From: Pseudomonas sp. ISL-84
GTDB taxonomy: Bacteria; Bacillota; Bacilli; Bacillales; Cytobacillaceae
Assembly (NCBI GenBank): GCA_018613035.1
Contig: JAGGRA010000005.1
Coordinates: 1-64,000, forward strand
Direction: 5' to 3'
Length of the DNA: 64,000 bases
The position numbers and the translations under genes were made by a program. The notes under the pieces are model-generated. The model did no database searches, was not told the origin of the DNA, and was given only the letters and a program-made list of their open reading frames with translations. Of this stretch, positions 1 through 64,000 are shown piece after piece. Position 1 is the first letter of the stretch. Each line of letters begins with the position of its first letter.

Positions 1-317
1 AGTTATGTCCCAGCCTCCTTTCATTTTAACTTGATTTCTTTTACCTTTTGCCTCAATTCCTCTAGCAGCCATCCTGCGCAGACACCTGACAAAATCGGAG
101 AATTCATCCGCATTATATATCTCATCCCCATATTGTATAACTCTCGATTTTATGAACTCCCTTTTGCGTAAAAAAACAATCTACCTTTTTAACTCAGCAA
201 AGCACTCATACGGAAAGTTCCCTCAAAATTGTATTCCTAAAATTTCTTTCAATACTTCCCTTTGAGTTCCCATCAGTTATTCGGTTTTGTTCTTCTCAAT
301 ACAAAAGGGTTCCCTCT

Positions 318-342
318 GTTTAGGCAGACATATATGTGGAAT
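318..342 (+). promoter_or_regulatory. possible SigB-type promoter of the ThDP enzyme/ALDH operon
   Basis: GTTTAG (318-323), a 13-nt gap and TGGAAT (337-342) each differ from the SigB pattern GTTTAA/GGGWAT by one base. The site ends 46 nt before the ATG at 389. The rest of 1-379 is AT-rich and I see no gene in it. Confidence 0.35.
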
Positions 343-388
343 AGTCAAATAAGGTGCTTTTTTATCAAAAACTCAGGAGGTGTCAGGA

Positions 389-2020
389 ATGAATGCAGCT
401 CAGCTGCTGATTAAATGCCTTGAAAACGAAGGGGTTGAATATATCTTCGGGGTTCCCGGTGAGGAGAACCTGGACATTATGGATGCCCTTCTCGATTCAA
501 GCATCGAGTTTATTGTGACAAGACATGAGACAAATGCCGCATTTATGGCGGGGACATACGGCAGGCTTACAGGAAAACCAGGAGTCTGCCTGGCCACTCT
601 CGGACCGGGTGCAACAAACCTGCTGACAGGTGTTGCCAATGCTAATATGGACCACTGCCCACTTATTGCGATTACAGGCCAGGCAGGATTGGATAGGCAG
701 CACAAAATTTCCCATCAATATTATGATTTGGTTTCTGTTTTTGAACCGGTAACAAAATGGAATACCCAGGTGAAGACAGCAGATATCATCCCGGAGGTTG
801 TCAGAAAAGCATTTCGGGTAGCGACAACGGAAAAGCCTGGCGCCACACATATTGATTTGCCAGAAGATATTGCCGCCATGGAGGTGGAGGCATCCCCGCT
901 CAAGGTTATGAATCACTCTTTATCAGAAGCGAGTGAACGGGTGATCCAGGAAGCCGCAAAGCTAATGGAAGACGCTAAACATCCTCTCATCCTGGCTGGC
1001 ATGGGCGTTGAAAGAGGACAAGCCTCGGACAGCCTGCGTGCATTAGTGGAAAAAACCCAGATTCCTGTTGTCCATACCTTCATGGGAAAGGGTGCCCTAT
1101 CGTGGAGAAATGAATTAAGCCTGCTGACCGCCGGTTTAAGCAGCCATGATTATATTACCTGCGGATTCCGGGAAGCAGACCTCATTATTACCATTGGCTT
1201 TGATATGGCTGAATATCCTCCAAAAAATTGGAATCCCGGCGGGCAAACACCGATTTTGCATATTGATACCATTGAGGCTGAAACGGATGCAAACTATCCG
1301 GTGAAACACCATGTGATCGGCGATATCAAAGAAAACTTACAAGAGTTGAACCATGCACTCTCCCCTGCCGAACGTGATAACAAATGGGTTGCCAATGTAA
1401 GAAGCAAAGCACTCAGCGAATTAGAGTCATTTGAAAATGACGCAGGCTTCCCTGTTAAGCCGCAAAAAATGATATCTGACCTGAGAGAAGTCCTAAATGA
1501 TGACGACATCGTCATATCGGATGTTGGGGCACACAAAATGTGGATGGCCCGAATGTATCATACCTATGAACCCCATACATGCCTCATTTCAAACGGACTT
1601 GCTTCCATGGGTATAGCTGTTCCTGGAGCCATTGCCGCCAAAATGGCCCATCCTGATAAAAACGTCGTGGCCGTTTGCGGAGACGGTGCCTTCCAAATGT
1701 CGAGCGCAGAACTTGAAACGGCCAAAAGACTCGACCTTCCCATTGTGATTCTTTTATGGAGAGATGAAGGCTACGGTTTGATTGAATGGAAACAGTTAAA
1801 TGAGTTTAACCGGTCATCCCATGTTAAGTTCGGAAATCCTGATTTTATCCAGCTTGCAAAATCATATGGATTTGAGGCAATCGAGATTCAAGACACAAAC
1901 GAATTGAAATCCTCTCTGGAAAAAGCAGTTGGCATGAATAAGCCAGTCCTGATTGATTGTCCGGTAGACTATAGCGAAAATATGAAACTCACAGAGAAAC
2001 TAGGTAAAATTCTCTGTTAG
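389..2020 (+). CDS. acetolactate synthase large subunit-like ThDP enzyme
   Basis: This 543-residue protein has the full three-domain layout of ThDP-dependent pyruvate-condensing enzymes. The ThDP-activating glutamate lies in the RHETNAAFM segment near residue 47. The ThDP/Mg motif begins with GDG near residue 430 and ends with an Asp at the position AlsS-type enzymes use. Family knowledge predicts condensation of two pyruvates to acetolactate in the cytoplasm. The length and lack of a small-subunit neighbour fit a catabolic or unassigned member better than anabolic IlvB. A GTG at 380 lies inside the AGGAGG (375-380), so the ATG at 389 is the better start. The aldehyde dehydrogenase gene follows after 14 nt with its own strong ribosome site, so the two probably share a transcript. 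The true substrate is uncertain. Confidence 0.85.
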   Translation: MNAAQLLIKCLENEGVEYIFGVPGEENLDIMDALLDSSIEFIVTRHETNAAFMAGTYGRLTGKPGVCLATLGPGATNLLTGVANANMDHCPLIAITGQAGLDRQHKISHQYYDLVSVFEPVTKWNTQVKTADIIPEVVRKAFRVATTEKPGATHIDLPEDIAAMEVEASPLKVMNHSLSEASERVIQEAAKLMEDAKHPLILAGMGVERGQASDSLRALVEKTQIPVVHTFMGKGALSWRNELSLLTAGLSSHDYITCGFREADLIITIGFDMAEYPPKNWNPGGQTPILHIDTIEAETDANYPVKHHVIGDIKENLQELNHALSPAERDNKWVANVRSKALSELESFENDAGFPVKPQKMISDLREVLNDDDIVISDVGAHKMWMARMYHTYEPHTCLISNGLASMGIAVPGAIAAKMAHPDKNVVAVCGDGAFQMSSAELETAKRLDLPIVILLWRDEGYGLIEWKQLNEFNRSSHVKFGNPDFIQLAKSYGFEAIEIQDTNELKSSLEKAVGMNKPVLIDCPVDYSENMKLTEKLGKILC

Positions 2021-2034
2021 CAAAGGAGGAGCAG

Positions 2035-3471
2035 ATGATGATCATAGGCTCAATTATCAATGGAAAAGAGAGAAATGAAACCCACCGTGACACACTTGAG
2101 GTCCGGAACCCCTACAATCAGGAGCTTGTAGCCGAAATAGCTCTAGCAGTTAAAGATGACATGGAAGAAGCCATAAATAATAGTGTGAAAACCTTTGAAA
2201 CCACTATGAAGAAAATGCCCGCTTTTGAAAAGGCTGATCTATTGCGGAACGCCGCTGATATTCTGGAGGAGAAAACGGAGGAATTTGCGGCCATCATTGT
2301 CCAGGAGGCCGGAAAACCGATCAAGCATAGCCGGGCTGAAGTTAAACGGTCTATTCAGATTCTCCGTTTTGCATCAGAGCTTTCTAAAAATATCACTGGT
2401 GAAGTCCTTCCTATGGATGCTGCCCTTCGCGGAGAAAACAGAATGGGAATGGTTAAGCACACGCCAATCGGCCCAGTAGGTGCGATCACCCCCTTTAACT
2501 TTCCTTTAAATTTATCTCTTCATAAAATAGCACCTGCTATAGCAGCCGGCAATACGGTTATTTTTAAACCGGCTGAAAAAACACCGGTCTCCGCTTATAT
2601 GCTTGTAAAACTCTTTGAAGAAGCCGGGCTGCCAGATGGCGTGTTGAATCTTGTCCTTGGTACAGGAGAAACAGTGGGAGCCCACCTTACCACCCATAAA
2701 CTGGTCCCCAAGATTACCTTTACAGGAAGCCTTGCAGTTGGAAAAATGATTCGGGATACGGCCGGCCTAAAAAAGGTAACGATGGAGCTAGGTTCAAATT
2801 CACCCAATATTATTTTCGAAGATGCCGATCTTGATAACGCTGTTGATAAGCTTTTGATGGCGGCCTTTGGCTTTTCAGGCCAGGTCTGTGTTTCTGCACA
2901 GAGAATCTATGTCCATCAAAGCCTTTACGAGCCCTTTCTTGAAAAATTCATTAAAGCTACAAACAGGCTTAAGATTGGCGACCCGCGTGAGGAAAGCACC
3001 GATATTGGGCCGATGATTGATGAAGGTGCCGCTTCCAAGACAAAAGCCTGGATCGACGAAGCCCGGGATCATGGTGCAAAAATTGAGACAGGCGGGGAAC
3101 AAGATGGAACCGTTGTGTCACCGACGATCCTCACAAATGTGAATCGTGATATGAAGGTTGTTTCAGATGAGGCATTTGCTCCCCTGGTTTCGGTTATGCC
3201 TTTTGAAACCGAAGAGGAAGCAATCCAGCGTACCAATAATTCCGTATACGGATTACAAGCCGGTGTGTTCACGAAGGATATTGACCGTGCTATCCGTGTA
3301 GCGGACAGCCTGGAAATGGGCGGCGTCTGGATCAATGAAGCTTCAAGCTACAGGCAGGACAACTACCCTTACGGCGGTGTAAAAGAAAGCGGCATCGGCC
3401 GCGAAGGCGTAAAATATGCAATCAGAGAAATGACAGAAATGAAATTCATTGGAATTAATTTGAAAGGTTAA
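2035..3471 (+). CDS. NAD(P)-dependent aldehyde dehydrogenase
   Basis: A 478-residue member of the aldehyde dehydrogenase superfamily. The catalytic glutamate is in MELGSNSPN (E251) and the nucleophilic cysteine in GQVCVSAQR (C285). The N-terminal cofactor segment TPFNFPLN and the FKPAEKTP segment are intact. It should oxidise an aldehyde to the acid through a thioester, in the cytoplasm. AAAGGAGG sits just before the ATG at 2035; a second ATG follows at once. Coupling to the upstream acetolactate synthase-like gene suggests both act on one short-chain keto or aldehyde intermediate, but the substrate cannot be read from sequence. Lactaldehyde and semialdehyde dehydrogenases are plausible alternatives. 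Confidence 0.88.
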   Translation: MMIIGSIINGKERNETHRDTLEVRNPYNQELVAEIALAVKDDMEEAINNSVKTFETTMKKMPAFEKADLLRNAADILEEKTEEFAAIIVQEAGKPIKHSRAEVKRSIQILRFASELSKNITGEVLPMDAALRGENRMGMVKHTPIGPVGAITPFNFPLNLSLHKIAPAIAAGNTVIFKPAEKTPVSAYMLVKLFEEAGLPDGVLNLVLGTGETVGAHLTTHKLVPKITFTGSLAVGKMIRDTAGLKKVTMELGSNSPNIIFEDADLDNAVDKLLMAAFGFSGQVCVSAQRIYVHQSLYEPFLEKFIKATNRLKIGDPREESTDIGPMIDEGAASKTKAWIDEARDHGAKIETGGEQDGTVVSPTILTNVNRDMKVVSDEAFAPLVSVMPFETEEEAIQRTNNSVYGLQAGVFTKDIDRAIRVADSLEMGGVWINEASSYRQDNYPYGGVKESGIGREGVKYAIREMTEMKFIGINLKG

Positions 3472-3483
3472 TGCTGATAAAAT

Positions 3484-3518
3484 GGACAAATCCTCAAGGG
3501 TTTGTTCATTTTTCTTTC
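3484..3518 (+). terminator. intrinsic terminator of the ALDH operon
   Basis: A 10-bp stem (3484-3493 with 3498-3507, including G-T pairs) and a TCAA loop are followed by a T-rich tract. Confidence 0.75.
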
Positions 3519-3594
3519 AAATAGGGTTCTCCTAAATTCAAAGCTATGTTTTCATCAGAGTTTGATCCTCTTTGAAAACTCTCATAAAGGTTTA

Positions 3595-3703
3595 TTCGCA
3601 AAATCCAGGATTTGTTCGCAAGTTTGCCCATTTTATTCGCATAATTTTACGGTTTGTTCGCTAATTTTCATCATTTCTTCGTTAAAATTCATGTTTTATT
3701 CGC
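3595..3703. repeat. phased keyword array, TTCGC every 20-21 nt
   Basis: The keyword TTTRTTCGC (one copy TTCGT) has its TTCGC start at 3595, 3615, 3636, 3657, 3678 and 3699, giving spacings of 20, 21, 21, 21 and 21 nt. The bases between copies are not conserved. The array lies between the ALDH terminator and the convergent XapX gene. Arrays of the same design with different keywords occur at 13202, 18225, 28923 and 32208. Confidence 0.8.
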
Positions 3704-3725
3704 TGAGTTCACAATGGCGCAAAAT

Positions 3726-3759
3726 AAGGGATGACCCGCAAAATTTGCGGACATCCCTT
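3726..3759 (-). terminator. hairpin downstream of the XapX gene
   Basis: AAGGGATG (3726-3733) pairs with CATCCCTT (3752-3759) around an inner CCGCAAA/TTTGCGG stem. The T-tract on the minus strand is short. Confidence 0.55.
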
Positions 3760-3762
3760 CTC

Positions 3763-3942
3763 TTATCTCACTATATTCTGCAGCCACGGCAAAACCACTT
3801 CGTACGCTTTAAAGCCAAGATAAATGCCAACAATGCCCATGATTCCAGGAAGAGCTGGCGGCGCAGGAATCGGCAGCTTCATAAAAGCAAATATAAATCC
3901 AACCAGAAATCCTGTAAGTATTGATAATAGAACGATTTTCAT
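3763..3942 (-). CDS. XapX (DUF1427) family small membrane protein
   Basis: A 59-residue ORF starting MKIVLLSILTGF. It has two hydrophobic segments flanking a proline-rich KLPIPAPPALPGIMG loop, the hallmark of XapX proteins. AAGGAGGA sits five to six bases before the ATG, which fixes the start. The protein is predicted to lie in the membrane; the family has no established function. The gene stands alone between convergent neighbours, with a hairpin at its 3' end. Confidence 0.85.
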   Translation of the reverse strand: MKIVLLSILTGFLVGFIFAFMKLPIPAPPALPGIMGIVGIYLGFKAYEVVLPWLQNIVR

Positions 3943-3986
3943 GATATCCTCCTTATTTTTGCTTACTATGCTTTACCCCTCTGACC

Positions 3987-4079
3987 CGCAGACTAACGGG
4001 CAGTAAGTCCCTTTAAATTTAAGGTTGCCTGCATGGTTCAACTAACACTCAGAATATCACTGAGTGAAGTTTCACTCTA
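3987..4079 (+). ncRNA. HEARO/Isc omega-RNA-like structured repeat, short form, no ORF
   Basis: This 93-nt element shares three blocks, in the same order, with the element at 38033-38186 on the other strand: CGCAGnCTAACGGGCAGTAAG, GGTTCAACTAACA and TGAAGTTTCACTCTA. Between the blocks lie small hairpins (a CTTTAAATTTAAG palindrome, and CTCA...TGAG). The overall design resembles HEARO, the guide-RNA scaffold of IscB-type elements of the IS200/IS605 group. No HNH nuclease ORF is present. The family assignment is from memory of the motif; the kinship of the two copies is directly visible. Confidence 0.5.
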
Positions 4080-4130
4080 CTATAAACCTACACATATGCT
4101 CTTAGCTTCCCCTTTTTCGGCAAAAACATG

Positions 4131-4160
4131 AAAAAAGCCGGCACTTGAAGGTGCCAGCCT
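4131..4160 (-). terminator. intrinsic terminator of ywiB-argS
   Basis: GCCGGCAC (4137-4144) pairs with GTGCCAGC (4151-4158). Six As at 4131-4136 read as a T-tract on the minus strand. Confidence 0.85.
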
Positions 4161-4171
4161 ACTTTTAGCTA

Positions 4172-5842
4172 TTACATTTTCTCCGGAGCAGATACTCCGA
4201 TCAATGCCAGTGCATTTTTCAATGTTGTTTGTACCGCTTTAATTAATGCCAAACGGGCTTTTGTTCTTTCCGGATTTTCAGCATCCAATACTTTTTCAGC
4301 ATTGTAGAAGCTATGGAAAGTGGAAGCCAGCTCAAAAATATAGTTCGTAATTCTGTGCGGCATACGCTTTTGCGCTGCTTCAGCCACAGCCTGCGGGAAT
4401 TCGCCGATCTTCTTAAGAACGTCCATTTCCTTTTCCGCTTGGATAAGAGAGAAATCTGCGTTATTGTCTGCAGTCATGCCCTGCTCTTCACCCTGGCGCA
4501 GGATACTGGAGATACGGGCGTGTGCGTACTGCGCATAATAAACAGGATTTTCATTTGACTGGGATACAGCCAAATCAAGGTCGAAATCCAGGTGCGTATC
4601 TGCACTTCTCATTGCGAAGAAGTAGCGTGTCGCGTCCAGTCCTACCTCTTCCACTAGATCGCGCATGGTTACGGCTTTACCTGTACGTTTGCTCATCTTC
4701 ATCTTTTCACCGTTTTTATACAAATGAACAAGCTGGATGATTTCCACTTCTAGCGCTTCACGGTCATAGCCCAGTGCCTGGATCGCTGCTTTCATACGCG
4801 GAATATAGCCGTGATGGTCAGCACCCCAAATGTTGATCAGCTTTTCAAAGCCTCTTTCAAGCTTGTCCTTATGGTAAGCAATATCCGGAGTCAGATACGT
4901 ATAAGAACCGTCATTTTTAATGAGTACGCGGTCTTTATCATCGCCGAAAGTAGTCGAGCGGAACCATGTAGCGCCGTCCTCTTCATAAATATGACCGTTA
5001 TCCTTTAACGCCTTTAAAGCAGTGTCGATTTTCCCGTTGTTATAAAGAGATGTTTCGGAATACCAGACATCAAATGGCACTCGGAAATCCTCCAAGTCCT
5101 GCTTAAGCTTGGCCATCTCATATTTCAAACCATATTCACGGAAAAAGTCAAAGCGCTCTTTTTCATCTGCATTTACATATTTATCGCCGTATTCTTCCGC
5201 AAGCTTTTTGCCGATGCCGATAATATCTTCACCATGGTAGCCGTCAGCAGGCATTTCTTTTTCCATGCCAAGAGCCTGGAAGTAACGCGCTTCAACAGAC
5301 AGAGCCAGATTGTTTATCTGATTTCCTGCATCGTTAATATAGTATTCACGGGAAACATCATAGCCGGCTTTATCTAAAATATTGCATAGGGAGTCCCCGA
5401 CTGCCGCACCGCGGGCATGTCCCAAATGCAAATCGCCAGTCGGGTTCGCTGAAACAAACTCCACCTGGATTTTTTGGCTGTTGCCGACTGTCGTTTCGCC
5501 GTACTTAGCCCCTGCTTCAAGTACAGCCGGTATCAGGTCAGTCAAATAAGAATTATACATGTAGAAATTGATAAAGCCAGGGCCTGCAATTTCAATTTTT
5601 TCAATCGAAGCCTTTGAGCTGTCAAAATTAGCGATAAGATCCTCCGCAATCATTCTCGGCGCCTTTTTGGCCACACGAGCCAATTGCATCGCCATATTGG
5701 TAGAATAATCGCCATGAGCCTTTTCCTTCGGGATTTCAAGAATAACATCCGGAATTTGCTCTTCCGCCGCCAAACCCGCCTTCACGACGGCATCCTTAAT
5801 TTCCTGCTTAAGTTTGCTTTGTACCTGCTCAACTATGTTCAT
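4172..5842 (-). CDS. argS: arginyl-tRNA synthetase
   Basis: This 556-residue class I synthetase charges tRNA-Arg with arginine. It has the N-terminal additional domain, the HIGH-type motif HLGHARG, the KMSKRTG loop and a C-terminal DALR anticodon-binding domain ending near [12 protein letters not shown] further upstream lies within the AGGAGG, so the ATG at 5842 is the real start; it overlaps the last 14 nt of ywiB. The ywiB-argS pairing is the B. subtilis arrangement, and a terminator follows directly. In many relatives rpoE follows argS, but here XapX does. Confidence 0.97.
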
Positions 5843-6257
5843 TGTTCTCCTCCTCAAACGTTATCGCCAAATGGTATGTACCTGCCTGGGATCCTTGCAT
5901 TTTTAAATCGTATAAAATATCGATTGAGCCTTCACCTGATTTCTCATCATATTGATGAACCATCCTTTTGGTCATTGTGCCCATCTCAAACACTCCATAA
6001 GGCGTCTGGTAGCTGCCCCGGAGCTTTTTATTCATCTTGAACGGCAGCCTCATCTTCACGGCGCCGCTTCGTAAAATCAGCCCATCTGTGTCGGACAATT
6101 TTATAATCGTTTTTACCGTTCCCTCTTCCATCTCTTCATCATACTGAAGAAAACGGGAAGCATCTTTTATATAGTATCGGCCAAAAGCAGTCAATTCAAA
6201 AGTATCTTTACTGCCTCCGCTGCGAATATCCGTCTTCACTTTAATCTTCACAGGCAT
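5829..6257 (-). CDS. ywiB: YwiB family (DUF1934) protein
   Basis: A 142-residue beta-rich protein predicted to form a calycin-like barrel. It matches YwiB in length, in the TVKTIIKLS and RSGAVKM segments, and in its position before argS. The function is unknown. A longer frame opens at a GTG at 6335, but that codon lies within the predicted promoter (6320-6348), so the ATG at 6257 (MPVKIKVKT) is preferred. Its ribosome site is weak. The gene overlaps the argS start, suggesting translational coupling. Confidence 0.85.
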
Positions 6258-6319
6258 TTGTTCCGCTGAGCGACTGGACAACGGCAACACATCCTTTTCA
6301 TCTTGTCTATAACTATATA

Positions 6320-6348
6320 AGTATAAATACTCCACAGGGAAAGTGCAA
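6320..6348 (-). promoter_or_regulatory. SigA promoter of ywiB-argS
   Basis: On the minus strand TTGCAC (6348-6343), a 17-nt spacer and TATACT (6325-6320) make a good SigA promoter. It puts transcription start near 6313 and rules out the upstream GTG as the ywiB start. Confidence 0.6.
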
Positions 6349-6366
6349 GGGTACCAGGTACCACCC
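6349..6366. repeat. GGTACCAGGTACC palindromic repeat unit
   Basis: The segment contains GGTACCAGGTACC followed by ACCC and an ATTTTGTCGAA tail. The same core forms both arms of the large palindrome at 19661-19713, so it is an interspersed repeat. Confidence 0.5.
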
Positions 6367-6377
6367 GAATTTTGTCG

Positions 6378-6409
6378 AAAAAAAAGGATGAAACGTCAGG
6401 TTTCGTCCT
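6378..6409. terminator. terminator after the small membrane gene
   Basis: AGGATGAAAC (6385-6394) pairs with GTTTCGTCCT (6400-6409). The A-run at 6378-6385 gives a T-tract on the minus strand. The stem overlaps the stop codon of the gene at 6396-6575. Confidence 0.8.
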
Positions 6410-6575
6410 TTTTACTTTGCTCAAGCTGGCGGGAAATTTCCCTTAGTATTTGATTTTTTTCCTTCAGTGTTTTAATCAGGCTCACCGCAAACCAAATGCC
6501 GAAGACCAGGACAGCGATATAAAATAAAAAAGGGATAATAGCAAAGAGCGGAAAAAGTGATCCTGCATCCATCAT
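6396..6575 (-). CDS. small membrane protein with charged C-terminal helix
   Basis: A 59-residue ORF beginning MMDAGSLFPLF. A single transmembrane segment spans about residues 8-32, followed by a charged helix (KTLKEKNQILREISRQLEQSKK) that looks like a short coiled coil. AAGGAGG precedes the first ATG by about 11 nt. It starts 6 nt after the DUF4177 gene stops, so the two form a small operon closed by the terminator at 6378-6409. I do not recognise a named family. Confidence 0.75.
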   Translation of the reverse strand: MMDAGSLFPLFAIIPFLFYIAVLVFGIWFAVSLIKTLKEKNQILREISRQLEQSKKDET

Positions 6576-6581
6576 TTATAT

Positions 6582-6779
6582 TCAACCTCCTTCTTCGTCC
6601 ATTTTCCGTTTAAAAATAAGCTCATAAAAAGCAGGAGTGCCGTAACCTCTTGCCTGGAGCAAATATCTGAACGAGCTCCCATCCCTCTTTTCATGCTCCC
6701 GGACAATCTTGTGATAATCCCTTGCTGGCGCCAGCTTAAAACTGGATAATTCTACTTTAACAAATGTATGTTCATACAT
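6582..6779 (-). CDS. DUF4177-like small protein
   Basis: The 65-residue product starts MYEHTFVKVELSSF and resembles DUF4177 proteins, short alpha/beta proteins of unknown function that begin MYEYKFV-like. AAGGGGTGAT before the ATG at 6779 sets the start; the frame is open upstream but lacks a ribosome site there. It lies between the speB terminator and the small membrane gene. Confidence 0.7.
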   Translation of the reverse strand: MYEHTFVKVELSSFKLAPARDYHKIVREHEKRDGSSFRYLLQARGYGTPAFYELIFKRKMDEEGG

Positions 6780-6834
6780 CGTTATCACCCCTTTTCCTTT
6801 CATACGGCGACAAAAAGGAAAAAGTTTCAACAAC

Positions 6835-6861
6835 ACAAAAAACGGAGACAGAGTCCCCGTT
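6835..6861 (-). terminator. terminator of speE-speB
   Basis: AACGGAGAC (6841-6849) pairs with GTCCCCGTT (6853-6861) around an AGA loop. An A-run at 6835-6842 gives the minus-strand T-tract. Confidence 0.8.
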
Positions 6862-6867
6862 CTCAAA

Positions 6868-7746
6868 TTATTTTTTAACCCATCCAAGTATCATTTCACG
6901 CATCATCTTGCTCGCTGTATTGGCTGTTTGTTCAGATGGATCATAGATTGGCGCAACCTCTACAAGATCAGCACCGACAACTTTTACATCTGAATGCGCA
7001 ATTTCATGGATGGAAAGAAGCAATTCTCTTGATGTGATGCCGCCTGCGTCCACTGTACCTGTTCCAGGCGCGTGTGCAGGGTCTAAAACATCAATATCGA
7101 TTGTCACGTAAACCGGACGGCCTGCAAGCTTAGGAAGGATATCTTTCAGCGGCTTATGCACTTCAAATTTGGAAATGTGCATGCCGACTTCCTTTGCCCA
7201 TTGGAATTCCTCTTTCATTCCCGAACGGATTCCAAAAGAATAGACATTGCCTGGTCCGATCAGATCAGCGGCTTTTCGGATTGGCGTAGAGTGGGATAAT
7301 GGCTCCCCTTCATAATGCTCCCGCAGATCCGTATGGGCATCCATATGGATAATCGCTAAATCCGGGTACTTTTTGTACATCGCCTTAATGACAGGCCAGG
7401 AAACCAAATGCTCTCCGCCCATGCCAAGAGGAAATTTATCTTCAGCCAGCAGCTGATCGATAAACTCTTCAATCATATCAATGCTTTTTTGCGGATTTCC
7501 GAAAGGCAGCGGAATGTCTCCAGCATCATAGTATTTTACCTCTTCCAGCTCGCGGTCAAGATAAGGGCTGTACTCTTCCAGTCCAATAGACACTTCACGA
7601 ATGCGGGCAGGGCCGAAACGTGAACCCGGACGGTAGCTTACTGTCCAGTCCATCGGCATTCCATAAATGACCGCTTCACTCTCTTCATAACTCGGATGGC
7701 TTTTAATGAACACATTGCCTGAATAGGCTTCATCGAAACGAACCAA
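6868..7746 (-). CDS. speB: agmatinase
   Basis: This 292-residue ureohydrolase converts agmatine to putrescine and urea. The manganese-binding motifs are all present: GGEHLVSWP, HMDAHTDLR and DIDVLDPAHAPGTGT. Two starts compete. The ATG at 7752 abuts GAGGG, whereas the in-frame TTG at 7746 lies 7 nt after GAGG, so TTG is chosen; the proteins differ by two residues. It follows speE by 48 nt, and together they make spermidine from agmatine. Near-identity to B. subtilis SpeB is obvious throughout. Confidence 0.95.
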   Translation of the reverse strand: MVRFDEAYSGNVFIKSHPSYEESEAVIYGMPMDWTVSYRPGSRFGPARIREVSIGLEEYSPYLDRELEEVKYYDAGDIPLPFGNPQKSIDMIEEFIDQLLAEDKFPLGMGGEHLVSWPVIKAMYKKYPDLAIIHMDAHTDLREHYEGEPLSHSTPIRKAADLIGPGNVYSFGIRSGMKEEFQWAKEVGMHISKFEVHKPLKDILPKLAGRPVYVTIDIDVLDPAHAPGTGTVDAGGITSRELLLSIHEIAHSDVKVVGADLVEVAPIYDPSEQTANTASKMMREMILGWVKK

Positions 7747-7794
7747 GGTCATCCCTCGCTTTAAAAATATTGGGGGACTAGCCCCCGTTTCAGC

Positions 7795-8622
7795 TTACTT
7801 CACTAAATCCTGTACGAACTTAGGCAATACAAACGCAGCTTTGTGCAATTCTTTTGTATAGTATTTTGTTTCAATGTCATGGAAACGCTCTTCGCTAACT
7901 TCCAGCGGATCATATTTTTTAGAACCAATTGTAAATGCCCACATGCCGCTTGGGTACGTTGGGATATTAGCAGTGTACAAACGAGTAATTGGGAAAATCT
8001 CTTTTACATCGCGCTGTACGTTGCGGATCAAGTCTGCTTTGAACCAAGGGTTGTCAGACTGTGCTACAAAGATACCGTCTTCTTTAAGAGCTTTGGAGAT
8101 TCCAGCATAAAACCCTTTTGTGAATAGGTTTACTGCCGGGCCAACCGGCTCCGTAGAATCAACCATGATGACGTCGTATTCATTTTCACTTTCAGCTATG
8201 TGCATAAAACCGTCGCCTACCTGTACATCAACGCGAGGATCATCCAGTTTGCCTGCAATCTCAGGAAGGTACTTTTTAGAGTACTCGATTACCTTTCCAT
8301 CAATATCAACAAGAGTCGCTTTCTTTACACTTGGATGCTTAAGCACTTCACGGATAACACCGCCATCACCGCCGCCAACAACAAGTACGTTCTCAGGGTT
8401 TGGATGCGTGAACAGAGGAATATGTGCAACCATCTCATGGTAAACAAACTCATCCTTGATTGAAGTCATAACCATATCATCAAGAAGAAGCATATTGCCC
8501 CACTCTTCTGTTTCAACCATATCAAGCTTTTGAAAATCTGTCTGCTCTGTATGTAAAGTACGCTTCACCTTCATCGTAATTCCAAAATTCTCAGTTTGTT
8601 TCTCTGTGAACCAAAGTCCCAT
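7795..8622 (-). CDS. speE: spermidine synthase
   Basis: The 275-residue aminopropyltransferase transfers the aminopropyl group of decarboxylated SAM to putrescine. The SAM-binding [10 protein letters not shown] loop, the DxD pair in VDIDGK and the catalytic DSTEPVGPA segment are intact. GGAAGGA precedes the ATG at a longer than usual distance. It is the first gene of speE-speB and is divergent from pbpG. Confidence 0.96.
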
Positions 8623-8806
8623 TTTTTAATCATTCCTTCCATAAAAAAATGAATTATCAGTTATATGAGCAGCAAAAAGCATTATCATCTTTTATACTTC
8701 CCTAACATGCAAATTACAAACACAGAAAAAGTATAGTTGAATCTAGCAAAATTGCAAGAAAAATTTCGCTAATTAGTAGAGAAAGATGTTTAAAACTTCC
8801 CTGTTT

Positions 8807-8835
8807 TTTCAATACTGAGGATATGTACTTATAAT
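8807..8835 (+). promoter_or_regulatory. possible promoter of pbpG
   Basis: A perfect TATAAT (8830-8835) stands 17 nt after TTTCAA (8807-8812), a weak -35. The B. subtilis gene is SigF-dependent; I could not find a convincing SigF box here. Confidence 0.35.
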
Positions 8836-8877
8836 TGCTTTGTTTTTAATTAAGAAAGAACTTGGGGGGTGACTTCA

Positions 8878-10947
8878 TTGGAGATTATAACGGATCAGCG
8901 TTTTCGAAAAACGATTAAATATTTGCGCGCTATACTCATTATTAGCTTAATAGGCATGGCTCTAACAGTCGTTATGATTGGGGGGATCCTGGTCTATGCA
9001 AAAATATTGGGCCCGCCGCCGCTCGCCGTTCCGCAATCCACTTTATTTTTTGCAGAGGATGGAACGGTAATTGGGGAAAGCCATAACGGTCAAAAGCGCT
9101 ATTGGGCACCTCTTGAAGATATAAGCCCCCATCTAATTGATGCGACTGTTTCGATTGAGGATAAGAATTTTTTCGACCACAATGGGTTCGATTATAAAAG
9201 AATCGCCGGCGCAGCTCTGGCTGATATCAAAGCGATGGCAAAGGTACAGGGTGCGAGCACCATCAGCCAGCAATATGCCCGCAATCTTTTTCTTGAACAC
9301 GAAAAAACCTGGAAGCGGAAAATACTTGAGGCATTCTATACCATCAGGCTTGAGATGAACTACACCAAGAAGGAGATCCTCGAAGGCTATTTAAATACGA
9401 TATATTACGGAAATGGCGCTTATGGGGCTCAGGCAGCCAGCCACTTTTATTTTGGAAAGGACGCAATTGATCTTACCCTGGCTGAGGCTGCGATTTTATC
9501 CGGAATTCCTAAGGGTCCTGGCATTTACTCGCCATTTGCATCAGCTGAAAAAGCAAACATGCGGCAAAAGGTTATTCTGCAAACGATGGTTAAAAACGGA
9601 ATAATCAGCCAGAAAGAAGCTGATAAAGCTGTTGCTGAAGAACTGAAACTTGTCGGTGAGCACCTTCACCCTAAATCAAAAACGGCGCCCTATTTCCAGG
9701 ACGCTGTCCGCAACGCGCTAAAAACACAGCTGAAGCTGGATGACCGGACGATTGAATTGGGAGGATTAAAGGTATACACCACTCTGGATCTGAAGGAACA
9801 AGAAATTGCGGAGGAAACAGTTGGTAAGCTTATGTCAAAAGACTCGGAGATTCAAGTTGGTTTTGTGGCCATGAATCCAAAAAACGGCTATGTTAAAGCA
9901 ATGGTCGGAGGAAGGAATTATGAGGAAAGCCCCTTTAACAGGGCAGTCCAGGCTGTCCGGCAGCCAGGATCAACGATAAAGCCGCTGTTGTATTATGCGG
10001 CCCTGGAGCAGGGTTTTACCCCTTCAACTCCGATTCGAAGCGAACAGACAACCTTCCGCTTTGAAGATGGCACACCCGATTATACACCGCATAATTTTAA
10101 CAGCAAATATGCGGATGATAATATAACAATGGCGCAGGCACTTGCCTTATCAGACAACGTCTATGCAGTAAAAACTCACTTGTTTTTAGGAGAGGAGACT
10201 CTCGTCAATACAGCCAAGAAATTTGGTATTACGTCGAAAATGGCAAAGGTTCCTTCCCTTGCACTTGGAACTTCCGGGGTAAGGGTCATTGAGCTGGCAA
10301 ACGCATACAGCATGTTTGCCAATGGCGGAAAAAAGGTATCCCCAGTCATGATTAAGCGCGTTGAAAACCATAAGGGCGAAGTCATCTATCAGCAGGAGCC
10401 CTTCCAAATGAAGGTTCTGCGGCCGGATCTTGCTTTTGTGATGACCCATATGATGACCGGAATCTTTGATCCGAAGCTAAATGGATATGCCCGCGTAACA
10501 GGGAGCACGGTGATTAACGACATGACACGCCCATACGCCGGAAAGTCGGGATCAACCGAAACAGACAGCTGGATGGCCGGCTTCACCCCCCAGCTAGTGA
10601 CGGCTGTATGGACTGGCTACGACAAAGGCCAAATGATTACGAACACAGTTGAAAAAACATATGCCAAGAACATATGGATCCGGTTTATGGAGGAAGCCCA
10701 TAAAGGAAAGCCTTCAAAAGCCTTTAAAGCGCCAAAGGGCACAGTTGGCGTCTATGTTGACCCTGCCAATGGAAAAATTGCTGCAGATAACTGCCCGGTC
10801 AAGCGCCTGACCTATTTCGCCGAAGGCACAGAACCGACGGAATACTGTACAGACCATTTAAACCACAAACAAGAGAAAGCACCTGAACAATCTGATAAGA
10901 AGCCGAAGACACCTTGGTATAAGAAATTATTCCAATGGGCTTCGTGA
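8878..10947 (+). CDS. pbpG: class A penicillin-binding protein (PBP2d type)
   Basis: This bifunctional peptidoglycan synthase has 689 residues. An N-terminal membrane anchor (about residues 20-50) leads into a GT51 glycosyltransferase with EDKNFFDHNG and GASTISQQYARN. The transpeptidase domain has STIK (active serine), SDN and KSG motifs. It acts outside the membrane; in B. subtilis it contributes to germ-cell-wall synthesis in the spore. A GTG at 8869 overlaps the GGGGGGTGA ribosome site, so the TTG at 8878 is preferred. Synteny with speE and ywhD supports the name. Confidence 0.93.
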   Translation: MEIITDQRFRKTIKYLRAILIISLIGMALTVVMIGGILVYAKILGPPPLAVPQSTLFFAEDGTVIGESHNGQKRYWAPLEDISPHLIDATVSIEDKNFFDHNGFDYKRIAGAALADIKAMAKVQGASTISQQYARNLFLEHEKTWKRKILEAFYTIRLEMNYTKKEILEGYLNTIYYGNGAYGAQAASHFYFGKDAIDLTLAEAAILSGIPKGPGIYSPFASAEKANMRQKVILQTMVKNGIISQKEADKAVAEELKLVGEHLHPKSKTAPYFQDAVRNALKTQLKLDDRTIELGGLKVYTTLDLKEQEIAEETVGKLMSKDSEIQVGFVAMNPKNGYVKAMVGGRNYEESPFNRAVQAVRQPGSTIKPLLYYAALEQGFTPSTPIRSEQTTFRFEDGTPDYTPHNFNSKYADDNITMAQALALSDNVYAVKTHLFLGEETLVNTAKKFGITSKMAKVPSLALGTSGVRVIELANAYSMFANGGKKVSPVMIKRVENHKGEVIYQQEPFQMKVLRPDLAFVMTHMMTGIFDPKLNGYARVTGSTVINDMTRPYAGKSGSTETDSWMAGFTPQLVTAVWTGYDKGQMITNTVEKTYAKNIWIRFMEEAHKGKPSKAFKAPKGTVGVYVDPANGKIAADNCPVKRLTYFAEGTEPTEYCTDHLNHKQEKAPEQSDKKPKTPWYKKLFQWAS

Positions 10948-10964
10948 TTATGATTACTGCTTTG

Positions 10965-11003
10965 ATGCCCGATCTTAGAATGAGATCGGGCATTTTTGAT
11001 TTT
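10965..11003 (+). terminator. terminator of pbpG
   Basis: An 11-bp perfect stem (10965-10975 with 10983-10993) is followed by TTTTGATTTTT. Confidence 0.9.
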
Positions 11004-11142
11004 TAATCAATCTTCCTGTTGAGCTTGAGAAAATTAGACCTTTCGTTTATTCCCTGGCCTTCCCGCTGAGCTCGCGCGCAAGATTTACTGCTTTGCGTTC
11101 ATTCTCGACTGTATACGCTTTGGCCGGCCACTATCGTCTCGT

Positions 11143-11280
11143 TTAGTTCCTTTCAGCTGGCTTCCCCTCCGAGTTCCGGCACTAATCACCACATTAGTTC
11201 CACTCATCAGGCTTTTCCTTCGACTACTGGCAGTACTCATTAGTTCCACTCAGCCCGACTTTTCCCTAAAATTAGTCACT
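11143..11280. repeat. irregular TTAGTTCC keyword repeats
   Basis: TTAGTTCC occurs at 11143, 11194 and 11240, with partial copies at 11171 (GAGTTCC) and 11272 (TTAGTCAC). Spacing is irregular, unlike the 21-nt arrays elsewhere. This is the only structure I see in the 11004-11296 gap between convergent genes. Confidence 0.35.
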
Positions 11281-11296
11281 AACCTCTTCAAAATTG

Positions 11297-11330
11297 AAAA
11301 ACCCCGGGGTCCGAATCCCGGGGTTTTTCG
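11297..11330. terminator. bidirectional terminator between pbpG and ywhD
   Basis: AAAAACCCCGGG pairs with CCCGGGGTTTTT around an 8-nt loop; it can act on both strands. The 11331-11456 stretch that follows shows nothing else. Confidence 0.85.
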
Positions 11331-11456
11331 TGTCCTAGTGCTATATTGTGCCTTCACACTGTTAAATAGTTTACTTTTTTTATGGGAATTGTACAAGTAG
11401 TTAGAAAACCACGTCAACAAACTGTCACAAATTCGTCACAAATTTAAGCTTTTTCT

Positions 11457-11969
11457 CTAATTCGCTTGTAAATCTGATTTTAGTTGCTCCGCCGATCTTT
11501 CCCACATGCCAGCGTCATGGTTCTTTAAAAATTCTACCAGCACTCCCTTGGACTTCTCATCCATGTGGTTAACGATAATCTGTCTTTTAATAGATTTATC
11601 CATTCGGTTAACATGCTCTGGAAGCGATTTGTAACCTCTGCGGATTTCTCTGTCAACCGTCATTTCGCATGCTGTCACACCTGCATAATAGGGGCCGCCC
11701 TCTTTTCGGTCAATGGTTACCCAAATCAGCCAGTAGGGCTTTCCGTTAGGGACCTCCTCCTTATTTGGAAGGAACTTGATTCCCTTTTCAACCGGGCTTC
11801 TGGCATGCATCGCGCCAACTTCAATTGAAGCCTCGCCTTCATCTACATTAATGATCACCGGCGTCACATTATCAAGACTGAGGGTACCGACACCGAAGCC
11901 TCCATGCCCATCAGTAGGGTCGTTTTTTATAATATTAAAATCAACTTTCTTCTTCTTTTTTTCTTCCAT
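11457..11969 (-). CDS. ywhD: YwhD family protein
   Basis: This 170-residue protein matches YwhD by sequence pattern and by position between pbpG and ywhC. Recognisable segments are the lysine-rich N-terminus, DPTDGHGGFGVGTLSLDN, and a C-terminal half rich in charged helices. It has no signal peptide or membrane segment, so it should be cytoplasmic. Function is unknown. AGGAGG precedes the ATG at a normal distance. It follows ywhC on the minus strand and probably shares its transcript. Confidence 0.85.
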   Translation of the reverse strand: MEEKKKKKVDFNIIKNDPTDGHGGFGVGTLSLDNVTPVIINVDEGEASIEVGAMHARSPVEKGIKFLPNKEEVPNGKPYWLIWVTIDRKEGGPYYAGVTACEMTVDREIRRGYKSLPEHVNRMDKSIKRQIIVNHMDEKSKGVLVEFLKNHDAGMWERSAEQLKSDLQAN

Positions 11970-12013
11970 GTTTAAATCCTCCTAAGCAAGTTTAATCTCA
12001 AAGTTTTAACTCA

Positions 12014-12673
12014 TTATGTCATAAATAGTTCGTAGAAAAAATCATTTAATCCGCTCGCCAGCACCGGCAAAACGGTGTTGAAAATTGGCTGTATCGTGTA
12101 TTGGTCCAGCGGCGTAATCACTAGAATGAGGAAAATAACAGAGCCGTACGCTTCAAATTGGGTAATCTTCGGGCGAATATGGGCGGGAGCCAGATCCTTG
12201 ATAATCCTATAGCCATCAAGCGGCGGGAACGGCAAAAGATTAAATACAAACAGCACTAAATTTAACTGGATAAAAATATTTAAAAAGTCCGCAACAAATG
12301 ATGGAAACGATGCCGCTAACCCTGTTCCAGCCAGCATATACCAGATAAAAAAGCCGAGAACAGCCATCACCAGATTGGACAGCGGTCCTGCAATTGAGAC
12401 TGATATGCCCGCCAGCTTTGGTTTCTTAAAAAAGAATCGATTAACCGGAACGGGCCTGGCCCAGCCAAAACCAGCAATAAAAATCAGGATAGTCCCGATT
12501 GGATCCAAATGCTGCATGGGATTCAATGTTAATCTGCCCTGTTTCTGTGCGGTCGGATCTCCGAATTTGTAGGCAACATAAGCATGGGCAAACTCATGGA
12601 CCGTAAAGGCAATCATCAACGTTACAGCAACATAGGGAATCTCCCTGAGAGAAAACGCCAGAAATTGTTCCAA
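12014..12673 (-). CDS. ywhC: site-2-protease family (M50) membrane metalloprotease
   Basis: The 219-residue integral membrane zinc protease has HEFAH near residue 30 and the third zinc-ligand motif NLLPFPPLDG in the C-terminal half, plus the GFGWARPVPVN segment typical of this S2P subgroup. It has about five or six membrane segments and should cleave substrates in the membrane; none is known. The frame is open upstream, but a TTG at 12673 has GGGAG nine bases before it and aligns with the B. subtilis start, so it is preferred. Confidence 0.88.
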   Translation of the reverse strand: MEQFLAFSLREIPYVAVTLMIAFTVHEFAHAYVAYKFGDPTAQKQGRLTLNPMQHLDPIGTILIFIAGFGWARPVPVNRFFFKKPKLAGISVSIAGPLSNLVMAVLGFFIWYMLAGTGLAASFPSFVADFLNIFIQLNLVLFVFNLLPFPPLDGYRIIKDLAPAHIRPKITQFEAYGSVIFLILVITPLDQYTIQPIFNTVLPVLASGLNDFFYELFMT

Positions 12674-12913
12674 AAGCCAAAACTCCCTCTCCTGCCGGCA
12701 AAATGATGGCACTCATCAGCCAAGCAGCTTTTATATATTTTTATTTTTTGCCAAGATCTACTACATACTATGTACGAAAAGCCCCTGCTATTTCTTATTA
12801 CCTAAAAGTATACATGAACACCGCACCAAAGGGAAAGAACGTGCAGTCAGGCTTGCACATTGCGAAAAAATATGGAAAACTACAATCAGTAAAATAAGAG
12901 GAGGTAATACAAA

Positions 12914-13099
12914 ATGCCATACGTAACAGTAAAAATGCTGGAAGGCCGTTCCGAGGAACAAAAAAAGGCGCTTGTAGAAAAAGTAACAGATGCAGTGAAC
13001 GAAACAACTGGTGCTTCCAAGGATAAAATTGTCGTATTTATCGAGGAAATGTCCAAAAACCACTATGCAATTGGCGGCAAGCGTTTCAGCGACGAATAA
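12914..13099 (+). CDS. ywhB: 4-oxalocrotonate tautomerase family enzyme
   Basis: A 61-residue tautomerase whose catalytic proline becomes the N-terminal residue after methionine removal (MPYVTVKMLEGR). The fold is beta-alpha-beta and the family assembles as hexamers. Lys/Arg residues at positions 11-12 and the GGKRFSD tail are family features. The physiological substrate is unknown; B. subtilis YwhB has promiscuous tautomerase activity. AGGAGGT lies just upstream. Synteny with ywhC supports the name. Confidence 0.9.
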   Translation: MPYVTVKMLEGRSEEQKKALVEKVTDAVNETTGASKDKIVVFIEEMSKNHYAIGGKRFSDE

Positions 13100-13118
13100 A
13101 TTCTGGATTATTTTATTA

Positions 13119-13174
13119 AAAAGGCAGTTTCCCATTGAAAAATATTCTTTTTCAGTGGGAACTGCCCTTTTTTA
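13119..13174. terminator. long bidirectional terminator after ywhB
   Basis: A stem of about 20 bp (13123-13142 with 13147-13166) is followed by six Ts; the A-run on the other side makes it usable in reverse. Confidence 0.85.
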
Positions 13175-13201
13175 TGAAAATTATTAAGTTTAAATAGATT
13201 T

Positions 13202-13294
13202 CTCTGCGTATAGCTACCATTTATCTGCACATAGAAATTTTTCTCTGCGTATAGATCTGATTTCTCTGCACATAAGATTTTTTCTCTGCGTATA
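13202..13294. repeat. phased keyword array, CTGCGTATA/CTGCACATA every 20-21 nt
   Basis: TCTGC starts at 13203, 13224, 13244, 13265 and 13285 (spacings 21, 20, 21, 20). Odd copies continue GTATAG and even copies ACATAG/ACATAA, so two variants alternate. The array lies between the ywhB terminator and the convergent ywgA. Confidence 0.8.
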
Positions 13295-13323
13295 GGTCTC
13301 TTAACCACAAAAAAGCCAGGCAT

Positions 13324-13833
13324 TTAATGCTGCCCAGCTTTTTCTCTTAAGCTTTCAATATATTGATAGGCCTGCTCCACTTCTTCGTCTGTGTAGCGCT
13401 GTTTGCTTTTTAGTGTAAAAACCTTTTCTTTAACTTCTTCTTTTGGAAGGTCATTAAAATAAAGGACAGTTGAGACAAGCTCAAGGAATCTTGCATTTTG
13501 GCCGTTCATATCCATTAGGCAGTTCTGCAGGCTAGGCATTTCCACTTCATTAACAGTCAAGAATTCCTTGCCTGTTTCTGTGAGTGTATACCGATACTGG
13601 TAGTAGCCGCCTTTTTTCTCTTTCACTTCGTTTAAAAACCCCATATTGCAAAGCTCTTCGACCCTTAAAGTGAGCTCTTCGGAATAAGGGCCATAAAAGT
13701 GAAATTGGAATCTTTCCTGAAAAGGAAATGCGATGTTCTTGGCGATATAAATCATTTTCTGCAGCTTTTTCCGTCCCACAATTTCTTCAGAGACTGCAAT
13801 GGCATGCATTAATTTGGCGTGATCCTTTAACAA
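13324..13833 (-). CDS. ywgA: YwgA family protein
   Basis: The 169-residue protein matches YwgA: GRKKLQKMIYIAK, FHFYGPYSEELTLRVEELCNMGF and YRYTLTETGKEFL. The latter half looks like a winged-helix fold, and a charged helical tail ends it. No experimental function is known. Translation starts at TTG (13833) with GGAGATGA upstream. It sits directly downstream of ywfO on the minus strand, as in B. subtilis. Confidence 0.85.
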   Translation of the reverse strand: MLKDHAKLMHAIAVSEEIVGRKKLQKMIYIAKNIAFPFQERFQFHFYGPYSEELTLRVEELCNMGFLNEVKEKKGGYYQYRYTLTETGKEFLTVNEVEMPSLQNCLMDMNGQNARFLELVSTVLYFNDLPKEEVKEKVFTLKSKQRYTDEEVEQAYQYIESLREKAGQH

Positions 13834-13898
13834 AGCTCTTCATCTCCTACTCCGTTTTTTCCCGTATCTATAGAAAATCAAATGGACTTTATGCAGTC

Positions 13899-15200
13899 TT
13901 AATCGATTTCCAGCAGCATTCTGATTTGTTTTTTTATATTCGGCTTTTTGCTGTCGTCTGAAATAAAGTCAGCCGGAAAATACAGCTTATGGTCTGTTCT
14001 GCGTTTACCCGAAATGGCATCAACGATCTCCGATTCACGGGAAAGCTCGCGGATATCCCCATTTTTCAGCAGCAAATGAATGGGCAATCTTTCTTCTTCC
14101 TCACCTGGCCGGTAAAAGTCATAAGGCAAGTCTGATGACGAATCAACAACCAGATAATATTCCGGGTCAATGCCTGCTTTTTTAAATAAAGCGGACAACT
14201 CAGCCAGCTTCTTATACTCTTTTGCAGGATCAAATTCCACATATTTATATAGATTCCGGTCCATAAAGCGGCAGCAGAGATCTCTCAGGACGGGATCCTC
14301 TTCCTCCTGCCACATCTGGAAATAATAAAGAATAATAGCTTCATCAAGCTTTATATAATCTTCAAGTGTGATCTCACCGCTGAATAATGAATAAAAATGG
14401 ATGGGATCGTATTTAAACGTATAATTTTGTCCGTGCAAATCTTTGGCACGATGCAGAATTTTGGTCAGGATAACCTCTGCACTGCGGGTAACCGGGTGGA
14501 AATACACCTGCCAATACATCTGGTACCGGCTCATAATATAATCTTCCACTGCATGCATTCCGCTCTGCTTAATCACTACCTGGTCCTCACGCGGCCTCAT
14601 GACACGCAAGATCCGCTCCATATCAAAATGGCCGTAGCTGACACCGGTAAAATAAGCATCTCTTTGCAGATAATCCATTCGGTCTGCGTCAATCTGGCTT
14701 GAAATCAGGCTGACGACCAGCTTATTTTTGGAGGTTTTGGCAATCACCTCTGCTACCTTTTCAGGAAAATCGGAACTCACCTTTGTAAGCACCTGATTAA
14801 CCTCGGTATCACCAAGAATAATTGCTCTTGTATAATGCTCATGGTCGAGGTCAAATACTTTTTCGAAGGAATGTGAAAACGGGCCATGCCCCAAATCGTG
14901 GAGAAGTGCCGCGCATAATGAGAGGAGGCGTTCTTCTTCATTCCATTCCGGCCTGCCGATAAACACATCATCAGCTATTCGCCGTACAATCTCGTAAACT
15001 CCGAGCGAGTGGTTAAAACGGCTATGCTCAGCACCATGGAAGGTTAAGTAGGTTGTTCCAAGCTGTTTAATTCTTCTAAGGCGCTGAAACTCCTTTGTTC
15101 CTATCAAATCCCAAATGACTCTGTCCCTGACGTGTATGTAACGGTGGACGGGATCTTTAAATACCTTTTCCTCGCTTAACTTTTCCGCCGAATATGCCAT
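13899..15200 (-). CDS. ywfO: HD-domain phosphohydrolase (YwfO, dNTPase-like)
   Basis: This 433-residue HD-superfamily enzyme resembles dGTP/dNTP triphosphohydrolases of the SAMHD1 type. Metal-binding residues appear as HSRFNHSLG, LLHDLGHGPFSHSFE and the distant QIDADRMDYLQRD. It should hydrolyse a (d)NTP in the cytoplasm; the exact substrate is not known here. GGAGGG precedes the ATG. The C-terminal third is variable and may carry allosteric contacts. Confidence 0.88.
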   Translation of the reverse strand: MAYSAEKLSEEKVFKDPVHRYIHVRDRVIWDLIGTKEFQRLRRIKQLGTTYLTFHGAEHSRFNHSLGVYEIVRRIADDVFIGRPEWNEEERLLSLCAALLHDLGHGPFSHSFEKVFDLDHEHYTRAIILGDTEVNQVLTKVSSDFPEKVAEVIAKTSKNKLVVSLISSQIDADRMDYLQRDAYFTGVSYGHFDMERILRVMRPREDQVVIKQSGMHAVEDYIMSRYQMYWQVYFHPVTRSAEVILTKILHRAKDLHGQNYTFKYDPIHFYSLFSGEITLEDYIKLDEAIILYYFQMWQEEEDPVLRDLCCRFMDRNLYKYVEFDPAKEYKKLAELSALFKKAGIDPEYYLVVDSSSDLPYDFYRPGEEEERLPIHLLLKNGDIRELSRESEIVDAISGKRRTDHKLYFPADFISDDSKKPNIKKQIRMLLEID

Positions 15201-15204
15201 CTTT

Positions 15205-15330
15205 TCCCTCCGCTTATGTCTGTGTTCCGCTCCGAGCGCGATCGGCCCGATATCTTAAAGCCCGCTGGGATGCGGGTTAAGCAGACGCTGCCACAGGCGT
15301 GGCGTCGTTAGTCTGCATTCCTTTATGAGC
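15205..15330. repeat. structured interspersed element upstream of ywfO
   Basis: The segment holds several nested stems: GCAGAC/GTCTGC enclosing GACGCCAC/GTGGCAGCGTC, CCCGC/GCGGG, and GAGCGCTC arms at the ends. It is much more GC-rich than its surroundings and has no ORF. It looks like a Bacillaceae intergenic repeat or small structured RNA; only one copy is in this window. The rest of the gap to 15533 is AT-rich and holds the ywfO promoter region. Confidence 0.4.
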
Positions 15331-15533
15331 GCTCTCCGCTTTTATAACCTGTTATTATTATATCCCGATTACTATCCCAATTCATCACAAAATTCCCCGT
15401 TATTCATAGCCATTCGACAGGAACCGCATGACAGCAATCATCTATGCCCAAAAATATTTTTCGACTTTTTCAAAAATAACAATAAGCTGTCCATTCTATC
15501 TCTTTACCAAATGGGAGCCCAAGATAAACTTGG

Positions 15534-15577
15534 GCAAAAATAAAAATCACCTAAGGACAAAAGTCAAAAGGCGATTT
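15534..15577 (-). terminator. terminator of the DUF1450 gene
   Basis: AAATCACCT (15544-15552) pairs with AGGCGATTT (15569-15577); an A-rich run before it gives a minus-strand T-tract. The stem overlaps the stop codon. Confidence 0.7.
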
Positions 15578-15800
15578 ATTTTTTCAGCTTCTTATTAATT
15601 TTCTCCATCAATTCCTCTTCCGTTAATGCGGCAAGGGGACGGTTATTGACGAAAGCAAATGTCTTTTTTCGGCCTGGTCCGCAATAGGACTGGCAGCCGA
15701 TATCAATTTTAGCGTCAGGATCTATTTCTTTCAAACGCGGTATAAGTGTTTTTAGGTTTACTGCCTGACAATCGTCGCAAACACGAAATTCGTTTGCCAT
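15576..15800 (-). CDS. DUF1450 family small cysteine protein
   Basis: The 74-residue protein has a CDDC motif near the N-terminus and [21 protein letters not shown], the DUF1450 signature. The family is thioredoxin/2Fe-2S-ferredoxin-like in fold. A redox or metal role is possible but unproven. GAAAGGG lies upstream of the ATG. It stands alone with its own terminator. Confidence 0.85.
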
Positions 15801-15858
15801 TCTATTACAACCCTTTCTGCGGTCTAACTTTTATTTTAAATAATAGCTCTGTCAAACT

Positions 15859-15991
15859 TAATTGTTGATTTCCGCTGCAGGCACCTGCAGGCTAGCTTTT
15901 CCCGCTGGACACGTTGCTAAAGCACCCCCGAATTAACAAGCCGAAGGAAATGCAAATGCATTTTCGAGAATCTCGCGCTTTCCGCCCAATC
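15859..15991 (-). repeat. degenerate copy of the 235-bp Bacillaceae repeat
   Basis: Its ends, GTTGATTTCCGC with GGCAC at one side and GAAAATGC-rich TTTTCGAGAATCTCGCGC...TTCCGC at the other, match the longer copies at 21694-21931 and 54272-54504, but the middle is deleted or diverged. Orientation equals the copy at 21694. Between 15992 and 16333 I see only AT-rich sequence. Confidence 0.5.
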
Positions 15992-16333
15992 TGCTCGATG
16001 CTAATTAAAAACAGCCTCTATAGCAGGAAATTTCCTTATTAAAGCATGTCCGATGCACGGTATTTCTATTCAAGTAAGGACTGAATAGCAAACACCCTGC
16101 CTAACTGCTACAGGCTATTTTAAATCTTATCCGGCAGCTTTGCAAGCTGTAATCATTAACTTGGGTGGTGTATCTTACTAATCTTCATAAAACCGCCATA
16201 CGTATCTAGCGAAAACTAATTTTTCAAAAAATCTACTATCCTTTTAATCACCTTTGTATAAAATCTGACAAGTTTGTCCATCCTTTAACTAAGGCAAGAA
16301 CAAAATGTTAAAGAAATAGGGAGTTGAGGATGA

Positions 16334-17092
16334 ATGAAAGTACGTCAGGACGCATGGACAGACGAAAATGATTTATTGCTAGCTGAAACAGTATTAAGGC
16401 ATGTCAGGGAAGGCAGTACACAATTAAATGCTTTTGAAGAGGTTGGAGATAAGCTGAACCGCACTTCTGCAGCTTGCGGATTCCGCTGGAACGCGGTTGT
16501 AAGGCATCAATACGAAAAAGCGCTTCAGCTTGCAAAGAAACAGCGCAAGCAAAGACAAAGAATGCTAGGCAAAGAACAGGGAGGCAAGAAGAAACTCTTA
16601 TACTCTCCGCCAGTGCCTACTATGCAGGAAGTTGAAGCAGCACCCGTTGTGTCAAATACAATAGTGCCGCCATCCCCTGCAGACTTTTATGAAGAGCGGA
16701 CAGAGAATGAAACAGCCGAAAGAACAGAAGCCGTATCATCCTATACATCCACTTACTCGGAACCAGCTTATACGGCTCCTGCCCAATTGGATTTGGATAG
16801 CGTCATTTCATATTTGCAAACATTAAATCACTCTGGCATTCAGCTTGATATACTAAAAAATGAGAATGAAAGATTGAAGCGCGAAAACGCAGATCTTAGA
16901 AGCCGTAACCAGGAGCTGGAAAGCAAGATCAGCGAGCTGGAGGAAAATACAGTAACCATTCAGGAAGATTACGAGACACTTATGAAAATCATGAACAGAG
17001 CGCGCAATTTTGTTCTATTTGACGAAGAAGACAGACCGGCCTCCAAGTTTAAAATGGACCGAAATGGCAATTTGGAGAGAGTAGCTGAATAG
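16334..17092 (+). CDS. rsfA: RsfA family prespore transcription regulator
   Basis: This 252-residue regulator starts with a Myb/SANT-like DNA-binding domain ([20 protein letters not shown], then [15 protein letters not shown]) and carries a coiled coil around residues 175-215 ([22 protein letters not shown]). In B. subtilis RsfA tunes SigF-dependent genes in the prespore. The middle region is low-complexity, rich in Pro, Ser, Thr and Glu. A GTTGAGG ribosome site lies before the ATG. Position between the ywfO cluster and lipL agrees with B. subtilis. Confidence 0.9.
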
Positions 17093-17215
17093 AAAAGCGG
17101 AAGCGCCTTGCCCACCCCCGACAAGCACAAGACGAGCCTTCCGGAAAGGCGTCCTTTGCCTTTTTGGGAGGATTGGATTGTGACCTCGAGGGGGTAGGCG
17201 CTGGAGCTAGACAAA
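17093..17215. repeat. GGAAGCGCC...GGCGCTGGAGCTAGAC interspersed repeat
   Basis: The element starts AGCGGAAGCGCC and ends GGCGCTGGAGCTAGAC, so its ends pair (GCGCC/GGCGC). It is GC-rich and non-coding. A shorter relative lies at 32838-32890. It follows rsfA by one base. Confidence 0.7.
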
Positions 17216-17301
17216 TATCAACGTTCACATTTTTCCTTATTTTATAGAAAAAGCTTCCGGTCTTCAGGAGAAGGAGAAAATGGCAGCAATGCCCCATTTA
17301 G

Positions 17302-17338
17302 AAAAGCCGTTAACCACTGTGGTTTACGGCTTTTCTTT
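17302..17338. terminator. terminator between rsfA and lipL
   Basis: AAAAGCCGTTAACC (17302-17315) pairs with GGTTTACGGCTTTT (17321-17334). It acts on both convergent genes. Confidence 0.85.
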
Positions 17339-18176
17339 ATTCACCCAATACCTTCTCGTTCCGTTCTGTGACCCGATGATAATAAGCTTCAAATAAACTC
17401 GCTTCATCCTCTGTCAGCTGACCTGCATAAAGGCGGCCTGATTTACTTTTTAAAGCCTGCAAAAAGCGCAGCATCACATCCTGGACGGTTAGCTCTGTAT
17501 CAAGCAATTCTGATAGAGAAGCCATAACAGCCGGCTGGATTTCAGGATATTGAAATTTTGTTTGTTCGCCCCTTCTGGAAAGAGCATAGAATTCCCCAAT
17601 CAAATTCGCCCGCTCACTGCCGCTGCCATTCACCCCAAGGTAAATTTGCACCGCTACCCCATTGCGGAGACGCCTTTGTGATATGCCGGCAAACTTTTGC
17701 CCGCCTATACTTAAATCATAGCTTCCCGGGCAGTAGGACCCAACAATCTCTTTGGCTTCTATCTCTTTATTAAAATCGGAAAACATCTCTTTTATCAGCA
17801 TCCACATCGCGTCATATCCCCGGTTAATATCTATGCCTTTTTCGTTTTCCGGAAAAATCAGCGATATATTCAGGACACCTTCGTCCAGGACTACAGCCAG
17901 CCCGCCAGAATTCCGGACGATAACCTGATAGCCCTGGCTTTTTAAAAAGTCAATTCCCTCAGGTAAACAAGGAAGCCTGGTATCCTGAATGCCGAGCACT
18001 ATGGTATTATGGTGGACCCATGTCCTCGCAGTCGCGGGCGCCGCACCAGACCCGACAGAAGCACAAAGCGTATCATCCATCCCGAATGAGTGCAGGGCAT
18101 TTAAATGGACAGCCAATGCAGACTGGTCAATGACTCTCCACTCCTCCTGCTTCAGTAAATCTTGTGCCAAATTCAT
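17337..18176 (-). CDS. lipL: octanoyl-[GcvH]:protein N-octanoyltransferase
   Basis: The 279-residue amidotransferase moves octanoyl groups from GcvH to E2 subunits in lipoic acid assembly. The catalytic cysteine is in [10 protein letters not shown] and the lipoyl-binding core has [17 protein letters not shown] and [12 protein letters not shown]. It replaces LplA/LipB logic in Bacillus. GGGG-rich sequence precedes the ATG. It sits between rsfA and pta, as ywfL does in B. subtilis. Confidence 0.93.
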
Positions 18177-18224
18177 CTACTTTGATCCCCTTTTCCCGAT
18201 ATTCCTAGTCAAAAACACGCTTAT

Positions 18225-18379
18225 CGGCTCTGAATTATCTATTTTAGGGCCGTCTTTACAAGCTTGACAGCCAGAATTCCACCTTTAACGGCCAATTCAG
18301 CCAATGTATCGGCCAAATCTATCACTTTATCGGCCAAAAATACGATTTTAACGGCCAAAACCTGCAGTTAATCGGCCAA
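18225..18379. repeat. phased keyword array, CGGCCAA exactly every 21 nt
   Basis: CGGCCAA starts at 18289, 18310, 18331, 18352 and 18373, each exactly 21 nt apart. Diverged copies continue the register backwards at 18268 (CAGCCAG) and 18247 (GGGCCGT), and one at 18225 (CGGCTCT) is off by one. Bases between the copies differ. The array lies just beyond the pta terminator and upstream of lipL. Confidence 0.85.
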
Positions 18380-18403
18380 TGTCTCATAACAGACTTATTA
18401 TAG

Positions 18404-18431
18404 CAAAAAAGCCAGTCGCAAGGGACCGGCT
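18404..18431 (-). terminator. terminator of pta
   Basis: AGCCAGTC (18410-18417) pairs with GACCGGCT (18424-18431); six As before it give the minus-strand T-tract. Confidence 0.85.
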
Positions 18432-18443
18432 TCAAGTATGGCG

Positions 18444-19421
18444 TTATTGATTTAGAGCCTGGGCTGCAGTGATTAGTGCGAGCTTATATACGTCTTCCTC
18501 GTTGCATCCGCGGGATAGGTCATTGACCGGACGGTTTAAGCCTTGCAGAATGGGTCCAACAGCTTCAAAGTTTCCAAGACGCTGGGCAATTTTATAACCG
18601 ATATTGCCCGCTTCAAGGCTTGGGAAGATAAATACATTTGCATCCCCCTGGATCGGTGAATCCGGAGCCTTTTTCTCTGCAACAGATGGAACGAATGCCG
18701 CATCGAATTGGAATTCTCCGTCAATGATCAATAATGGGTCGCGCACTTTCGCTGCCTCAAGTGCGCCTGCAACCTTTTCTGTTTCCGGAGACTTGGCTGA
18801 TCCTTTAGTGGAAAAGCTCAGCATGGCTACACGTGGTTCAATATCGAACATTCTTGCAGTCTTTGCACTTTCAATCGCAATTTCAGCCAAGTCCTGGCTG
18901 TCAGGTGAAATATTGATCGCACAATCTGCGAAAACATATTTTTCATCCTCGCGTACCATGATAAATACACCGGAAGTTTTGCGGACGCCTTCTTTTGTTT
19001 TAATAATTTGAAGGGCCGGGCGCACCGTGTCTGCCGTAGAATGTGCCGCACCGCTCACAAGGCCGTCTGCTTTATTGGCATACACAAGCATTGTGCCGAA
19101 GTAATTTTCATCAAGAAGAATTCTCCGTGCATCTTCTTCTGTTGCTTTGCCTTTACGTCTCTCAACAAATGCCGCTACAAGCTCATCCATCATCAAAAAG
19201 CTGTTTGGATCGTAAATTTCTGCGGATTCAAGGGAAATGTCCATATCCTTTGCTTTTGCTTCGATCTCTGCAATATTTCCAACCAGGATAGGGGTGATAA
19301 TTTTTTCAGCAGCCAATCTACCTGCTGCCGCTAAAATACGCTCATCCTGCCCCTCCGGAAAAACGATTTTTAAATTTTGTCCTGAAACTTTTTCTTTTAA
19401 AACCGAGAATAAATCACTCAT
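18444..19421 (-). CDS. pta: phosphate acetyltransferase
   Basis: A 325-residue enzyme interconverting acetyl-CoA and acetyl phosphate in overflow metabolism. The segments KIVFPEGQDERIL, GAAHSTADTVRPALQ, MLSFSTKGSAKSPE and the C-terminal GLNRPVNDLSRGC are characteristic. AGGAGG precedes the ATG. A cre site about 105 nt upstream fits activation by CcpA, as known for B. subtilis pta. It is monocistronic with its own terminator. Confidence 0.96.
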   Translation of the reverse strand: MSDLFSVLKEKVSGQNLKIVFPEGQDERILAAAGRLAAEKIITPILVGNIAEIEAKAKDMDISLESAEIYDPNSFLMMDELVAAFVERRKGKATEEDARRILLDENYFGTMLVYANKADGLVSGAAHSTADTVRPALQIIKTKEGVRKTSGVFIMVREDEKYVFADCAINISPDSQDLAEIAIESAKTARMFDIEPRVAMLSFSTKGSAKSPETEKVAGALEAAKVRDPLLIIDGEFQFDAAFVPSVAEKKAPDSPIQGDANVFIFPSLEAGNIGYKIAQRLGNFEAVGPILQGLNRPVNDLSRGCNEEDVYKLALITAAQALNQ

Positions 19422-19526
19422 GTAAATTCCTCCTAAGGCATCTGATTTCCGTTCATTTAATAGAACTTACCCTATATACTCCCTTAGAATACTCTTCATG
19501 CCCAGAATTTCAAGGAGTTCAGTCAC

Positions 19527-19540
19527 TGTTAGCGTTTTCA
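19527..19540 (-). promoter_or_regulatory. cre site upstream of pta
   Basis: The minus-strand sequence TGAAAACGCTAACA fits the cre core TGNAARCGNWWNCA at every defined position. It lies 106-119 nt before the pta ATG, a spacing expected for CcpA activation. Confidence 0.6.
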
Positions 19541-19660
19541 GTTGAAATGTTTTTGTTTTCGGTAAATTTCCAATAATAAGTAACCTTCAGATGCAGCCTG
19601 TTTTATATTCATACCTTGTTTTAAGATAACCATATTAGCCTTTTTGTAAACGGCATTTTT

Positions 19661-19713
19661 GAGTACCAGGTACCTATACCAATTGATCGAAGTGGTATAG
19701 GTACCTGGTACTC
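19661..19713. repeat. perfect 21-bp inverted repeat with 11-nt loop
   Basis: Arms 19661-19681 and 19693-19713 are exact reverse complements and each carries GGTACC with the GTACCAGG core. No T-tract follows, so it is not an intrinsic terminator. It lies between divergent pta and hemQ. The core is shared with 6349-6366. Confidence 0.75.
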
Positions 19714-19811
19714 GATTAATTCCAACATTTCAAGTTTTATACACATGTTAAATGGAGAAACTATGTTATAGTAGTGATGAGAATTTTTAGTACATATTAG
19801 GAGTGATCGTA

Positions 19812-20558
19812 ATGAGTGAAGCAGCAGTAACGCTTGACGGCTGGTATTGTTTACATGACTTCCGTACAGTTGACTGGACTACTTGGAAAATGCTTTCAAG
19901 CGATGAGCGCCAAGCAGCCATCCATGAATTCATGGCCCTAGTGGACAAATGGAATACTACACAGAGCGAGAAAAATGGCAGCCATGCCCTTTATACAATT
20001 GTTGGGCAAAAAGCAGATTTTATGATGATGATTTTAAGGCCTACAATGGAAGAACTGAATAAAATTGAAAACGAATTCAACAAAACAAAATTAGCTGAAT
20101 TTACAATTCCAGCTCATTCTTATGTTTCTGTTGTTGAATTGAGCAATTACCTGCCTGCAGGTGAAGACCCTTATCAAAATCCGCAAATTTTGGCACGCCT
20201 TTATCCTGAACTGCCAAAAGCTAAACATGTTTGCTTCTATCCAATGGACAAGCGTCGTCAGGGTAATGACAACTGGTATATGCTTCCGATGGAGGAACGA
20301 CGCAATATGATGCGCAGCCATGGTATGATCGGCCGCCAATATGCAGGAAAGGTAAAGCAGATCATCACCGGTTCTGTCGGCTTTGATGATTACGAATGGG
20401 GCGTAACCCTATTCTCTGATGATGTTCTTCAATTCAAAAAGCTCGTTTATGAAATGCGCTTTGATGAAGTAAGTGCCCGCTACGGAGAATTCGGCGCTTT
20501 CTTCGTAGGAAATATCCTTAAAGAAGATAAAGTAGGAAAGTTTCTGCATGTAAACTAA
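19812..20558 (+). CDS. hemQ: coproheme decarboxylase HemQ
   Basis: The 248-residue dimeric-ferredoxin-fold enzyme performs the last step of the coproporphyrin-dependent haem pathway, decarboxylating coproheme to haem b. The chlorite-dismutase family signatures include [11 protein letters not shown] near the N-terminus and the proximal-histidine region [28 protein letters not shown] at 19803 lies in the AGGAGTGA ribosome site; the ATG at 19812 is the real start. A terminator follows at once. Confidence 0.95.
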
Positions 20559-20571
20559 TATGGGCTCTCAG

Positions 20572-20602
20572 AACTCTCAGCTTAGGCTGGGAGTTTTTTC
20601 TT
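20572..20602 (+). terminator. terminator of hemQ
   Basis: AACTCTCAGC (20572-20581), loop TTAG, GCTGGGAGTT (20586-20595), then a T-rich tail. Confidence 0.9.
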
Positions 20603-20611
20603 TTCTCAAGT

Positions 20612-20639
20612 CATAAAAAAACATGCCCCTACATACTAA
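20612..20639 (+). promoter_or_regulatory. SigE-type promoter of (cwlJ)-gerQ
   Basis: CATAAA (20612-20617), 14 nt, then CATACTAA (20632-20639) resembles the SigE pattern CATATT/CATACAHT. Family knowledge: cwlJ and gerQ are mother-cell SigE genes. The promoter seems kept although cwlJ is broken. Confidence 0.45.
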
Positions 20640-20722
20640 TGAAATAGTGAGTTTCTAATATAACTTCATATGCAATTCTCTTTCCCGCAGCATCAAGGCT
20701 CCGCAAAAAGAGAGGTGAAGTG

Positions 20723-21110
20723 ATGGGAGTTATCCCTTACACCGAGGAAGATGTTAAGCTTCTGGCCCGGCTCATGCGTCCTGAAGCTGAGGAAGATGTG
20801 GGGGTTAACCGTGTCCGGGTGATTGTATAGACTTCAAGGATATCCGGTCAATCAGAAGGATGGTCTTCCAGAGTCCAGGCGGGTTTTTAGCCACACAAAA
20901 AGGCTACTTCTATCAAGGTGCGCGGTAAAGTGAGCTTGATTTGGCCCGCAAAGTCATAAACGGACAGCGCCACCACCCTGCAAGCATCGCGTTATGGTTT
21001 TTCCGCCCTCAGGCAGATGCCCGGTCCAATGGTTTAACCAATGGAATCCGGCCGGTTTAAGCTTATTACTTTATAAACCAACCCCGGAGGACTGTCCGAC
21101 TGTTTATTAG
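20723..21110 (+). pseudogene. cwlJ: cwlJ, spore cortex-lytic enzyme, disrupted
   Basis: Translated pieces match CwlJ in order but in different frames. The first frame gives MGVIPYTEEDVKLLARLMRPEAE and GVNRVRV, then stops at TAG 20828. The next frame gives CIDFKDIRSIRRMVFQ and KGYFYQGAR before TAA. A third gives SELDLARKVINGQR and ALWFFRPQ. After another shift come CPVQWFNQWNP and PEDCPTVY with TAG at 21108. A stretch of about ten residues is also missing after PEAEEDVG. A good ribosome site (AGAGGTGAAG) and a SigE-like promoter remain. CwlJ is normally a cell-wall hydrolase held in the coat by GerQ; the gerQ gene next door is intact. Sequencing error is possible but unlikely given at least three frame changes plus a deletion. 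Confidence 0.85.
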
Positions 21111-21180
21111 CAAAATGAAATCTCTTTTGCTTCATTACTTAGCTTAAGATGGCTGATTTTAATTTTTAGGAGGGAAAAAA

Positions 21181-21645
21181 TTGAGTCAATCTAATTACGG
21201 TCAATACCCTTATTATGGTTACCAGCAGCCCTACACAGGGGGTGCCCCTAAGGCACAGCCCTATCAGCAGGCACAGCCGCAATTTCAGCAAATGCCGCCT
21301 GCCGGAACCGTTGCAGGCGTGAGTGCAGGCGCTGCACCAGGTCCTCAGATTCCCGGCATGCTTCCGCTTGAACAGTCCTACGTTGAAAACATTCTGCGTT
21401 TGAACAAAGGAAAGCTTGCTACTGTGTATACAACCTTTGAAAACAATACAGAGTGGAATGCAAAGATATTTAAAGGCATCATCGAAGCTGCAGGGAGGGA
21501 CCATTTAATCCTCAGTGATCCGCAAACAGGCACACGTTACCTCATTCTAATGATTTATCTGGATTATGTAACTTTTGATGAAGAAATTGAATACGAATAT
21601 CCTTTCGGCGGAGGGGCTGGAATGACCCAATACTCGCCAAGATAA
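21181..21645 (+). CDS. gerQ: spore coat protein GerQ
   Basis: The 154-residue coat protein has a Tyr/Gln/Pro-rich N-terminal half (YYGYQQPYTGG, QPYQQAQPQ) and the conserved C-terminal GerQ domain from MLPLEQSYVENILRLNKGK to DYVTFDEEIEYEYPF. In B. subtilis it is cross-linked by transglutaminase and is needed for CwlJ localisation. Translation starts at TTG (21181) behind AGGAGGG. It is transcribed behind the cwlJ remnant and followed by a strong terminator. Confidence 0.94.
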   Translation: MSQSNYGQYPYYGYQQPYTGGAPKAQPYQQAQPQFQQMPPAGTVAGVSAGAAPGPQIPGMLPLEQSYVENILRLNKGKLATVYTTFENNTEWNAKIFKGIIEAAGRDHLILSDPQTGTRYLILMIYLDYVTFDEEIEYEYPFGGGAGMTQYSPR

Positions 21646-21688
21646 AAGAAAAGGAGCTTTGACCCTATGTCAAAGCTCCTTTTCTTAT
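21646..21688. terminator. terminator of gerQ
   Basis: A 17-bp perfect stem (21646-21662 with 21670-21686) with a T-rich right arm and A-rich left arm. Confidence 0.9.
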
Positions 21689-21693
21689 TATAA

Positions 21694-21931
21694 GGCTCTC
21701 TTTTCGTATAGATTGTTGTTTTTGCTTAGAATTCTGCCCGTTGATTTCAGCACGAGGCACTTAGCGAACCACGGGGCTTCCGGAAGCCTCCTCGACGCTC
21801 TGCGTCTGCGGGGTCTCCCTTGGAACGCTAGTCCCGTAGGACGTTGAATAAGCTTCTTCGAAGGGACACCGCACGAAGAAAATGCGGCAGCATTTTCAAG
21901 GATCTCGCGCATTCCGCTCCAATCAACTCAG
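21694..21931 (-). repeat. 235-bp Bacillaceae interspersed repeat, copy A
   Basis: Read on the minus strand this begins CTGAGTTGATTGGAGCGG and ends GAAAAGAGAGCC. It aligns end to end with copy B (54272-54504), sharing the GAAAATGC...GCATTTTCTTCGTGCGGTGTC hairpin region, GAGGAGGCT and GAAATCAACGGGC/GAAAGCAACGGGC. ORFs crossing it are not conserved in frame, so it is non-coding. Confidence 0.8.
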
Positions 21932-21972
21932 TGATTAAAATTTGATAGCAACAAACTTTGCGAAAAAACGTA

Positions 21973-22344
21973 TTATAAATACTTAACTGCAGCAATGATC
22001 AGCAGTACCCACGCCGCTAAAAAGGCTACTCCGCCTAACGGGGTAATCGCTCCCAGCACGCTGATTTTTGTCAGTGTTAATACATATAAGCTTCCGGAAA
22101 AAAGGATAATGCCAATAAGCATCAGCCACCCTGACCATGATAGCAAGGCAGTCGCCGGCAGTTTTCCAAGCAGGACGCCGATAATCAGCAAGCCGGTTGC
22201 ATGGAACATTTGATAGGTTACACCTGTCTTCCATGTTTCCAAATACTTTGGCTCCACTCTGCCCTCAAGCCCATGAGCTCCAAATGCTCCCAAAGCAACT
22301 GATAAAAAAGCATTAATGGCTCCAATAATAATAAATAACTTCAT
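21973..22344 (-). CDS. ywdK: DUF423 family membrane protein
   Basis: The 123-residue protein has four transmembrane segments and the DUF423 signature LSVALGAFGAHGLEGR near the N-terminus. It resembles YwdK and sits in the B. subtilis order gerQ-ywdK-ywdI-ung. No function is established for the family. The GTGTAGGGGAAC sequence before the ATG supplies a ribosome site. It follows ywdI by about 25 nt and probably shares its transcript. Confidence 0.88.
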   Translation of the reverse strand: MKLFIIIGAINAFLSVALGAFGAHGLEGRVEPKYLETWKTGVTYQMFHATGLLIIGVLLGKLPATALLSWSGWLMLIGIILFSGSLYVLTLTKISVLGAITPLGGVAFLAAWVLLIIAAVKYL

Positions 22345-22369
22345 GTTCCCCTACACCTCTTATCCCATT

Positions 22370-22642
22370 TTAAAAGTCAAACAGTGAATCACCGTTTGCT
22401 TCATCATTCATTTTCATTTTCTTTGGCAGCAAATTCGCAGGCTGTGCAGCCGGTGCACTGTATGTATGGCTGACAGAAGCAGCAACAGAAGTGCTTCCTG
22501 TATCCGATTCTTCCAACACGATCTCGCACAAAGACTTGATCGCCTGTACCCTTTCCCTGATACGTGCTTCAGACGAGCTGTTTTTTGCTTCAAGCAATTC
22601 CTTTTCCATTTTACCCAAAAGTTTTTGAACAGAGATATTCAA
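22370..22642 (-). CDS. ywdI: YwdI family protein
   Basis: A 90-residue cytoplasmic protein with an N-terminal helical region (MNISVQKLLGKMEKELLEAK) and a low-complexity Ala/Ser/Pro segment before a conserved-looking NDEANGDSLFDF tail. It matches YwdI by N-terminal pattern and position. The frame is open further upstream, but AAAGAGGTGAAG lies directly before the TTG at 22642, which is taken as start. Function unknown. Confidence 0.75.
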   Translation of the reverse strand: MNISVQKLLGKMEKELLEAKNSSSEARIRERVQAIKSLCEIVLEESDTGSTSVAASVSHTYSAPAAQPANLLPKKMKMNDEANGDSLFDF

Positions 22643-22997
22643 ACACTTCACCTCTTTCTGCGAAAAGCGATTATTCTGCTTTCCTATTGCCATTATAGCT
22701 ATCTAGGCCATCTTCTATCTCCTGAGGCCAATTTAAAGTTTATCAGTTTTTCTTTTCGAAACGCAAACAGGGATGACCAGATGCCCTAAAAACTTCGATG
22801 GAGGGCATCAGTCTCGTTTTGAATTGGAAAGCCCTGCATCCCTTTGGATGGTTCCGATCCCAAGTGACATAAAAGTATTTGCATTTAAAACAATCTACTC
22901 GCTGTGAACTCATCTGTTTTTTTCATCCCTTTTTCATATCCAGCGGAAGGCAGGAGATATTTCGAGCACATTCTTTTATTCTCTCAAAATAAATGTA

Positions 22998-23013
22998 TGT
23001 TTCACGTGAAACA
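22998..23013. promoter_or_regulatory. parS site for ParB/Spo0J
   Basis: TGTTTCACGTGAAACA is a perfect 16-bp palindrome and matches the bacterial parS consensus TGTTNCACGTGAAACA. It marks this stretch as part of the origin-proximal chromosome domain loaded with ParB. The rest of 22643-23025 shows no gene; a small GAGGGCATC/GATGCCC hairpin lies near 22780-22810. Confidence 0.9.
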
Positions 23014-23025
23014 TGACGAATCAAA

Positions 23026-23706
23026 TCACCGATCAGGAATCTTCCAATCGATTGGTTCCTCTCCCTGTTCCCTTAGAAGTTCATTCACTTTTGAGAATGG
23101 CCTGCTGCCAAAAAAGCCTTTACGGGCCGAAAACGGGCTAGGATGTGGAGAGGTCAAGATCAAATGCTTGGAATCATCAATGAGCTTTCCCTTTTCCTGT
23201 GCTGGTTTTCCCCATAATAGAAAGATAACAGGCTTTTCCCTCTCGTTCAGCTTTTGGATGACCCGATCGGTAAACAGCTCCCATCCTTTCCCCTTATGTG
23301 AATGAGCCTTTCCTTTTCGGACTGTCAGAACTGTATTTAATAGAAGCACACCTTCTTTAGCCCATTTTAATAGGTAGCCATTGTTGGGTATATCGCAGCC
23401 CAAATCAGCCTGCATCTCTTTAAAAATGTTTTTTAAGGACGGCGGAATCTTCACATCCGGTTTCACCGAAAAGCTTAATCCGTGCGCCTGGCCAGGCCCA
23501 TGATAGGGATCCTGTCCAAGGATAACAGCCTTCACATCCTCGTAGGATGTATAATGGAGAGCATTAAATATATCCTCCTGCTTCGGGTAAACGATATGCT
23601 CCTCATATTCTTTCTTTAAAAACGCCCGCAGCTGCAAATAGTAAGGCTTCTGGAACTCTTCACCAAGAACTTTCTGCCAGTCATTATTTAAAATATCTTT
23701 CGTTAT
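23026..23706 (-). CDS. ung: uracil-DNA glycosylase, apparently non-ATG start
   Basis: The enzyme removes uracil from DNA. Motifs [13 protein letters not shown] (catalytic Asp), LLLNTVLTV and the [13 protein letters not shown] loop are intact. Homology continues upstream of any ATG, GTG or [20 protein letters not shown] is encoded in frame and matches family N-termini. The only codons available after the in-frame upstream stop are ATC, CTT and ATA. ATA at 23706 lies six bases after GGAGGGG and gives 226 residues, the usual length. Either a rare AUA start is used or ATG has mutated; an internal TTG at 23637 would remove 23 conserved residues. Confidence 0.9.
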
Positions 23707-23822
23707 AAGGATCCCCTCCCCATTTCATCTGAAAGGCTCGTGCCTCTATTTTTATATACCCCGATAGCACCCACATAAATAGTAACCTGTCACATTACTT
23801 AATCTATCATTCTTTTACCCAT

Positions 23823-23847
23823 GTTTAAAATATAGCAGAGCGGATAA
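23823..23847 (+). promoter_or_regulatory. SigB-like promoter of the general stress gene
   Basis: GTTTAA (23823-23828), 13 nt, then GGATAA (23842-23847), a partial match to GGGWAT. The downstream gene belongs to a SigB-associated family. Confidence 0.45.
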
Positions 23848-23933
23848 ATATAAAATATAACGGGCAGGATTAAGCCCTTCAAATATACAGTCTAAATCTT
23901 ATGAGTCTAAATCTTATGAGGAGGATGTTAAAT

Positions 23934-24263
23934 ATGTATAAAATCGAAGTCGTAGAGAATGGTGTACAAGCAACAGACACAATCGGAATGCTGGAGAGTC
24001 AAGGATTTAATAAAGATAACATCTATATTTTCGCCCATGACAAGGATCGTTCCGAGCACCTTTCAGATGCTACTGATACAGGTGATGTTGGCATGAAGGA
24101 GCAAGGATTATTCGATTCTGTCGGCAACGTATTTAAAAAGCGCGGCGATGAGCTTCGTTCCAAGTTCGAATCTGTCGGCTTAACAGAAACAGAAGCTGAA
24201 CAGTACGAAAAGGTACTGGATGAAGGCAAACTGGTAATTGTAGGTACAGACGAAGTTAAATAA
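23934..24263 (+). CDS. general stress protein, YflT/GsP17M-like domain
   Basis: The 109-residue protein carries the domain of general stress protein 17M: EVVENGVQATDTIGMLESQGFNKDNIYIFAHD, then a variable linker, ending KLVIVGTD. It is a soluble cytoplasmic protein of unknown mechanism. GAGGAGG lies before the ATG at 23934, which is preferred to the upstream in-frame starts. A 15-nt direct repeat (AGTCTAAATCTTATG at 23889 and 23904) precedes the ribosome site. It is divergent from ung and has a possible SigB promoter. Confidence 0.85.
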   Translation: MYKIEVVENGVQATDTIGMLESQGFNKDNIYIFAHDKDRSEHLSDATDTGDVGMKEQGLFDSVGNVFKKRGDELRSKFESVGLTETEAEQYEKVLDEGKLVIVGTDEVK

Positions 24264-24294
24264 AAAACAGGCCTTAAACCCTCAGCAAATATAA

Positions 24295-24336
24295 AAACGA
24301 GCCCGGACTATTCTCTAATAGTCCGGGCTCGTTTTT
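24295..24336. terminator. terminator between the stress gene and moeB
   Basis: An 18-bp perfect stem (24295-24312 with 24317-24334), CTCT loop, T-run on the plus strand and A-run on the other side. Confidence 0.92.
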
Positions 24337-24341
24337 TGTTT

Positions 24342-25361
24342 TTATCCCATTAGTCGCTGATAAATCGATTTTGCCTGTGTTAAATCCTTTGTTCCATGAA
24401 TAAGGGCACGTCCGTCCTTAAAAATGACGAGGCGCTGTTCTTCCATATCAGCTGACAGCAAATATGGATTGCCTTTTACCTGATAGCCAAGTGATTTCAA
24501 TTGCTGAGCCAGTTCACTCAACTGGATTTCCTGCTCTTTTGGCGGGCGGATTTGTACCGTATCCCTTCCGCATAGAACAGTAGACTTCATCATGTTTTCT
24601 GTCTGCAAATAGGGATAGGTTCTCTCTTTACCGCATGATAAACAGCCTTCATCCTTCGCCTTTGATACCTTCATGCTCGTATACTGGTTCCGCCACAAAT
24701 CAAAACTCACCATCGCGGTTCTGATCGCATCCCAATCCTCTGCCAAAATCTTCAGTGCCTCTGCAACTTGATGGGCAATGACCATTTGCACAGCTGGCGC
24801 AATGATTCCGCCCGTGTCACAGGTCATTCCCTGGATCGGTATCTTTTTTAAAAGGCAATTCAGGCAAGGAGTCCTGCCAGGAATAATGGTCAAACTCATA
24901 CCAAAGCTGCCGACACAGGCTCCGTATATCCAGGGAATCTCATATTTTTGCGAGATATCATTAATTGCCATTCTGGTTTCAAAATTATCAGTGGAATCCA
25001 GGATAAGATCTACTCCCTCAACAAGCTCTTCCAGCTTTTCAGGAGTAGCATCCCCGATCACCGGGCGTATCTCCACATCCGAGTTAATAAGCCTTAAGCG
25101 CTTCTCCGCCGCAGCCGCTTTTGGAAGTTTTTCAGCTACATCCCTTTCTGTATAAAGCTGCTGACGCTGCAGATTGCTCGCTTCCACATAATCCCGGTCA
25201 ATGATCGTCAATTTGCCGATTCCCGCCCGTGTCAACATTTCCGCATTGCCCGACCCCAGAGCACCAGCTCCGACTATCAGCACATGCTTGGAGCAGATTC
25301 TTTCCTGCCCCTCTTTTCCGATCGGCGGAAACAAGGTCTGCCGTGAATACCTTTCAGACAT
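24342..25361 (-). CDS. moeB: molybdopterin-synthase adenylyltransferase
   Basis: This 339-residue E1-like enzyme adenylates the C-terminal glycine of MoaD. The nucleotide loop GAGALGSGNAEML, the NLQRQQLY arginine segment, the DSTDNFETR motif and zinc cysteine pairs (CLNC, CLSC) are all present. An additional C-terminal domain of about 80 residues follows, as in B. subtilis MoeB. It ends a cluster with moaD and moaE; ThiF is the main alternative, but the neighbours argue for MoeB. Confidence 0.9.
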   Translation of the reverse strand: MSERYSRQTLFPPIGKEGQERICSKHVLIVGAGALGSGNAEMLTRAGIGKLTIIDRDYVEASNLQRQQLYTERDVAEKLPKAAAAEKRLRLINSDVEIRPVIGDATPEKLEELVEGVDLILDSTDNFETRMAINDISQKYEIPWIYGACVGSFGMSLTIIPGRTPCLNCLLKKIPIQGMTCDTGGIIAPAVQMVIAHQVAEALKILAEDWDAIRTAMVSFDLWRNQYTSMKVSKAKDEGCLSCGKERTYPYLQTENMMKSTVLCGRDTVQIRPPKEQEIQLSELAQQLKSLGYQVKGNPYLLSADMEEQRLVIFKDGRALIHGTKDLTQAKSIYQRLMG

Positions 25362-25390
25362 GGCTGCATCCCCTTCCTATCAAGCTTACC

Positions 25391-25621
25391 TCACCCTCCG
25401 CTTACAGGAGGTATAAATGCGACCGTATCTCCATCCTGGATCACTTCATCATCTGAAGCAAATTCTTCATTCACTGCTGCCATGACAGTGTCCAATTTCA
25501 CCGTGTATTCTTCCGACAGCAATTGCTTCAGTTCCGCAATCGTTTTTCCGCTTGCATCCATGGTCACTGACTCTTCCCCAACACGATCCCGTAAATGGGC
25601 AAAAAACATAATTTTATTCAT
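25391..25621 (-). CDS. moaD: molybdopterin synthase small subunit
   Basis: A 76-residue beta-grasp protein ending in PPVSGG; the terminal Gly-Gly is the site of thiocarboxylate formation by MoeB. It supplies sulfur to MoaE during molybdopterin assembly. Its ATG lies inside the moaE stop region (8-nt overlap), so the two subunits are translationally coupled. Confidence 0.92.
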   Translation of the reverse strand: MNKIMFFAHLRDRVGEESVTMDASGKTIAELKQLLSEEYTVKLDTVMAAVNEEFASDDEVIQDGDTVAFIPPVSGG

Positions 25622-26078
25622 TTAAATCCTTCGCCTCCGGTTTCCCTTCTGGATATGCAACTGTTTCCAGCTGATTTCCGATCCATTCTTCTCCGTCTTC
25701 CCAATGTTCCTTTTTCCAAATCGGCACGATCTCTTTGATTCTTTCGATGGCATATCGGTTTGCTTCATAGGCATCCGCACGATGGGGAGTGGAGACCGCT
25801 ATGACAACCGCAACATCTGTGATGTCCAGCTTGCCTGTACGGTGTGTGATAGCCACTTCTGCCCCATCCCAGCGCTCTTTGATTTCTTTTCCGATTTGCT
25901 CAAGCTTTTTAACTGCCATTGCTTCATACGCTTCATAAATTAAATAAAGCGTTTTTTTGCCATGTGTCAGCTCGCGGACGGTCCCAATAAAGGTTGTAAT
26001 GGCCCCTGCTTCCCGCTGCACCACTTTATCTATCACACTTTGGATATCAATTGGCTCTTTTGAAATCTCAAAATTCAT
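25614..26078 (-). CDS. moaE: molybdopterin synthase catalytic subunit
   Basis: The 154-residue large subunit converts precursor Z to molybdopterin with MoaD. Family segments include GAITTFIGTVRE, YEAYEAMA, HRTGKLDITDVAVVIAVSTPHRADAYEA and the catalytic-lysine region PIWKKEHWEDGEEW. GAGGTGATTC precedes the ATG. It overlaps moaD and follows mobA by about 100 nt. Confidence 0.93.
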   Translation of the reverse strand: MNFEISKEPIDIQSVIDKVVQREAGAITTFIGTVRELTHGKKTLYLIYEAYEAMAVKKLEQIGKEIKERWDGAEVAITHRTGKLDITDVAVVIAVSTPHRADAYEANRYAIERIKEIVPIWKKEHWEDGEEWIGNQLETVAYPEGKPEAKDLNE

Positions 26079-26185
26079 TGAATCACCTCATTATTCTATA
26101 GGAAAGCTCTTACAATCTAAAATCAGCATTTGCTCCATTTTGACATATATGCTGCCGGAAGTGAAATGACTGCCTTCCATTTATA

Positions 26186-26797
26186 CTAATTAGAATCCAT
26201 GCCCTCTCCAGCTGCCATTTTCAATGCCATTTGGTACTCATCCGGGCTGTTCATATTAAAGAAATGGGCTTCTTCACTTAAAAACCCCATCCTCTTAAGT
26301 TCTTTATCCTTCATAATCGAAGCATTTATCTTATGCAAAAACTCACGAATCCTCAGTCTGTTGTCCCTCAAAGCTTGTTCTGCCGCTTCCTTCGTTTCCT
26401 TTCGATAAGCTGCAAAAAGCGGATGAAGCCGGGATTCGATTTCAGGCACCGCTGCCTGTTGGCTTTCTAGTTCTTTGAGTAGAATCTTCCCAAGCTCTGC
26501 AGATATGAATGGCATATCACATGCAACAATGAGGTTCTTTTGCGTACCGGATGCGGTCAAGCCTGCATGGATACCTGCAAGCGGGCCCTTTTCATTCCAT
26601 TGGTCACTAACCATCGGAAGCCCAAGAAACTGGTACTCTTCATGATTGTTGGCCACGACAATCATGTCTGATGATATAGAAGCCAATTGATTTGCTATGC
26701 GTTCAATCACCGTTTTGCCGCCTATTTTTAAAAGGGCTTTATTCTCGCCCATTCGGCTTGAATGCCCTCCTGCTAAAATAATACCCGTTATACTCAT
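26186..26797 (-). CDS. mobA: molybdenum cofactor guanylyltransferase
   Basis: The 203-residue nucleotidyltransferase links GMP to molybdopterin. The N-terminal GTP loop ILAGGHSSRMGENKALL and the DMPF metal motif are clear. An in-frame GTG three codons upstream lies in the CAGGTGAG ribosome site, so the ATG at 26797 is used. It heads the mobA-moaE-moaD-moeB block; moaA, moaB, moaC and moeA are not in this window. Confidence 0.88.
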   Translation of the reverse strand: MSITGIILAGGHSSRMGENKALLKIGGKTVIERIANQLASISSDMIVVANNHEEYQFLGLPMVSDQWNEKGPLAGIHAGLTASGTQKNLIVACDMPFISAELGKILLKELESQQAAVPEIESRLHPLFAAYRKETKEAAEQALRDNRLRIREFLHKINASIMKDKELKRMGFLSEEAHFFNMNSPDEYQMALKMAAGEGMDSN

Positions 26798-27061
26798 TAT
26801 TCTCACCTGACTTTTGCGTTATGAAGCCCTATAGCCCCTTATAAATCCATTCTATCCTTATCATTTTATTTTACCATCTATTCCAGCTTGTTTCTTCGAT
26901 CAAGGTCTGCCCGGTTACATGAGTATGGCAGAATTGTGTCGTCACAAATTGTTCAAACTGCCGGAGATGGATAATTAACCAAATCTTAATAATTCGCTCC
27001 TATACTAAAACCATACCAAAACGTTGATAAATAAAGGAATTATAGAGAGGAAGACGGCAAA

Positions 27062-27988
27062 ATGAACAAATTTCTTACTTACTCTGTTATTGCCATTGTA
27101 TCGTCCCTTGTACTTGGAATCGGCCTTACTTACCTAGTCATTTCCGGCAAGGATAAGAATGCCTCAATTGAGACAGCCAGCCAGCCGGAAGAATCCGAAG
27201 AAACAGCAGAGTACCCATACCCGCCGCCAAGCATGGATGACGTTCCCGAAGGCGAGGATGGAGACCTCATTAAACTCGGGTTTAAGTATGTAACAGAAAC
27301 AGCAACCGCACTGGATGGCTATTCAGGCAATAACCTTAGCTGTGCCAGCTGCCATGCGGGCGGAGGCTATGAAGAACCGCTTGATCTTGTGGGAATATCA
27401 AAAACCTACCCGCAATACAATCCAAGAGCCGGCAGAGAAGTAACACTTGAGGAACGCATTAACGGCTGCTTCAGAAGAAGTATGAATGGCGAGCCCCTCC
27501 CTGAGGATTCTCAGGAAATGAAAGCAATGGTTGCTTTCTATGATTATATTTCACAAAATGTACCTGATGGAACGACTGAAAGACCTTGGGCAAAGCTTGA
27601 TCGATCTAAAGCGGATATTGAGAATGTAGATATTGACGCAGGAAGAGAGATTTACAATAAAGCCTGCATCAGCTGCCATGGGGAGAATGGGGATGCAGGG
27701 AATCTGGCTCTTTGGGGAGAAAACTCCTACAATATTGGTGCTGGGATGGCAAGGCTGAGAACAGCTGCCGGCTTTATTCAAACGTATATGCCTAAGATGG
27801 AAATCGGCGGCTATTCCCAAGGGTCTTTGACTGATGAAGAAGCCATGAACCTGGCTGCTTACATCAATTCACATGACCGCCCGGATTTCCCTGATAAAAT
27901 CTATGACTGGCCTAAGGGTGATGCTCCTGACGATGCAGCTTACGAAACACTGGCCGGCAAAAAAGGGCAGGATAAGGAAAAAGAATAG
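27062..27988 (+). CDS. membrane-anchored dihaem c-type cytochrome, TsdA-like
   Basis: The 308-residue protein has an N-terminal membrane anchor (about residues 4-28), an acidic linker and two cytochrome c domains with CASCH (C94-H98) and CISCH (C202-H206). Between them a conserved cysteine in ERINGCFRRS (C136) lies where TsdA thiosulfate dehydrogenases place the axial haem ligand; PQYNPRAGREVTLEERINGC also fits that family. It probably oxidises or reduces a sulfur compound, or passes electrons, at the outer membrane face. An inverted repeat TTGTG-N4-CACAA lies at 26934-26947, about 115 nt upstream, as a possible regulator site. Thiosulfate as substrate is an inference. Confidence 0.82.
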   Translation: MNKFLTYSVIAIVSSLVLGIGLTYLVISGKDKNASIETASQPEESEETAEYPYPPPSMDDVPEGEDGDLIKLGFKYVTETATALDGYSGNNLSCASCHAGGGYEEPLDLVGISKTYPQYNPRAGREVTLEERINGCFRRSMNGEPLPEDSQEMKAMVAFYDYISQNVPDGTTERPWAKLDRSKADIENVDIDAGREIYNKACISCHGENGDAGNLALWGENSYNIGAGMARLRTAAGFIQTYMPKMEIGGYSQGSLTDEEAMNLAAYINSHDRPDFPDKIYDWPKGDAPDDAAYETLAGKKGQDKEKE

Positions 27989-28106
27989 GAACATAAGGTC
28001 CGGCTGCTTACCGGGCCTTATTCCATGTTTCACCCTACTCTTTTCCTGTATAATATTCTTAGCATTTAATATAAGAACGGAATTGCAGAAAAGGATGGCG
28101 ATATCA

Positions 28107-28805
28107 TTGAGCGACCTTCCGCTAAGAGGGAAAACAATCCTCGTTGTTGACGATGAAGAACGGATCAGAAAGCTGATTAAGATGACCCTGGCAAGAGAAG
28201 GCTTTGAAGTTTTAGAAGCCTCTGACGGATACGAAGCAAAAGAACAATATTTAAAGCATGATCCCTGTTTCATTATTCTCGATATCATGCTGCCAGGCAT
28301 AAGCGGCAAAGAGATTTGCTTCTGGCTTCGCAATGAGCTGGACAGCAATGTTCCCATTATCATGCTGACTGCCAGCCAATCTGAACAGGATCGGATTGAG
28401 GGATTGAAGCTCGGAGCTGACGATTATATGGGCAAGCCCTTCAGCCTGGAAGAACTGACCGTCAGAGTCGAAACCGTTTTAAGACGGACAGCCAACAGAT
28501 GCAGCAAAATCAGCTATAAAGGCCTCACTCTAAAGCCCATAAAAGGGATTGCCAAATACCAGGATACCGTGTTGGATTTAACCCACTTTGAATATAAACT
28601 GCTTTACGTTTTCATGACACATCCCGACCAGGTTTTATCAAGAGAACAAATTATTGATACCATTTACAAAAAAGGCGAGAAGGTCATCAACGAAAGAACG
28701 GTTGATGTCCATATCAAACACCTGCGGGAAAAAATCGCCGAGCATTCGGATTACGCCTTTATCCAAACAGTCAGAGGAATAGGGTATAAATTTACCGTTT
28801 CCTGA
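28107..28805 (+). CDS. OmpR/PhoB-type response regulator, orphan
   Basis: The 232-residue protein has a receiver domain (DDEER acidic pocket, phospho-acceptor in ILDIMLPG, conserved Lys in GKPFSLEEL) and a winged-helix effector domain with NERTVDVHIKHLREKI and TVRGIGYKF. A longer frame opens upstream, but AAAAGGATG before the TTG at 28107 suggests that start; the ATG at 28095 is too close to the same site. No histidine kinase gene is adjacent. It follows the cytochrome gene by about 120 nt, so a link to its expression is possible. Confidence 0.87.
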   Translation: MSDLPLRGKTILVVDDEERIRKLIKMTLAREGFEVLEASDGYEAKEQYLKHDPCFIILDIMLPGISGKEICFWLRNELDSNVPIIMLTASQSEQDRIEGLKLGADDYMGKPFSLEELTVRVETVLRRTANRCSKISYKGLTLKPIKGIAKYQDTVLDLTHFEYKLLYVFMTHPDQVLSREQIIDTIYKKGEKVINERTVDVHIKHLREKIAEHSDYAFIQTVRGIGYKFTVS

Positions 28806-28843
28806 AAAAATAAACATACGCCTTTGCAGATTGCCCTGCGGGG

Positions 28844-28885
28844 AAACCGGCTCCTGGTAAATTGGGGCCGGTTTTTCTGTTTTTA
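28844..28885 (+). terminator. terminator of the response regulator gene
   Basis: AAACCGGCTCC (28844-28854) pairs with GGGGCCGGTTT (28864-28874), followed by TTCTGTTTTT. Confidence 0.85.
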
Positions 28886-28922
28886 ATACAGTTTAGAAAG
28901 GCATTTTGCAGACGGAAGAACA

Positions 28923-28995
28923 TTTATGTGCGGATAGGCTGGATTTATGTGCGGATAAATTTTTTATGTTCAATGACTAGATTTATATGCGAAAT
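28923..28995. repeat. phased keyword array, TTTATGTGCGGATA
   Basis: Two exact TTTATGTGCGGATA copies start at 28923 and 28944, 21 nt apart. Diverged copies follow at 28963 (TTTATGTTCAATGA) and 28982 (TTTATATGCGAAAT). It sits just after the response-regulator terminator, like the other arrays. The rest of the gap to 29195 holds only the amidase upstream region. Confidence 0.6.
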
Positions 28996-29195
28996 ACCTC
29001 TTCCTTATAAAACCTACAAGCTGACCCTCCCCATACTTTCTTCACAACCCATCCACCTCTTCCCCCGCTACCAATTACCTTTTTTTAGAAAAATCCGTGG
29101 ATCGATTGACTCATTTCAATTAAAACTTGCAGGTAAAACCTTCCCTCTATTAGAAAACACCCCGATATACCATTTTTATACAGGAGGGAATATGT

Positions 29196-31091
29196 TTGAG
29201 ACTTAAAAAGTTATCCTCGGCAATTTTAACGTTCTCCTTAACTGCCAGCCTTTTAGCAGTCCCTGCACGATTTAGTACAGCAAGCGTAACAACCCAAGCC
29301 ACAGAAAGCAGCAATGAATCTTCATCACTGCAAAAGACCTTTGAAAGTGCCGCAAAGGAATTTGGAGTTCCTGAGAGCATCCTTTTGGCAGTTGCTTACA
29401 ACCAGACGCGCTGGGAGCAGCATGAAGGCCAAAGCGAGGTTGGCGGCTATGGAATAATGAATCTAGTTGATTTACCGGCTGACCTTAGTGCCAGAGGAAA
29501 GCATGATGATGGAATCATTGAAGCATCTGAAGCTTCCAGCAGCCTTAAAACTGCTGCAAAACTTCTTGATGCCGACCCTGAAGCCTTAAAAAAGGACCCG
29601 GAGCAAAATATCCGGGGCGGCGCTGCCCTGCTTGCTGAATACGCACGCCAAACTACAGGAAAACTGCCTTCTGATGCAGCGGACTGGTATGGTGCTGTCG
29701 TTAAATTCAGCGGCACAGATCAAGAAGCAATTGCAAAGGACTTTGCAGACCAGGTTTATGCAACGATTGGGCAAGGTGCTGAAAGAAAGAACCTTGACGG
29801 ACAAAGAGTGGCCTTAAACGCCAAAGAAATCACACCCAATAAGAACACAGCCAGCTCTATCCCCCTCCGTAATACAAAATACACAAATACCGACTGCCCT
29901 AATGGCCTGGATTGCACCTTCATCCCTGCAGCCTATAAGCAATTTTCGAGCAGCGCCGGTAACTACGGCAATTACGATATTGCCAACCGTCCGGAAGATG
30001 ATTTAGATATTCGCTATATTATCATCCATGATATTGAAGGAAGCGCCGAATCTGCGATCAGCCATTTCCAGAACCAATCCTATGTAAGTGCACACTATGT
30101 CATTGATTCAGAAACCGGAAAAATTACACAAATGGTCCGCCCGGAGGATGTCCCGTGGCATGCAGGAAACTGGTATTTCAACATGCATTCCATCGGTTTG
30201 GAGCATGAAGGCTTCGCCGCTGAAGGTGCAGACTGGTATAGTGAGCAAATGTACCGCTCCACTGCAAAACTTGTAAAATATCTATCTGACCGATTTAACA
30301 TTCCCGTGGACAGGCAGCATATTATCGGCCATGATGAAATCCCCGGCTTAACGGTAACCAAGCATAAAGCCATGCACTGGGATCCGGGTGCTTATTGGGA
30401 TTGGGGACACTTTTTCGACCTGCTTGGAGCCTCTATTAATCCAAGCGACGGAGACAAGGACAGCAATATCGTCACCATGCGCCCAAATTACAATACAAAT
30501 CAGCCTGATTTTACGTACCGGGGGATAGAAAAGGAGCCTGAATCTTCAAGCCTGATTCACCTATATAGTGAACCTCGCTTTGATGCTCCACTGGTTCGTG
30601 ATCCTCTTCTTCACGGTGAAAGCAATAGTACTAAAAATATTAACGACTGGGGCAACAAAGCAGCTATCGGTCAAAGCTTCTATAAGGCTGGGCAGGAAGG
30701 CGATTGGACAGCTATTTACTACGGCGGACAAAAAGCTTGGTTCTTTAACCCGAACAATGCTAATAGCGTCCCAGGCAGCGGGACTCTCATTACGCCAAAA
30801 GATGGGCTTGAGTCCATACCAGTCTATGGCGCCGCCTACCCGGATGACGCAGCTTATGATGAGGCAGGAATTGCAGAATGGGCAAGAGGAAAAGCCCAAG
30901 TGCTCTACCAGATGCCAGCTGGCCAAATCTATACAGCAACAGCACCGATTCAATCAGATTATTATCACGCGAAGTATTTTAATGACCCGGCAACCAATAA
31001 AGTGGTCAAGGGCAATGATCAATACTATCAAGTCTTCTATAATCACCGCTTAGGTTTCGTGAAGAAAAGCGATGTGGATGTTGTAAATTAA
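29196..31091 (+). CDS. secreted N-acetylmuramoyl-L-alanine amidase with N-terminal lytic-transglycosylase-like domain
   Basis: The 631-residue protein has a signal peptide (about residues 1-30), then a helical region (about 45-185) reminiscent of lysozyme-like/transglycosylase folds, with AAKEFGVPESILLAVAYNQTRWE. An Amidase_2 domain follows around residues 250-410 with zinc-site segments IIHDIEGS, HYVID, VPWHAGNW, GLEHEGF and HIIGHDEIPG. The C-terminus looks like SH3-type wall-binding repeats (SEPRFDAPLVRDPLL, KKSDVDVVN). It should cleave the glycan-peptide amide bond outside the cell. Translation starts at TTG behind AGGAGGG; an ATG four bases upstream is out of frame. Confidence 0.87.
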   Translation: MRLKKLSSAILTFSLTASLLAVPARFSTASVTTQATESSNESSSLQKTFESAAKEFGVPESILLAVAYNQTRWEQHEGQSEVGGYGIMNLVDLPADLSARGKHDDGIIEASEASSSLKTAAKLLDADPEALKKDPEQNIRGGAALLAEYARQTTGKLPSDAADWYGAVVKFSGTDQEAIAKDFADQVYATIGQGAERKNLDGQRVALNAKEITPNKNTASSIPLRNTKYTNTDCPNGLDCTFIPAAYKQFSSSAGNYGNYDIANRPEDDLDIRYIIIHDIEGSAESAISHFQNQSYVSAHYVIDSETGKITQMVRPEDVPWHAGNWYFNMHSIGLEHEGFAAEGADWYSEQMYRSTAKLVKYLSDRFNIPVDRQHIIGHDEIPGLTVTKHKAMHWDPGAYWDWGHFFDLLGASINPSDGDKDSNIVTMRPNYNTNQPDFTYRGIEKEPESSSLIHLYSEPRFDAPLVRDPLLHGESNSTKNINDWGNKAAIGQSFYKAGQEGDWTAIYYGGQKAWFFNPNNANSVPGSGTLITPKDGLESIPVYGAAYPDDAAYDEAGIAEWARGKAQVLYQMPAGQIYTATAPIQSDYYHAKYFNDPATNKVVKGNDQYYQVFYNHRLGFVKKSDVDVVN

Positions 31092-31100
31092 GAGCAATGT

Positions 31101-31137
31101 TAGGAGTTATTCTTTTTAGGAATAACTCCTTTTTATG
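31101..31137 (+). terminator. terminator of the amidase gene
   Basis: AGGAGTTATTC pairs with GAATAACTCCT around a short T-rich loop, followed by TTTTTAT. Confidence 0.88.
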
Positions 31138-31328
31138 CTAAAAGCTTATAAAAAGATATTTTTGACTGATAACATTTCTACAAATCTGTTTAATCTGTAT
31201 TTTTGGAAACAGCACCGCACAAGTTAATGCTGTGATAAACTCTACAGCCGTTTTAGTTTTTACCTTTTGGAATTATTGTTATAATTAGAAAAACATATCC
31301 AGCAGAACTTCAAGGAGGAATTTTGCGC

Positions 31329-32162
31329 ATGTCTATGAAAAAAGTTTTAACAATTGCAGGCTCGGATACAAGCGGCGGTGCTGGCATCCAGGCTGACCTT
31401 AAAACATTCCAGGAGCTTGGCGTTTATGGAATGACAGCATTAACAACGATTGTGACTATGGATCCCAAGAACAACTGGAGTCATAATGTGTTCCCAATAG
31501 CCAATGAAACACTGGAAACCCAGCTTGAAACGATTTTATCAGTCGGAATTGATGCCATGAAAACGGGCATGCTCGGTTCAGAAGAAGTGATTAAGATTGC
31601 AGCTAAAACAATCAAAGAGAATAACCTCGACCGCGTAGTAATTGACCCGGTAATGGTTTGCAAAGGCGAAGATGAGCCTATCCACCCTGAGTTAAATGAA
31701 GCCTTAAGAGATTTGCTTGTCCCGCTTGCAACTGTAGTAACCCCTAACCTATTTGAAGCATGGCAGCTTGCCAAAACAGGTCCAATCCGAACGGTTGAGG
31801 ACATGAAGGAAGCAGCAGTTAAAATCCATGAACTTGGAGCCAAATATGTACTTATCAAAGGCGGCAGCAAGCTAAACCATGAAAAAGCCGTTGACCTTCT
31901 ATATGATGGACAAGAATTCACTCTGTACGAAAGCGAGCGCGTTGAAACCACTTATACACATGGCGCAGGCTGCACCTATTCTTCAGCTATCACAGCAGAG
32001 CTTGCCAAAGGCAAATCTGTAAAAGAAGCTGTCCAAACAGCCAAGGATTTCATCACAGCAGCCATCAATCATGGTTTCCAATTAAACGAATATGTCGGCC
32101 CAACCATGCCTGGTGCATACCGCAAATATGGTGCAGGCCGAGTAGAATCAGAACAGGAATAA
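31329..32162 (+). CDS. pdxK: pyridoxine/pyridoxal/pyridoxamine kinase (ThiD-like)
   Basis: The 277-residue ribokinase-fold enzyme phosphorylates vitamin B6 vitamers; related ThiD phosphorylates HMP. Segments TIAGSDTSGGAGIQADLKTFQE, DPVMVCKG and the anion-hole motif THGAGCTYSSAITAELA are diagnostic, and the protein closely follows B. subtilis PdxK (YwdB). A TTG at 31323 lies only 4-5 nt from AGGAGG, so the ATG at 31329 (MSMKKVL) is preferred. It is a single gene with a terminator. Confidence 0.9.
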   Translation: MSMKKVLTIAGSDTSGGAGIQADLKTFQELGVYGMTALTTIVTMDPKNNWSHNVFPIANETLETQLETILSVGIDAMKTGMLGSEEVIKIAAKTIKENNLDRVVIDPVMVCKGEDEPIHPELNEALRDLLVPLATVVTPNLFEAWQLAKTGPIRTVEDMKEAAVKIHELGAKYVLIKGGSKLNHEKAVDLLYDGQEFTLYESERVETTYTHGAGCTYSSAITAELAKGKSVKEAVQTAKDFITAAINHGFQLNEYVGPTMPGAYRKYGAGRVESEQE

Positions 32163-32170
32163 TAACATGA

Positions 32171-32199
32171 AACAGAGTCCCCCCAGGCTCTGTTTTTTT
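32171..32199 (+). terminator. terminator of pdxK
   Basis: AACAGAG and CTCTGTT form the stem around a C-rich loop, followed by a T-run. Confidence 0.8.
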
Positions 32200-32207
32200 G
32201 TATAAGA

Positions 32208-32275
32208 TCGCGGTTATCCTGGTTTCGTGAATATATCGGGAATTTCCGCGAATAAAACCAAATTTTCGCGATTAT
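32208..32275. repeat. phased keyword array, TCGCGATTAT-like
   Basis: Related decamers start at 32208 (TCGCGGTTAT), 32225 (TCGTGAATAT), 32246 (CCGCGAATAA) and 32266 (TCGCGATTAT), spacings 17, 21 and 20. The array follows the pdxK terminator directly. The remaining gap to 32489 shows no gene. Confidence 0.55.
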
Positions 32276-32489
32276 CGTATCTTCCCAAAATGAAAACTCT
32301 TCCATTCCAATGCATTCGCTCCCGTTATCTCTTTTTTCACAATATCTCCATTCTCTTTAAGCTCACTTTTTCGCTTTTCGGTCTTTTTTTTAGTAAGATA
32401 AAAATACAATCTGCCATTTTCAGGCTGAACAGATAGTAAACAACATAACTTATAAATGAATAAGTAAGTTGGAAGGGGGATTATGGATA

Positions 32490-32837
32490 ATGGAACCGGC
32501 AGTTAAAGAGACGGTGCAAAAAGAAATCGACCGTTTAGCCAATAAAGAGGTATATATTCATTTGGAGACAACGAACGGGGCGTACGCTTCCCATTTTGAT
32601 GAAAGCTTTTTTTCTTCAGGAGCGTATATCCGCAATGCCAACTTGATCTATGCACATGGCAAAATCACTGGAAACGGCCCTTTCAGAGTTGGTTTAAAAA
32701 TGAATTTCGGCTGGGTTTATGCTGAAGGCATCACCCATTTTGAAGTGGATGAAAAAGAAAGGCTCCTTTTAGCAGGCCACGATTTCAGCGGCAAACTTGC
32801 AGTTGCGCTGCAAATCAGTGAAACGCCATTCGAGTAA
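32490..32837 (+). CDS. yojF: YojF family (DUF1806) protein
   Basis: The 115-residue protein matches YojF: YIHLETTNGAY, YIRNANLIYAHGKI, GPFRVGLK and GKLAVALQIS. YojF is always next to the YojG/BshB2 deacetylase, as here, and is thought to accompany bacillithiol synthesis; its own activity is not established. AAGGGGG stands about 10 nt before the ATG at 32490, so the upstream in-frame TTG is rejected. Confidence 0.88.
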   Translation: MEPAVKETVQKEIDRLANKEVYIHLETTNGAYASHFDESFFSSGAYIRNANLIYAHGKITGNGPFRVGLKMNFGWVYAEGITHFEVDEKERLLLAGHDFSGKLAVALQISETPFE

Positions 32838-32905
32838 TAAAGCGGAAGCGCCAGACTCAGGGACTGCAACGGCCCCAGGCGCTACAGCTGAACATAGATA
32901 ACGCT
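32838..32905. repeat. short GGAAGCGCC...GGCGCT repeat
   Basis: AGCGGAAGCGCC and GGCGCTACAGCT bracket a GC-rich loop in the yojF-bshB2 gap. It is a shorter relative of the element at 17093-17215 and can fold into one hairpin, so it may affect the message. Confidence 0.6.
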
Positions 32906-32931
32906 TAAACAATTGAAAGGAGCAAACCGAA

Positions 32932-33597
32932 ATGGAAAAGGAAAGACATGTACTCGTTATCTTCCCTCATCCGGATGATGAAGCATTTGGGGTTTCAGGA
33001 ACGATCTCCTTACATATTGAAAACGGGACACCTGTTACCTATGCCTGCCTGACATTAGGCGAAATGGGACGCAATATGGGAAATCCTCCTTTCGCCAACA
33101 GGGAGACATTGCCAAAAATCCGCAAAAAAGAGCTGGAGGCTGCAGCGAATGTGCTTGGCATTCAGGATTTAAGAATGCTTGGCTATCGTGATAAAACCGT
33201 AGAATTTGAAGATGAGAAGCTGCTTGCTAACAGACTTGGAGCCATAATCGGCGAAGTCAGACCTTCCCTCATCATTACGTTTTATCCGGGATATGCTGTG
33301 CATCCCGACCATGATGCCACAGGTGCAGCTGTTATCAGAGCTGTAAAAGAGCTGCCTGCAAACGAACGTCCAAAAGTTCACTGTGTGGCCTTCTCCAATA
33401 ACTGTGAAGAGAAAATCGGCCAGGCTGATGTTGTTAACGATGTAAGTGCAGTAGCAGACCGGAAAATTGCTGCCATCAAGGCACATACTTCCCAGACGCA
33501 GCTTATGGCGGCAAATATGGAAGAAAGCCTTAAGAATCAAGAACCTGAAGTAATGGCAAGAGTCTATAAAGAACGTTTCTGGACCTATAAATTCTAA
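32932..33597 (+). CDS. bshB2: bacillithiol biosynthesis deacetylase BshB2
   Basis: The 221-residue PIG-L/LmbE-family zinc deacetylase has the FPHPDDEAFG metal motif near the N-terminus and YPGYAVHPDHDATG. It removes acetyl from GlcNAc-malate on the way to bacillithiol, overlapping in role with BshB1. The gene pairs with yojF, separated by the short repeat; GAAAGGAG precedes the ATG. Confidence 0.92.
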   Translation: MEKERHVLVIFPHPDDEAFGVSGTISLHIENGTPVTYACLTLGEMGRNMGNPPFANRETLPKIRKKELEAAANVLGIQDLRMLGYRDKTVEFEDEKLLANRLGAIIGEVRPSLIITFYPGYAVHPDHDATGAAVIRAVKELPANERPKVHCVAFSNNCEEKIGQADVVNDVSAVADRKIAAIKAHTSQTQLMAANMEESLKNQEPEVMARVYKERFWTYKF

Positions 33598-33614
33598 CCT
33601 TAAGGGGATACAGC

Positions 33615-33998
33615 ATGAAAAAGCCAATGTTTTTAATGATGGTTCTTGTATTGATTGCTGGGCTTGCTGCAGGATGCAGTTCCGATTCCGGTCCCGACAT
33701 CGAAAATGTAAATGCCGATAAAGCAAAAGAGCTATGGGAAACAGAGCAGGCAGAAGTTTTAGATGTTCGTTCTGAAGAGGAATACGCTGAAGGACATATT
33801 CCAGGAGCTGCCCTTATCCCACTTCCTGTCCTGGAGGAAAACCTCGATCAGCTTGATAAGGAAAAGCCATATCTGGTTGTGTGCCGAAGCGGAAACCGCT
33901 CAGCACAGGCAAGCCAAATTTTGGCCGAAAATGGTTTTGAGAAGATATATAATATGGAAAATGGCATGAATGAATGGACCTACGAGATTGAAAAATAA
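33615..33998 (+). CDS. rhodanese-domain lipoprotein
   Basis: The 127-residue protein has a lipoprotein signal (lipobox LAAGC at about residues 18-22) and one rhodanese domain, with VLDVRSEEEYAEGHIPGA and the active-site loop CRSGNRS. It should sit on the outer face of the membrane and may transfer or sense sulfane sulfur. It starts 17 nt after bshB2 and may be co-transcribed, an attractive link between thiol and sulfur handling. A terminator follows. Confidence 0.9.
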   Translation: MKKPMFLMMVLVLIAGLAAGCSSDSGPDIENVNADKAKELWETEQAEVLDVRSEEEYAEGHIPGAALIPLPVLEENLDQLDKEKPYLVVCRSGNRSAQASQILAENGFEKIYNMENGMNEWTYEIEK

Positions 33999-34014
33999 TT
34001 CGTTCTTGCAAAAC

Positions 34015-34047
34015 AAAGCCGCCTCTGCTTTCAGGGCGGCTTTTTTC
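34015..34047 (+). terminator. terminator of the rhodanese gene
   Basis: AAAGCCGCC pairs with GGCGGCTTT, followed by a T-run. Confidence 0.88.
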
Positions 34048-34124
34048 TGCTTTTATTTCTAATCCAACACTACTTTTTGCCCATGAGCTTTTCACAAAAT
34101 GGTGATAGAATCTTCCTAAGAGTG

Positions 34125-34140
34125 ATGCAAGCGTTTTCAT
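34125..34140 (+). promoter_or_regulatory. cre site 1 upstream of the starch enzyme
   Basis: ATGCAAGCGTTTTCAT fits the cre consensus WTGNAARCGNWWNCAW at all positions, about 82 nt before the ATG at 34222. Confidence 0.65.
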
Positions 34141-34150
34141 TTAATCATTT

Positions 34151-34166
34151 ATGCAAACGATTGCAC
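34151..34166 (+). promoter_or_regulatory. cre-like site 2 / LacI-type operator
   Basis: ATGCAAACGATTGCAC fits the cre consensus except the last base, and its TGCAA/TTGCA core is palindromic. It lies 26 nt after site 1 and resembles the operator at 58182-58197, so a shared LacI-family sugar regulator is possible besides CcpA. Confidence 0.55.
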
Positions 34167-34221
34167 TATTTCACTTATTGATATCCCCTATTCCCAATCA
34201 GTCTATTAAGGAGGGAAATTC

Positions 34222-37200
34222 ATGAAACAATCAAGAAAAGCCGGTATTTGGATTATGCTGCTAAGTTTAATTCTCAGTTTATTCACCGGTATGACTCCGC
34301 AGCTATCCTCTGCCAACACAGTGGAAAGTCCGGCTGTGGATGGAAATAATGTTATTTTTTCCTATCAGGGTGAAGCTCAGCGGGTGCGCGTGGCCGGAAG
34401 CTTTACCGACTGGCAAAGTGAAGCATTAGAGATGGCCAAAGACGAAAACAACATTTGGTCAAAAACAATCAATCTATCACCTGGAGTCTATGAGTATAAA
34501 TTTATTCTGGATGATGGCAATTGGATTACCGATCCAGCAAACAGCCAGACTGCCAATGGCAATAGCCTATTGGTTGTAAGTGGACTAACAACTGCAATGC
34601 CTGGTGATATCAAAAAGGGCAGCACAGTTAATCTTTCTGCAAACCTATTAAATAGCGATGGCACCACAGAGGCTGTGCAGCCGTCTTGGACATTAAATGC
34701 TGAAACAGAAGGCATTGCACTGACAGACAACCAGTTGTCAATCACTGAAACAGCCGAAGAAGGAAGCATCACAATAATTGGCGAATACAATCAATATACG
34801 ATTGAACATACTTTCCAAATTGCCGGTCAGATGAATACCTATACAATCAACTACTTACGTAATGATGGAGAGCAATTTAATTGGGATTTATGGGCTTGGG
34901 AAGATGGCAAGAACAACGGAAAAGTCTACCCTTTTACAAGCCAATCAGAAGGACTTGCCCAAGCAGAAATATCGTTTCCATCAGATAAAATCCATGTCAT
35001 CCCCCGCCCCGGCAATTGGGATACACAGGATGTTACCAGAACGATTAACATGCCTGAAGGCCAGAACGAAGCAGAAGTATGGCTGGCACAGGGCGATGAA
35101 ACGGTTTATTATTCCAAAGAGGAATTTGACAATAGCAACACAGATGCTAACCGCCGTTTTATTGAGTTTACGTATGTAAGAGACGATCACAACTATGATG
35201 GCTGGAACATATGGACCTGGCAGACTGGTGTAAATGACGGACAAGCAGACTTTACTGAAGTCACTGACAAAGGGGCTGTTGCTTTGATTGAAATTGGCCA
35301 GCAAACTGAACAAATGGGCTTTGTTCTTCGCAAAGGTACAGGGTGGGATCAAAAAGATCCTTACGGTGCCGACCGCTATATTAAAACGGGAAAAGATAAC
35401 TATACCAAGGTCGTTGTTACAAGTGGCCAGGGTGAAATCTATCAAGTCCCTGCTATTACAGGACCTGTTTTGAATGATGGAAGCCTCACTCTCTACTATA
35501 GAGATCCAGAGCTATTTAAACAGGGAGAGATGGAATCGATTGAAAAGGTTCAGGCAAAATTAAATGGACAAATTTTTGAAATGAAGTACTCCCCTAAGGA
35601 GGAACGCTTCTTCACAACGATTGATCAATTAGAAGAAGGAACACATGAGTACTCCTTCCTTATTACGAAAAATGGAGATACATCCGAGGCTGCAGATCCT
35701 TATAATACAGTTGATGGAAAATCAACCATCACCTATAAAAACCCTTCAGCTGAAATTATAGCTGAAGTCAACCCGAAGAAAGCATCTTACAATGAAAATG
35801 CCGTTCTATCAATTGAAACGATTCTCTCTGATTCGGAAGTAGCCATAAAAGAGGTTTACGCAGACATGTCTGCAATCGGCGGCAGCAGCAAGGTCAGCAT
35901 TGACCCGGCTTTAAATGCACAAACTATTTCCATTGATCAATCAGTTACGGCTGGCCAAAAGAAATTGCTGATCACTGTCGTAGATGAATATGGAAATGTG
36001 CACGAAGGAGAAGCATCCATTGAAATCGCAACCCGCACCTTCAGCGGCAAACAAGATGACTTTGACTGGGATGAAGCCCGCATTTATTTTATGCTGACAG
36101 ACCGCTTCAACAATGGAGATACATCAAATGATGATCCAAATCGTGCAAATTACGATGCTTCCCACCCTGAGACCTACCATGGAGGAGATTTCCGTGGCCT
36201 TATCGAAAAACTCGATTACCTTGAAGATTTAGGCATCAATACCATTTGGATTACGCCAATCGTCGATAACATTGACTGGGATCTTCGCTATGACAAGGAT
36301 GGAAACCAGTACGGCTACCACGGCTACTGGGCAAAGGATTTCTCAACATTAGATGAACATCTCGGAGATATCCAAACATTCCAGGAGCTGCTGGAGAAAT
36401 CCCATGACCGCGGCATAAAAGTGATGGTGGACGTGGTTCTTAACCATACAGGATACGGATTGAAGGAAAACGATCCATCCATTGGACTGGGGATTCCTAA
36501 CTTCCCTACTGACGCTGACCGTGAGCGTTATGCCGGCATGATCAGGGATGGAGGAACCGATACAATCCGAGGCGAGCTTGCTGGCTTGCCTGACCTGAAG
36601 ACTGAGGATGAAGCTGTCCGCAGACAAATCATTGAATGGCAGACAGCCTGGCTTGAAAAAGCAAAAACAGACCGCGGTGATACAATCGATTACTTCCGCG
36701 TTGACACAGTTAAGCATGTGGAACACACAACCTGGAAGGCATTTAAAAATGCACTGACTGAAATCAAGCCTGACTTTAAAATGATCGGGGAATACTATGG
36801 CGGACATGCAGACGAACATGGTGGCTTTCTGGACAGTGGCGAAATGGATTCTATCCTGGATTTTGACTTTAAGCATACAGCGGCTGATTTCATTAATGGC
36901 CATATCAATGCAGCGGAGGATAAATTGCAGGCAAGAAATGCTAAGCTGACAAATACCGCTATGCTGGGACAATTTTTAAGCAGCCATGATGAAGATGGCT
37001 TCCTGATTACAAGCGCAGGCGAAGATTGGGGCAAAATGAAGATTGCCTCTGCCCTGCAAATTACGGCAAAGGGCCAGCCGGTTATTTATTACGGTGAAGA
37101 AATTGGATTATCCGGCAAGCATGCTGGCGATATGGATAAAGGGGAATTCAACGAAAACCGCTATGACTTTGACTGGAGCTTAATCGGAAACGACATGCAC

Positions 37201-37530
37201 GAGCATTATCGGAAACTGCTTAACATCCGGAAAAATTACTCTGAAGTCTTTTCAAAAGGAACACGTAAAAAACTGGCAGGCAGCGATGCTGATGGATATC
37301 TATTCTTTAACCGCTCTTACAAGGGCACACATGCTGTGGTTGGGTTAAACACTGAGCCAGACCAGAAAAAAGTAACCATCCATGTCCCATTCACAGCCGG
37401 CAGCAAGGTCATTGACCAATACAGCGGCAAGAAATACAATGTGGACAAAAACAACCAAATTAAAGTCAAATTACCAGGCAGAGACGAAGGCGGGACCGTC
37501 ATTCTCGTACTGGATGAAAAAAAAGAATAA
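34222..37530 (+). CDS. secreted multidomain alpha-amylase/pullulanase (GH13)
   Basis: The 1102-residue extracellular enzyme degrades starch-type glucans. After a signal peptide (about 1-31) comes a CBM48/20-like module (38-125, VRVAGSFTDWQSEALEM). Two CBM41-like modules follow, near 206-298 (FNWDLWAWEDG) and 311-410 (YDGWNIWTWQTG), then further Ig-like modules. The GH13 barrel begins near 620. Catalytic regions are DVVLNH (about 736), FRVDTVKH (nucleophile Asp, about 823), GEYYGG (acid Glu, about 855) and SSHDED (about 919). A beta-sandwich tail ends the protein, with no anchor seen. AAGGAGGG precedes the ATG. Two cre-like sites indicate carbon catabolite control. Whether alpha-1,4 or alpha-1,6 bonds are preferred cannot be told. 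Confidence 0.9.
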   Translation: MKQSRKAGIWIMLLSLILSLFTGMTPQLSSANTVESPAVDGNNVIFSYQGEAQRVRVAGSFTDWQSEALEMAKDENNIWSKTINLSPGVYEYKFILDDGNWITDPANSQTANGNSLLVVSGLTTAMPGDIKKGSTVNLSANLLNSDGTTEAVQPSWTLNAETEGIALTDNQLSITETAEEGSITIIGEYNQYTIEHTFQIAGQMNTYTINYLRNDGEQFNWDLWAWEDGKNNGKVYPFTSQSEGLAQAEISFPSDKIHVIPRPGNWDTQDVTRTINMPEGQNEAEVWLAQGDETVYYSKEEFDNSNTDANRRFIEFTYVRDDHNYDGWNIWTWQTGVNDGQADFTEVTDKGAVALIEIGQQTEQMGFVLRKGTGWDQKDPYGADRYIKTGKDNYTKVVVTSGQGEIYQVPAITGPVLNDGSLTLYYRDPELFKQGEMESIEKVQAKLNGQIFEMKYSPKEERFFTTIDQLEEGTHEYSFLITKNGDTSEAADPYNTVDGKSTITYKNPSAEIIAEVNPKKASYNENAVLSIETILSDSEVAIKEVYADMSAIGGSSKVSIDPALNAQTISIDQSVTAGQKKLLITVVDEYGNVHEGEASIEIATRTFSGKQDDFDWDEARIYFMLTDRFNNGDTSNDDPNRANYDASHPETYHGGDFRGLIEKLDYLEDLGINTIWITPIVDNIDWDLRYDKDGNQYGYHGYWAKDFSTLDEHLGDIQTFQELLEKSHDRGIKVMVDVVLNHTGYGLKENDPSIGLGIPNFPTDADRERYAGMIRDGGTDTIRGELAGLPDLKTEDEAVRRQIIEWQTAWLEKAKTDRGDTIDYFRVDTVKHVEHTTWKAFKNALTEIKPDFKMIGEYYGGHADEHGGFLDSGEMDSILDFDFKHTAADFINGHINAAEDKLQARNAKLTNTAMLGQFLSSHDEDGFLITSAGEDWGKMKIASALQITAKGQPVIYYGEEIGLSGKHAGDMDKGEFNENRYDFDWSLIGNDMHEHYRKLLNIRKNYSEVFSKGTRKKLAGSDADGYLFFNRSYKGTHAVVGLNTEPDQKKVTIHVPFTAGSKVIDQYSGKKYNVDKNNQIKVKLPGRDEGGTVILVLDEKKE

Positions 37531-37532
37531 GT

Positions 37533-37576
37533 AAAAAAACAGGGAGCCATTTCTCACTAAAGGCTCCCTGTTTTTT
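37533..37576. terminator. bidirectional terminator after the starch enzyme
   Basis: AACAGGGAGCC (37538-37548) pairs with GGCTCCCTGTT (37562-37572), with A- and T-runs outside. Confidence 0.9.
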
Positions 37577-37578
37577 AC

Positions 37579-38013
37579 TTATTTCCCCAACATTTCCTTC
37601 AAATACTGAAGCTGGCTTCCATCTTCCTGTTTGACAATGTTCACGATAAAACGTTTTGTTAATTTTGCTACAAGGCCGCTTGTTTTGACGTTTGCTTCCA
37701 TCTCCACCTGCGTTCCTTCTTCTATTTCATGAAAATCATATTTATATTCTGTTATCAATCCATTTGCATTACTGCGTGTCGTATAGGTTTTATCCTTTTC
37801 AAAGTCAATGATTTCTACATCTGCTTTGATATTTTTCCCTCTGACCATGCGGGTTTCAATAAATTTTGTCCCTTTTCCAATCTCGCCCTCTGTCTGTTTC
37901 TCCACTTTCACGACATAAGGCATAAGTTCAGGGGCATTCTCCATCCTAACCATATAATTAAATACTTCATGTACAGGTTTATTGATGATCTCACTGGAAC
38001 GAAAATCAGCCAT
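37579..38013 (-). CDS. SRPBCC/START-fold family protein
   Basis: The 144-residue protein has the helix-grip pattern of polyketide-cyclase/SRPBCC proteins (EIINKPVHEVFNYMVRMENAPELMPYVVKVE at the start, a long amphipathic helix at the C-terminus). It should bind a hydrophobic ligand in the cytoplasm; no substrate is known. GAGGTG before the ATG at 38013 decides the start over an in-frame GTG three codons upstream. The HEARO-like element lies directly upstream on the same strand. Confidence 0.8.
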   Translation of the reverse strand: MADFRSSEIINKPVHEVFNYMVRMENAPELMPYVVKVEKQTEGEIGKGTKFIETRMVRGKNIKADVEIIDFEKDKTYTTRSNANGLITEYKYDFHEIEEGTQVEMEANVKTSGLVAKLTKRFIVNIVKQEDGSQLQYLKEMLGK

Positions 38014-38032
38014 GCTTTGCACCTCAGAATCA

Positions 38033-38186
38033 TAGAGTGAAACTTCAATCAGCGGGGGGATGTTTTTATCCCCCGCTCATTGTTAGTTGAACCCATCGGG
38101 CCTTTACGGACAGTTTGAATCCCACTTATCCTCCTTAGATTCCTCTGAATCTATGAAGTGGGAGTCTTACTGCCCGTTAGACTGCG
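38033..38186 (-). ncRNA. HEARO/Isc omega-RNA-like structured element, long form
   Basis: On the minus strand the order is CGCAGTCTAACGGGCAGTAAG, a hairpin closed by CCCACTT/AAGTGGG with an inner AGATTC/GAATCT stem, AACTGTCCGT (which can pair with ACGGGCAGT), GGGTTCAACTAACA, a hairpin built on AGCGGGGG/CCCCCGCT, and TGAAGTTTCACTCTA. The three end blocks match the short copy at 3987-4079. It lies 20 nt before the SRPBCC gene, the position HEARO RNAs take before IscB genes, but no HNH nuclease is present. The copy is compact and its stems are complete. Confidence 0.55.
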
Positions 38187-38275
38187 ATAAAGTCTATGAA
38201 TTCATTATATAACAAAAACTCTGGACTGACTAACGCTCCATTGGACATCGGCTATTAAAAAAGATCCTAAACAGC

Positions 38276-39016
38276 TTATACCTTCTGATGGAAATGAGAA
38301 CAAAATCTGCACCAATCTACTATCACAATTTTTCTATTGGTGATTTCAATGATTCCTTCTTTCTTTAGCCTTGAAAAAACACGGCTTACACTTTCACGGG
38401 ATGTTCCTACTAAAGTGGAAAACTCCTGGACTGTGATTGGGAGCTCAATATGCATCCGGTTGCAATGGTTGGCTCCAAATTTTTCTGCAAGCCTCTCCAA
38501 TGTCTTAATGGTTTTCGTATAAACATCCAGCAGGGCAATATCCCTCAAAATGGATGTCATATCCCTTAGCGACTCACTCATATAACGGATGATCTGAACG
38601 GCCATCTCGGGAGAATACATTAACTCCTGTTCAAGGTCATCCGTGTTCAAAAAGTAGACTTCTCCATCCTGTACCATCGTACCCGTTGCCGGATAGGTTT
38701 GGCCTGTTTGGTTAAAAAGATTGGCTTCCGCAAAAATTTCGCCCTTTTTTTTAATGCAGACAATGATTTCGTTGCCCTGTTCATCCTGCTTGGTCAGCTT
38801 TACAATGCCTGAATGGACAAAATACACTCCTTTGGCTACCTCGTATTCAGACATAATCTTATCGCCTTTATTATAGGCCCTTTTAATAATCCGTTTATCT
38901 ATCAGCTGTATGGACTCGCTTGGAAGATCCTTAAAGATTTCAATTTTGCCTAAAAACTCTTCGATCAGCGGCTGTTGGTACAACGCTCCAGTATTATCTC
39001 TCATTTCGTTTCCCAT
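38276..39016 (-). CDS. Crp/Fnr family regulator with C-terminal Cys-His cluster
   Basis: The 246-residue protein has a cyclic-nucleotide-binding-type beta barrel (GVYFVHSGIVKLTKQDEQGNE) and a winged HTH (TVQEFSTLVGTSRESVSRVFSRLKKEGII). The far C-terminus carries C-x2-C-x-H-x-H (DWCRFCSHFHQKV). B. subtilis Fnr binds its 4Fe-4S cluster through C-terminal cysteines, so a redox or metal sensor is plausible, but one cysteine of that set is missing. Several ATGs lie at the start; the one at 39016 has GGGGG six bases before it. A Crp/Fnr-type box lies upstream. Confidence 0.82.
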   Translation of the reverse strand: MGNEMRDNTGALYQQPLIEEFLGKIEIFKDLPSESIQLIDKRIIKRAYNKGDKIMSEYEVAKGVYFVHSGIVKLTKQDEQGNEIIVCIKKKGEIFAEANLFNQTGQTYPATGTMVQDGEVYFLNTDDLEQELMYSPEMAVQIIRYMSESLRDMTSILRDIALLDVYTKTIKTLERLAEKFGANHCNRMHIELPITVQEFSTLVGTSRESVSRVFSRLKKEGIIEITNRKIVIVDWCRFCSHFHQKV

Positions 39017-39081
39017 CCTCATCCCCCGCTCCCGCAATGTTATTCCTTAGAATCATTGTAGCGAAGGTCTCTTATATAGAA

Positions 39082-39097
39082 AGTGATATATCTCACA
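39082..39097 (-). promoter_or_regulatory. Crp/Fnr-type box upstream of the Crp/Fnr gene
   Basis: AGTGATATATCTCACA matches TGTGA-N6-TCACA in nine of ten defined bases. It lies 66-81 nt before the regulator start, suggesting autoregulation. Confidence 0.55.
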
Positions 39098-39156
39098 ATT
39101 TACTGAAAGCGCTCAAATTTACTTCACAAAATGTTCTCATAAAATGTCGAATAAAA

Positions 39157-39219
39157 TGAGTAATTACTCACTTCACAATGCTAGTTATTTATATTATTAT
39201 TTTGATGAGTGATTACTCA
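39157..39219 (+). promoter_or_regulatory. SigA promoter bracketed by two TetR operators
   Basis: TTCACA (39172-39177), 17 nt and TATTAT (39195-39200) form a strong promoter. The palindromes TGAGTAATTACTCA (39157-39170) and TGAGTGATTACTCA (39206-39219) lie just outside the -35 and -10 boxes. The TetR gene at the end of the operon is the obvious repressor. Confidence 0.8.
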
Positions 39220-39241
39220 CTTTTATGAAAGAGGTGGAAAT

Positions 39242-39967
39242 ATGAATAATGAAAATCCGGTAGTTTTCATTCAAAATGTATCAAAAAGCTATGGAAAACA
39301 GCAGGTACTTAAAAATGTAAACTTAGAAATCATTCCAGGAGAAATATTCGGCCTCCTCGGTCCCTCTGGAGCAGGAAAGACGACCATAGTGAAGCAGCTG
39401 GCCGGATTGGAAACTCCCACACAAGGAGAAAACTATATTTTCAGTGAAAAGATGCCCCGTTTAGATTTGATGAACAGGATTGGCTATATGGCCCAATCCG
39501 ATGCCCTTTACGGAGAATTAACAGCAAAAGAAAATCTTGATTTTTTTGCTTCTCTTTATGGACTAAAAGGAAAGGAAAAACAGCAGCGGATGAAGGATGT
39601 TATGGAAATTGTATCTTTAACCGAACACTTCGATAAGCTGGTTTTCAACTATTCTGGGGGAATGAAGCGACGCCTTTCCCTTGCTATCTCACTTTTGCAT
39701 GAACCGGGATTGCTCATTCTTGATGAACCTACTGTTGGCATTGACCCTGTCCTCAGAAAAGGCATTTGGGCTGCTTTTAAAGACCTCAAGGATAATGGAA
39801 CAACTATTATCGTTACCACTCATGTAATGGATGAAGCAGAAAAATGCGATAGGCTGGGAATGATCAGGGATGGACAGCTCATTGCAGTTGGATCTCCCGA
39901 GGAATTAAAGCAGCAAACAAGTGCGGCCAATATTGAAGATGCCTTCCTGGCATATGGAGGTGCTTAA
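39242..39967 (+). CDS. ABC transporter ATP-binding protein (ABC-2 type exporter)
   Basis: The 241-residue ATPase has Walker A GPSGAGKTT, signature YSGGMKRRLSLA and Walker B LLILDEPTVGIDP. It pairs with the ABC-2 permease that begins 1 nt after its stop. AGAGGTGG lies before the ATG at 39242; the upstream in-frame start overlaps the operator and promoter. The substrate is unknown; regulation by a TetR protein suggests a drug, lipid or other toxic compound. Confidence 0.93.
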   Translation: MNNENPVVFIQNVSKSYGKQQVLKNVNLEIIPGEIFGLLGPSGAGKTTIVKQLAGLETPTQGENYIFSEKMPRLDLMNRIGYMAQSDALYGELTAKENLDFFASLYGLKGKEKQQRMKDVMEIVSLTEHFDKLVFNYSGGMKRRLSLAISLLHEPGLLILDEPTVGIDPVLRKGIWAAFKDLKDNGTTIIVTTHVMDEAEKCDRLGMIRDGQLIAVGSPEELKQQTSAANIEDAFLAYGGA

Positions 39968-39968
39968 A

Positions 39969-40997
39969 ATGAGAATTACTGCGCTGGTTATTAGAATACT
40001 CCGTCAGATTGTAAGAGATAAACGGACCATGGCCCTTTTGATTTTCGCGCCTATGCTTGTCCTGACCATGCTTCACCTTGTATTTAATGGAGATGAATAT
40101 AGGCCTAATATCGGGCTCGTTGATATACCTGAAGCAATTGAAACTCAATTAAACTTGGAAGATGCTATTATTAAACATTACGAATCTGCTAATCTGGCAG
40201 AAAGTGATTTAACGAGTAAGGAGCTGGATGGGTATCTGTTGTTTGAAAATATGGTTCCATCCATAGTCCTGGAAGGGAGCGACCCGAGTGTAAACGGCTC
40301 CGTCTTAAGATGGGTTCAAAACGCGTTAAAACCCTTGCAGCAAAATCTAACCAATAAGGAAATGGAAATCAATTATCTATTCGGCTCAAGCGACATGGGG
40401 CAGTTTGATTATTTCGGCCCAGTCCTTCTTGGATTTTTCGTCTTTTTCTTCGTTTTCCTTATTGCCGGTGTTTCCTTTTTGCGCGAGAGAACCACTGGGA
40501 CACTTGAAAGGCTTTTAACAAGCCCGTTAAGAAAATGGGAAATCGTTGCAGGATATACCATCGGGTTTGGCGTTTTCACCATGATCCAGGCTACGATTAT
40601 TGCCTGGTACGCCATATACGTGCTTGGAATGCTGATGGAGGGAGCTTTTGGCTATGTCCTGCTCATTACTTTGCTTCTTTCCTTATCAGCACTAACCCTG
40701 GGGATACTGCTATCCTCCTTTGCCAATAACGAGCTGCAAATGATTCAATTTATTCCGCTGGTTGTTGTGCCGCAGATCTTTTTTTCCGGTTTATTTAACC
40801 TCAAAACCATTTCGGAATGGCTCAGCTGGGTTGGACCTTTAACCCCTTTATATTATGCTGCCGAAGCATTGCGGAATGTGATGGTGAGGGGCTTTGGCTG
40901 GGATATGATTTATAAAGACCTGCTGGTATTGCTGGGCTTCTCTCTGCTATTTATGATTCTAAATATTGCTGCTCTAAGAAGGTACCGAAAAATATAA
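39969..40997 (+). CDS. ABC-2 type permease
   Basis: A 342-residue permease with one N-terminal transmembrane helix, a large extracellular segment (about residues 50-170) and five further helices, with RERTTGTLERLLTSPLRKWEI typical of the ABC2_membrane_3 family. It forms the export channel for the ATPase encoded just upstream. GGTGCTTAAA serves as ribosome site, overlapping the end of the ATPase gene. Confidence 0.92.
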   Translation: MRITALVIRILRQIVRDKRTMALLIFAPMLVLTMLHLVFNGDEYRPNIGLVDIPEAIETQLNLEDAIIKHYESANLAESDLTSKELDGYLLFENMVPSIVLEGSDPSVNGSVLRWVQNALKPLQQNLTNKEMEINYLFGSSDMGQFDYFGPVLLGFFVFFFVFLIAGVSFLRERTTGTLERLLTSPLRKWEIVAGYTIGFGVFTMIQATIIAWYAIYVLGMLMEGAFGYVLLITLLLSLSALTLGILLSSFANNELQMIQFIPLVVVPQIFFSGLFNLKTISEWLSWVGPLTPLYYAAEALRNVMVRGFGWDMIYKDLLVLLGFSLLFMILNIAALRRYRKI

Positions 40998-41072
40998 AGC
41001 CTGCAAATTTCTTTTTATATTTTTAATCCTTTATAATAAATGTATAGATTAGTACGGATAAAGGAGTTTACT

Positions 41073-41723
41073 ATGTCAGAGCACGATTCGGTTATTGAAG
41101 AGTTATTCCAGGAAGAAGATGGACTCACGGATAAGCAGAAGAAAATTATTATAGCAGCGGTTGAATCGTTTTCCGAGAAAGGCTATGCAGCTACCTCAAC
41201 TAGTGAAATTGCTAAGAAAGCAGGAGTAGCAGAGGGAACGATATTTCGTCACTATAAAACAAAAAAGGATTTGCTGATGGGCATTGTTTCACCCATGATG
41301 GCAAAATTAATCGCCCCATTTGTCATAAAGGATTTATATAAAGTAATCGATCATAAATATGAACGTTATGAAGACTTTCTAAGAGCTATGATGGAAAATC
41401 GGATTGCCTTCTTAAAAAACAATATGCCCCTTTTAAAGATCCTAATCCAGGAAATTCCGTTCCATCCGGAGCTTAAGGAACAATTTAAAGAGCATATTGC
41501 CTGCAAGGTGTTTGAACGCTTTGTTAATCTGGTGGAGTTCTACCAGAAAAAGGGCCAAATTATCGATATCCCCGCATATAGTGCCGTTCGAATGACCTTT
41601 ACATCCATTTTCGGCTTTTTGATCACCAGGTATTTAATTTTGCCTGAAGCGGAGTGGAATGATGAGGAAGAGATTGAATTAACCATTCAATTCATTATGC
41701 ATGGACTTTCTGCAAAATCATAA
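41073..41723 (+). CDS. TetR/AcrR family regulator of the ABC operon
   Basis: The 216-residue repressor has an N-terminal HTH (IIIAAVESFSEKGYAATSTSEIAKKAGVAEGTIFRHYKTKKDLL) after an unusual acidic extension of about 20 residues, and an all-helical ligand-binding domain. It is the third gene of the operon and should bind the two palindromes at 39157-39219. AAAGGAGT precedes the ATG at 41073. The inducer is probably a substrate of the exporter. Confidence 0.9.
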   Translation: MSEHDSVIEELFQEEDGLTDKQKKIIIAAVESFSEKGYAATSTSEIAKKAGVAEGTIFRHYKTKKDLLMGIVSPMMAKLIAPFVIKDLYKVIDHKYERYEDFLRAMMENRIAFLKNNMPLLKILIQEIPFHPELKEQFKEHIACKVFERFVNLVEFYQKKGQIIDIPAYSAVRMTFTSIFGFLITRYLILPEAEWNDEEEIELTIQFIMHGLSAKS

Positions 41724-41724
41724 C

Positions 41725-41750
41725 AAAAGCCTGGCTGCTGCCAGGCTTTT
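41725..41750. terminator. terminator between the ABC operon and the sugar dehydrogenase
   Basis: AAAAGCCTGGC, loop TGCT, GCCAGGCTTTT; it overlaps the 3' end of the convergent gene. Confidence 0.88.
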
Positions 41751-42834
41751 ATATATCGGTTAAAGAAATTCTATAAAGCTTGTCATCCTTTTCAAGCGGA
41801 TTTCCGCGGCCATCTGTGTTGTTGCTTATAAAATAAAGGTTGTTTCCTTCAATAAAGACATCCCTGATCCGGCCTAAATTCGAAACAAGCTTTCTTACTT
41901 TTTTAGCTTCCAAATCAAACTCCAAAACGGCACTGCCCCTTAAGGCAGCTGTGTAGAGCTTGCCATCATGGTAGTCCATTCCGGAAGGAGCCCAGGTTTC
42001 ATTATCTCCTGAAGTAAATAAAGGCGACTCCATGCCTGCTTTCTTTTCAGTCCCTTTTATTTCAGGCCAGCCATAGTTCTTTCCGGCTATTATTTTATTA
42101 ATTTCATCATTGGCTGAAGGACCGTGCTCACTTTCATACAAAACACCGTCAGATGCCCAGGCAAGCCCCTGAGGATTGCGGTGTCCATAGCTATAGACAT
42201 ATGAATCGGGAAAAGGATTATCTGCCGGTATGGTGCCGTCCAGATTCATTCTTAAGATTTTCCCTCCTAAAGAATTCAGATCCTGCGCAATTTCCGGATT
42301 AGCAGCCGCATCGCCTGCTGTTGCGTAAAGCTTGCCGTCAGGGCCGATTTCAAGGCGGCCGCCATGGTGGAACTGACCGCTTGGAATTTTATCCAGCAGG
42401 ATCTTTTCCTCTTTCCATATTCCATCCTGAAGCATGAGGATGACAATGCGGTTAAACTGCCCCGTGCTGTTTTCGTAGGTGTAATAGGCAAAGGCTTTAT
42501 TCGAATTAGAAAAGTCTGGTGTCAGCACAAAGCCAAGCAAACCGGCTTCCGCTGCTGTAGACAGCTTTTTTTCCAATTGTACCTTTTGGCGTTCTTTCTT
42601 GCTCCCTTCAACCTTTACAATGCTTCCCTGTCTTTCCGACATATAAAAGGTTTCATCCGTTTTGGCAATGGACCAGGGAATATCCAGCTCATCAGCGAGA
42701 ATTTCCGGTTCTGCATTTGCAGGGAGGCTGACTTCCTGCTCTCCAGCCTGATCCTTAGCCTCATTCTCCCCGGCATTTGAGCACCCGGCAATAAATGCAA
42801 AAGCCAGAAGGCCTGTACCCAACACCCTTTTCAT
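41749..42834 (-). CDS. PQQ-dependent sugar dehydrogenase family lipoprotein
   Basis: The 361-residue lipoprotein (lipobox FIAGC near residue 18) has the beta-propeller of soluble glucose/sorbosone dehydrogenases: IPWSIAKTDETFYMSER, FHHGGRLEIGPDGKLY, YSYGHRNPQGLAW and YESEHGPSANDEIN. It should sit outside the membrane. Whether it binds PQQ is doubtful, since many Bacillus members have no PQQ pathway. AAGGAGGTCGAG precedes the ATG. Confidence 0.85.
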   Translation of the reverse strand: MKRVLGTGLLAFAFIAGCSNAGENEAKDQAGEQEVSLPANAEPEILADELDIPWSIAKTDETFYMSERQGSIVKVEGSKKERQKVQLEKKLSTAAEAGLLGFVLTPDFSNSNKAFAYYTYENSTGQFNRIVILMLQDGIWKEEKILLDKIPSGQFHHGGRLEIGPDGKLYATAGDAAANPEIAQDLNSLGGKILRMNLDGTIPADNPFPDSYVYSYGHRNPQGLAWASDGVLYESEHGPSANDEINKIIAGKNYGWPEIKGTEKKAGMESPLFTSGDNETWAPSGMDYHDGKLYTAALRGSAVLEFDLEAKKVRKLVSNLGRIRDVFIEGNNLYFISNNTDGRGNPLEKDDKLYRISLTDI

Positions 42835-42858
42835 CCAGCTCTCGACCTCCTTGAAAAT

Positions 42859-43716
42859 TTACTCCAGTACTTCCCAAATCGCTTTGGCTACTCCGCTGTC
42901 TTCGTTTGTTAATGTAACAGCATCACATTGCGCTTTGATGATCTCATCAGCATTTCCCATGGCGACTGATCTTCCAGCCCGCTTGAACATGGACAAATCA
43001 TTATAATTATCGCCAATCGCCATTGTTTCTAGAAGCGAAATCCCTTTTTCCTTTACAAAAGCCTCAAGGGCTATCCCCTTTTGGGCATTTACACTTGTCA
43101 GCTCCAGGTTCTCATCCCCTGATGAACTCACTGCCAACCCGTCGAGCTGAAGCAAGTCCTCTTTTGCGGCAGCAAGAAAATCCGGTTCAAACGAGAAAGC
43201 AAGCAGCTTATAAATTTGGTGCTCCTCATGGTTGAAAAGTTCATCATAGCTGTTCACTTTATGCACCAGCCCCTTTTTAAACCGTTCCTCTGCAGCTTTA
43301 GTGACCTCGTCAATATCCGCTTCAGGGTTACCGCTTAAAAAGATATCAACAATGATTGAAACGCCTCGATCTTCATCGACTGTATATGTACCTTGATTTG
43401 TATACACCTCGAAATAAACATTGTTCTGTAAAAGGATATAAGCTGCTTTTTTAGCCAAGGTCTTATCGAGCGGATTGGAAGAAACCACTTTTCCATCCGC
43501 AGCCCTTACCTCTGCACCATTCGCGCAAATCATGGGGCAGGAGATACCGGCTTCCTCCAGAACAAAGCTTGCTTCAAAGTACGAGCGTCCGGTTGCGATA
43601 ACAACCTCGACTCCTTTTTCCTGAGCTGCTTTTATTGCTTCAATATTCTTATCCGTTATTTTCTGTGTTGCTGTTAAAAGTGTTCCATCCATATCACTGG
43701 CAATGCATTTGATCAT
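42859..43716 (-). CDS. Cof-type HAD-IIB phosphatase
   Basis: The 285-residue cytoplasmic phosphatase has motif I DMDGTLL with the nucleophilic Asp, motif II VIATGRS, and motif IV GDNYNDLSMFKRAGRSVAMGNA, with a Cof-type cap between. Substrates are usually sugar phosphates or cofactors; none is indicated here. The sugar dehydrogenase gene follows 24 nt after its stop, on the same strand. GAAGGTGAG precedes the ATG. Confidence 0.9.
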   Translation of the reverse strand: MIKCIASDMDGTLLTATQKITDKNIEAIKAAQEKGVEVVIATGRSYFEASFVLEEAGISCPMICANGAEVRAADGKVVSSNPLDKTLAKKAAYILLQNNVYFEVYTNQGTYTVDEDRGVSIIVDIFLSGNPEADIDEVTKAAEERFKKGLVHKVNSYDELFNHEEHQIYKLLAFSFEPDFLAAAKEDLLQLDGLAVSSSGDENLELTSVNAQKGIALEAFVKEKGISLLETMAIGDNYNDLSMFKRAGRSVAMGNADEIIKAQCDAVTLTNEDSGVAKAIWEVLE

Positions 43717-43791
43717 GTTTTATCTCACCTTCTGGCTGTAGTAGTATTTTAGCAGAAAAACTTATTTTGCCATTCTAACATGTTCTCCGTT

Positions 43792-44454
43792 TTATTTTAA
43801 ATATTTGCTCCCTTCCCTGATGCTTAACTTGGCAAGGGGATTGGAATCAATAAACTCTTTTACAGAAGCAGGATGTGTTTTGGAATACTCCCTGAGAGCC
43901 CAGCCTATAGCCTTTTGGATGAAAAATTCCCTGCTTTCATTATTTAGAAGAATATAGCGGTATAATAACTCTTTATCTGTACGGTCTTTATACTTTAACT
44001 GAAATAAAATCGCTGTCCGGCGAAGCCACATATTATTGCTGGAAGCCCATCCGTCAATTCTTTCCTTTATCACTTCAGGATGCTTTTCCGCAATTGCCCC
44101 AACCGCATGCGAAGCAAGCATGTCGACTGTATCCCACCAGGACTTTGATACAATCAGCTTTTCAATTAAATCAAAATGGTGTTTGTCCAATTTCTTTGTG
44201 AATTTCCCAATATAATCAAGAGCGGCATATTGATACTCTCTTTCTTCCATCTCCCACAAGGCTTCTACGAAATCCGGCCTAAACTCCTGTTTTAACAGCC
44301 CGGTTTTATGAAAGAATTCTTTTAATAACATTCTTCTTTCAGGCGTTTTAATTCCCAGGAAAGGAAACCTGTTTTTCATATAGTTTTGCATGGGAACAGC
44401 TTTCTCTTCACATCGGTTTTCCTCAAAAAGCTTTATTAACAAAGTAATATCCAT
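43792..44454 (-). CDS. AlkD-like DNA alkylation repair protein
   Basis: The 220-residue protein is a HEAT-like-repeat DNA glycosylase: FLGIKTPERRMLLKEF, SKSWWDTVDMLASHAVG and NMWLRRTAILFQLKYKDRTD. The family excises 3-methyladenine and 7-methylguanine without base flipping. AAAGGAGTG precedes the ATG. It is a single gene, divergent from the BCCT carrier. Confidence 0.9.
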   Translation of the reverse strand: MDITLLIKLFEENRCEEKAVPMQNYMKNRFPFLGIKTPERRMLLKEFFHKTGLLKQEFRPDFVEALWEMEEREYQYAALDYIGKFTKKLDKHHFDLIEKLIVSKSWWDTVDMLASHAVGAIAEKHPEVIKERIDGWASSNNMWLRRTAILFQLKYKDRTDKELLYRYILLNNESREFFIQKAIGWALREYSKTHPASVKEFIDSNPLAKLSIREGSKYLK

Positions 44455-44687
44455 ATAAGCACTCCTTTTTACATCAAAACAGGTTTATGTCATCATGTTA
44501 AGGGTAAGGTATTTTAGGGATTTGTCGCTTTCTCCGTTTTTGGACAGCATTTTCCTCTTCCGATTAAATTCCATTTTAAAGAGTCAAGCCCGAATAATCC
44601 ATTTCCCATGAATGATTAGACAGAAAAGAAGGCCAAAATACAAATATGCGTTATTTTTTAGGATTGATTTGTTTAGGGGGGATTTTA

Positions 44688-46202
44688 TTGAATGATAAAT
44701 CCGGCAGTATAAACAGTGTATTTTGGATTTCAGCCGTGGTTATTTTGCTTTTAGTTCTATTGGGAGCTTTTACTCCCGACTTATTTGCCAGTGCAGCAAC
44801 AAAAGCCTTTGATTTTACTACATATGCATTTGGCTGGTTTTACTTAATTTCGGTCTTGTTTTTTGTCTTATTCTGTATCTTTCTTGCCATAAGCAAATAT
44901 GGCCGCATCAAGCTTGGCAATGATGAAGATAAAGCGGAGTATCCTTTTTTCACCTGGATTGGGATGCTTTTCAGCGCAGGGTTTGGAATTGGGTTAGTAT
45001 TCTGGGGAATTGCGGAACCGATGAGCCACTATTTTACACCGCCCAGGCAGGGGATGGATCCACTAACAACAGAGGCTGCCCGGGAGGCAATGGGTTATTC
45101 CTTTTTCCACTGGGGGGTCAGCCAATGGTCTGTGTTCACCATTGTTGGCTTGGCTATTGGCTATTTTCAATTCAGGAAGAAAGAAAACGGACTTATTTCC
45201 ACCACTTTAAATCCTTTATTCAGCAAAAAACGAGAGCCTGTTACCCTTAAAAAATTCATTGATATTTTGGCTGTTATCGCAACAGTCATGGGTGTAGCAA
45301 CGTCTCTTGGGCTGGGTATACTCCAGATTAACGGAGGCCTGGATGCTGTATTTGGAATTGAGAAAAGCGCTTTAACGCAAATTCTGATTATTGTGGTAAT
45401 GACCGTCCTATTCCTGTTATCATCGTCTACAGGTCTTAATAAAGGGATTAAATATTTGAGTAACCTGAACCTCGGTCTTGCTTTAGTCCTTATGCTGTTC
45501 GTTTTGGTTACCGGTCCAACCGTGTTTATTTTGAATTCCTTTACACTTGGAATAGGCGATTATATCTCAAATTTTATTAATTTGAGTCTTCGCATGACCC
45601 CTTATAAAGGCGGAACCTGGATAAGGGACTGGACCATCTTTTATTGGGCCTGGGCCATTGCCTGGTCGCCCTTTGTGGGAGCCTTTATCGCGAGGGTTTC
45701 CAGAGGAAGAACGATTCGCGAATTCGTGGTTGGCGTACTGATCGTTCCTCCGCTTATTGCACTAATTTGGATTGCAGTATTCGGCGGAACGGCTTTGCAC
45801 TTCGACCTTTTCAGCGGCACAGCGATTGCAGAGGCTGTTAATAATGATGTAACTTCAGCCTTATTCCAAACTTATAATGAGCTGCCATTCAGCTTCTTGC
45901 TTTCTGTTTTGTCCATCCTGCTGATTCTGACATTCCTGATCACATCTGCAGACTCGGCAACCTATATTTTGGGGATCATGACGGCTAATGGCACTTTAAC
46001 CCCGCCGCTCGCTACAAGGATTACCTGGGGAATTTTGATGGGTGCTATTGCAGCAGTCCTGCTTTTAAGCAGCGGACTTGAAGGCCTGCAAACGGCGTCA
46101 CTCGTCGCGGCTCTTCCATTTACCATTATTCTGGTCCTTATGTGTGCATCGCTATTTAAAATGCTTCGCAAAGAAACGATACCGGTTAAACATAAGAAAT
46201 AA
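44688..46202 (+). CDS. BCCT family transporter (glycine betaine/choline type)
   Basis: The 504-residue membrane protein has twelve predicted helices and the BCCT motifs GIGLVFWGIAEPMSHYF and FYWAWAIAWSPFVGAFIARVSRG. It imports a betaine, choline or carnitine with sodium or protons, typically for osmoprotection. The frame opens at 44646, but GGGGGG before the TTG at 44688 (MNDKSGSIN) marks the start. A terminator follows. Confidence 0.9.
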   Translation: MNDKSGSINSVFWISAVVILLLVLLGAFTPDLFASAATKAFDFTTYAFGWFYLISVLFFVLFCIFLAISKYGRIKLGNDEDKAEYPFFTWIGMLFSAGFGIGLVFWGIAEPMSHYFTPPRQGMDPLTTEAAREAMGYSFFHWGVSQWSVFTIVGLAIGYFQFRKKENGLISTTLNPLFSKKREPVTLKKFIDILAVIATVMGVATSLGLGILQINGGLDAVFGIEKSALTQILIIVVMTVLFLLSSSTGLNKGIKYLSNLNLGLALVLMLFVLVTGPTVFILNSFTLGIGDYISNFINLSLRMTPYKGGTWIRDWTIFYWAWAIAWSPFVGAFIARVSRGRTIREFVVGVLIVPPLIALIWIAVFGGTALHFDLFSGTAIAEAVNNDVTSALFQTYNELPFSFLLSVLSILLILTFLITSADSATYILGIMTANGTLTPPLATRITWGILMGAIAAVLLLSSGLEGLQTASLVAALPFTIILVLMCASLFKMLRKETIPVKHKK

Positions 46203-46208
46203 GCTTAG

Positions 46209-46240
46209 CAGACCTCCAATCAAGGAGGTCTGTTTTTTAT
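46209..46240 (+). terminator. terminator of the BCCT gene
   Basis: CAGACCTCC, loop AATCAA, GGAGGTCTG, then six Ts. Confidence 0.9.
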
Positions 46241-46374
46241 TCCACATTAAAGTACTGCCCTATGCACTCTTCTCCGTCTTCCAATCCAGTATATTATTTC
46301 AGAAAAGAAGGAATATAAAGAATTTTAAAGAAAATATAATAAGTTTAGGGATTAATTTTTAAGGGGGTTACATC

Positions 46375-47694
46375 ATGAAAGTACTTGTATCATTTTTTAA
46401 CCGCATTATGCAGCGGTATCTGCCTGATCCATTTTTATTTGTTATTATCTTAACTTTTGCTGTGTTCGGCTTAGGATTGATTTTCACTGACAGCGGGCCT
46501 TATCAGATGGTTCAGCATTGGGGCAATGGTTTCTGGGGTCTATTAGTCTTCTCCATGCAAATGGTGCTTGTCCTGGTAACAGGGCATGTTTTGGCCAGCA
46601 GCCAAATTTTTAAAAAGGGATTAGGCGCTCTTGCCTCAACCGCAAAATCACCGGGCCAGGCTATAATCATTGTTACGGTTGTTTCTATGATTGCCAGTCT
46701 AATCAACTGGGGATTCGGTCTTGTCATTGGCGCTTTATTCGCCAAGGAGCTTGCTAAAAAAGTTGAAAATGTCGATTACCGGCTATTAATTGCAAGCGCT
46801 TACGCAGGGTTTATCGTTTGGCATGGGGGAATTTCCGGATCCATTCCATTGACGATTGCCACTCCGGGACATTTCTCAGAAGATATGATCGGTGTGATTT
46901 CAACGGACCAAACGATCTTTGCCGGGTTTAACTTATTTATTGTTTTAGCTATCTTTTTAATTTTGCCTTTTGTTAATCGCTTCATGATGCCATCAAAAGA
47001 GGAGACAATTGTTGTCGATCCTGCGCTTCTTCAGGATGATGTTCAGGCTGCAACCCTCGAAAAAGGGGCCATGACACCGGCAGAACGGTTGGAAAACAGT
47101 CGCATTGTTTCATTGTTGATCGGAATCTTCGGGCTCATTTTCCTGTTTTACTACTTTGCAACGAACGGATTCAAGCTTAATTTGGATATTGTTAATTTCT
47201 TGTTCCTGTTCCTGGGCATCCTTTTCCACGGGACACCTAAATATTTCCTGGAAGCGGTGATGAATGCCGTTAAAGGAGCAAGCGGCATCATTGTCCAGTT
47301 CCCATTTTACGCTGGAATTATGGGCATGATGACAGCTTCAGGTCTAGCTGCCGTTATGTCAGAAGGATTTGTTTCCATATCCAATGAATTTACGTTTCAT
47401 TTCTTTGCATTCCTAAGTGCCGGATTAGTAAACTTCTTCGTTCCTTCCGGTGGAGGACAGTGGGCAGTTCAGGCGCCTGTTATGCTGGAAGCAGCGAAGG
47501 CATTGGATGTATCCATTCCAAAAACGGCTATGGCTGTTGCATGGGGAGACGCCTGGACGAACTTAATCCAGCCTTTTTGGGCTCTGCCAGCACTGGCGAT
47601 TGCCGGCTTAAAAGCTAAAGACATCATGGGATACTGCGTACTGACTCTGCTTGTAAGCGGTGCAGTCATTTCCCTGGGATTGCTGTTTTTATAA
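46375..47694 (+). CDS. AtoE-type short-chain fatty acid transporter
   Basis: The 439-residue carrier of about eleven helices matches the short-chain fatty acid transporter family: YLPDPFLFVIILT near the start, SLINWGFGLVIGALFAKE, VWHGGISGSIPLTIATPGH, and FFVPSGGGQWAVQAPVM. It should import acetate-, butyrate- or acetoacetate-type acids. AAGGGGG precedes the ATG. No fatty-acid CoA transferase is adjacent. Confidence 0.87.
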   Translation: MKVLVSFFNRIMQRYLPDPFLFVIILTFAVFGLGLIFTDSGPYQMVQHWGNGFWGLLVFSMQMVLVLVTGHVLASSQIFKKGLGALASTAKSPGQAIIIVTVVSMIASLINWGFGLVIGALFAKELAKKVENVDYRLLIASAYAGFIVWHGGISGSIPLTIATPGHFSEDMIGVISTDQTIFAGFNLFIVLAIFLILPFVNRFMMPSKEETIVVDPALLQDDVQAATLEKGAMTPAERLENSRIVSLLIGIFGLIFLFYYFATNGFKLNLDIVNFLFLFLGILFHGTPKYFLEAVMNAVKGASGIIVQFPFYAGIMGMMTASGLAAVMSEGFVSISNEFTFHFFAFLSAGLVNFFVPSGGGQWAVQAPVMLEAAKALDVSIPKTAMAVAWGDAWTNLIQPFWALPALAIAGLKAKDIMGYCVLTLLVSGAVISLGLLFL

Positions 47695-47803
47695 ATTATA
47701 ATTTGTGTTAAAGCTTGATTGCAGTCAAGCGGGAGAATCTCCAGACCTCCCGCTGACGCAGAGCCCTGGGGCTAAATCAACAGGCCAATTTAACAGAGCC
47801 AAA

Positions 47804-47836
47804 CAAAAAAGCATGAAAGCCAGTCGGCCATCATGC
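47804..47836 (-). terminator. terminator of the small membrane gene
   Basis: GCATGA...GCC pairs with GGC...TCATGC around AGTC, with an A-run giving a minus-strand T-tract. A second GC-rich hairpin (AGCGGGAG/CTCCCGCT) lies near 47728-47755 in the same gap. Confidence 0.75.
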
Positions 47837-47850
47837 CAATATATTCATTA

Positions 47851-48045
47851 TTAAAGCATCCCATTATGATGATCATTCTTCAGATTATGCATATGTGACT
47901 CCATATAAGCCCTATCCGACTCCGAAACATGCTTCGCATTTTCCTCAGGGTCAAAATCGTCAATTCCATGCCTTTTATGCCACCAGTCAACAAACATGCC
48001 TGCTCCCAACAGTACAGCACAAAAGCCCAGAAGATAAAGAATCAA
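47851..48045 (-). CDS. small membrane-anchored hypothetical protein
   Basis: The 64-residue protein has one N-terminal transmembrane helix (ILYLLGFCAVLLGAGMFVDWW) and a hydrophilic tail rich in His, Asp and Glu (KRHGIDDFDPEENAKHVSES, MHNLKNDHHNGML). GAGGTG overlaps an in-frame GTG; the TTG at 48045 is the better start. It precedes a terminator. I do not recognise the family; the His-rich end could bind metal. Confidence 0.65.
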   Translation of the reverse strand: MILYLLGFCAVLLGAGMFVDWWHKRHGIDDFDPEENAKHVSESDRAYMESHMHNLKNDHHNGML

Positions 48046-48126
48046 TTTGATCACCTCTATATATTATATTATTTTTCAGAAAATAATGACATCTTTAGGG
48101 TGCCCATTTTCCATAGAGGCATTCTT

Positions 48127-49134
48127 TTAGACTTTCACGGTTTCGGGAAGGTCCTGATAGCCTTCCTGATAGATGCGGCTAATAATCGATTCGATTTCTG
48201 GCTCCTCTACTGTCAGGTCCTTGATATTATGAGTCTTTGTAATCTGGGCAATTAATTCGGATGCAGAAACCATATCCCGGTTAAACCGGATCCAGAATCG
48301 GCTCGCTTCCTCCTTAAAAACCTCACCGTCTGTTAGCTTTAAGCGCTGGGTTGACTCTTCCAAGTCCACGATCAGAGTCCGGATTTTTCCGAACCTTTCT
48401 TTCACGACTGCAATTTCGCCATCATAAACCTTTTGCCCATGATCGATGAGAATCATGCGTTCACATAGCTTTTCAATATCCTCCATGTCATGGGTTGTTA
48501 AAATAACCGTGATTTTACGCTCATTATTAATCTCTTTAATAAACGTCCTCATTTTCTCTTTGGCTACGACATCCAGCCCGATAGTCGGCTCATCCAGGAA
48601 AAGAATTGGCGGATCATGCAAAAGAGAAGCAGCGATATCAGCTCTCATTCTTTGCCCGAGCGAAAGCTGCCGGACAGGTGTATTCAAAAATTCATCCAGC
48701 CCCAATATTTCAGTAAAAGTGTCCATATTTTCTTTGTATCGTTTATTGGAAACCTGATAGATTTCCTTGAGCAGCTCAAATGATTCTATTGTAGGCAGAT
48801 CCCACCAAAGCTGTGTTCTCTGTCCAAAAACAACTCCGATATTTTTGGCATTTTCCTGCCTGTTTTCATAAGGGATAATGCCATTTACCTTAACTCCCCC
48901 TGAGCTTGGCACCAAAATACCCGTCAGCATTTTAATCGTTGTGGATTTCCCCGCACCATTCGGTCCAATATAGCCGACCATTTCACCTTTTTCGATGGAA
49001 AAGCTGATATCCTTCACTGCTTCCTTTTTAATATGCTCCCGTTTCACAAGGCTCTTCATAGCCCCAAGAAGACCTGTTTCCCTCTTGGCAACCATAAAGT
49101 CCTTCATTAGATGTTCAACCTCTATAATCGGCAT
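48127..49134 (-). CDS. ABC transporter ATP-binding protein (ABC-2 exporter)
   Basis: The 335-residue ATPase has Walker A GPNGAGKST, signature LSLGQRMRADIA and Walker B ILFLDEPTIGLD, plus a C-terminal extension of about 90 residues. It belongs to the group that works with two ABC2_membrane_6 permeases, encoded just upstream on the same strand. AGGAGGG precedes the ATG. Substrate unknown. Confidence 0.92.
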   Translation of the reverse strand: MPIIEVEHLMKDFMVAKRETGLLGAMKSLVKREHIKKEAVKDISFSIEKGEMVGYIGPNGAGKSTTIKMLTGILVPSSGGVKVNGIIPYENRQENAKNIGVVFGQRTQLWWDLPTIESFELLKEIYQVSNKRYKENMDTFTEILGLDEFLNTPVRQLSLGQRMRADIAASLLHDPPILFLDEPTIGLDVVAKEKMRTFIKEINNERKITVILTTHDMEDIEKLCERMILIDHGQKVYDGEIAVVKERFGKIRTLIVDLEESTQRLKLTDGEVFKEEASRFWIRFNRDMVSASELIAQITKTHNIKDLTVEEPEIESIISRIYQEGYQDLPETVKV

Positions 49135-49154
49135 TTTAACCCTCCTAATCTATG

Positions 49155-49961
49155 TTATGAACCTGTACTCTTATATCGCTTCAATCCCAGCATCCAAATA
49201 TAATAGGCAATGGCAAAAAAGACGATTCCGACAAGCGGCGATAAGTAACCCATATTATGAGGGAAAAATGGCGTTTCTTTTTCCAGAAGAACGGCAGCAG
49301 GGAAATAGTTCACAAAGCCAAAGGGAACCACAAAGGCTGTAAACCATTGCACAGCCTTTGGATAAATAACCAAGGGATAGTTGGTTAAATTTCTGGCGGG
49401 ATACATAGCCACCCAGTAAAACTGCTCTGATTTGGTCGTCCAAAACGCAAGGGCGGAAATCATCACCAGCAGCCCTCCCTGGATGAGTATGCCCCCAACA
49501 ACTGATAGCAGTAAAAATAAACTTTTTCCTAATGTCCAATCCAGCTGAAGCTCAAAGCTGACCCAAATAAAGATCACGATACTGAACAAAAATTGGGCAA
49601 AGGAAGCAACATCAAATTTCATCGCCATGAAATGAAAAAACGGATTGATTGGCCTGACAAGAAAGCGGTCAAATGTGCCATTCAGGATGTATGTATCCAG
49701 GCCTCTAAAGTGAAAAAATAAAATAATGCAGAATCCCCAAGATAAAATAGCGACTGCAAATAAAAACAGCATTTCGTAAAAATTCCATGAACCCAATTCC
49801 TGAAACTGATAAAGCATAATCCACATCGTCACGGCGGTGCCTGCATAAGAAGTAAGCAATCCTACAATTCTCATGACAAAGGCAAAACGATACTGCAGCT
49901 GAGCCCGTACACCAGCGGAGATGAGTTTAAAATATAAATCGCAATATTTCAGAACACCCAC
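49155..49961 (-). CDS. ABC-2 family permease, subunit 2
   Basis: The 268-residue membrane protein with six predicted helices carries the segment FHFRGLDTYILNGTFDRFLVRPINPFF typical of ABC2_membrane_6 permeases. It starts at GTG behind GGGGGG, 3 nt after the other permease ends. The two subunits likely form a heterodimer with the ATPase encoded next. Substrate unknown. Confidence 0.88.
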   Translation of the reverse strand: MGVLKYCDLYFKLISAGVRAQLQYRFAFVMRIVGLLTSYAGTAVTMWIMLYQFQELGSWNFYEMLFLFAVAILSWGFCIILFFHFRGLDTYILNGTFDRFLVRPINPFFHFMAMKFDVASFAQFLFSIVIFIWVSFELQLDWTLGKSLFLLLSVVGGILIQGGLLVMISALAFWTTKSEQFYWVAMYPARNLTNYPLVIYPKAVQWFTAFVVPFGFVNYFPAAVLLEKETPFFPHNMGYLSPLVGIVFFAIAYYIWMLGLKRYKSTGS

Positions 49962-49964
49962 TCT

Positions 49965-50768
49965 CTATCCCCCCTGTACAACCACTTTGTGTGATGCCCT
50001 GTTCCAGACCAGCCTTAACAGCAGATAACAAACGGCTACCCAAAATAACTGAACTCCAAGGGACAGCAGAATGGCGCTTCCGGAGATTTTACCTATAAAA
50101 ATGGCGTTTGGTATGTAATAGATTCCTTGAAACGGCAAATAAAGCGCCATTTTCTCAAGCCAGCCCGGAAAAAACCAAAGCGGGATGATCGATCCGGAAA
50201 GAAGGGACATCGCAAAATAAAAGATATCGACTATGCCGCCAGTTTCGACCAGGAAAAAGGAAAGCAATCCGAACGACATCTCTATACAATAACGAATCAA
50301 AAACCCAATAAATGCTGAAGCAATAAACAATACCCAAGTCTGCCAGCTGTCCGGCAAAGTCAAATCCATAAATATAAACAGGACTGTATATAAGGGAAGC
50401 AGCGCTGTAAGAATATAAAACGCGACACTTCCAAAGTCCGCAAACAGATAGCGCAGGGGTACATCAAATGGCCTCATTAATTCCAGGGAAATATCCCCTG
50501 TACGAACCTTCTCCTGAATATCCCAAAGCGGGGTACCCGCTCCATTTACCCCTGTTAAAAATTGGCTGACTACAATATAGGTCAGCATCGCCTCAAAGCT
50601 GACACCGCCCGCTTCTTCTCTTCCTGCATATAAAGCAGTCCAAATGGAACCCCACATAAGCAGGAATATAAGATTGGAGCCAAGCCTTGACCAGACATCG
50701 AACCGATAAACGGCCGAACGAAGAAAAGCCTTCTTCGTGAATGTCCAATATAAACGGAACCTAAACAT
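49965..50768 (-). CDS. ABC-2 family permease, subunit 1
   Basis: The first gene of the three-gene exporter operon; 267 residues with six predicted helices and the matching segment KVRTGDISLELMRPFDVPLRYLFADFG. Its N-terminus (MFRFRLYWTFTKKAFLRSAVYRFDVW) is a positively charged amphipathic segment, as in relatives. GGGTGGGTGA precedes the ATG. Confidence 0.88.
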   Translation of the reverse strand: MFRFRLYWTFTKKAFLRSAVYRFDVWSRLGSNLIFLLMWGSIWTALYAGREEAGGVSFEAMLTYIVVSQFLTGVNGAGTPLWDIQEKVRTGDISLELMRPFDVPLRYLFADFGSVAFYILTALLPLYTVLFIFMDLTLPDSWQTWVLFIASAFIGFLIRYCIEMSFGLLSFFLVETGGIVDIFYFAMSLLSGSIIPLWFFPGWLEKMALYLPFQGIYYIPNAIFIGKISGSAILLSLGVQLFWVAVCYLLLRLVWNRASHKVVVQGG

Positions 50769-50971
50769 TCACCCACCCGCTTTTTGATTATTTTGATTAT
50801 TTTATATTTTAACATAATATGGGAGATGAAAATATGCTTGTTGAAATAATCTATTTTGTGTTTAAAAAGGAGGGAAACGGTGGAATTTAAGAGAAAGGAG
50901 TTGGCTTTTTAGAGGTTATGAATTAAAATAACTTTTGGTTTATAAATATTAAGTTGAAAAGGTGAATTGTA

Positions 50972-52330
50972 TTGATTGATGCATCCAGAAAGAAGTACAC
51001 ATCTTCTGAAATATTAAAGTTTGTTATTCCATCCCTTATTGGAATCAGTTTTTTTATGGTTCCGCTAAAATATAACGGGGAAATTACCATCCCGATCGCC
51101 ATTTTTTCAGGCTGGGTCCAGGAATGGCTCTCTGCTTATCTTCCTGAAATCATGACTTTTATTATTGTTTTGACCCTTCTTGGTACCCTCTTCGCTAAGT
51201 TTTTCAAACCAGCTTTCATCGAAAGAAGCCCTTTCTTAAAGAACTTATTCGATGTTCCGGCAATTTGGTTTGCTGCAAGAATACTGGGAAGCATTTTTGC
51301 GGTTATGACTTTATTCCAATTAGGGCCTGAACAAGTTTGGTCTGAATATACAGGCGGCTTACTGTTAAATGATTTGCTGCCGATTCTGTTCTCGGTCTTT
51401 TTATTTGCAGGACTTTTTCTGCCCTTGCTTTTAAACTTTGGCCTGCTTGAATTTTTCGGGTCACTATTAACAAAGATTATGCGCCCTGTCTTCAGGCTGC
51501 CAGGAAGATCATCCATTGATTGTGTCGCTTCCTGGCTTGGAGATGGAACGATTGGTGTTCTTTTAACAAGCAAACAATATGAAGAAGGCTATTACACGAA
51601 AAGAGAAGCCGCCATCATCGGCACAACCTTCTCAGTCGTATCTATTACCTTCAGCCTTGTGGTCATCTCACAGGTTAATTTAGGTCATTTATTCGTGCCT
51701 TTTTATTTGACTATCACGGCCGCCGGATTCGTTGCAGCAATTATTAGTCCAAGGATCCCGCCATTATCCAGAAAGCCGGATACGTATTATAACGGCCAGG
51801 AAGGCGGACTGGATGAAACGATCCCTAAAGGCCACACTCCAGTTAGCTGGGGAATCTCCCAGGCTGTTGAAAAAGCAAAGGGCAATCAGAGTATAAAGTA
51901 CTTTTTCGAACAAGGTGCCAAAAACATTCTGGATATGTGGATGGGCGTGGCACCGATTGTCATGGCACTTGGTACTCTTGCACTTATCATTGCGGAATAT
52001 ACACCCGTATTTAAGTATTTGGGCATGCCATTTATTCCAATCCTGCAGCTCATGCAGGTCCCCGAAGCAGCTGCAGCTTCAGAAACCATGATTGTCGGAT
52101 TTGCTGATATGTTCCTTCCATCTGTTATCGGCGCAGGGATCGAGAGCGAAATGACTCGCTTTATCGTTGCCTCCGTTTCTGTTACACAGCTGATTTACAT
52201 GTCCGAAGTAGGCGGACTGCTTCTCGGTTCAAAAATCCCGGTTTCTTTAAAGGACTTAATCATCATTTTCCTGGAAAGAACCATCATTACACTGCCAGTT
52301 ATTGTCCTGGCTGCACATATTATTTTTTAA
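50972..52330 (+). CDS. YjiH family nucleoside-recognition/GATE-domain membrane protein
   Basis: The 452-residue protein has about ten helices and two nucleoside-recognition (GATE) segments, e.g. LPGRSSIDCVASWLGDGTIGVLLTSKQYEEGYYTKREAA and EAAAASETMIVGFADMFLPSVIGAGIES. It matches YjiH-type proteins and relatives of spore maturation protein SpmA. Transport is likely, substrate unproven. It starts at TTG behind AAAGGTGA. Confidence 0.82.
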   Translation: MIDASRKKYTSSEILKFVIPSLIGISFFMVPLKYNGEITIPIAIFSGWVQEWLSAYLPEIMTFIIVLTLLGTLFAKFFKPAFIERSPFLKNLFDVPAIWFAARILGSIFAVMTLFQLGPEQVWSEYTGGLLLNDLLPILFSVFLFAGLFLPLLLNFGLLEFFGSLLTKIMRPVFRLPGRSSIDCVASWLGDGTIGVLLTSKQYEEGYYTKREAAIIGTTFSVVSITFSLVVISQVNLGHLFVPFYLTITAAGFVAAIISPRIPPLSRKPDTYYNGQEGGLDETIPKGHTPVSWGISQAVEKAKGNQSIKYFFEQGAKNILDMWMGVAPIVMALGTLALIIAEYTPVFKYLGMPFIPILQLMQVPEAAAASETMIVGFADMFLPSVIGAGIESEMTRFIVASVSVTQLIYMSEVGGLLLGSKIPVSLKDLIIIFLERTIITLPVIVLAAHIIF

Positions 52331-52335
52331 ATAGG

Positions 52336-52371
52336 AAAGGGTATCCCGGCATGAGGATACCCTTTTTTTTG
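52336..52371 (+). terminator. terminator of the YjiH-type gene
   Basis: AAAGGGTATCC pairs with GGATACCCTTT, followed by eight Ts. Confidence 0.9.
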
Positions 52372-52483
52372 TGCAGAGGCCCGCTATAAAGCACTTTGCA
52401 ATGTTTATAAGCCAGCAAATACTTCCTGGTAGTTTTCGCTCCAGTCAATCAGCAAAGTAAAAACCAACATTCAGCTTTGCTTT

Positions 52484-52882
52484 TTAGAAGCATTGGAAAG
52501 AGCGGATTCTTCTTAAATCAGTTCCGTAATAAGTCCAGCGCCACCCTCTCCAGCGCCAGCCTGCTACTGATGTCCGTCCGACATATGTCGGGAAGAACCA
52601 GAAGCTGCTCCCATTTTGGAGCCATACATAGGTATTGCGAAATAAACAGCCTCTTATTGCGCCCGGATCAACTGCAAATGTTGTGGCCTGCTGCATTTGC
52701 GGAGTAAAACTTGGAGGCGGCGCTGTTGGCGCTCCCCCTTGCTGCTGTCCCCCGCCCCCTGGCGGCCCCGGCGGCGGTCCTGGAGGGCCAAATCCGCCGC
52801 CTGGTCCTCCTCCTGGAAATATCCGATCATCATAGTAATAGCCTGTCGTATAAGGATAAAACGGATAATTTGTATAATCCAT
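52484..52882 (-). CDS. Gly/Pro-rich protein with conserved aromatic C-terminal domain
   Basis: The 132-residue protein has a Tyr-rich head (DYTNYPFYPYTTGYYYDD), a collagen-like Gly/Pro/Gln stretch (about residues 24-60) and a conserved C-terminal domain, RGCLFRNTYVWLQNGSSFWF then WRWRGWRWTYYGTDLRRIRSFQCF with two cysteines. It lacks a signal peptide. Similar proteins occur in other spore formers; the look of the head resembles coat proteins such as GerQ, but that role is a guess. ATG at 52882 and TTG at 52885 are both served by GAGGAG. Confidence 0.7.
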   Translation of the reverse strand: MDYTNYPFYPYTTGYYYDDRIFPGGGPGGGFGPPGPPPGPPGGGGQQQGGAPTAPPPSFTPQMQQATTFAVDPGAIRGCLFRNTYVWLQNGSSFWFFPTYVGRTSVAGWRWRGWRWTYYGTDLRRIRSFQCF

Positions 52883-52950
52883 CAATTTATAACTCCTCTC
52901 CATTTCCCTCGGTGTAATGTATGCCTATTGCCCAAAATCGTGATTACGTG

Positions 52951-54048
52951 CTAGACCTTCTCGGAAATCATCAGCAGTTCAGAGCGGATCTTATCTTTAA
53001 TTTTGTCGACAACTTCAAAATTCATGGCCTCAATATAAATTTTTTCCAATGTGTCACGCTGGGTTTTTGCTTGTGCGAGGTAAGATATCGCTTCACTCAT
53101 TTTATTTTTATAACGGGTGCTGATGTCTTTAATCTGTTCGGCATATATCTCATCTGTGCCTGAGTTGATGGTGATCTCATACATATCAATAATTTCGTCA
53201 CCATCTCTATCCGGAAAATATTCGTGAGGTGCCGTGCTATCGAAAATAGCCAAACCAAGCTCTCTCACAATAATCATATCCAGGCTGTGCGGGTCAAAGC
53301 CGCAATGGTAGACTTCAATATCAAATCCGCGGTTTTCAGCTTCTGCGGCCAGCTTTTTCAGCATGGTTGACTTTCCGGAGCCCGGACGCCCTTTTATGAA
53401 GTACCTTTTCTGAATATCCTCAGTAAGGTTTGGCACAAAGTCCACCGCACCTGTTGGTGTAGCTGCCCCTAAATAACGATGCTTAACAGATGGTGTTTTA
53501 TTTAATTTCATATTTCCATAGAAGGTCTGAATCAGCTTCTTAGTTAGTTGATCTGCCTTTTGAAAGTTCATATTTTCGATGTAGATTTTTTCCCATTCAT
53601 CATGAATTTTCAGCGCTTTGGCAAATGTTTCGTAAGCTGTTGCAAATGAGCAGCTAATTTGGCTTGCCAATGAAGTGATTTCTTCTTTCTTACCGGCCAA
53701 GGCCCTGGAATCCCAGGCTTCTCCCAGATTGATATACTCATCAACTGCGCCCGGTGCTTTAGGTTCAATAACATGCGGAGCTGTCCCATCAACGATACCA
53801 GCTTTTAAAGCTGGAATGATGACCCCGTCGATTGAATGATTGTCAGATGAGCAATGAATGTATTCAAGATCATAGCCTTTTTCAGATAATTCTGCTCCAA
53901 TCGCTTTCATCAGAGAAGATTTCCCTGTCCCAGGCCCGCCTTTTAAAATAAATAGACGGTCAAGCCCTTGCAGGTTGGAATCAAATAAACTGTGGAATCC
54001 CCGCGCAGTATTCCCGCCGGCAAAGTAATTTAATGTCTTCCCAGCCAC
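52951..54048 (-). CDS. tandem P-loop ATPase (PRK06851-type)
   Basis: The 365-residue protein is a duplication: two homologous NTPase halves, with Walker A GGPGTGKSS near residue 37 and GRPGSGKST near residue 219. Each is followed by YDLEYIHCSSDNHSIDGVIIPAL or FDIEVYHCGFDPHSLDMIIVREL, and each half ends in similar EKIYIENMNF/EKIYIEAMNF helices. The conserved HC...D..S.D motif is unusual for P-loop enzymes. It is probably cytoplasmic. GTG start behind AAAGGAAG. Function unknown. Confidence 0.8.
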   Translation of the reverse strand: MAGKTLNYFAGGNTARGFHSLFDSNLQGLDRLFILKGGPGTGKSSLMKAIGAELSEKGYDLEYIHCSSDNHSIDGVIIPALKAGIVDGTAPHVIEPKAPGAVDEYINLGEAWDSRALAGKKEEITSLASQISCSFATAYETFAKALKIHDEWEKIYIENMNFQKADQLTKKLIQTFYGNMKLNKTPSVKHRYLGAATPTGAVDFVPNLTEDIQKRYFIKGRPGSGKSTMLKKLAAEAENRGFDIEVYHCGFDPHSLDMIIVRELGLAIFDSTAPHEYFPDRDGDEIIDMYEITINSGTDEIYAEQIKDISTRYKNKMSEAISYLAQAKTQRDTLEKIYIEAMNFEVVDKIKDKIRSELLMISEKV

Positions 54049-54271
54049 TCTTACACTTCCTTTCGAAATGCATTTTCATCTTACAGTATGCAAAGGGAGA
54101 GGGATGGGTGAATGCCTATGGGAAAAAAGCAGAGAGCTGCTCTATTTTGTTGGTTGATGGTTTATTAGAAGGAGATGGCGATATACACGAAGGTAAAGGG
54201 TAACATCAAGTTTTTAATAAGCTGTCTTCGTAAAGATTTATGCTTTTTGAAGGTAAATGTGTTTTAACCAC

Positions 54272-54504
54272 CTGAGTTGATTGTAGCGGAGGGCACTTGA
54301 TCCTCGAAAATGCATTCGCATTTTCTTCGTGCGGTGTCTATTCAAGGAAGTTTATTCAATGTCCTGCGGGAAGAGAGGGAAGTGCGAGACCCCACAGGCG
54401 AAGCCGAGGAGGCTCGCAACCCTCCCCGCGGAAAGCAAGTGCCCGCAGCGGAAAGCAACGGGCAAAATTCCTAAACAAAAACAACAACTTTTGAGAAAAG
54501 AGCC
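54272..54504 (+). repeat. 235-bp Bacillaceae interspersed repeat, copy B
   Basis: Begins CTGAGTTGATTGTAGCGG and ends GAAAAGAGCC; it aligns with copy A (21694-21931, other strand) over its whole length, including the GCATTTTC hairpin, GAGGAGGCT and AACAAAAACAACAAC-like tail. The 54049-54271 stretch before it shows no gene. Confidence 0.8.
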
Positions 54505-54541
54505 TAAAAAAAGAGCGCTAAATCACAGCGATTTAGCACCC
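54505..54541 (-). terminator. terminator of ebsC
   Basis: GCGCTAAATC (54515-54524) pairs with GATTTAGCAC (54530-54539); an A-run before it reads as the T-tract. Confidence 0.85.
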
Positions 54542-54554
54542 TTTACTGCATTTT

Positions 54555-55037
54555 TTATTCATTTTTCACAAGATCCTCGAGTTTTGCTCCTATCACTTGC
54601 TGTAAATCTCCTATTTTCAGCTCCATTTGCATGCCAATCTTACCGCCGCTGACAATGATGCTCCCAAGTTCAGAAGCTTTAGCATCAACATAGGAAGGAT
54701 ATTGCTTTTTCATCCCGACTGGAGAACATCCTCCGCGGATATAGCCGGTAAGCTTCTGGATATCTTTAACCGGAATCATCTCCACCTTTTTTTCACCTGC
54801 AGCCTTTGCAGCCTTTTTCAGATCGAGTTCATCTTCAACCGGAATGATAAACACATATACCTGCTTGCTTTGCCCCTGAGCGACAAGTGTTTTATAAACT
54901 GCCTTAGGATCTTTTCCAATTTTCTCTGTAACCGAAACCCCGTCTATCTTTCCATCCTGACTGTCGTAGGTGATTAATTCATAATCCACCTTCTGCGCGT
55001 CCAGAATACGCATCGCATTTGTTTTCCCCTTAGCCAT
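54555..55037 (-). CDS. Cys-tRNA(Pro) deacylase, YbaK/EbsC family
   Basis: The 160-residue trans-editing protein hydrolyses Cys-tRNA(Pro). The family pattern includes the AVYKTLV lysine motif, KVEMIPVKDIQKLTGYIRGGCSPVGMKK and an IIVSGGKIGMQMEL tail. The frame is open for 18 residues upstream, but GGAGGCG before the ATG at 55037 (MAKGKTNAM) marks the start. It stands 60 nt after the UDP-glucose dehydrogenase gene start region on the same strand. Confidence 0.9.
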   Translation of the reverse strand: MAKGKTNAMRILDAQKVDYELITYDSQDGKIDGVSVTEKIGKDPKAVYKTLVAQGQSKQVYVFIIPVEDELDLKKAAKAAGEKKVEMIPVKDIQKLTGYIRGGCSPVGMKKQYPSYVDAKASELGSIIVSGGKIGMQMELKIGDLQQVIGAKLEDLVKNE

Positions 55038-55097
55038 ACCTGCGCCTCCATTGCTTATTTTCCTCATTTTAGCACTTCCCGCCACATTCAAAAAGCA

Positions 55098-56417
55098 TCA
55101 GGTGGGATTTGTATCTGGCAGCCCTGGGCGCCCAATCGAAACATATTGAATTTCGTGCTTTTCCGTTTCTTTGACAGAGTAGCAATTTCGGCCATCAAAG
55201 AGGAGGGGATCTTTCATGTGCTCACGGTATTTGTAAAGGGGGAACTCTTTGATTTCCTTCCATTCGGTTACGATAAACGCCATATCTGCTTCTTGAATGG
55301 CCTCATCAATTGAGGACACATAACTGAGCTTGTCACCGAAAAGGCACTTTCCCTTTTCCATGGCGGCAGGATCATATACCGCTATATTCGCACCTTCATC
55401 CAGTAAATCACGAATCAAATCCAGAGACGGAGCCTCCCGGATATCATCTGTATTTGGCTTAAAGGACAAGCCAAGAACAGCAGCTCTTTTTCCGGACAGA
55501 TTACCTACCAGATTTTTTGCCTTTCTGTATAACGTTTGCTTTTGTCTGTTGTTCACTTCCATAACTGCTCTGAGCATTATAAAATCGTAATCAAATTGGA
55601 GGGCCATTTGTTCCAATGCCTGAGTGTCCTTTGGAAAACAAGAGCCGCCATATCCAATTCCAGCATTCAGAAACTGGTTTCCGATCCTCTTATCCATTCC
55701 CATTCCAGCACTGACATCCTCGATATTCGCTCCGGATATATCGCATAAATTCGCAATCTCATTGATAAAACTGATTTTTGCAGCTAAAAAAGTATTGGAC
55801 GCATATTTAATCATTTCCGCACTTCGAAGATCTGTCTGCACTACAGGAATGTTAAACGGCTGATATATTTTCTCTACAATACTTGCAGCTCTCTCATGTC
55901 TTGATCCAATCACTATACGATCGCCATGAAAGGTATCGTATATACCAGAGCCTTCACGAAGAAATTCAGGGTTTGAAACCACATGTACAGTCAAGCAAGG
56001 CATAACTCTCTCCATAATCAATGCTTCTATTCGTTCATTTGTGCCAATTGGAACGGTGCTTTTTATCGCTACTGTTACGTCTTTTTGAATGTACTCTGCG
56101 ATGTCCAAAGCAGCTTGCTCAATATTAGCGGTATCCGCAGAACCATCTGCCTTCTGAGGTGTACCTACTGTAATAAAGATGCAATCAGCCTCTCCATAAG
56201 CCAAATAGGCTTGATCCGTGAACAATAGACGTTCTTTATCCCTGTTTCTGCTGATCATTTCTTGAAGCCCCGGCTCGAAAATGGGGCACCTGCCTTGATT
56301 TAAATCCTCTATTTTTTCTATATCCTTATCGAAACAGATCACAGTATGTCCAACCTCCGCCAAACAAGCGCTTGTGACCAGACCTACATATCCTGCCCCG
56401 GCAATGGTGATGTTCAT
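55098..56417 (-). CDS. UDP-glucose 6-dehydrogenase
   Basis: The 439-residue enzyme oxidises UDP-glucose to UDP-glucuronate in two steps. The Rossmann loop GAGYVGLVTSACLAEVG, the catalytic Cys segment NAGIGYGGSCFPKDT and the second-domain AVLGLSFKPNTDDIREAPS are intact. It supplies precursor for surface glycans or teichuronic acid (TuaD/YtcA type), but no glycan cluster is adjacent. AAAGGAG precedes the ATG. Confidence 0.93.
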   Translation of the reverse strand: MNITIAGAGYVGLVTSACLAEVGHTVICFDKDIEKIEDLNQGRCPIFEPGLQEMISRNRDKERLLFTDQAYLAYGEADCIFITVGTPQKADGSADTANIEQAALDIAEYIQKDVTVAIKSTVPIGTNERIEALIMERVMPCLTVHVVSNPEFLREGSGIYDTFHGDRIVIGSRHERAASIVEKIYQPFNIPVVQTDLRSAEMIKYASNTFLAAKISFINEIANLCDISGANIEDVSAGMGMDKRIGNQFLNAGIGYGGSCFPKDTQALEQMALQFDYDFIMLRAVMEVNNRQKQTLYRKAKNLVGNLSGKRAAVLGLSFKPNTDDIREAPSLDLIRDLLDEGANIAVYDPAAMEKGKCLFGDKLSYVSSIDEAIQEADMAFIVTEWKEIKEFPLYKYREHMKDPLLFDGRNCYSVKETEKHEIQYVSIGRPGLPDTNPT

Positions 56418-56441
56418 GAAAAGACTCCTTTATCACTCAAT

Positions 56442-56476
56442 AAAAAACAGGATTCTCATATGAGGATCCTGTTTTT
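56442..56476. terminator. terminator of the oligo-1,6-glucosidase gene
   Basis: AAAAACAGGATTCTCAT pairs with ATGAGGATCCTGTTTTT, usable on both strands. Confidence 0.88.
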
Positions 56477-56482
56477 ATATTA

Positions 56483-58144
56483 CTATTTTATACGATATAC
56501 GCGCGCTTCATAAGGCTTGAGATTGAAAGAATCAAAATCCTCATGCTTTTCAACAGCGTAGTTATTCAATAAAAGCTGGTCAAATGAAAGCATAAATTCT
56601 GATTTAAAGCCTGCTTCCTTGGCTGAAAGGTTCGTAATGACCACAACCTGATCAACTTCGGAAGTGCGGGTATAGGCATAAATCTGCTTATCTTCTTCAA
56701 GCAATAAATCATATTGCCCGTAAGTGAAGACGTCATTTTCTTTTTTCAGGCGAATCATTTTTTTATAAAAAGAAAGGATGGAACCTTCATCTTGGGATTG
56801 TACCTCCACGTTGATATTCGTGAAGTTCGGATTTAGTTTCATCCATGGCTGGCCAGTTGTAAACCCTGCATTCTCCTTTGTGGACCACTGCATTGGCGTA
56901 CGGCTGTTGTCACGGGATGATGCCCAAATGATCTCTATGATTGCCTGGTGGGCCATGCCTTCTTCTTTTTTAATGCGGTACAGATTTTTGACTGCCACAT
57001 CATCATAATCTTCAATAGATGGAAAATGAACATTTGTCATGCCAATTTCCTGCCCCTGGTAAATAAACGGTGTTCCCTGCATTAGGAAATACATGGCACC
57101 CATTGATGTTGCACTTTGGTGCCAATATTTATCATCATTACCCCATGTTGAGACAACACGCGGCTTATCATGATTCTCGATGAATAAGGCGTTCCAGCCA
57201 TCGCCTTCAAGCCCTTTTTGCCAGCGGGTAAGAACTTTTTTAAGCTCTACGATATCAAGCTCCGGGTTTGTTTCTGCATCCCAAAGTCCAAGGTGTTCAA
57301 ATTGGAAGATCATATCCATTTTGCCTTTTTCTTCACCAACCCAAAGGTCTGCTTCATCAACCGTAACACCGTTTGCTTCGCCTACTGTCATAACGTCATA
57401 GTTAGCATAGGTGCGGTCTTTGAATTCCTTTAAGAATCCATGAATGCCTTCCTGGTTCATATGCATATCGAAGGAAGAAACATACTTTTTCTTCTTCGGA
57501 TTCGGCATGTCAGGGAAGCCTGGGCGCTTTTTAATATGGCTGATTGCATCGATTCTAAAACCATCGATGCCCTTATCAAGCCACCAATTAACTGTATCAT
57601 AGAGCGCATCGCGGACTTCTTTTTTCTCCCAGTTCAAATCAGGCTGTCTCGTAGAGAAAACATGCAGGAAATATTGTTCCGTTTCCGCATCGTATTCCCA
57701 TGCGGATCCGCCAAAAATGCTTTCCCAGTTGTTTGGCTCCTGGCCCTTTTTGCCGTCTCTCCAAATGTACCAATCCCTCTTTGGATTGTCTTTGGATGAA
57801 CGGGACTCTATAAACCAGGGATGTTCATCGCTTGTATGGTTTAAGACAAGGTCGAGAATCAGCTTCATGTCGCGCTTGTGGACTTCGTCAAGCAGCTGGT
57901 TGAAATCCTCCATCGTACCGAAGTCTTCCATGATATCCTGGTAATCTGAAATATCATAGCCATTATCATCATTTGGAGATTTGTACATCGGGCAAATCCA
58001 AATGACATCTATACCTAAACCTTTAATATAATCAAGTCTTTGAATGATTCCCTGAAGATCGCCAATTCCATCTCCATTTGAATCCTGGAAACTGCGCGGA
58101 TATATTTGGTACCCGACGGCTTCCTTCCACCAAATCTTCTGCAT
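56483..58144 (-). CDS. malL: oligo-1,6-glucosidase (GH13)
   Basis: The 553-residue cytoplasmic alpha-glucosidase hydrolyses isomalto-oligosaccharides and related sugars. GH13 regions are DLVLNHTSDEHPWF, GFRIDAISHIKKRPG (nucleophile Asp), GEANG (acid Glu) and ENHDKPR. No signal peptide is present. TGAGGGTG precedes the ATG and an operator-like palindrome lies 40 nt upstream. With the secreted starch enzyme at 34222 it can form a glucan utilisation route; MalL versus trehalose-6-phosphate hydrolase is decided by overall pattern, with some doubt. Confidence 0.88.
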   Translation of the reverse strand: MQKIWWKEAVGYQIYPRSFQDSNGDGIGDLQGIIQRLDYIKGLGIDVIWICPMYKSPNDDNGYDISDYQDIMEDFGTMEDFNQLLDEVHKRDMKLILDLVLNHTSDEHPWFIESRSSKDNPKRDWYIWRDGKKGQEPNNWESIFGGSAWEYDAETEQYFLHVFSTRQPDLNWEKKEVRDALYDTVNWWLDKGIDGFRIDAISHIKKRPGFPDMPNPKKKKYVSSFDMHMNQEGIHGFLKEFKDRTYANYDVMTVGEANGVTVDEADLWVGEEKGKMDMIFQFEHLGLWDAETNPELDIVELKKVLTRWQKGLEGDGWNALFIENHDKPRVVSTWGNDDKYWHQSATSMGAMYFLMQGTPFIYQGQEIGMTNVHFPSIEDYDDVAVKNLYRIKKEEGMAHQAIIEIIWASSRDNSRTPMQWSTKENAGFTTGQPWMKLNPNFTNINVEVQSQDEGSILSFYKKMIRLKKENDVFTYGQYDLLLEEDKQIYAYTRTSEVDQVVVITNLSAKEAGFKSEFMLSFDQLLLNNYAVEKHEDFDSFNLKPYEARVYRIK

Positions 58145-58181
58145 ATTAACACCCTCAATTTATTAATGATTTCTTTGGAGT

Positions 58182-58197
58182 GCGCAAACGTTTGCAT
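58182..58197 (-). promoter_or_regulatory. cre/LacI-type operator before malL
   Basis: GCAAACGTTTGC (58184-58195) is a perfect palindrome, and the longer minus-strand ATGCAAACGTTTGCGC is close to cre. Position just upstream of the gene suits repression by CcpA or a MalR-type LacI protein. Confidence 0.6.
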
Positions 58198-58330
58198 TAA
58201 GCGGTATAAAAAAAGCTGCTTGCTATCAGCATTTGCATACTACTACAGTAAGTGTAACGCTTACAATGTATTTTATCAATACCCTTTTCGAGACAAAATT
58301 GGGTGGATTTTAAGAGAAATGGTGCTATTA

Positions 58331-58368
58331 AAACACAATAAAGCCGCAGCTTTTCTATCCTGCGGCTT
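58331..58368 (-). terminator. hairpin after the zincin gene
   Basis: AAGCCGCAG pairs with CTGCGGCTT; the following minus-strand tract TTTATTGTGTTTT is weak. Confidence 0.6.
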
Positions 58369-58378
58369 GCTAAACGAA

Positions 58379-58831
58379 TTAAGCTGGCTCCAATTGCAGC
58401 TTGTCCCAATAAGGCTTTAATGAGTGGTAAATAATCTTCTGCATAAAAGCCTTATCCATTTCCGGAAGGAGCTTTTCAGCAAACTCCCAGGCGTTCTCTT
58501 CTATCTTTAGGGCTATTTGGTAACGTTCCTGCTCTGTCAAGCATTCGTCGAGCCGTTCAGCCAATTTTTCGAGTTCCTTATCCTCAGCATGGCCAAGTTC
58601 ATGTGCAAATACAAAAGCAAAGTAATCCAAAAAGTGTTCACCCGAAGAAAATAACTGATAACACTGGTTTTTAATCTCTTCAATGTATAATGTAATTGTG
58701 TGCGATCCCATGCTGTACTTGCCGCCAGCTAAACGATTTCCCGGAAAATGATCTTCCAGCTTAACATCCACAAGGCTCCCTGATCTCTCCAGCAACTCCC
58801 GAACAACTAGATCCAATCTCTCTTTTTTCAA
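58379..58831 (-). CDS. small zincin-like protein with HELGH motif
   Basis: The 150-residue cytoplasmic protein has FAFVFAHELGHAEDKELEKL, an HExxH zinc-protease motif in a helix preceded by a beta-rich part, and a Glu-rich helical region (EENAWEFAEKLLPEMD) that could supply the third ligand. The layout resembles ImmA/IrrE and SprT-like peptidases, without a DNA-binding domain. AAAGGTG overlaps an in-frame GTG; the TTG at 58831 is preferred. Substrate unknown. Confidence 0.75.
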   Translation of the reverse strand: MKKERLDLVVRELLERSGSLVDVKLEDHFPGNRLAGGKYSMGSHTITLYIEEIKNQCYQLFSSGEHFLDYFAFVFAHELGHAEDKELEKLAERLDECLTEQERYQIALKIEENAWEFAEKLLPEMDKAFMQKIIYHSLKPYWDKLQLEPA

Positions 58832-58997
58832 TTCATACACCTTTCTCTATGAGTGTTCAAATAGTGTGCAAATAGATTTACCCGACTTTTTGAACAACCC
58901 CCAATAGCTTATAGGCTATTATATGAGAAAAAGGTCAGAAAATAAACCAAGTTATTTACCCTTTCTTAAAGAATATGAAACCTTTATCAGGAAAAAA

Positions 58998-59900
58998 TTA
59001 ATGTTTTTCCTGCATAAGCGATTTATGAATCCAAATGGCTGCCTGCGATCCCTCTCCCATTGCAATTGTCACTTGTTCAGAGTGGGCTGCGACATCTCCT
59101 GCTGCCCAGACGTTTTTTATATTCGTCATCTTTGATCGGGCATCTGTTACAATATGCTTATTTTCCAGGCGTTCGACTCCCAGCTGTTTGGCTAGGCCTG
59201 ATTTTACCTCGTTTCCTCCAAAGGCAATAAATCCCCTCTCACCTGTTACTTCTTTTCCACTTTCCAGCATAACACCGTTAAATTCGTCACCAACTGCAAG
59301 CACCTTTTGAATAGATTTATCAAGATAATTAATATTTTTGCTTTTCATTTTCTCCATTAATTTCTGATCTATCTTCGCTTTTTCATGATTAATAAAAATA
59401 AGATCATTCGTCCAATAGGATAAAGTTAAAGCCATATTAGCCCCTGCATTTCCTGATCCGAGCACAATGGTTCGTTTGTCCTTCACCTCATATCCGTCAC
59501 AATCAGGGCAAACATACACGGAGATACCCAGGCACGGCATTAATTCAGGGAAGGGGGGGATGCGGTCCATTACCCCTGTTGCGAGCAATATCCGCTTGCC
59601 GGTATACTTGTTTCCATTTGTGGACTTAACTTCAAAACCTTCTCTAGTCTTTTGAGCCTGCTCAACCTTTTCGAAAGCAAACTCCACCCCAAGGCTTTCC
59701 GCGTGTTTTTTCCCAATTTCCCGTAATTCCTGGCCGCTTACACCATCAGGATAGCCCAAAATATTATGATAGCTCCTGCATATGGTGGAGCGTCCATCAT
59801 TTGAATCAAGAACCAAAACTCTATGCTTATACCTGCCCAGCTGAATAGCAGCCTGCAGGCCAGCAATCCCGCCGCCAACAATCAGACAATCATAAGCCAA
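58998..59900 (-). CDS. thioredoxin-reductase-like FAD oxidoreductase
   Basis: The 300-residue flavoprotein has the FAD loop VGGGIAGLQAAIQLGRY, an NAD(P) loop VLGSGNAGANMAL, a CPDC redox pair (YVCPDCDGYE) in the place of the usual CATC, and the C-terminal VWAAGDVAAHSEQVTIAMGEG. It probably reduces a thiol protein or other disulfide; the altered active-site pair suggests it is not the main TrxB. TTG start behind AAAGGAGG. It lies downstream of the partition locus and a terminator separates them. Confidence 0.87.
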   Translation of the reverse strand: MAYDCLIVGGGIAGLQAAIQLGRYKHRVLVLDSNDGRSTICRSYHNILGYPDGVSGQELREIGKKHAESLGVEFAFEKVEQAQKTREGFEVKSTNGNKYTGKRILLATGVMDRIPPFPELMPCLGISVYVCPDCDGYEVKDKRTIVLGSGNAGANMALTLSYWTNDLIFINHEKAKIDQKLMEKMKSKNINYLDKSIQKVLAVGDEFNGVMLESGKEVTGERGFIAFGGNEVKSGLAKQLGVERLENKHIVTDARSKMTNIKNVWAAGDVAAHSEQVTIAMGEGSQAAIWIHKSLMQEKH

Positions 59901-59966
59901 CTCTATTCCTCCTTTTGTGCCGAATAGGCTGTACCTGTAATTTACCCGGAAAAATTACATCTAAAT

Positions 59967-60012
59967 ACAAAAAAGGGAAGTTTCAGTCAATATCCGAAAC
60001 TTCCCTTTTTTT
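59967..60012. terminator. terminator of the parMR-like operon
   Basis: AAAAAAGGGAAGTTTC pairs with GAAACTTCCCTTTTTT; the right arm overlaps the stop region of the ParR-like gene. Confidence 0.88.
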
Positions 60013-60607
60013 ATTTATTCATATGTGCAAGAAAGCCGCCAAGAAGTGTATCCAAATCTTCCTCGCTTTCCTCTTCAGGTTTATCCTCTGTCTGTTCTTG
60101 CTGTTCTCTTCTTGCTTTTTCCCAATCAAAATCAAGCAAGTCGTCATCATTATCCGCAAGCGATTCAGAATGGTTTTCTTCTAATGAAGCAGCCGCTGAA
60201 TCATATGGTTCAAGATCATGCATGGGCTCCTCCTGCAGATACAACGCCTCATCCAGATTAGAAGACCTGCTGTTCAGGGAGGCAAGCAAAGACGTAGCCC
60301 GGACTGGATCAGTAATTAGCTGATAAAGAATGCTGCCCAGCAACGCCTCTGAATGCTCATGCTTTAGCCAATCCCTTTGAACCTTGCTTAGCCCCTTAGG
60401 AAGGGGGATGGTAATGGTTTCCCGATCCTTATTCTGGGAACCGCTGACCCCCTGCATTACATACTCCGCAATTTTGCTTGAGAAATTCCGTCTTTCCGTT
60501 TCCTTCAGCTTTTGCAAATGCTTCAAAATATGATCAGGTGTATCAGAAGGGACACGAAAGGATATCGATTGTCCTCTCTTTATTTCAGAAGAGGAAGCTT
60601 TTTTCAT
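60011..60607 (-). CDS. ParR-like ribbon-helix-helix adaptor of the actin-type partition locus
   Basis: The 198-residue protein has an N-terminal segment (RGQSISFRVPSDTPDHILKHLQKLKE, then FSSKIAEYVMQGV) with the strand-helix-helix pattern of RHH DNA-binding proteins. A helical middle follows, then a long acidic tail (about residues 130-185) that ends in a compact amphipathic helix, LLGGFLAHMNK. In ParR proteins the RHH part binds the centromere repeats and the C-terminus caps the ParM filament; the same division fits here. It starts 11 nt after the ParM-like gene stops, with AGGGTGAT. Assignment rests on architecture and neighbour, not on sequence identity. Confidence 0.7.
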   Translation of the reverse strand: MKKASSSEIKRGQSISFRVPSDTPDHILKHLQKLKETERRNFSSKIAEYVMQGVSGSQNKDRETITIPLPKGLSKVQRDWLKHEHSEALLGSILYQLITDPVRATSLLASLNSRSSNLDEALYLQEEPMHDLEPYDSAAASLEENHSESLADNDDDLLDFDWEKARREQQEQTEDKPEEESEEDLDTLLGGFLAHMNK

Positions 60608-60618
60608 GAAGTATCACC

Positions 60619-61800
60619 CTAGTTGGCTTTAACAGGTTTTTTGTCCTGGTCTGCCTTTTCTTTATTCGTTCTTCTTGTAAAATCAGAGATCAGCTTATAA
60701 TAAGCATTTGCCATCATCCAGATGCTTTCTTTTTCATCCTCGAAGAAGTCAATATTATAGCCGTCCAGATTGTTATTTAACGTTTTCAGGTAATCTTTTA
60801 AAACGATTGAACCGCCGCCTACAAAGTAGCAGATTTCTGTTTGTGAATTCTTTTGCCATACATTGCGTAGCAGGCGATACTGCTTCTTAGCCAGGTCAAG
60901 AAGGATGCGGTCTGTAATATCATGGACGCTTGTCCGGCTTCCTTTTACCATGATGTGGTTGCGGTCATTCTTCTTCGTAATGATCTCAACTACATCTCTG
61001 CGGCTGTCGAGCTCAACGCCGTGCTTTGATCTGATTTCTTCGCGGATGGATTCAAGTGCCTCTGAAACACCAAGGTTAAATCCCTGCGCTTTGTCATCAT
61101 CCACATTGCGGTTTTTAATTACAGCAATATCGGTTGATAAACCGCCAATATCCTGGATCAAAATGCGCTTATCAATTAGATCCTTATTAATAATGTTCAG
61201 GTTATTGTCCATTACAAGGTTAATGTAAGCCGCAAAACCTTCAGGATAAACTTTGACTTCATCAAATTTGATGTTTACCTTTAATCCTTGATATTTAGGT
61301 GTAACAAGGAACTCAACCTGATGGACAGATCCAAGTAATTTTGAACGATAGCCTGCATCTTTTCCTTCCTTAACTTCACGCAATGGAAGGCCTGTCCCAA
61401 GCGTATAGTTTGAATCAATAACATTTCCTGATTTTTTAAAGCCTGTTGAACCCTCTTTCCTTACAGCATCCAGTGCCAATGCGGCAAAAAGCATTACCAA
61501 TGTCTGATCTTCCTCAGACTTGCTGCTTCCCGGATCAAGCTCAGTAGCGTTGTCACTTTTTGTCGCCAAATGGCCGACACGATAAATTGCATTATTCTCT
61601 TTCAGGGCAGGGGAGTGGACTCTAATATGTATACCTTCTAATGGATCCTTGCTGTCCAGCTCTTCAATTCCAATAACCGGTCTATCTTCAACATCTCTTG
61701 CAATTACATTTGGTATGTTTAATTCTGCATCCATTTTTCCAAATATCGCTTTTATAGAATCGTTCCCTACATCAACTGCTGCAATTCTTGAATTACTCAA
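60619..61800 (-). CDS. ParM/StbA (Alp7A-type) actin-like ATPase
   Basis: The 393-residue actin-fold ATPase has phosphate-1 AAVDVGNDSIKAIFG near residue 7, phosphate-2 IQDIGGLSTDIAVI near the middle and the adenosine motif CYFVGGGSIVLKDY near the C-terminus. It is longer than plasmid R1 ParM and, as I recall them, resembles chromosomal ParM/StbA proteins of the B. cereus group. It should polymerise with ATP and move DNA through the ParR-like protein. The ATG at 61818 has no ribosome site; AAAGGA nine bases before the TTG at 61800 indicates that start. Upstream are a palindrome and two iteron arrays. Confidence 0.88.
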   Translation of the reverse strand: MSNSRIAAVDVGNDSIKAIFGKMDAELNIPNVIARDVEDRPVIGIEELDSKDPLEGIHIRVHSPALKENNAIYRVGHLATKSDNATELDPGSSKSEEDQTLVMLFAALALDAVRKEGSTGFKKSGNVIDSNYTLGTGLPLREVKEGKDAGYRSKLLGSVHQVEFLVTPKYQGLKVNIKFDEVKVYPEGFAAYINLVMDNNLNIINKDLIDKRILIQDIGGLSTDIAVIKNRNVDDDKAQGFNLGVSEALESIREEIRSKHGVELDSRRDVVEIITKKNDRNHIMVKGSRTSVHDITDRILLDLAKKQYRLLRNVWQKNSQTEICYFVGGGSIVLKDYLKTLNNNLDGYNIDFFEDEKESIWMMANAYYKLISDFTRRTNKEKADQDKKPVKAN

Positions 61801-61845
61801 TTCACTCAATCCTTTCATTCTCTTTATTAGAGGTGTTTATTTAAG

Positions 61846-61861
61846 AGTAATCCAGATTACT
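61846..61861. promoter_or_regulatory. 16-bp palindrome, probable parM operator
   Basis: AGTAATCCAGATTACT is a perfect inverted repeat with a CA centre, 46-61 nt upstream of the parM TTG. Position fits an operator next to the promoter; TTGTAA with 17 nt to TACTCT on the minus strand is a weak promoter candidate overlapping it. Confidence 0.55.
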
Positions 61862-61934
61862 AGATTTTACAATGAAAGGAGATAAAAAGTAATGAAAGCG
61901 TAAAGACGTAAACAAAGTGTAAACTTTATCAAAC

Positions 61935-62086
61935 TTGTTTACAAACTTCGATTACTTGTATACATTTCCGCACACATCTATATATACAGGGTTGCATACA
62001 CTTTTGAATACAAGTTTACTTTTTTGTATGCAATTGCATTCATATTTGTATTCTTGTATGCATTTTTGTTTACAACCTTAATTTAC
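61935..62086. repeat. iteron array 1 (parM-proximal), TTGTATAC-like octamers
   Basis: Octamers of the form TTGNWTNC start at 61935, 61956, 61992, 62004, 62024, 62034, 62046, 62054 and 62066, with weaker copies near 61966, 61980, 62012 and 62079. Spacing inside the cluster is 8, 10 or 12 nt. Variants include TTGTATAC, TTGCATAC, TTGTATGC, TTGAATAC and TTGTTTAC. The array is upstream of parM and looks like a parC centromere. Confidence 0.75.
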
Positions 62087-63073
62087 AATTTTTCTTTCTG
62101 AATAAGCGTTATTTTTTGAATTTAATAAGTATTTACTAGGTTCCACGTTCTACTGAATTATTAAATAAGGAGCAGATCCGAATAGGGGAATTAATTTATT
62201 AATCAGATTTCTGATTAATCTTATTGCCTACTCATAAACTCGTATGAATAAATTACTAGATTGAACTCTTATGACGAATCCCCCTTCTTCCTGCTTATGC
62301 GAATACAAACAAAGCTGTCCTCTTTCTTTATTGATAAGCCTATTCCATAAAAGGATCAGCCTATACCAACACCCTTTCAATATCTAGCAAATATGAGAAA
62401 ACATCATTTTTTTGGCACTTGTATCAAAGGACAAGTACTCCGAACCTTCAGGCCTCATCTTTGATTTGTTTTTTCTATAATAACTTCTTAATTATTCCGG
62501 AAGGCAAACCTGACATATGTCCCCTAATAAGCTAATTAGATTTAAATAAGATGGTGGGGTTAATTAGAATGATTCAGGAAGAGTACAGGTTGAAACTGGA
62601 CATCGTTATATGTCGAACATTGAAAAAGCTAAAAACTTCACCTGAAGAAGCAGCATCAGTTGAAATATAAAGAGAAGGGGGGAGAGGTGTAATAAACACT
62701 TCAGCAAATGACCAGTCTAACTAGGGGGGATCTATCACTCCAGCTCATATTTCGCTTCTATAATATTTCGCTTCTATATTTGTTTGGTCGCTCACTATTT
62801 TTTCTTGCTTCTTATTTCCTACTAACGCTCATTTTTCATAATAGGAAATAAAAATGTGAGGACGCCTTGATTAACCGTTTTTCATAAAATATTATCTAGT
62901 TTTTAAGGATAAAGAAATAGTGGAACAGATACCATTTTTTGTTTCATAAGGGCTTCCTGTTATAAATCCTGCTTAGTCTTTGCAAAGGATACTGCACAGA
63001 AAAGGCGGGAGAGCATGGGATCTTTACCTTTAAAAAATTATCTACAAAAAGACTTTATCCAACTCCAGCTACT
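62087..63073. other. gene-poor spacer between the two iteron arrays
   Basis: No convincing gene. The region holds a perfect inverted repeat ATTAATCAGA/TCTGATTAAT (62198-62219), a 16-bp tandem duplication ATATTTCGCTTCTATA (62747 and 62763) and one possible 33-codon ORF (62569-62670). Base composition is AT-rich like the arrays. Confidence 0.6.
62569..62670 (+). CDS. possible small ORF between the arrays
   Basis: ATG at 62569 opens 33 codons (MIQEEYRLKLDIVICRTL, then KKLKTSPEEAASVEI). GGTGGGG lies about 11 nt upstream, and an in-frame ATG at 62551 would add six residues. The helical, charged composition could be real, but there is no homologue I recognise, and it may be chance. Confidence 0.25.
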   Translation: MIQEEYRLKLDIVICRTLKKLKTSPEEAASVEI

Positions 63074-63211
63074 AAATATACACTTTTGCATACGTGTATA
63101 CAAAGGCGCACACTTAGCTTTATACCAATAAGCATACGTTTTTGCACACTTGTTTACATTATTGAATACATTTGTATACATTATTGTTTACTTGCATACA
63201 GTTTTGTTTAC
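63074..63211. repeat. iteron array 2 (distal), TTGTTTAC/TTGCATAC octamers
   Basis: Thirteen octamers start at 63074, 63086, 63094, 63106, 63118, 63130, 63142, 63150, 63162, 63172, 63184, 63192 and 63204, spacings 12, 8, 12, 12, 12, 12, 8, 12, 10, 12, 8 and 12. The last eight are TTGCACAC, TTGTTTAC, TTGAATAC, TTGTATAC, TTGTTTAC, TTGCATAC and TTGTTTAC variants in the same orientation as array 1. It is more regular than array 1. Confidence 0.8.
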
Positions 63212-63295
63212 GGTAAAAAAACCTACTGTTATATCTCCCTTTTTACATATGTTTTTTCTTGCTTAGCACTTTATTATAGAATGAATTTATTCAAA

Positions 63296-63335
63296 GAAAA
63301 AGGACGCCCGTTTAACAATTGCCAGACGTCCTTTT
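63296..63335 (-). terminator. terminator of the DsrE genes
   Basis: AAAAGGACG (63298-63306) pairs with CGTCCTTTT (63327-63335); the A-run gives a T-tract on the minus strand. Confidence 0.8.
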
Positions 63336-63345
63336 AAGAATTCAT

Positions 63346-63726
63346 TCAAAAATGCATAAATAAATCTGCGCTTTGAGCTTCATTCAAAACCCATTTAATC
63401 GGGACCTGCTCAGCAGGGTAAAGAAATTCAAAATTATCATCAATATCTAAATCCACGACATACAGCTGAACACCCATTTCTACAGCAATCCCCAGCAGGT
63501 CATGTACAGACGAAACACCAAAGTCACTGACAGCATTTGAAAGATACTCCAGACCATGTGATGGTACGGAGATATATTTTTTATCCAATAGGTTGACGCC
63601 TTTGCGTGAAAAAGCCAAAAGAACTTCTGCACCTGAAGAGGCAGCACCAACAGCAACGTTTAGAGGAGGATAAGCTGTTTCCAATTCTTCATGCATGGCG
63701 AGTACAACTACCTTCTTTTGTTTCAT
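63346..63726 (-). CDS. DsrE/DsrF-like family protein
   Basis: The 126-residue protein has the alpha/beta pattern of the DsrE superfamily: VVVLAMHEELETAYPPLNVAVGAASSGAEVLLAFSRKG at the start and GIAVEMGVQLYVVDLD later. The family includes sulfur-relay proteins, but the usual active cysteine is not obvious here, so the role is open. AGGTTATTTTA precedes the ATG. It follows a second DsrE-type gene by 15 nt and ends in a terminator. Confidence 0.75.
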   Translation of the reverse strand: MKQKKVVVLAMHEELETAYPPLNVAVGAASSGAEVLLAFSRKGVNLLDKKYISVPSHGLEYLSNAVSDFGVSSVHDLLGIAVEMGVQLYVVDLDIDDNFEFLYPAEQVPIKWVLNEAQSADLFMHF

Positions 63727-63741
63727 TAAAATAACCTCCCA

Positions 63742-64000
63742 TCAGTAACTTAGCACAGCATCAGCACTGTACGCGATATCCAGAAAAGTGGCAACGCCGG
63801 CAGTTTCTGCCCCTTCTACAAGCTCTAATCCATCTGCTATTAGAACATTCATCTGGCATCCATATAAGTGAATTCCTTTATTAATAGCCTTCTGAATTAA
63901 AGCAGCAATATCAGCGTCATGCGTTCTTTCAACAATCTTCACATATCGCTTATCTAAAACCCTTGCACCATCCAAGTCAAAAAAGATCGATATATCATGA
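63742..64000 (-). CDS. DsrE-family protein, 5' end cut by the window edge
   Basis: The frame stays open to the window edge (HDISIFFDLDGARVL), so the TTG at 63975 is probably internal. The visible 86 codons include ERTHDADIAALIQKAINKGIHLYGCQMNVLIADGLELVEGAE, typical of DsrE/DsrF-like proteins with a cysteine in LYGCQMN where sulfur-relay members have their active cysteine. It is paired with the next gene, which lacks an equivalent cysteine, suggesting a heteromeric DsrE pair. Confidence 0.7.
   Translation of the reverse strand, partial: HDISIFFDLDGARVLDKRYVKIVERTHDADIAALIQKAINKGIHLYGCQMNVLIADGLELVEGAETAGVATFLDIAYSADAVLSY

Follow-up and report, generated by a model that had tools for sequence, protein, structure and literature searches.

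An actin-type, ParMRC-like cassette with a putative iteron centromere at an origin-proximal chromosomal locus in Bacillales

Segregation of DNA by actin-type motors is a known trait of plasmids, and a locus of this kind on a chromosome that also carries parS raises the question of what it is and what it may do there. The original prediction, made on the window (the whole 64,000-nucleotide stretch that was analysed), described a partition-like module and offered movement or anchoring of DNA, stabilisation of an integrated element or action in sporulation as its possible uses. Our analysis pointed, as the probable reading, to a plasmid-type ParMRC system (type II, actin) that was domesticated as a fixed chromosomal locus near oriC, with an iteron array as its putative centromere, acting beside ParABS.

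Gene pair, promoter and iteron arrays

The predicted order of a ParM/StbA-type actin gene, an 11-nt gap (60608-60618) and a ParR-like gene was confirmed by the open reading frames and by Pfam (Table 1). The actin protein matched the Pfam families Alp7A_like_C (1.4e-37) and ALP_N (1.2e-9), and its low-confidence model (pLDDT 54) gave Foldseek matches to BtParM (1.5e-14), Dh-cParM1 (6e-12), Alp7A (2.8e-11) and R1 ParM; the protein is an actin-fold ATPase of the ParM/Alp class, which characterises type II (ParMRC) systems. The longest parM reading frame covered 60619-61818 on the minus strand, opening with an ATG at 61818. The true start is probably the TTG at 61800 (393 aa), because in the closest relatives an in-frame stop lies immediately ahead of 61800 and the shared ribosome-binding site precedes it; the aligned start contained an in-frame stop in 11 of the 80 named loci.

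Table 1. Features of the locus and of its contig, in window coordinates
Feature	Position	Strand	Basis
Exact parS site (ParABS centromere), same contig	22998-23013		sequence match
parR-like adaptor gene, 198 aa	60011-60607	-	adjacency to parM, predicted secondary structure, plasmid-borne homologues
parM-like (Alp7A-type) actin ATPase gene, probable start	60619-61800	-	Pfam, Foldseek, relatives' identity
Ribosome-binding site, AAAGGA	61810-61815	-	upstream consensus
Putative sigma-A-like promoter in the array/parM interval: -35 TTGTAA (61872-61867), 17 nt, -10 TACTCT (61849-61844)	61844-61872	-	upstream consensus, by eye
Proximal iteron array, putative centromere (parC-like), ~12 TTGTATAC-like boxes	61900-62074	-	model R1 86.8 bits, E 4.3e-26; shuffle test
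Inter-array spacer, ~1 kb	62075-63060		no convincing gene; fast-evolving
Second iteron array, ~11 boxes, register as in the proximal array	63061-63211	-	model R1 73.7 bits, E 5.1e-22

ParM was the most conserved part of the locus (88% mean column identity), with 86-97% identity between the window's protein and 35 relatives and 79-99% across many genera; where it was compared with its neighbours (loci L016-L020, L023 and L024), ParM showed 88-89% identity versus 57-82% for the neighbouring genes. The parR gene lay 5-19 nt downstream of parM in 80/80 loci, and its product (55-92% identity) was homologous to downstream proteins on plasmids. The layout of ParR comprised a predicted strand-helix-helix N-terminus (strand 14-18, helices 24-37 and 42-60; model mean pLDDT 58), an acidic linker and a conserved C-terminal LLGGFLAHMNK. 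A fold search with this poor model (pLDDT 58) returned no significant match and the best PDB profile match was to an Arc variant at a weak E of 0.087, leaving the ribbon-helix-helix assignment of ParR a weak one. The promoter looks sigma-A-like in a consensus built from the upstream regions of 75 of the 80 loci plus the window, the anchor string not being found in L067, L071, L076, L080 and L084.

Both upstream arrays proved real by model score (Table 1) and by their excess over shuffled sequence. Against a background of 2000 dinucleotide shuffles, the proximal array held 12 GTATAC-like hexamers with at most one mismatch (shuffle mean 1.5, maximum 6) and the second array 11 (mean 2.0, maximum 7), and the density reached 11 hexamers per 160 bp in the array versus 5 at the richest site elsewhere in the window. 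The end of the second array at 63211 agreed with the prediction, while its start had to be moved to ca. 63061 and the proximal array was found to span 61900-62074, stopping short of the predicted 62086. The proposed spacing of 8, 10 or 12 nt (start to start, or sums of these) was seen throughout the second array and in the proximal array with two exceptions, of 21 and 11 nt. Model R1, which was built from 45 relatives and excluded the window and its three closest relatives (L005-L007), gave no further matches in the source genome beyond weaker reverse-strand hits inside these two arrays; since the box TTGTATACAA is palindromic, its "direction" means little. Array register was conserved while the sequence between boxes diverged. 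The second array was common to the window and its three closest relatives, in which it was also constrained, and the spacer between the two arrays showed only patchy similarity among these four species; its longest open frame in the window was 65 codons.

Inheritance of the cassette and its plasmid relatives

The parM gene was present in 201/397 genomes of the order. The original prediction had named loss of the arrays from genomes that keep the genes as evidence against it, and a search for such genomes found the array in 201/201 of those bearing parM. Among the 196/397 genomes without the gene, the array was matched in one (G315), at a borderline E of 7e-4. In a smaller sample, parM and the array occurred in the same 42 of 61 genomes, and at the named loci the actin gene, the adaptor gene and the proximal array stood together in 80/80, of which 35 were not used in building the model. 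The model found the array at every one of these loci, the weakest at 37 bits (L061), including the six (L007, L020, L033, L058, L062 and L074) at which a simple octamer scan missed it; several of those carried GTTTGC-type boxes. L020, which has gene pair and array, is the locus of Bacillus methanolicus PB1. The genome-wide searches scored the best first-look candidates only (45 or 6 per genome, under strict filters) and may therefore have overlooked arrays elsewhere that are weak or diverged, and a far array in G009 (C18:450119-450296, 35 bits) was too degenerate to count. As judged from these counts, actin ATPase, adaptor and box array are one cassette inherited together, and an iteron array adjoining parM and co-inherited with the genes is what a type II system has, the role of centromere being putative. 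As a counterpoint to any need for the locus, the 196 genomes without parM manage without it.

A single array near the promoter had been considered the norm, and the usual form was indeed one array, mostly ca. 100-300 bp upstream of parM. The split centromere with arrays 1 kb apart, although it held for the window, did not extend into a rule: further arrays, roughly 0.1-3.2 kb from the first, were found in 13/80 loci only, and by these sequence comparisons the split form is lineage-specific. These observations also bear on whether the array is an autoregulatory operator only, with ParM filaments serving something other than chromosome movement. In four plasmid relatives the boxes flank the promoter like an operator, and only 27 nt separate the proximal array from the -35 element downstream of it. 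However, ca. 175 bp in conserved register exceeds the needs of an operator, the array lies upstream of the promoter, extra copies lie at a distance, and the search of genomes lacking parM gave no array, bar the one borderline match; we consider this explanation improbable.

Relatives of ParM in plasmid records (37 records, all below 60% identity) were plasmid parM genes, and a plasmid origin of the locus is therefore likely. Identity to these relatives was about 40-43% among the matches listed and 41.5-43.5% in the four examined, and no match of at least 60% identity was found in 72,556 plasmid records. The same relatives could favour reading the locus as the remnant, or the stabilising system, of a plasmid or another mobile element that integrated, as the original prediction had suggested in part. 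That suggestion was not borne out: the cassette stands alone, its flanks differ between genera and, wherever its position was measured, it sits near oriC. When the neighbours of the 80 loci were clustered (mobile genes were not annotated one by one), the most widespread neighbour occurred in just 19 loci, and ParM conservation across many genera pointed to a chromosomal gene that has long been under purifying selection. Because of this flank turnover, conservation and position, the integrated-element explanation is disfavoured and seems barely credible to us.

Origin proximity and possible function

In 36/36 genomes measured, parM lay 34.5-233.6 kb to the left of dnaA (median 93 kb) and antiparallel to it. 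This set combined 23 hand-picked genomes (single- or few-contig assemblies with the gene) and a 14-genome set minus G011, in which the gene and dnaA are on different contigs. The source contig, of 163788 bp, carries dnaA and ParA/ParB-family genes, and the predicted parS was confirmed on it as an exact site (Table 1). The locus is thus on a true chromosome, unlike type II systems, which are usually plasmid-borne, and the predicted partition-like parC-parM-parR module on a chromosome was upheld by this shared contig and by the co-inherited array. Origin proximity could stem from inherited gene order and not from need.

The locus resembles ParABS (Soj/Spo0J/parS) in its origin-proximal chromosomal site and its putative partition role, and the two share a contig in the window. 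They differ in their parts, ParABS using a Walker ATPase, ParB and parS where the present type uses actin, ParR and iterons. In the domesticated system that we favour, ParR dimers would bind cooperatively to the TTGTATAC boxes, which are near-palindromic and spaced 8-12 nt apart, and would wrap the array to form a segrosome. Through its acidic or conserved C-terminal tail, ParR may then engage ParM filaments, and ATP-driven polymerisation of ParM would push apart or anchor the two sister copies of the origin-proximal region on the left side, in parallel with ParABS. ParR may also repress its own operon through the promoter-proximal boxes, and the second array, with the same box register and presumably the same mode of action, would be an additional, optional binding platform.

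A use mainly or only in sporulation would have the actin filaments capture or anchor origin-proximal DNA at the forespore pole, in a RacA-like role. In Bacillus subtilis, RacA anchors the origin-proximal chromosome at the forespore pole through binding sites dispersed across the region around the origin. The origin-proximal site of the locus fits such a use, as does the occurrence of parM in 0/15 SpoIVA-negative versus 201/382 SpoIVA-positive genomes (Fisher p 1.9e-5 on the assumption of independent genomes, which does not hold). However, the 15 negative genomes belong to four families and may represent three independent losses, since one family (f36) was without parM in every sampled member; parM is also absent from about half of the spore-formers, and the promoter appears sigma-A-like by eye. 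A RacA-like protein in the source genome (138 bits with the best NCBIfam RacA model, below the 170-bit cut-off) argues against a simple replacement of RacA, and we discarded the locus as such a replacement. Scattered sites of the RacA/ram type were likewise set aside, as 9 isolated boxes outside the arrays on the 163.8-kb contig compared with 11 in local shuffles (at most one mismatch), showing no excess, and the adaptor matched no NCBIfam family at E 0.01. Across the order the RacA model was too insensitive for co-occurrence, with 148/264 genomes matching at E 1e-8 and only 6 above the cut-off. The link of the locus to sporulation is only hinted at by these distributions, and sporulation as its main or sole purpose appears rather unlikely.

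For domestication in the wider group, the chances seem about even that many Bacillaceae-type spore-formers possess a second, actin-driven machine for chromosome segregation or origin anchoring besides ParABS, with its own origin-proximal centromere. Bacillus subtilis is among the species without the locus (no Alp7A_like_C match was found in its control genome), which, if the proposal is true, may explain why the system stayed unstudied. The source genome has ParA/ParB-family genes and the RacA-like protein in addition to the cassette.

Relation to known partition systems

The Alp7A/Alp7R/alp7C system of B. subtilis plasmid pLS20 resembles the locus in the Alp7A C-terminal domain, above the Pfam cut-off, and in a Foldseek match (5ec0). 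The window's locus differs in being chromosomal and in its long iteron array, in a comparison covering Alp7A only.

Chromosome-encoded ParMs were reported in 2025 from Desulfitobacterium hafniense, Clostridium botulinum and Bacillus tropicus (cParMR, PMC12270681) as ParM with an adjacent ParR, chromosomal, conserved across species and of unknown function, a description that suits the window's locus too. According to the same source, C. botulinum cParR binds a cparC and Bt-cParM is conserved in several Bacillus species, and one of its legends states that a conserved cparC was not identified among Clostridium strains. The portions of that account drawn on here give no Bacillus centromere, origin-proximal placement or order-wide co-conservation of an array (PMC12270681), whereas the present locus has these, the centromere being putative. 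Beside the published chromosomal ParMs, the locus offers a centromere candidate at base level that is linked to the motor gene in 201 genomes and is origin-proximal.

Plasmid ParMR pairs occur in Bacillus, Paenibacillus, Peribacillus, Cytobacillus and Niallia (e.g., pBM69 of B. methanolicus MGA3 and pBkBDGP4A), and the four examined had the same order, parM followed by a short gene. Boxes of the GTATAC/GCATAC type, about four each and read partly by eye, stood at the parM promoter in 4/4; two plasmids were scanned in full, and neither had a long array elsewhere. Boxes of this type on the plasmids of related hosts could suggest that chromosomal ParR and its centromere interfere with incoming ParMRC plasmids, a defence by centromere-based incompatibility, and ParR-parC specificity is reported to decide plasmid incompatibility in Clostridium perfringens (PMC9426499). 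However, the conservation of ParM is not what a defence gene would show, chromosomal ParR shares just 25-34% identity with its four plasmid counterparts, and interference gives no reason for origin proximity; we regard it as very unlikely. Under domestication, the locus family allows plasmid and chromosome to be compared directly, with about four promoter boxes and a short ParR (144-151 aa, without the C-terminal extension) on the plasmids, in contrast to the long array and tailed ParR of the chromosomal locus.

Parts of the module in the window genome

The actin-like gene, the adaptor gene separated from it by 11 nt and both arrays, as named in the original prediction, were all confirmed in the window sequence. 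The window covers the first 64 kb of a contig of 163,788 bp in a 5.1-Mb draft genome; the named relatives closest to it in the species scan were Cytobacillus oceanisediminis strains and Bacillus sp. J33. The contig also carries dnaA, ParB-family and ParA-like genes (~141.7-143.3 kb) and an exact parS, and is therefore chromosomal, which upheld the predicted placement of the locus on a chromosome that also has parS. In that ParB-family and ParA-like pair, ~10 kb left of dnaA, the ParB-family gene matched TIGR00180 above cut-off and the best models of its ParA-like neighbour were below cut-off.

The actin-like protein, assigned by sequence and predicted structure to the ParM/Alp class, matched Pfam Alp7A_like_C (1.4e-37), and its low-confidence model (pLDDT 54) matched BtParM, the chromosomal Dh-cParM1 and Alp7A in PDB. 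Translation of parM probably starts at a TTG, because an in-frame stop lies just upstream in the closest relatives and the AAAGGA ribosome-binding site is shared; an alternative ATG exists but lies upstream of that site. A low-confidence model of ParR contained two consecutive strand-helix-helix patterns, at residues 14-60 and at 64-99, which may represent a tandem ribbon-helix-helix within a single chain.

Twelve GTATAC-like hexamers were present in array 1 and 11 in array 2, compared with maxima of 6 and 7 in 2000 shuffles, and array matches in the window genome (E at most 0.01) were restricted to these two arrays. In the 177-position array model, the box register was largely fixed, with spacing of 8, 10 or 12 nt and one longer gap in the centre, and near-invariant positions fell mostly on G, T, A and C within the boxes. 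The interval from array to parM holds a conserved promoter-like element (-35 TTGTAA, 17 nt, -10 TACTCT in the window), so that the array lies upstream of this element and is probably more than an operator over it. Upstream of array 2, two adjacent DsrE/DsrF-like frames matched opposite ends of the DsrE_2 profile and may derive from one longer ancestor that was split.

Coordinates of the module and of other features (window contig unless a genome is named)
Feature	Positions	Remarks
parR-like adaptor gene	60011-60607 (-)	ParR modelled over 60014-60607
parM-like actin gene	61800-60619 (-)	probable TTG start at 61800
Alternative parM start	61818	ATG; start region 61800-61818
Array 1 (proximal)	61900-62074	putative parC-like centromere
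Array 2	63061-63211	second iteron array, same box register
DsrE/DsrF-like frames	63346-63726, 63742-63999	second truncated by window end
parS	22998	exact
ParB-family and ParA-like genes	141651-143271	adjoining; stretch L192:17651-19271
dnaA	152476-153780	
Degenerate GTATAC-type array	G009:C18:450119-450296	stretch L157, 35 bits
Second actin-like gene	G000:C93:4675-5862	stretch L166; also L163-L165, L167, L168

Conservation and joint inheritance of genes and arrays

Scanning 84,980 species, each represented by one genome, yielded 445 stretches encoding a relative, of which the best 80 (best-segment identity 85-99%) were taken as loci. The adaptor gene followed the actin gene by 5-19 nt in all 80, and an array lay upstream of parM in every one, usually at ~100-300 bp and farther away in L036 and L070; 35 of the 80 were outside the set used to build the array model, many of them close to loci inside it. 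Any given flanking gene within ~7 kb was common to 19/80 loci at most. ParM was 86-97% identical to the window protein (mean column identity 88%, alignment of 36 ParM) and ParR 55-86% (mean 61%, 50 proteins). Where neighbours are shared, their sequences indicated that ParM is the more conserved, at 88-89% versus 57-82% for the neighbours in L016-L020, L023 and L024.

Of the 397 genomes compared across the order, 201 contained the gene at E at most 1e-60 and 202 contained the array at E at most 1e-3; the array was present in 201/201 gene-bearing genomes, as expected if arrays are kept where the gene is kept, and the one extra match (genome G315) was borderline (E 7e-4). In a sample of 61 relatives, the identical 42 genomes had both gene and array, and four others had distant actin relatives only, with no array. 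These searches scored the best first-look candidates only (45 per genome among the 61 relatives, 6 per genome order-wide), so weak arrays may escape. Joint inheritance of the genes and array was shown across the genomic sequences compared. In a class sample of 378 genomes, matches at E 1e-30 or better split into groups of 79-100% and at most 44% identity; the chromosomal clade is therefore sharply bounded. Alp7A_like_C had no match in Bacillus subtilis, which was among the 14 control genomes.

The predicted split, two-array form of the putative centromere was present in the window species and its three closest relatives (L005-L007), and it did not extend to the clade at large, as one or more further upstream arrays occurred in only 13/80 loci (L005, L006, L007, L028, L035, L044, L045, L058, L068, L069, L070, L076 and L077), some near the first array and weak (L058, 31 bits; L076, 44 bits). 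Among the four species, the 1-kb spacer was alignable only in patches, with no match at E 1e-3 between the window and genome G004, one of these relatives. Near-invariant columns were identical in all four at 32/40 positions of array 2 (variable columns 26/66) and 46/50 of array 1 (26/70); array 2 also appears constrained, because its columns were kept while the spacer aligned only patchily. Additional arrays were also present in genome G045, on the downstream side of parR, and in G017, 3.2 kb upstream. The loci compared suggest that multiple arrays are recurrent yet optional. A degenerate array in genome G009 lies on the opposite side of dnaA, ~278 kb from parM.

Plasmid relatives and the candidate box reader

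Relatives were found in 37 of 72,556 plasmid records, all below 60% identity (39.7-43.5% among the 25 matches listed), and phages gave two weak partial matches only. Four plasmids were examined: B. methanolicus pBM69, C. kochii pBkBDGP4A, a 24.7-kb B. subtilis plasmid and P. polymyxa pPPKN03045. Each had a 144-151-aa gene after parM and about four boxes of the chromosomal kind around the parM promoter, those of pBM69 and pBkBDGP4A being GCATAC/GCATGC variants identified by eye; no long array was found on the two plasmids scanned whole. Plasmid and chromosomal ParR aligned over the N-terminal part (25-34%), whereas the chromosomal protein is longer (189-208 aa in 80 loci) and ends in a conserved LLGGFLAHMNK-like tail. 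Sequence comparison pointed to derivation of the chromosomal module from plasmids. Because the same kind of box adjoins diverged versions of the gene pair, we infer that ParR is the reader of the boxes. According to PMC9426499, ParR in general recognises direct repeats that mostly precede parM and differ among plasmids.

Position relative to the origin and proposed function

In 36/36 genomes measured, each with a single contig holding both loci, the gene lay 34.5-233.6 kb left of dnaA (median 93 kb) and antiparallel to it, co-directional with the leftward fork; these genomes are related, hence not 36 independent events. The immediate surroundings of the locus are not frozen, since flanking genes turn over.

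The genomic data established the parts, joint inheritance, conservation and position of the module. We lean towards a function in which ParR would bind the array, ParM would polymerise into filaments engaged by array-bound ParR, and these filaments would push apart or anchor the left origin-proximal region. A role in sporulation is possible, as parM occurred in 0/15 SpoIVA-negative versus 201/382 SpoIVA-positive genomes, although the 15 are confined to four families, and the module is absent from roughly half of the spore-formers. In the window genome, a RacA-like protein and ParA/ParB-family genes coexist with the module, which would therefore supplement rather than replace them in the proposed movement or anchoring.

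Chromosome-encoded ParMs are already known; a J Biol Chem 2025 article (PMC12270681) reports them, describes two chromosomal ParM systems of Bacillus tropicus as conserved in several Bacillus species, and states that ParCMR is not yet implicated in chromosome segregation. Among titles and abstract openings of the open-access literature searched, no description of this clade's array, origin-proximal position or function was found. Judged by its sequence, the locus is a genuine ParMRC-type system of the chromosome, widespread and strongly conserved, to which the array adds a defined centromere candidate.

Another actin-like gene, likewise chromosomal but distant (~395 aa; Pfam ALP_N, Alp7A_like_C; partner of 125-128 aa), was located within a cluster of spore-coat genes that includes CotZ and exosporium proteins of the CsxC family, and actin, partner, CotZ and CsxC relatives occurred together in 6/6 loci examined. 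In 7/8 genomes placed, this gene lies opposite the origin, its distance from dnaA being 48-50% of the chromosome; in genome G018 the value is 9%.
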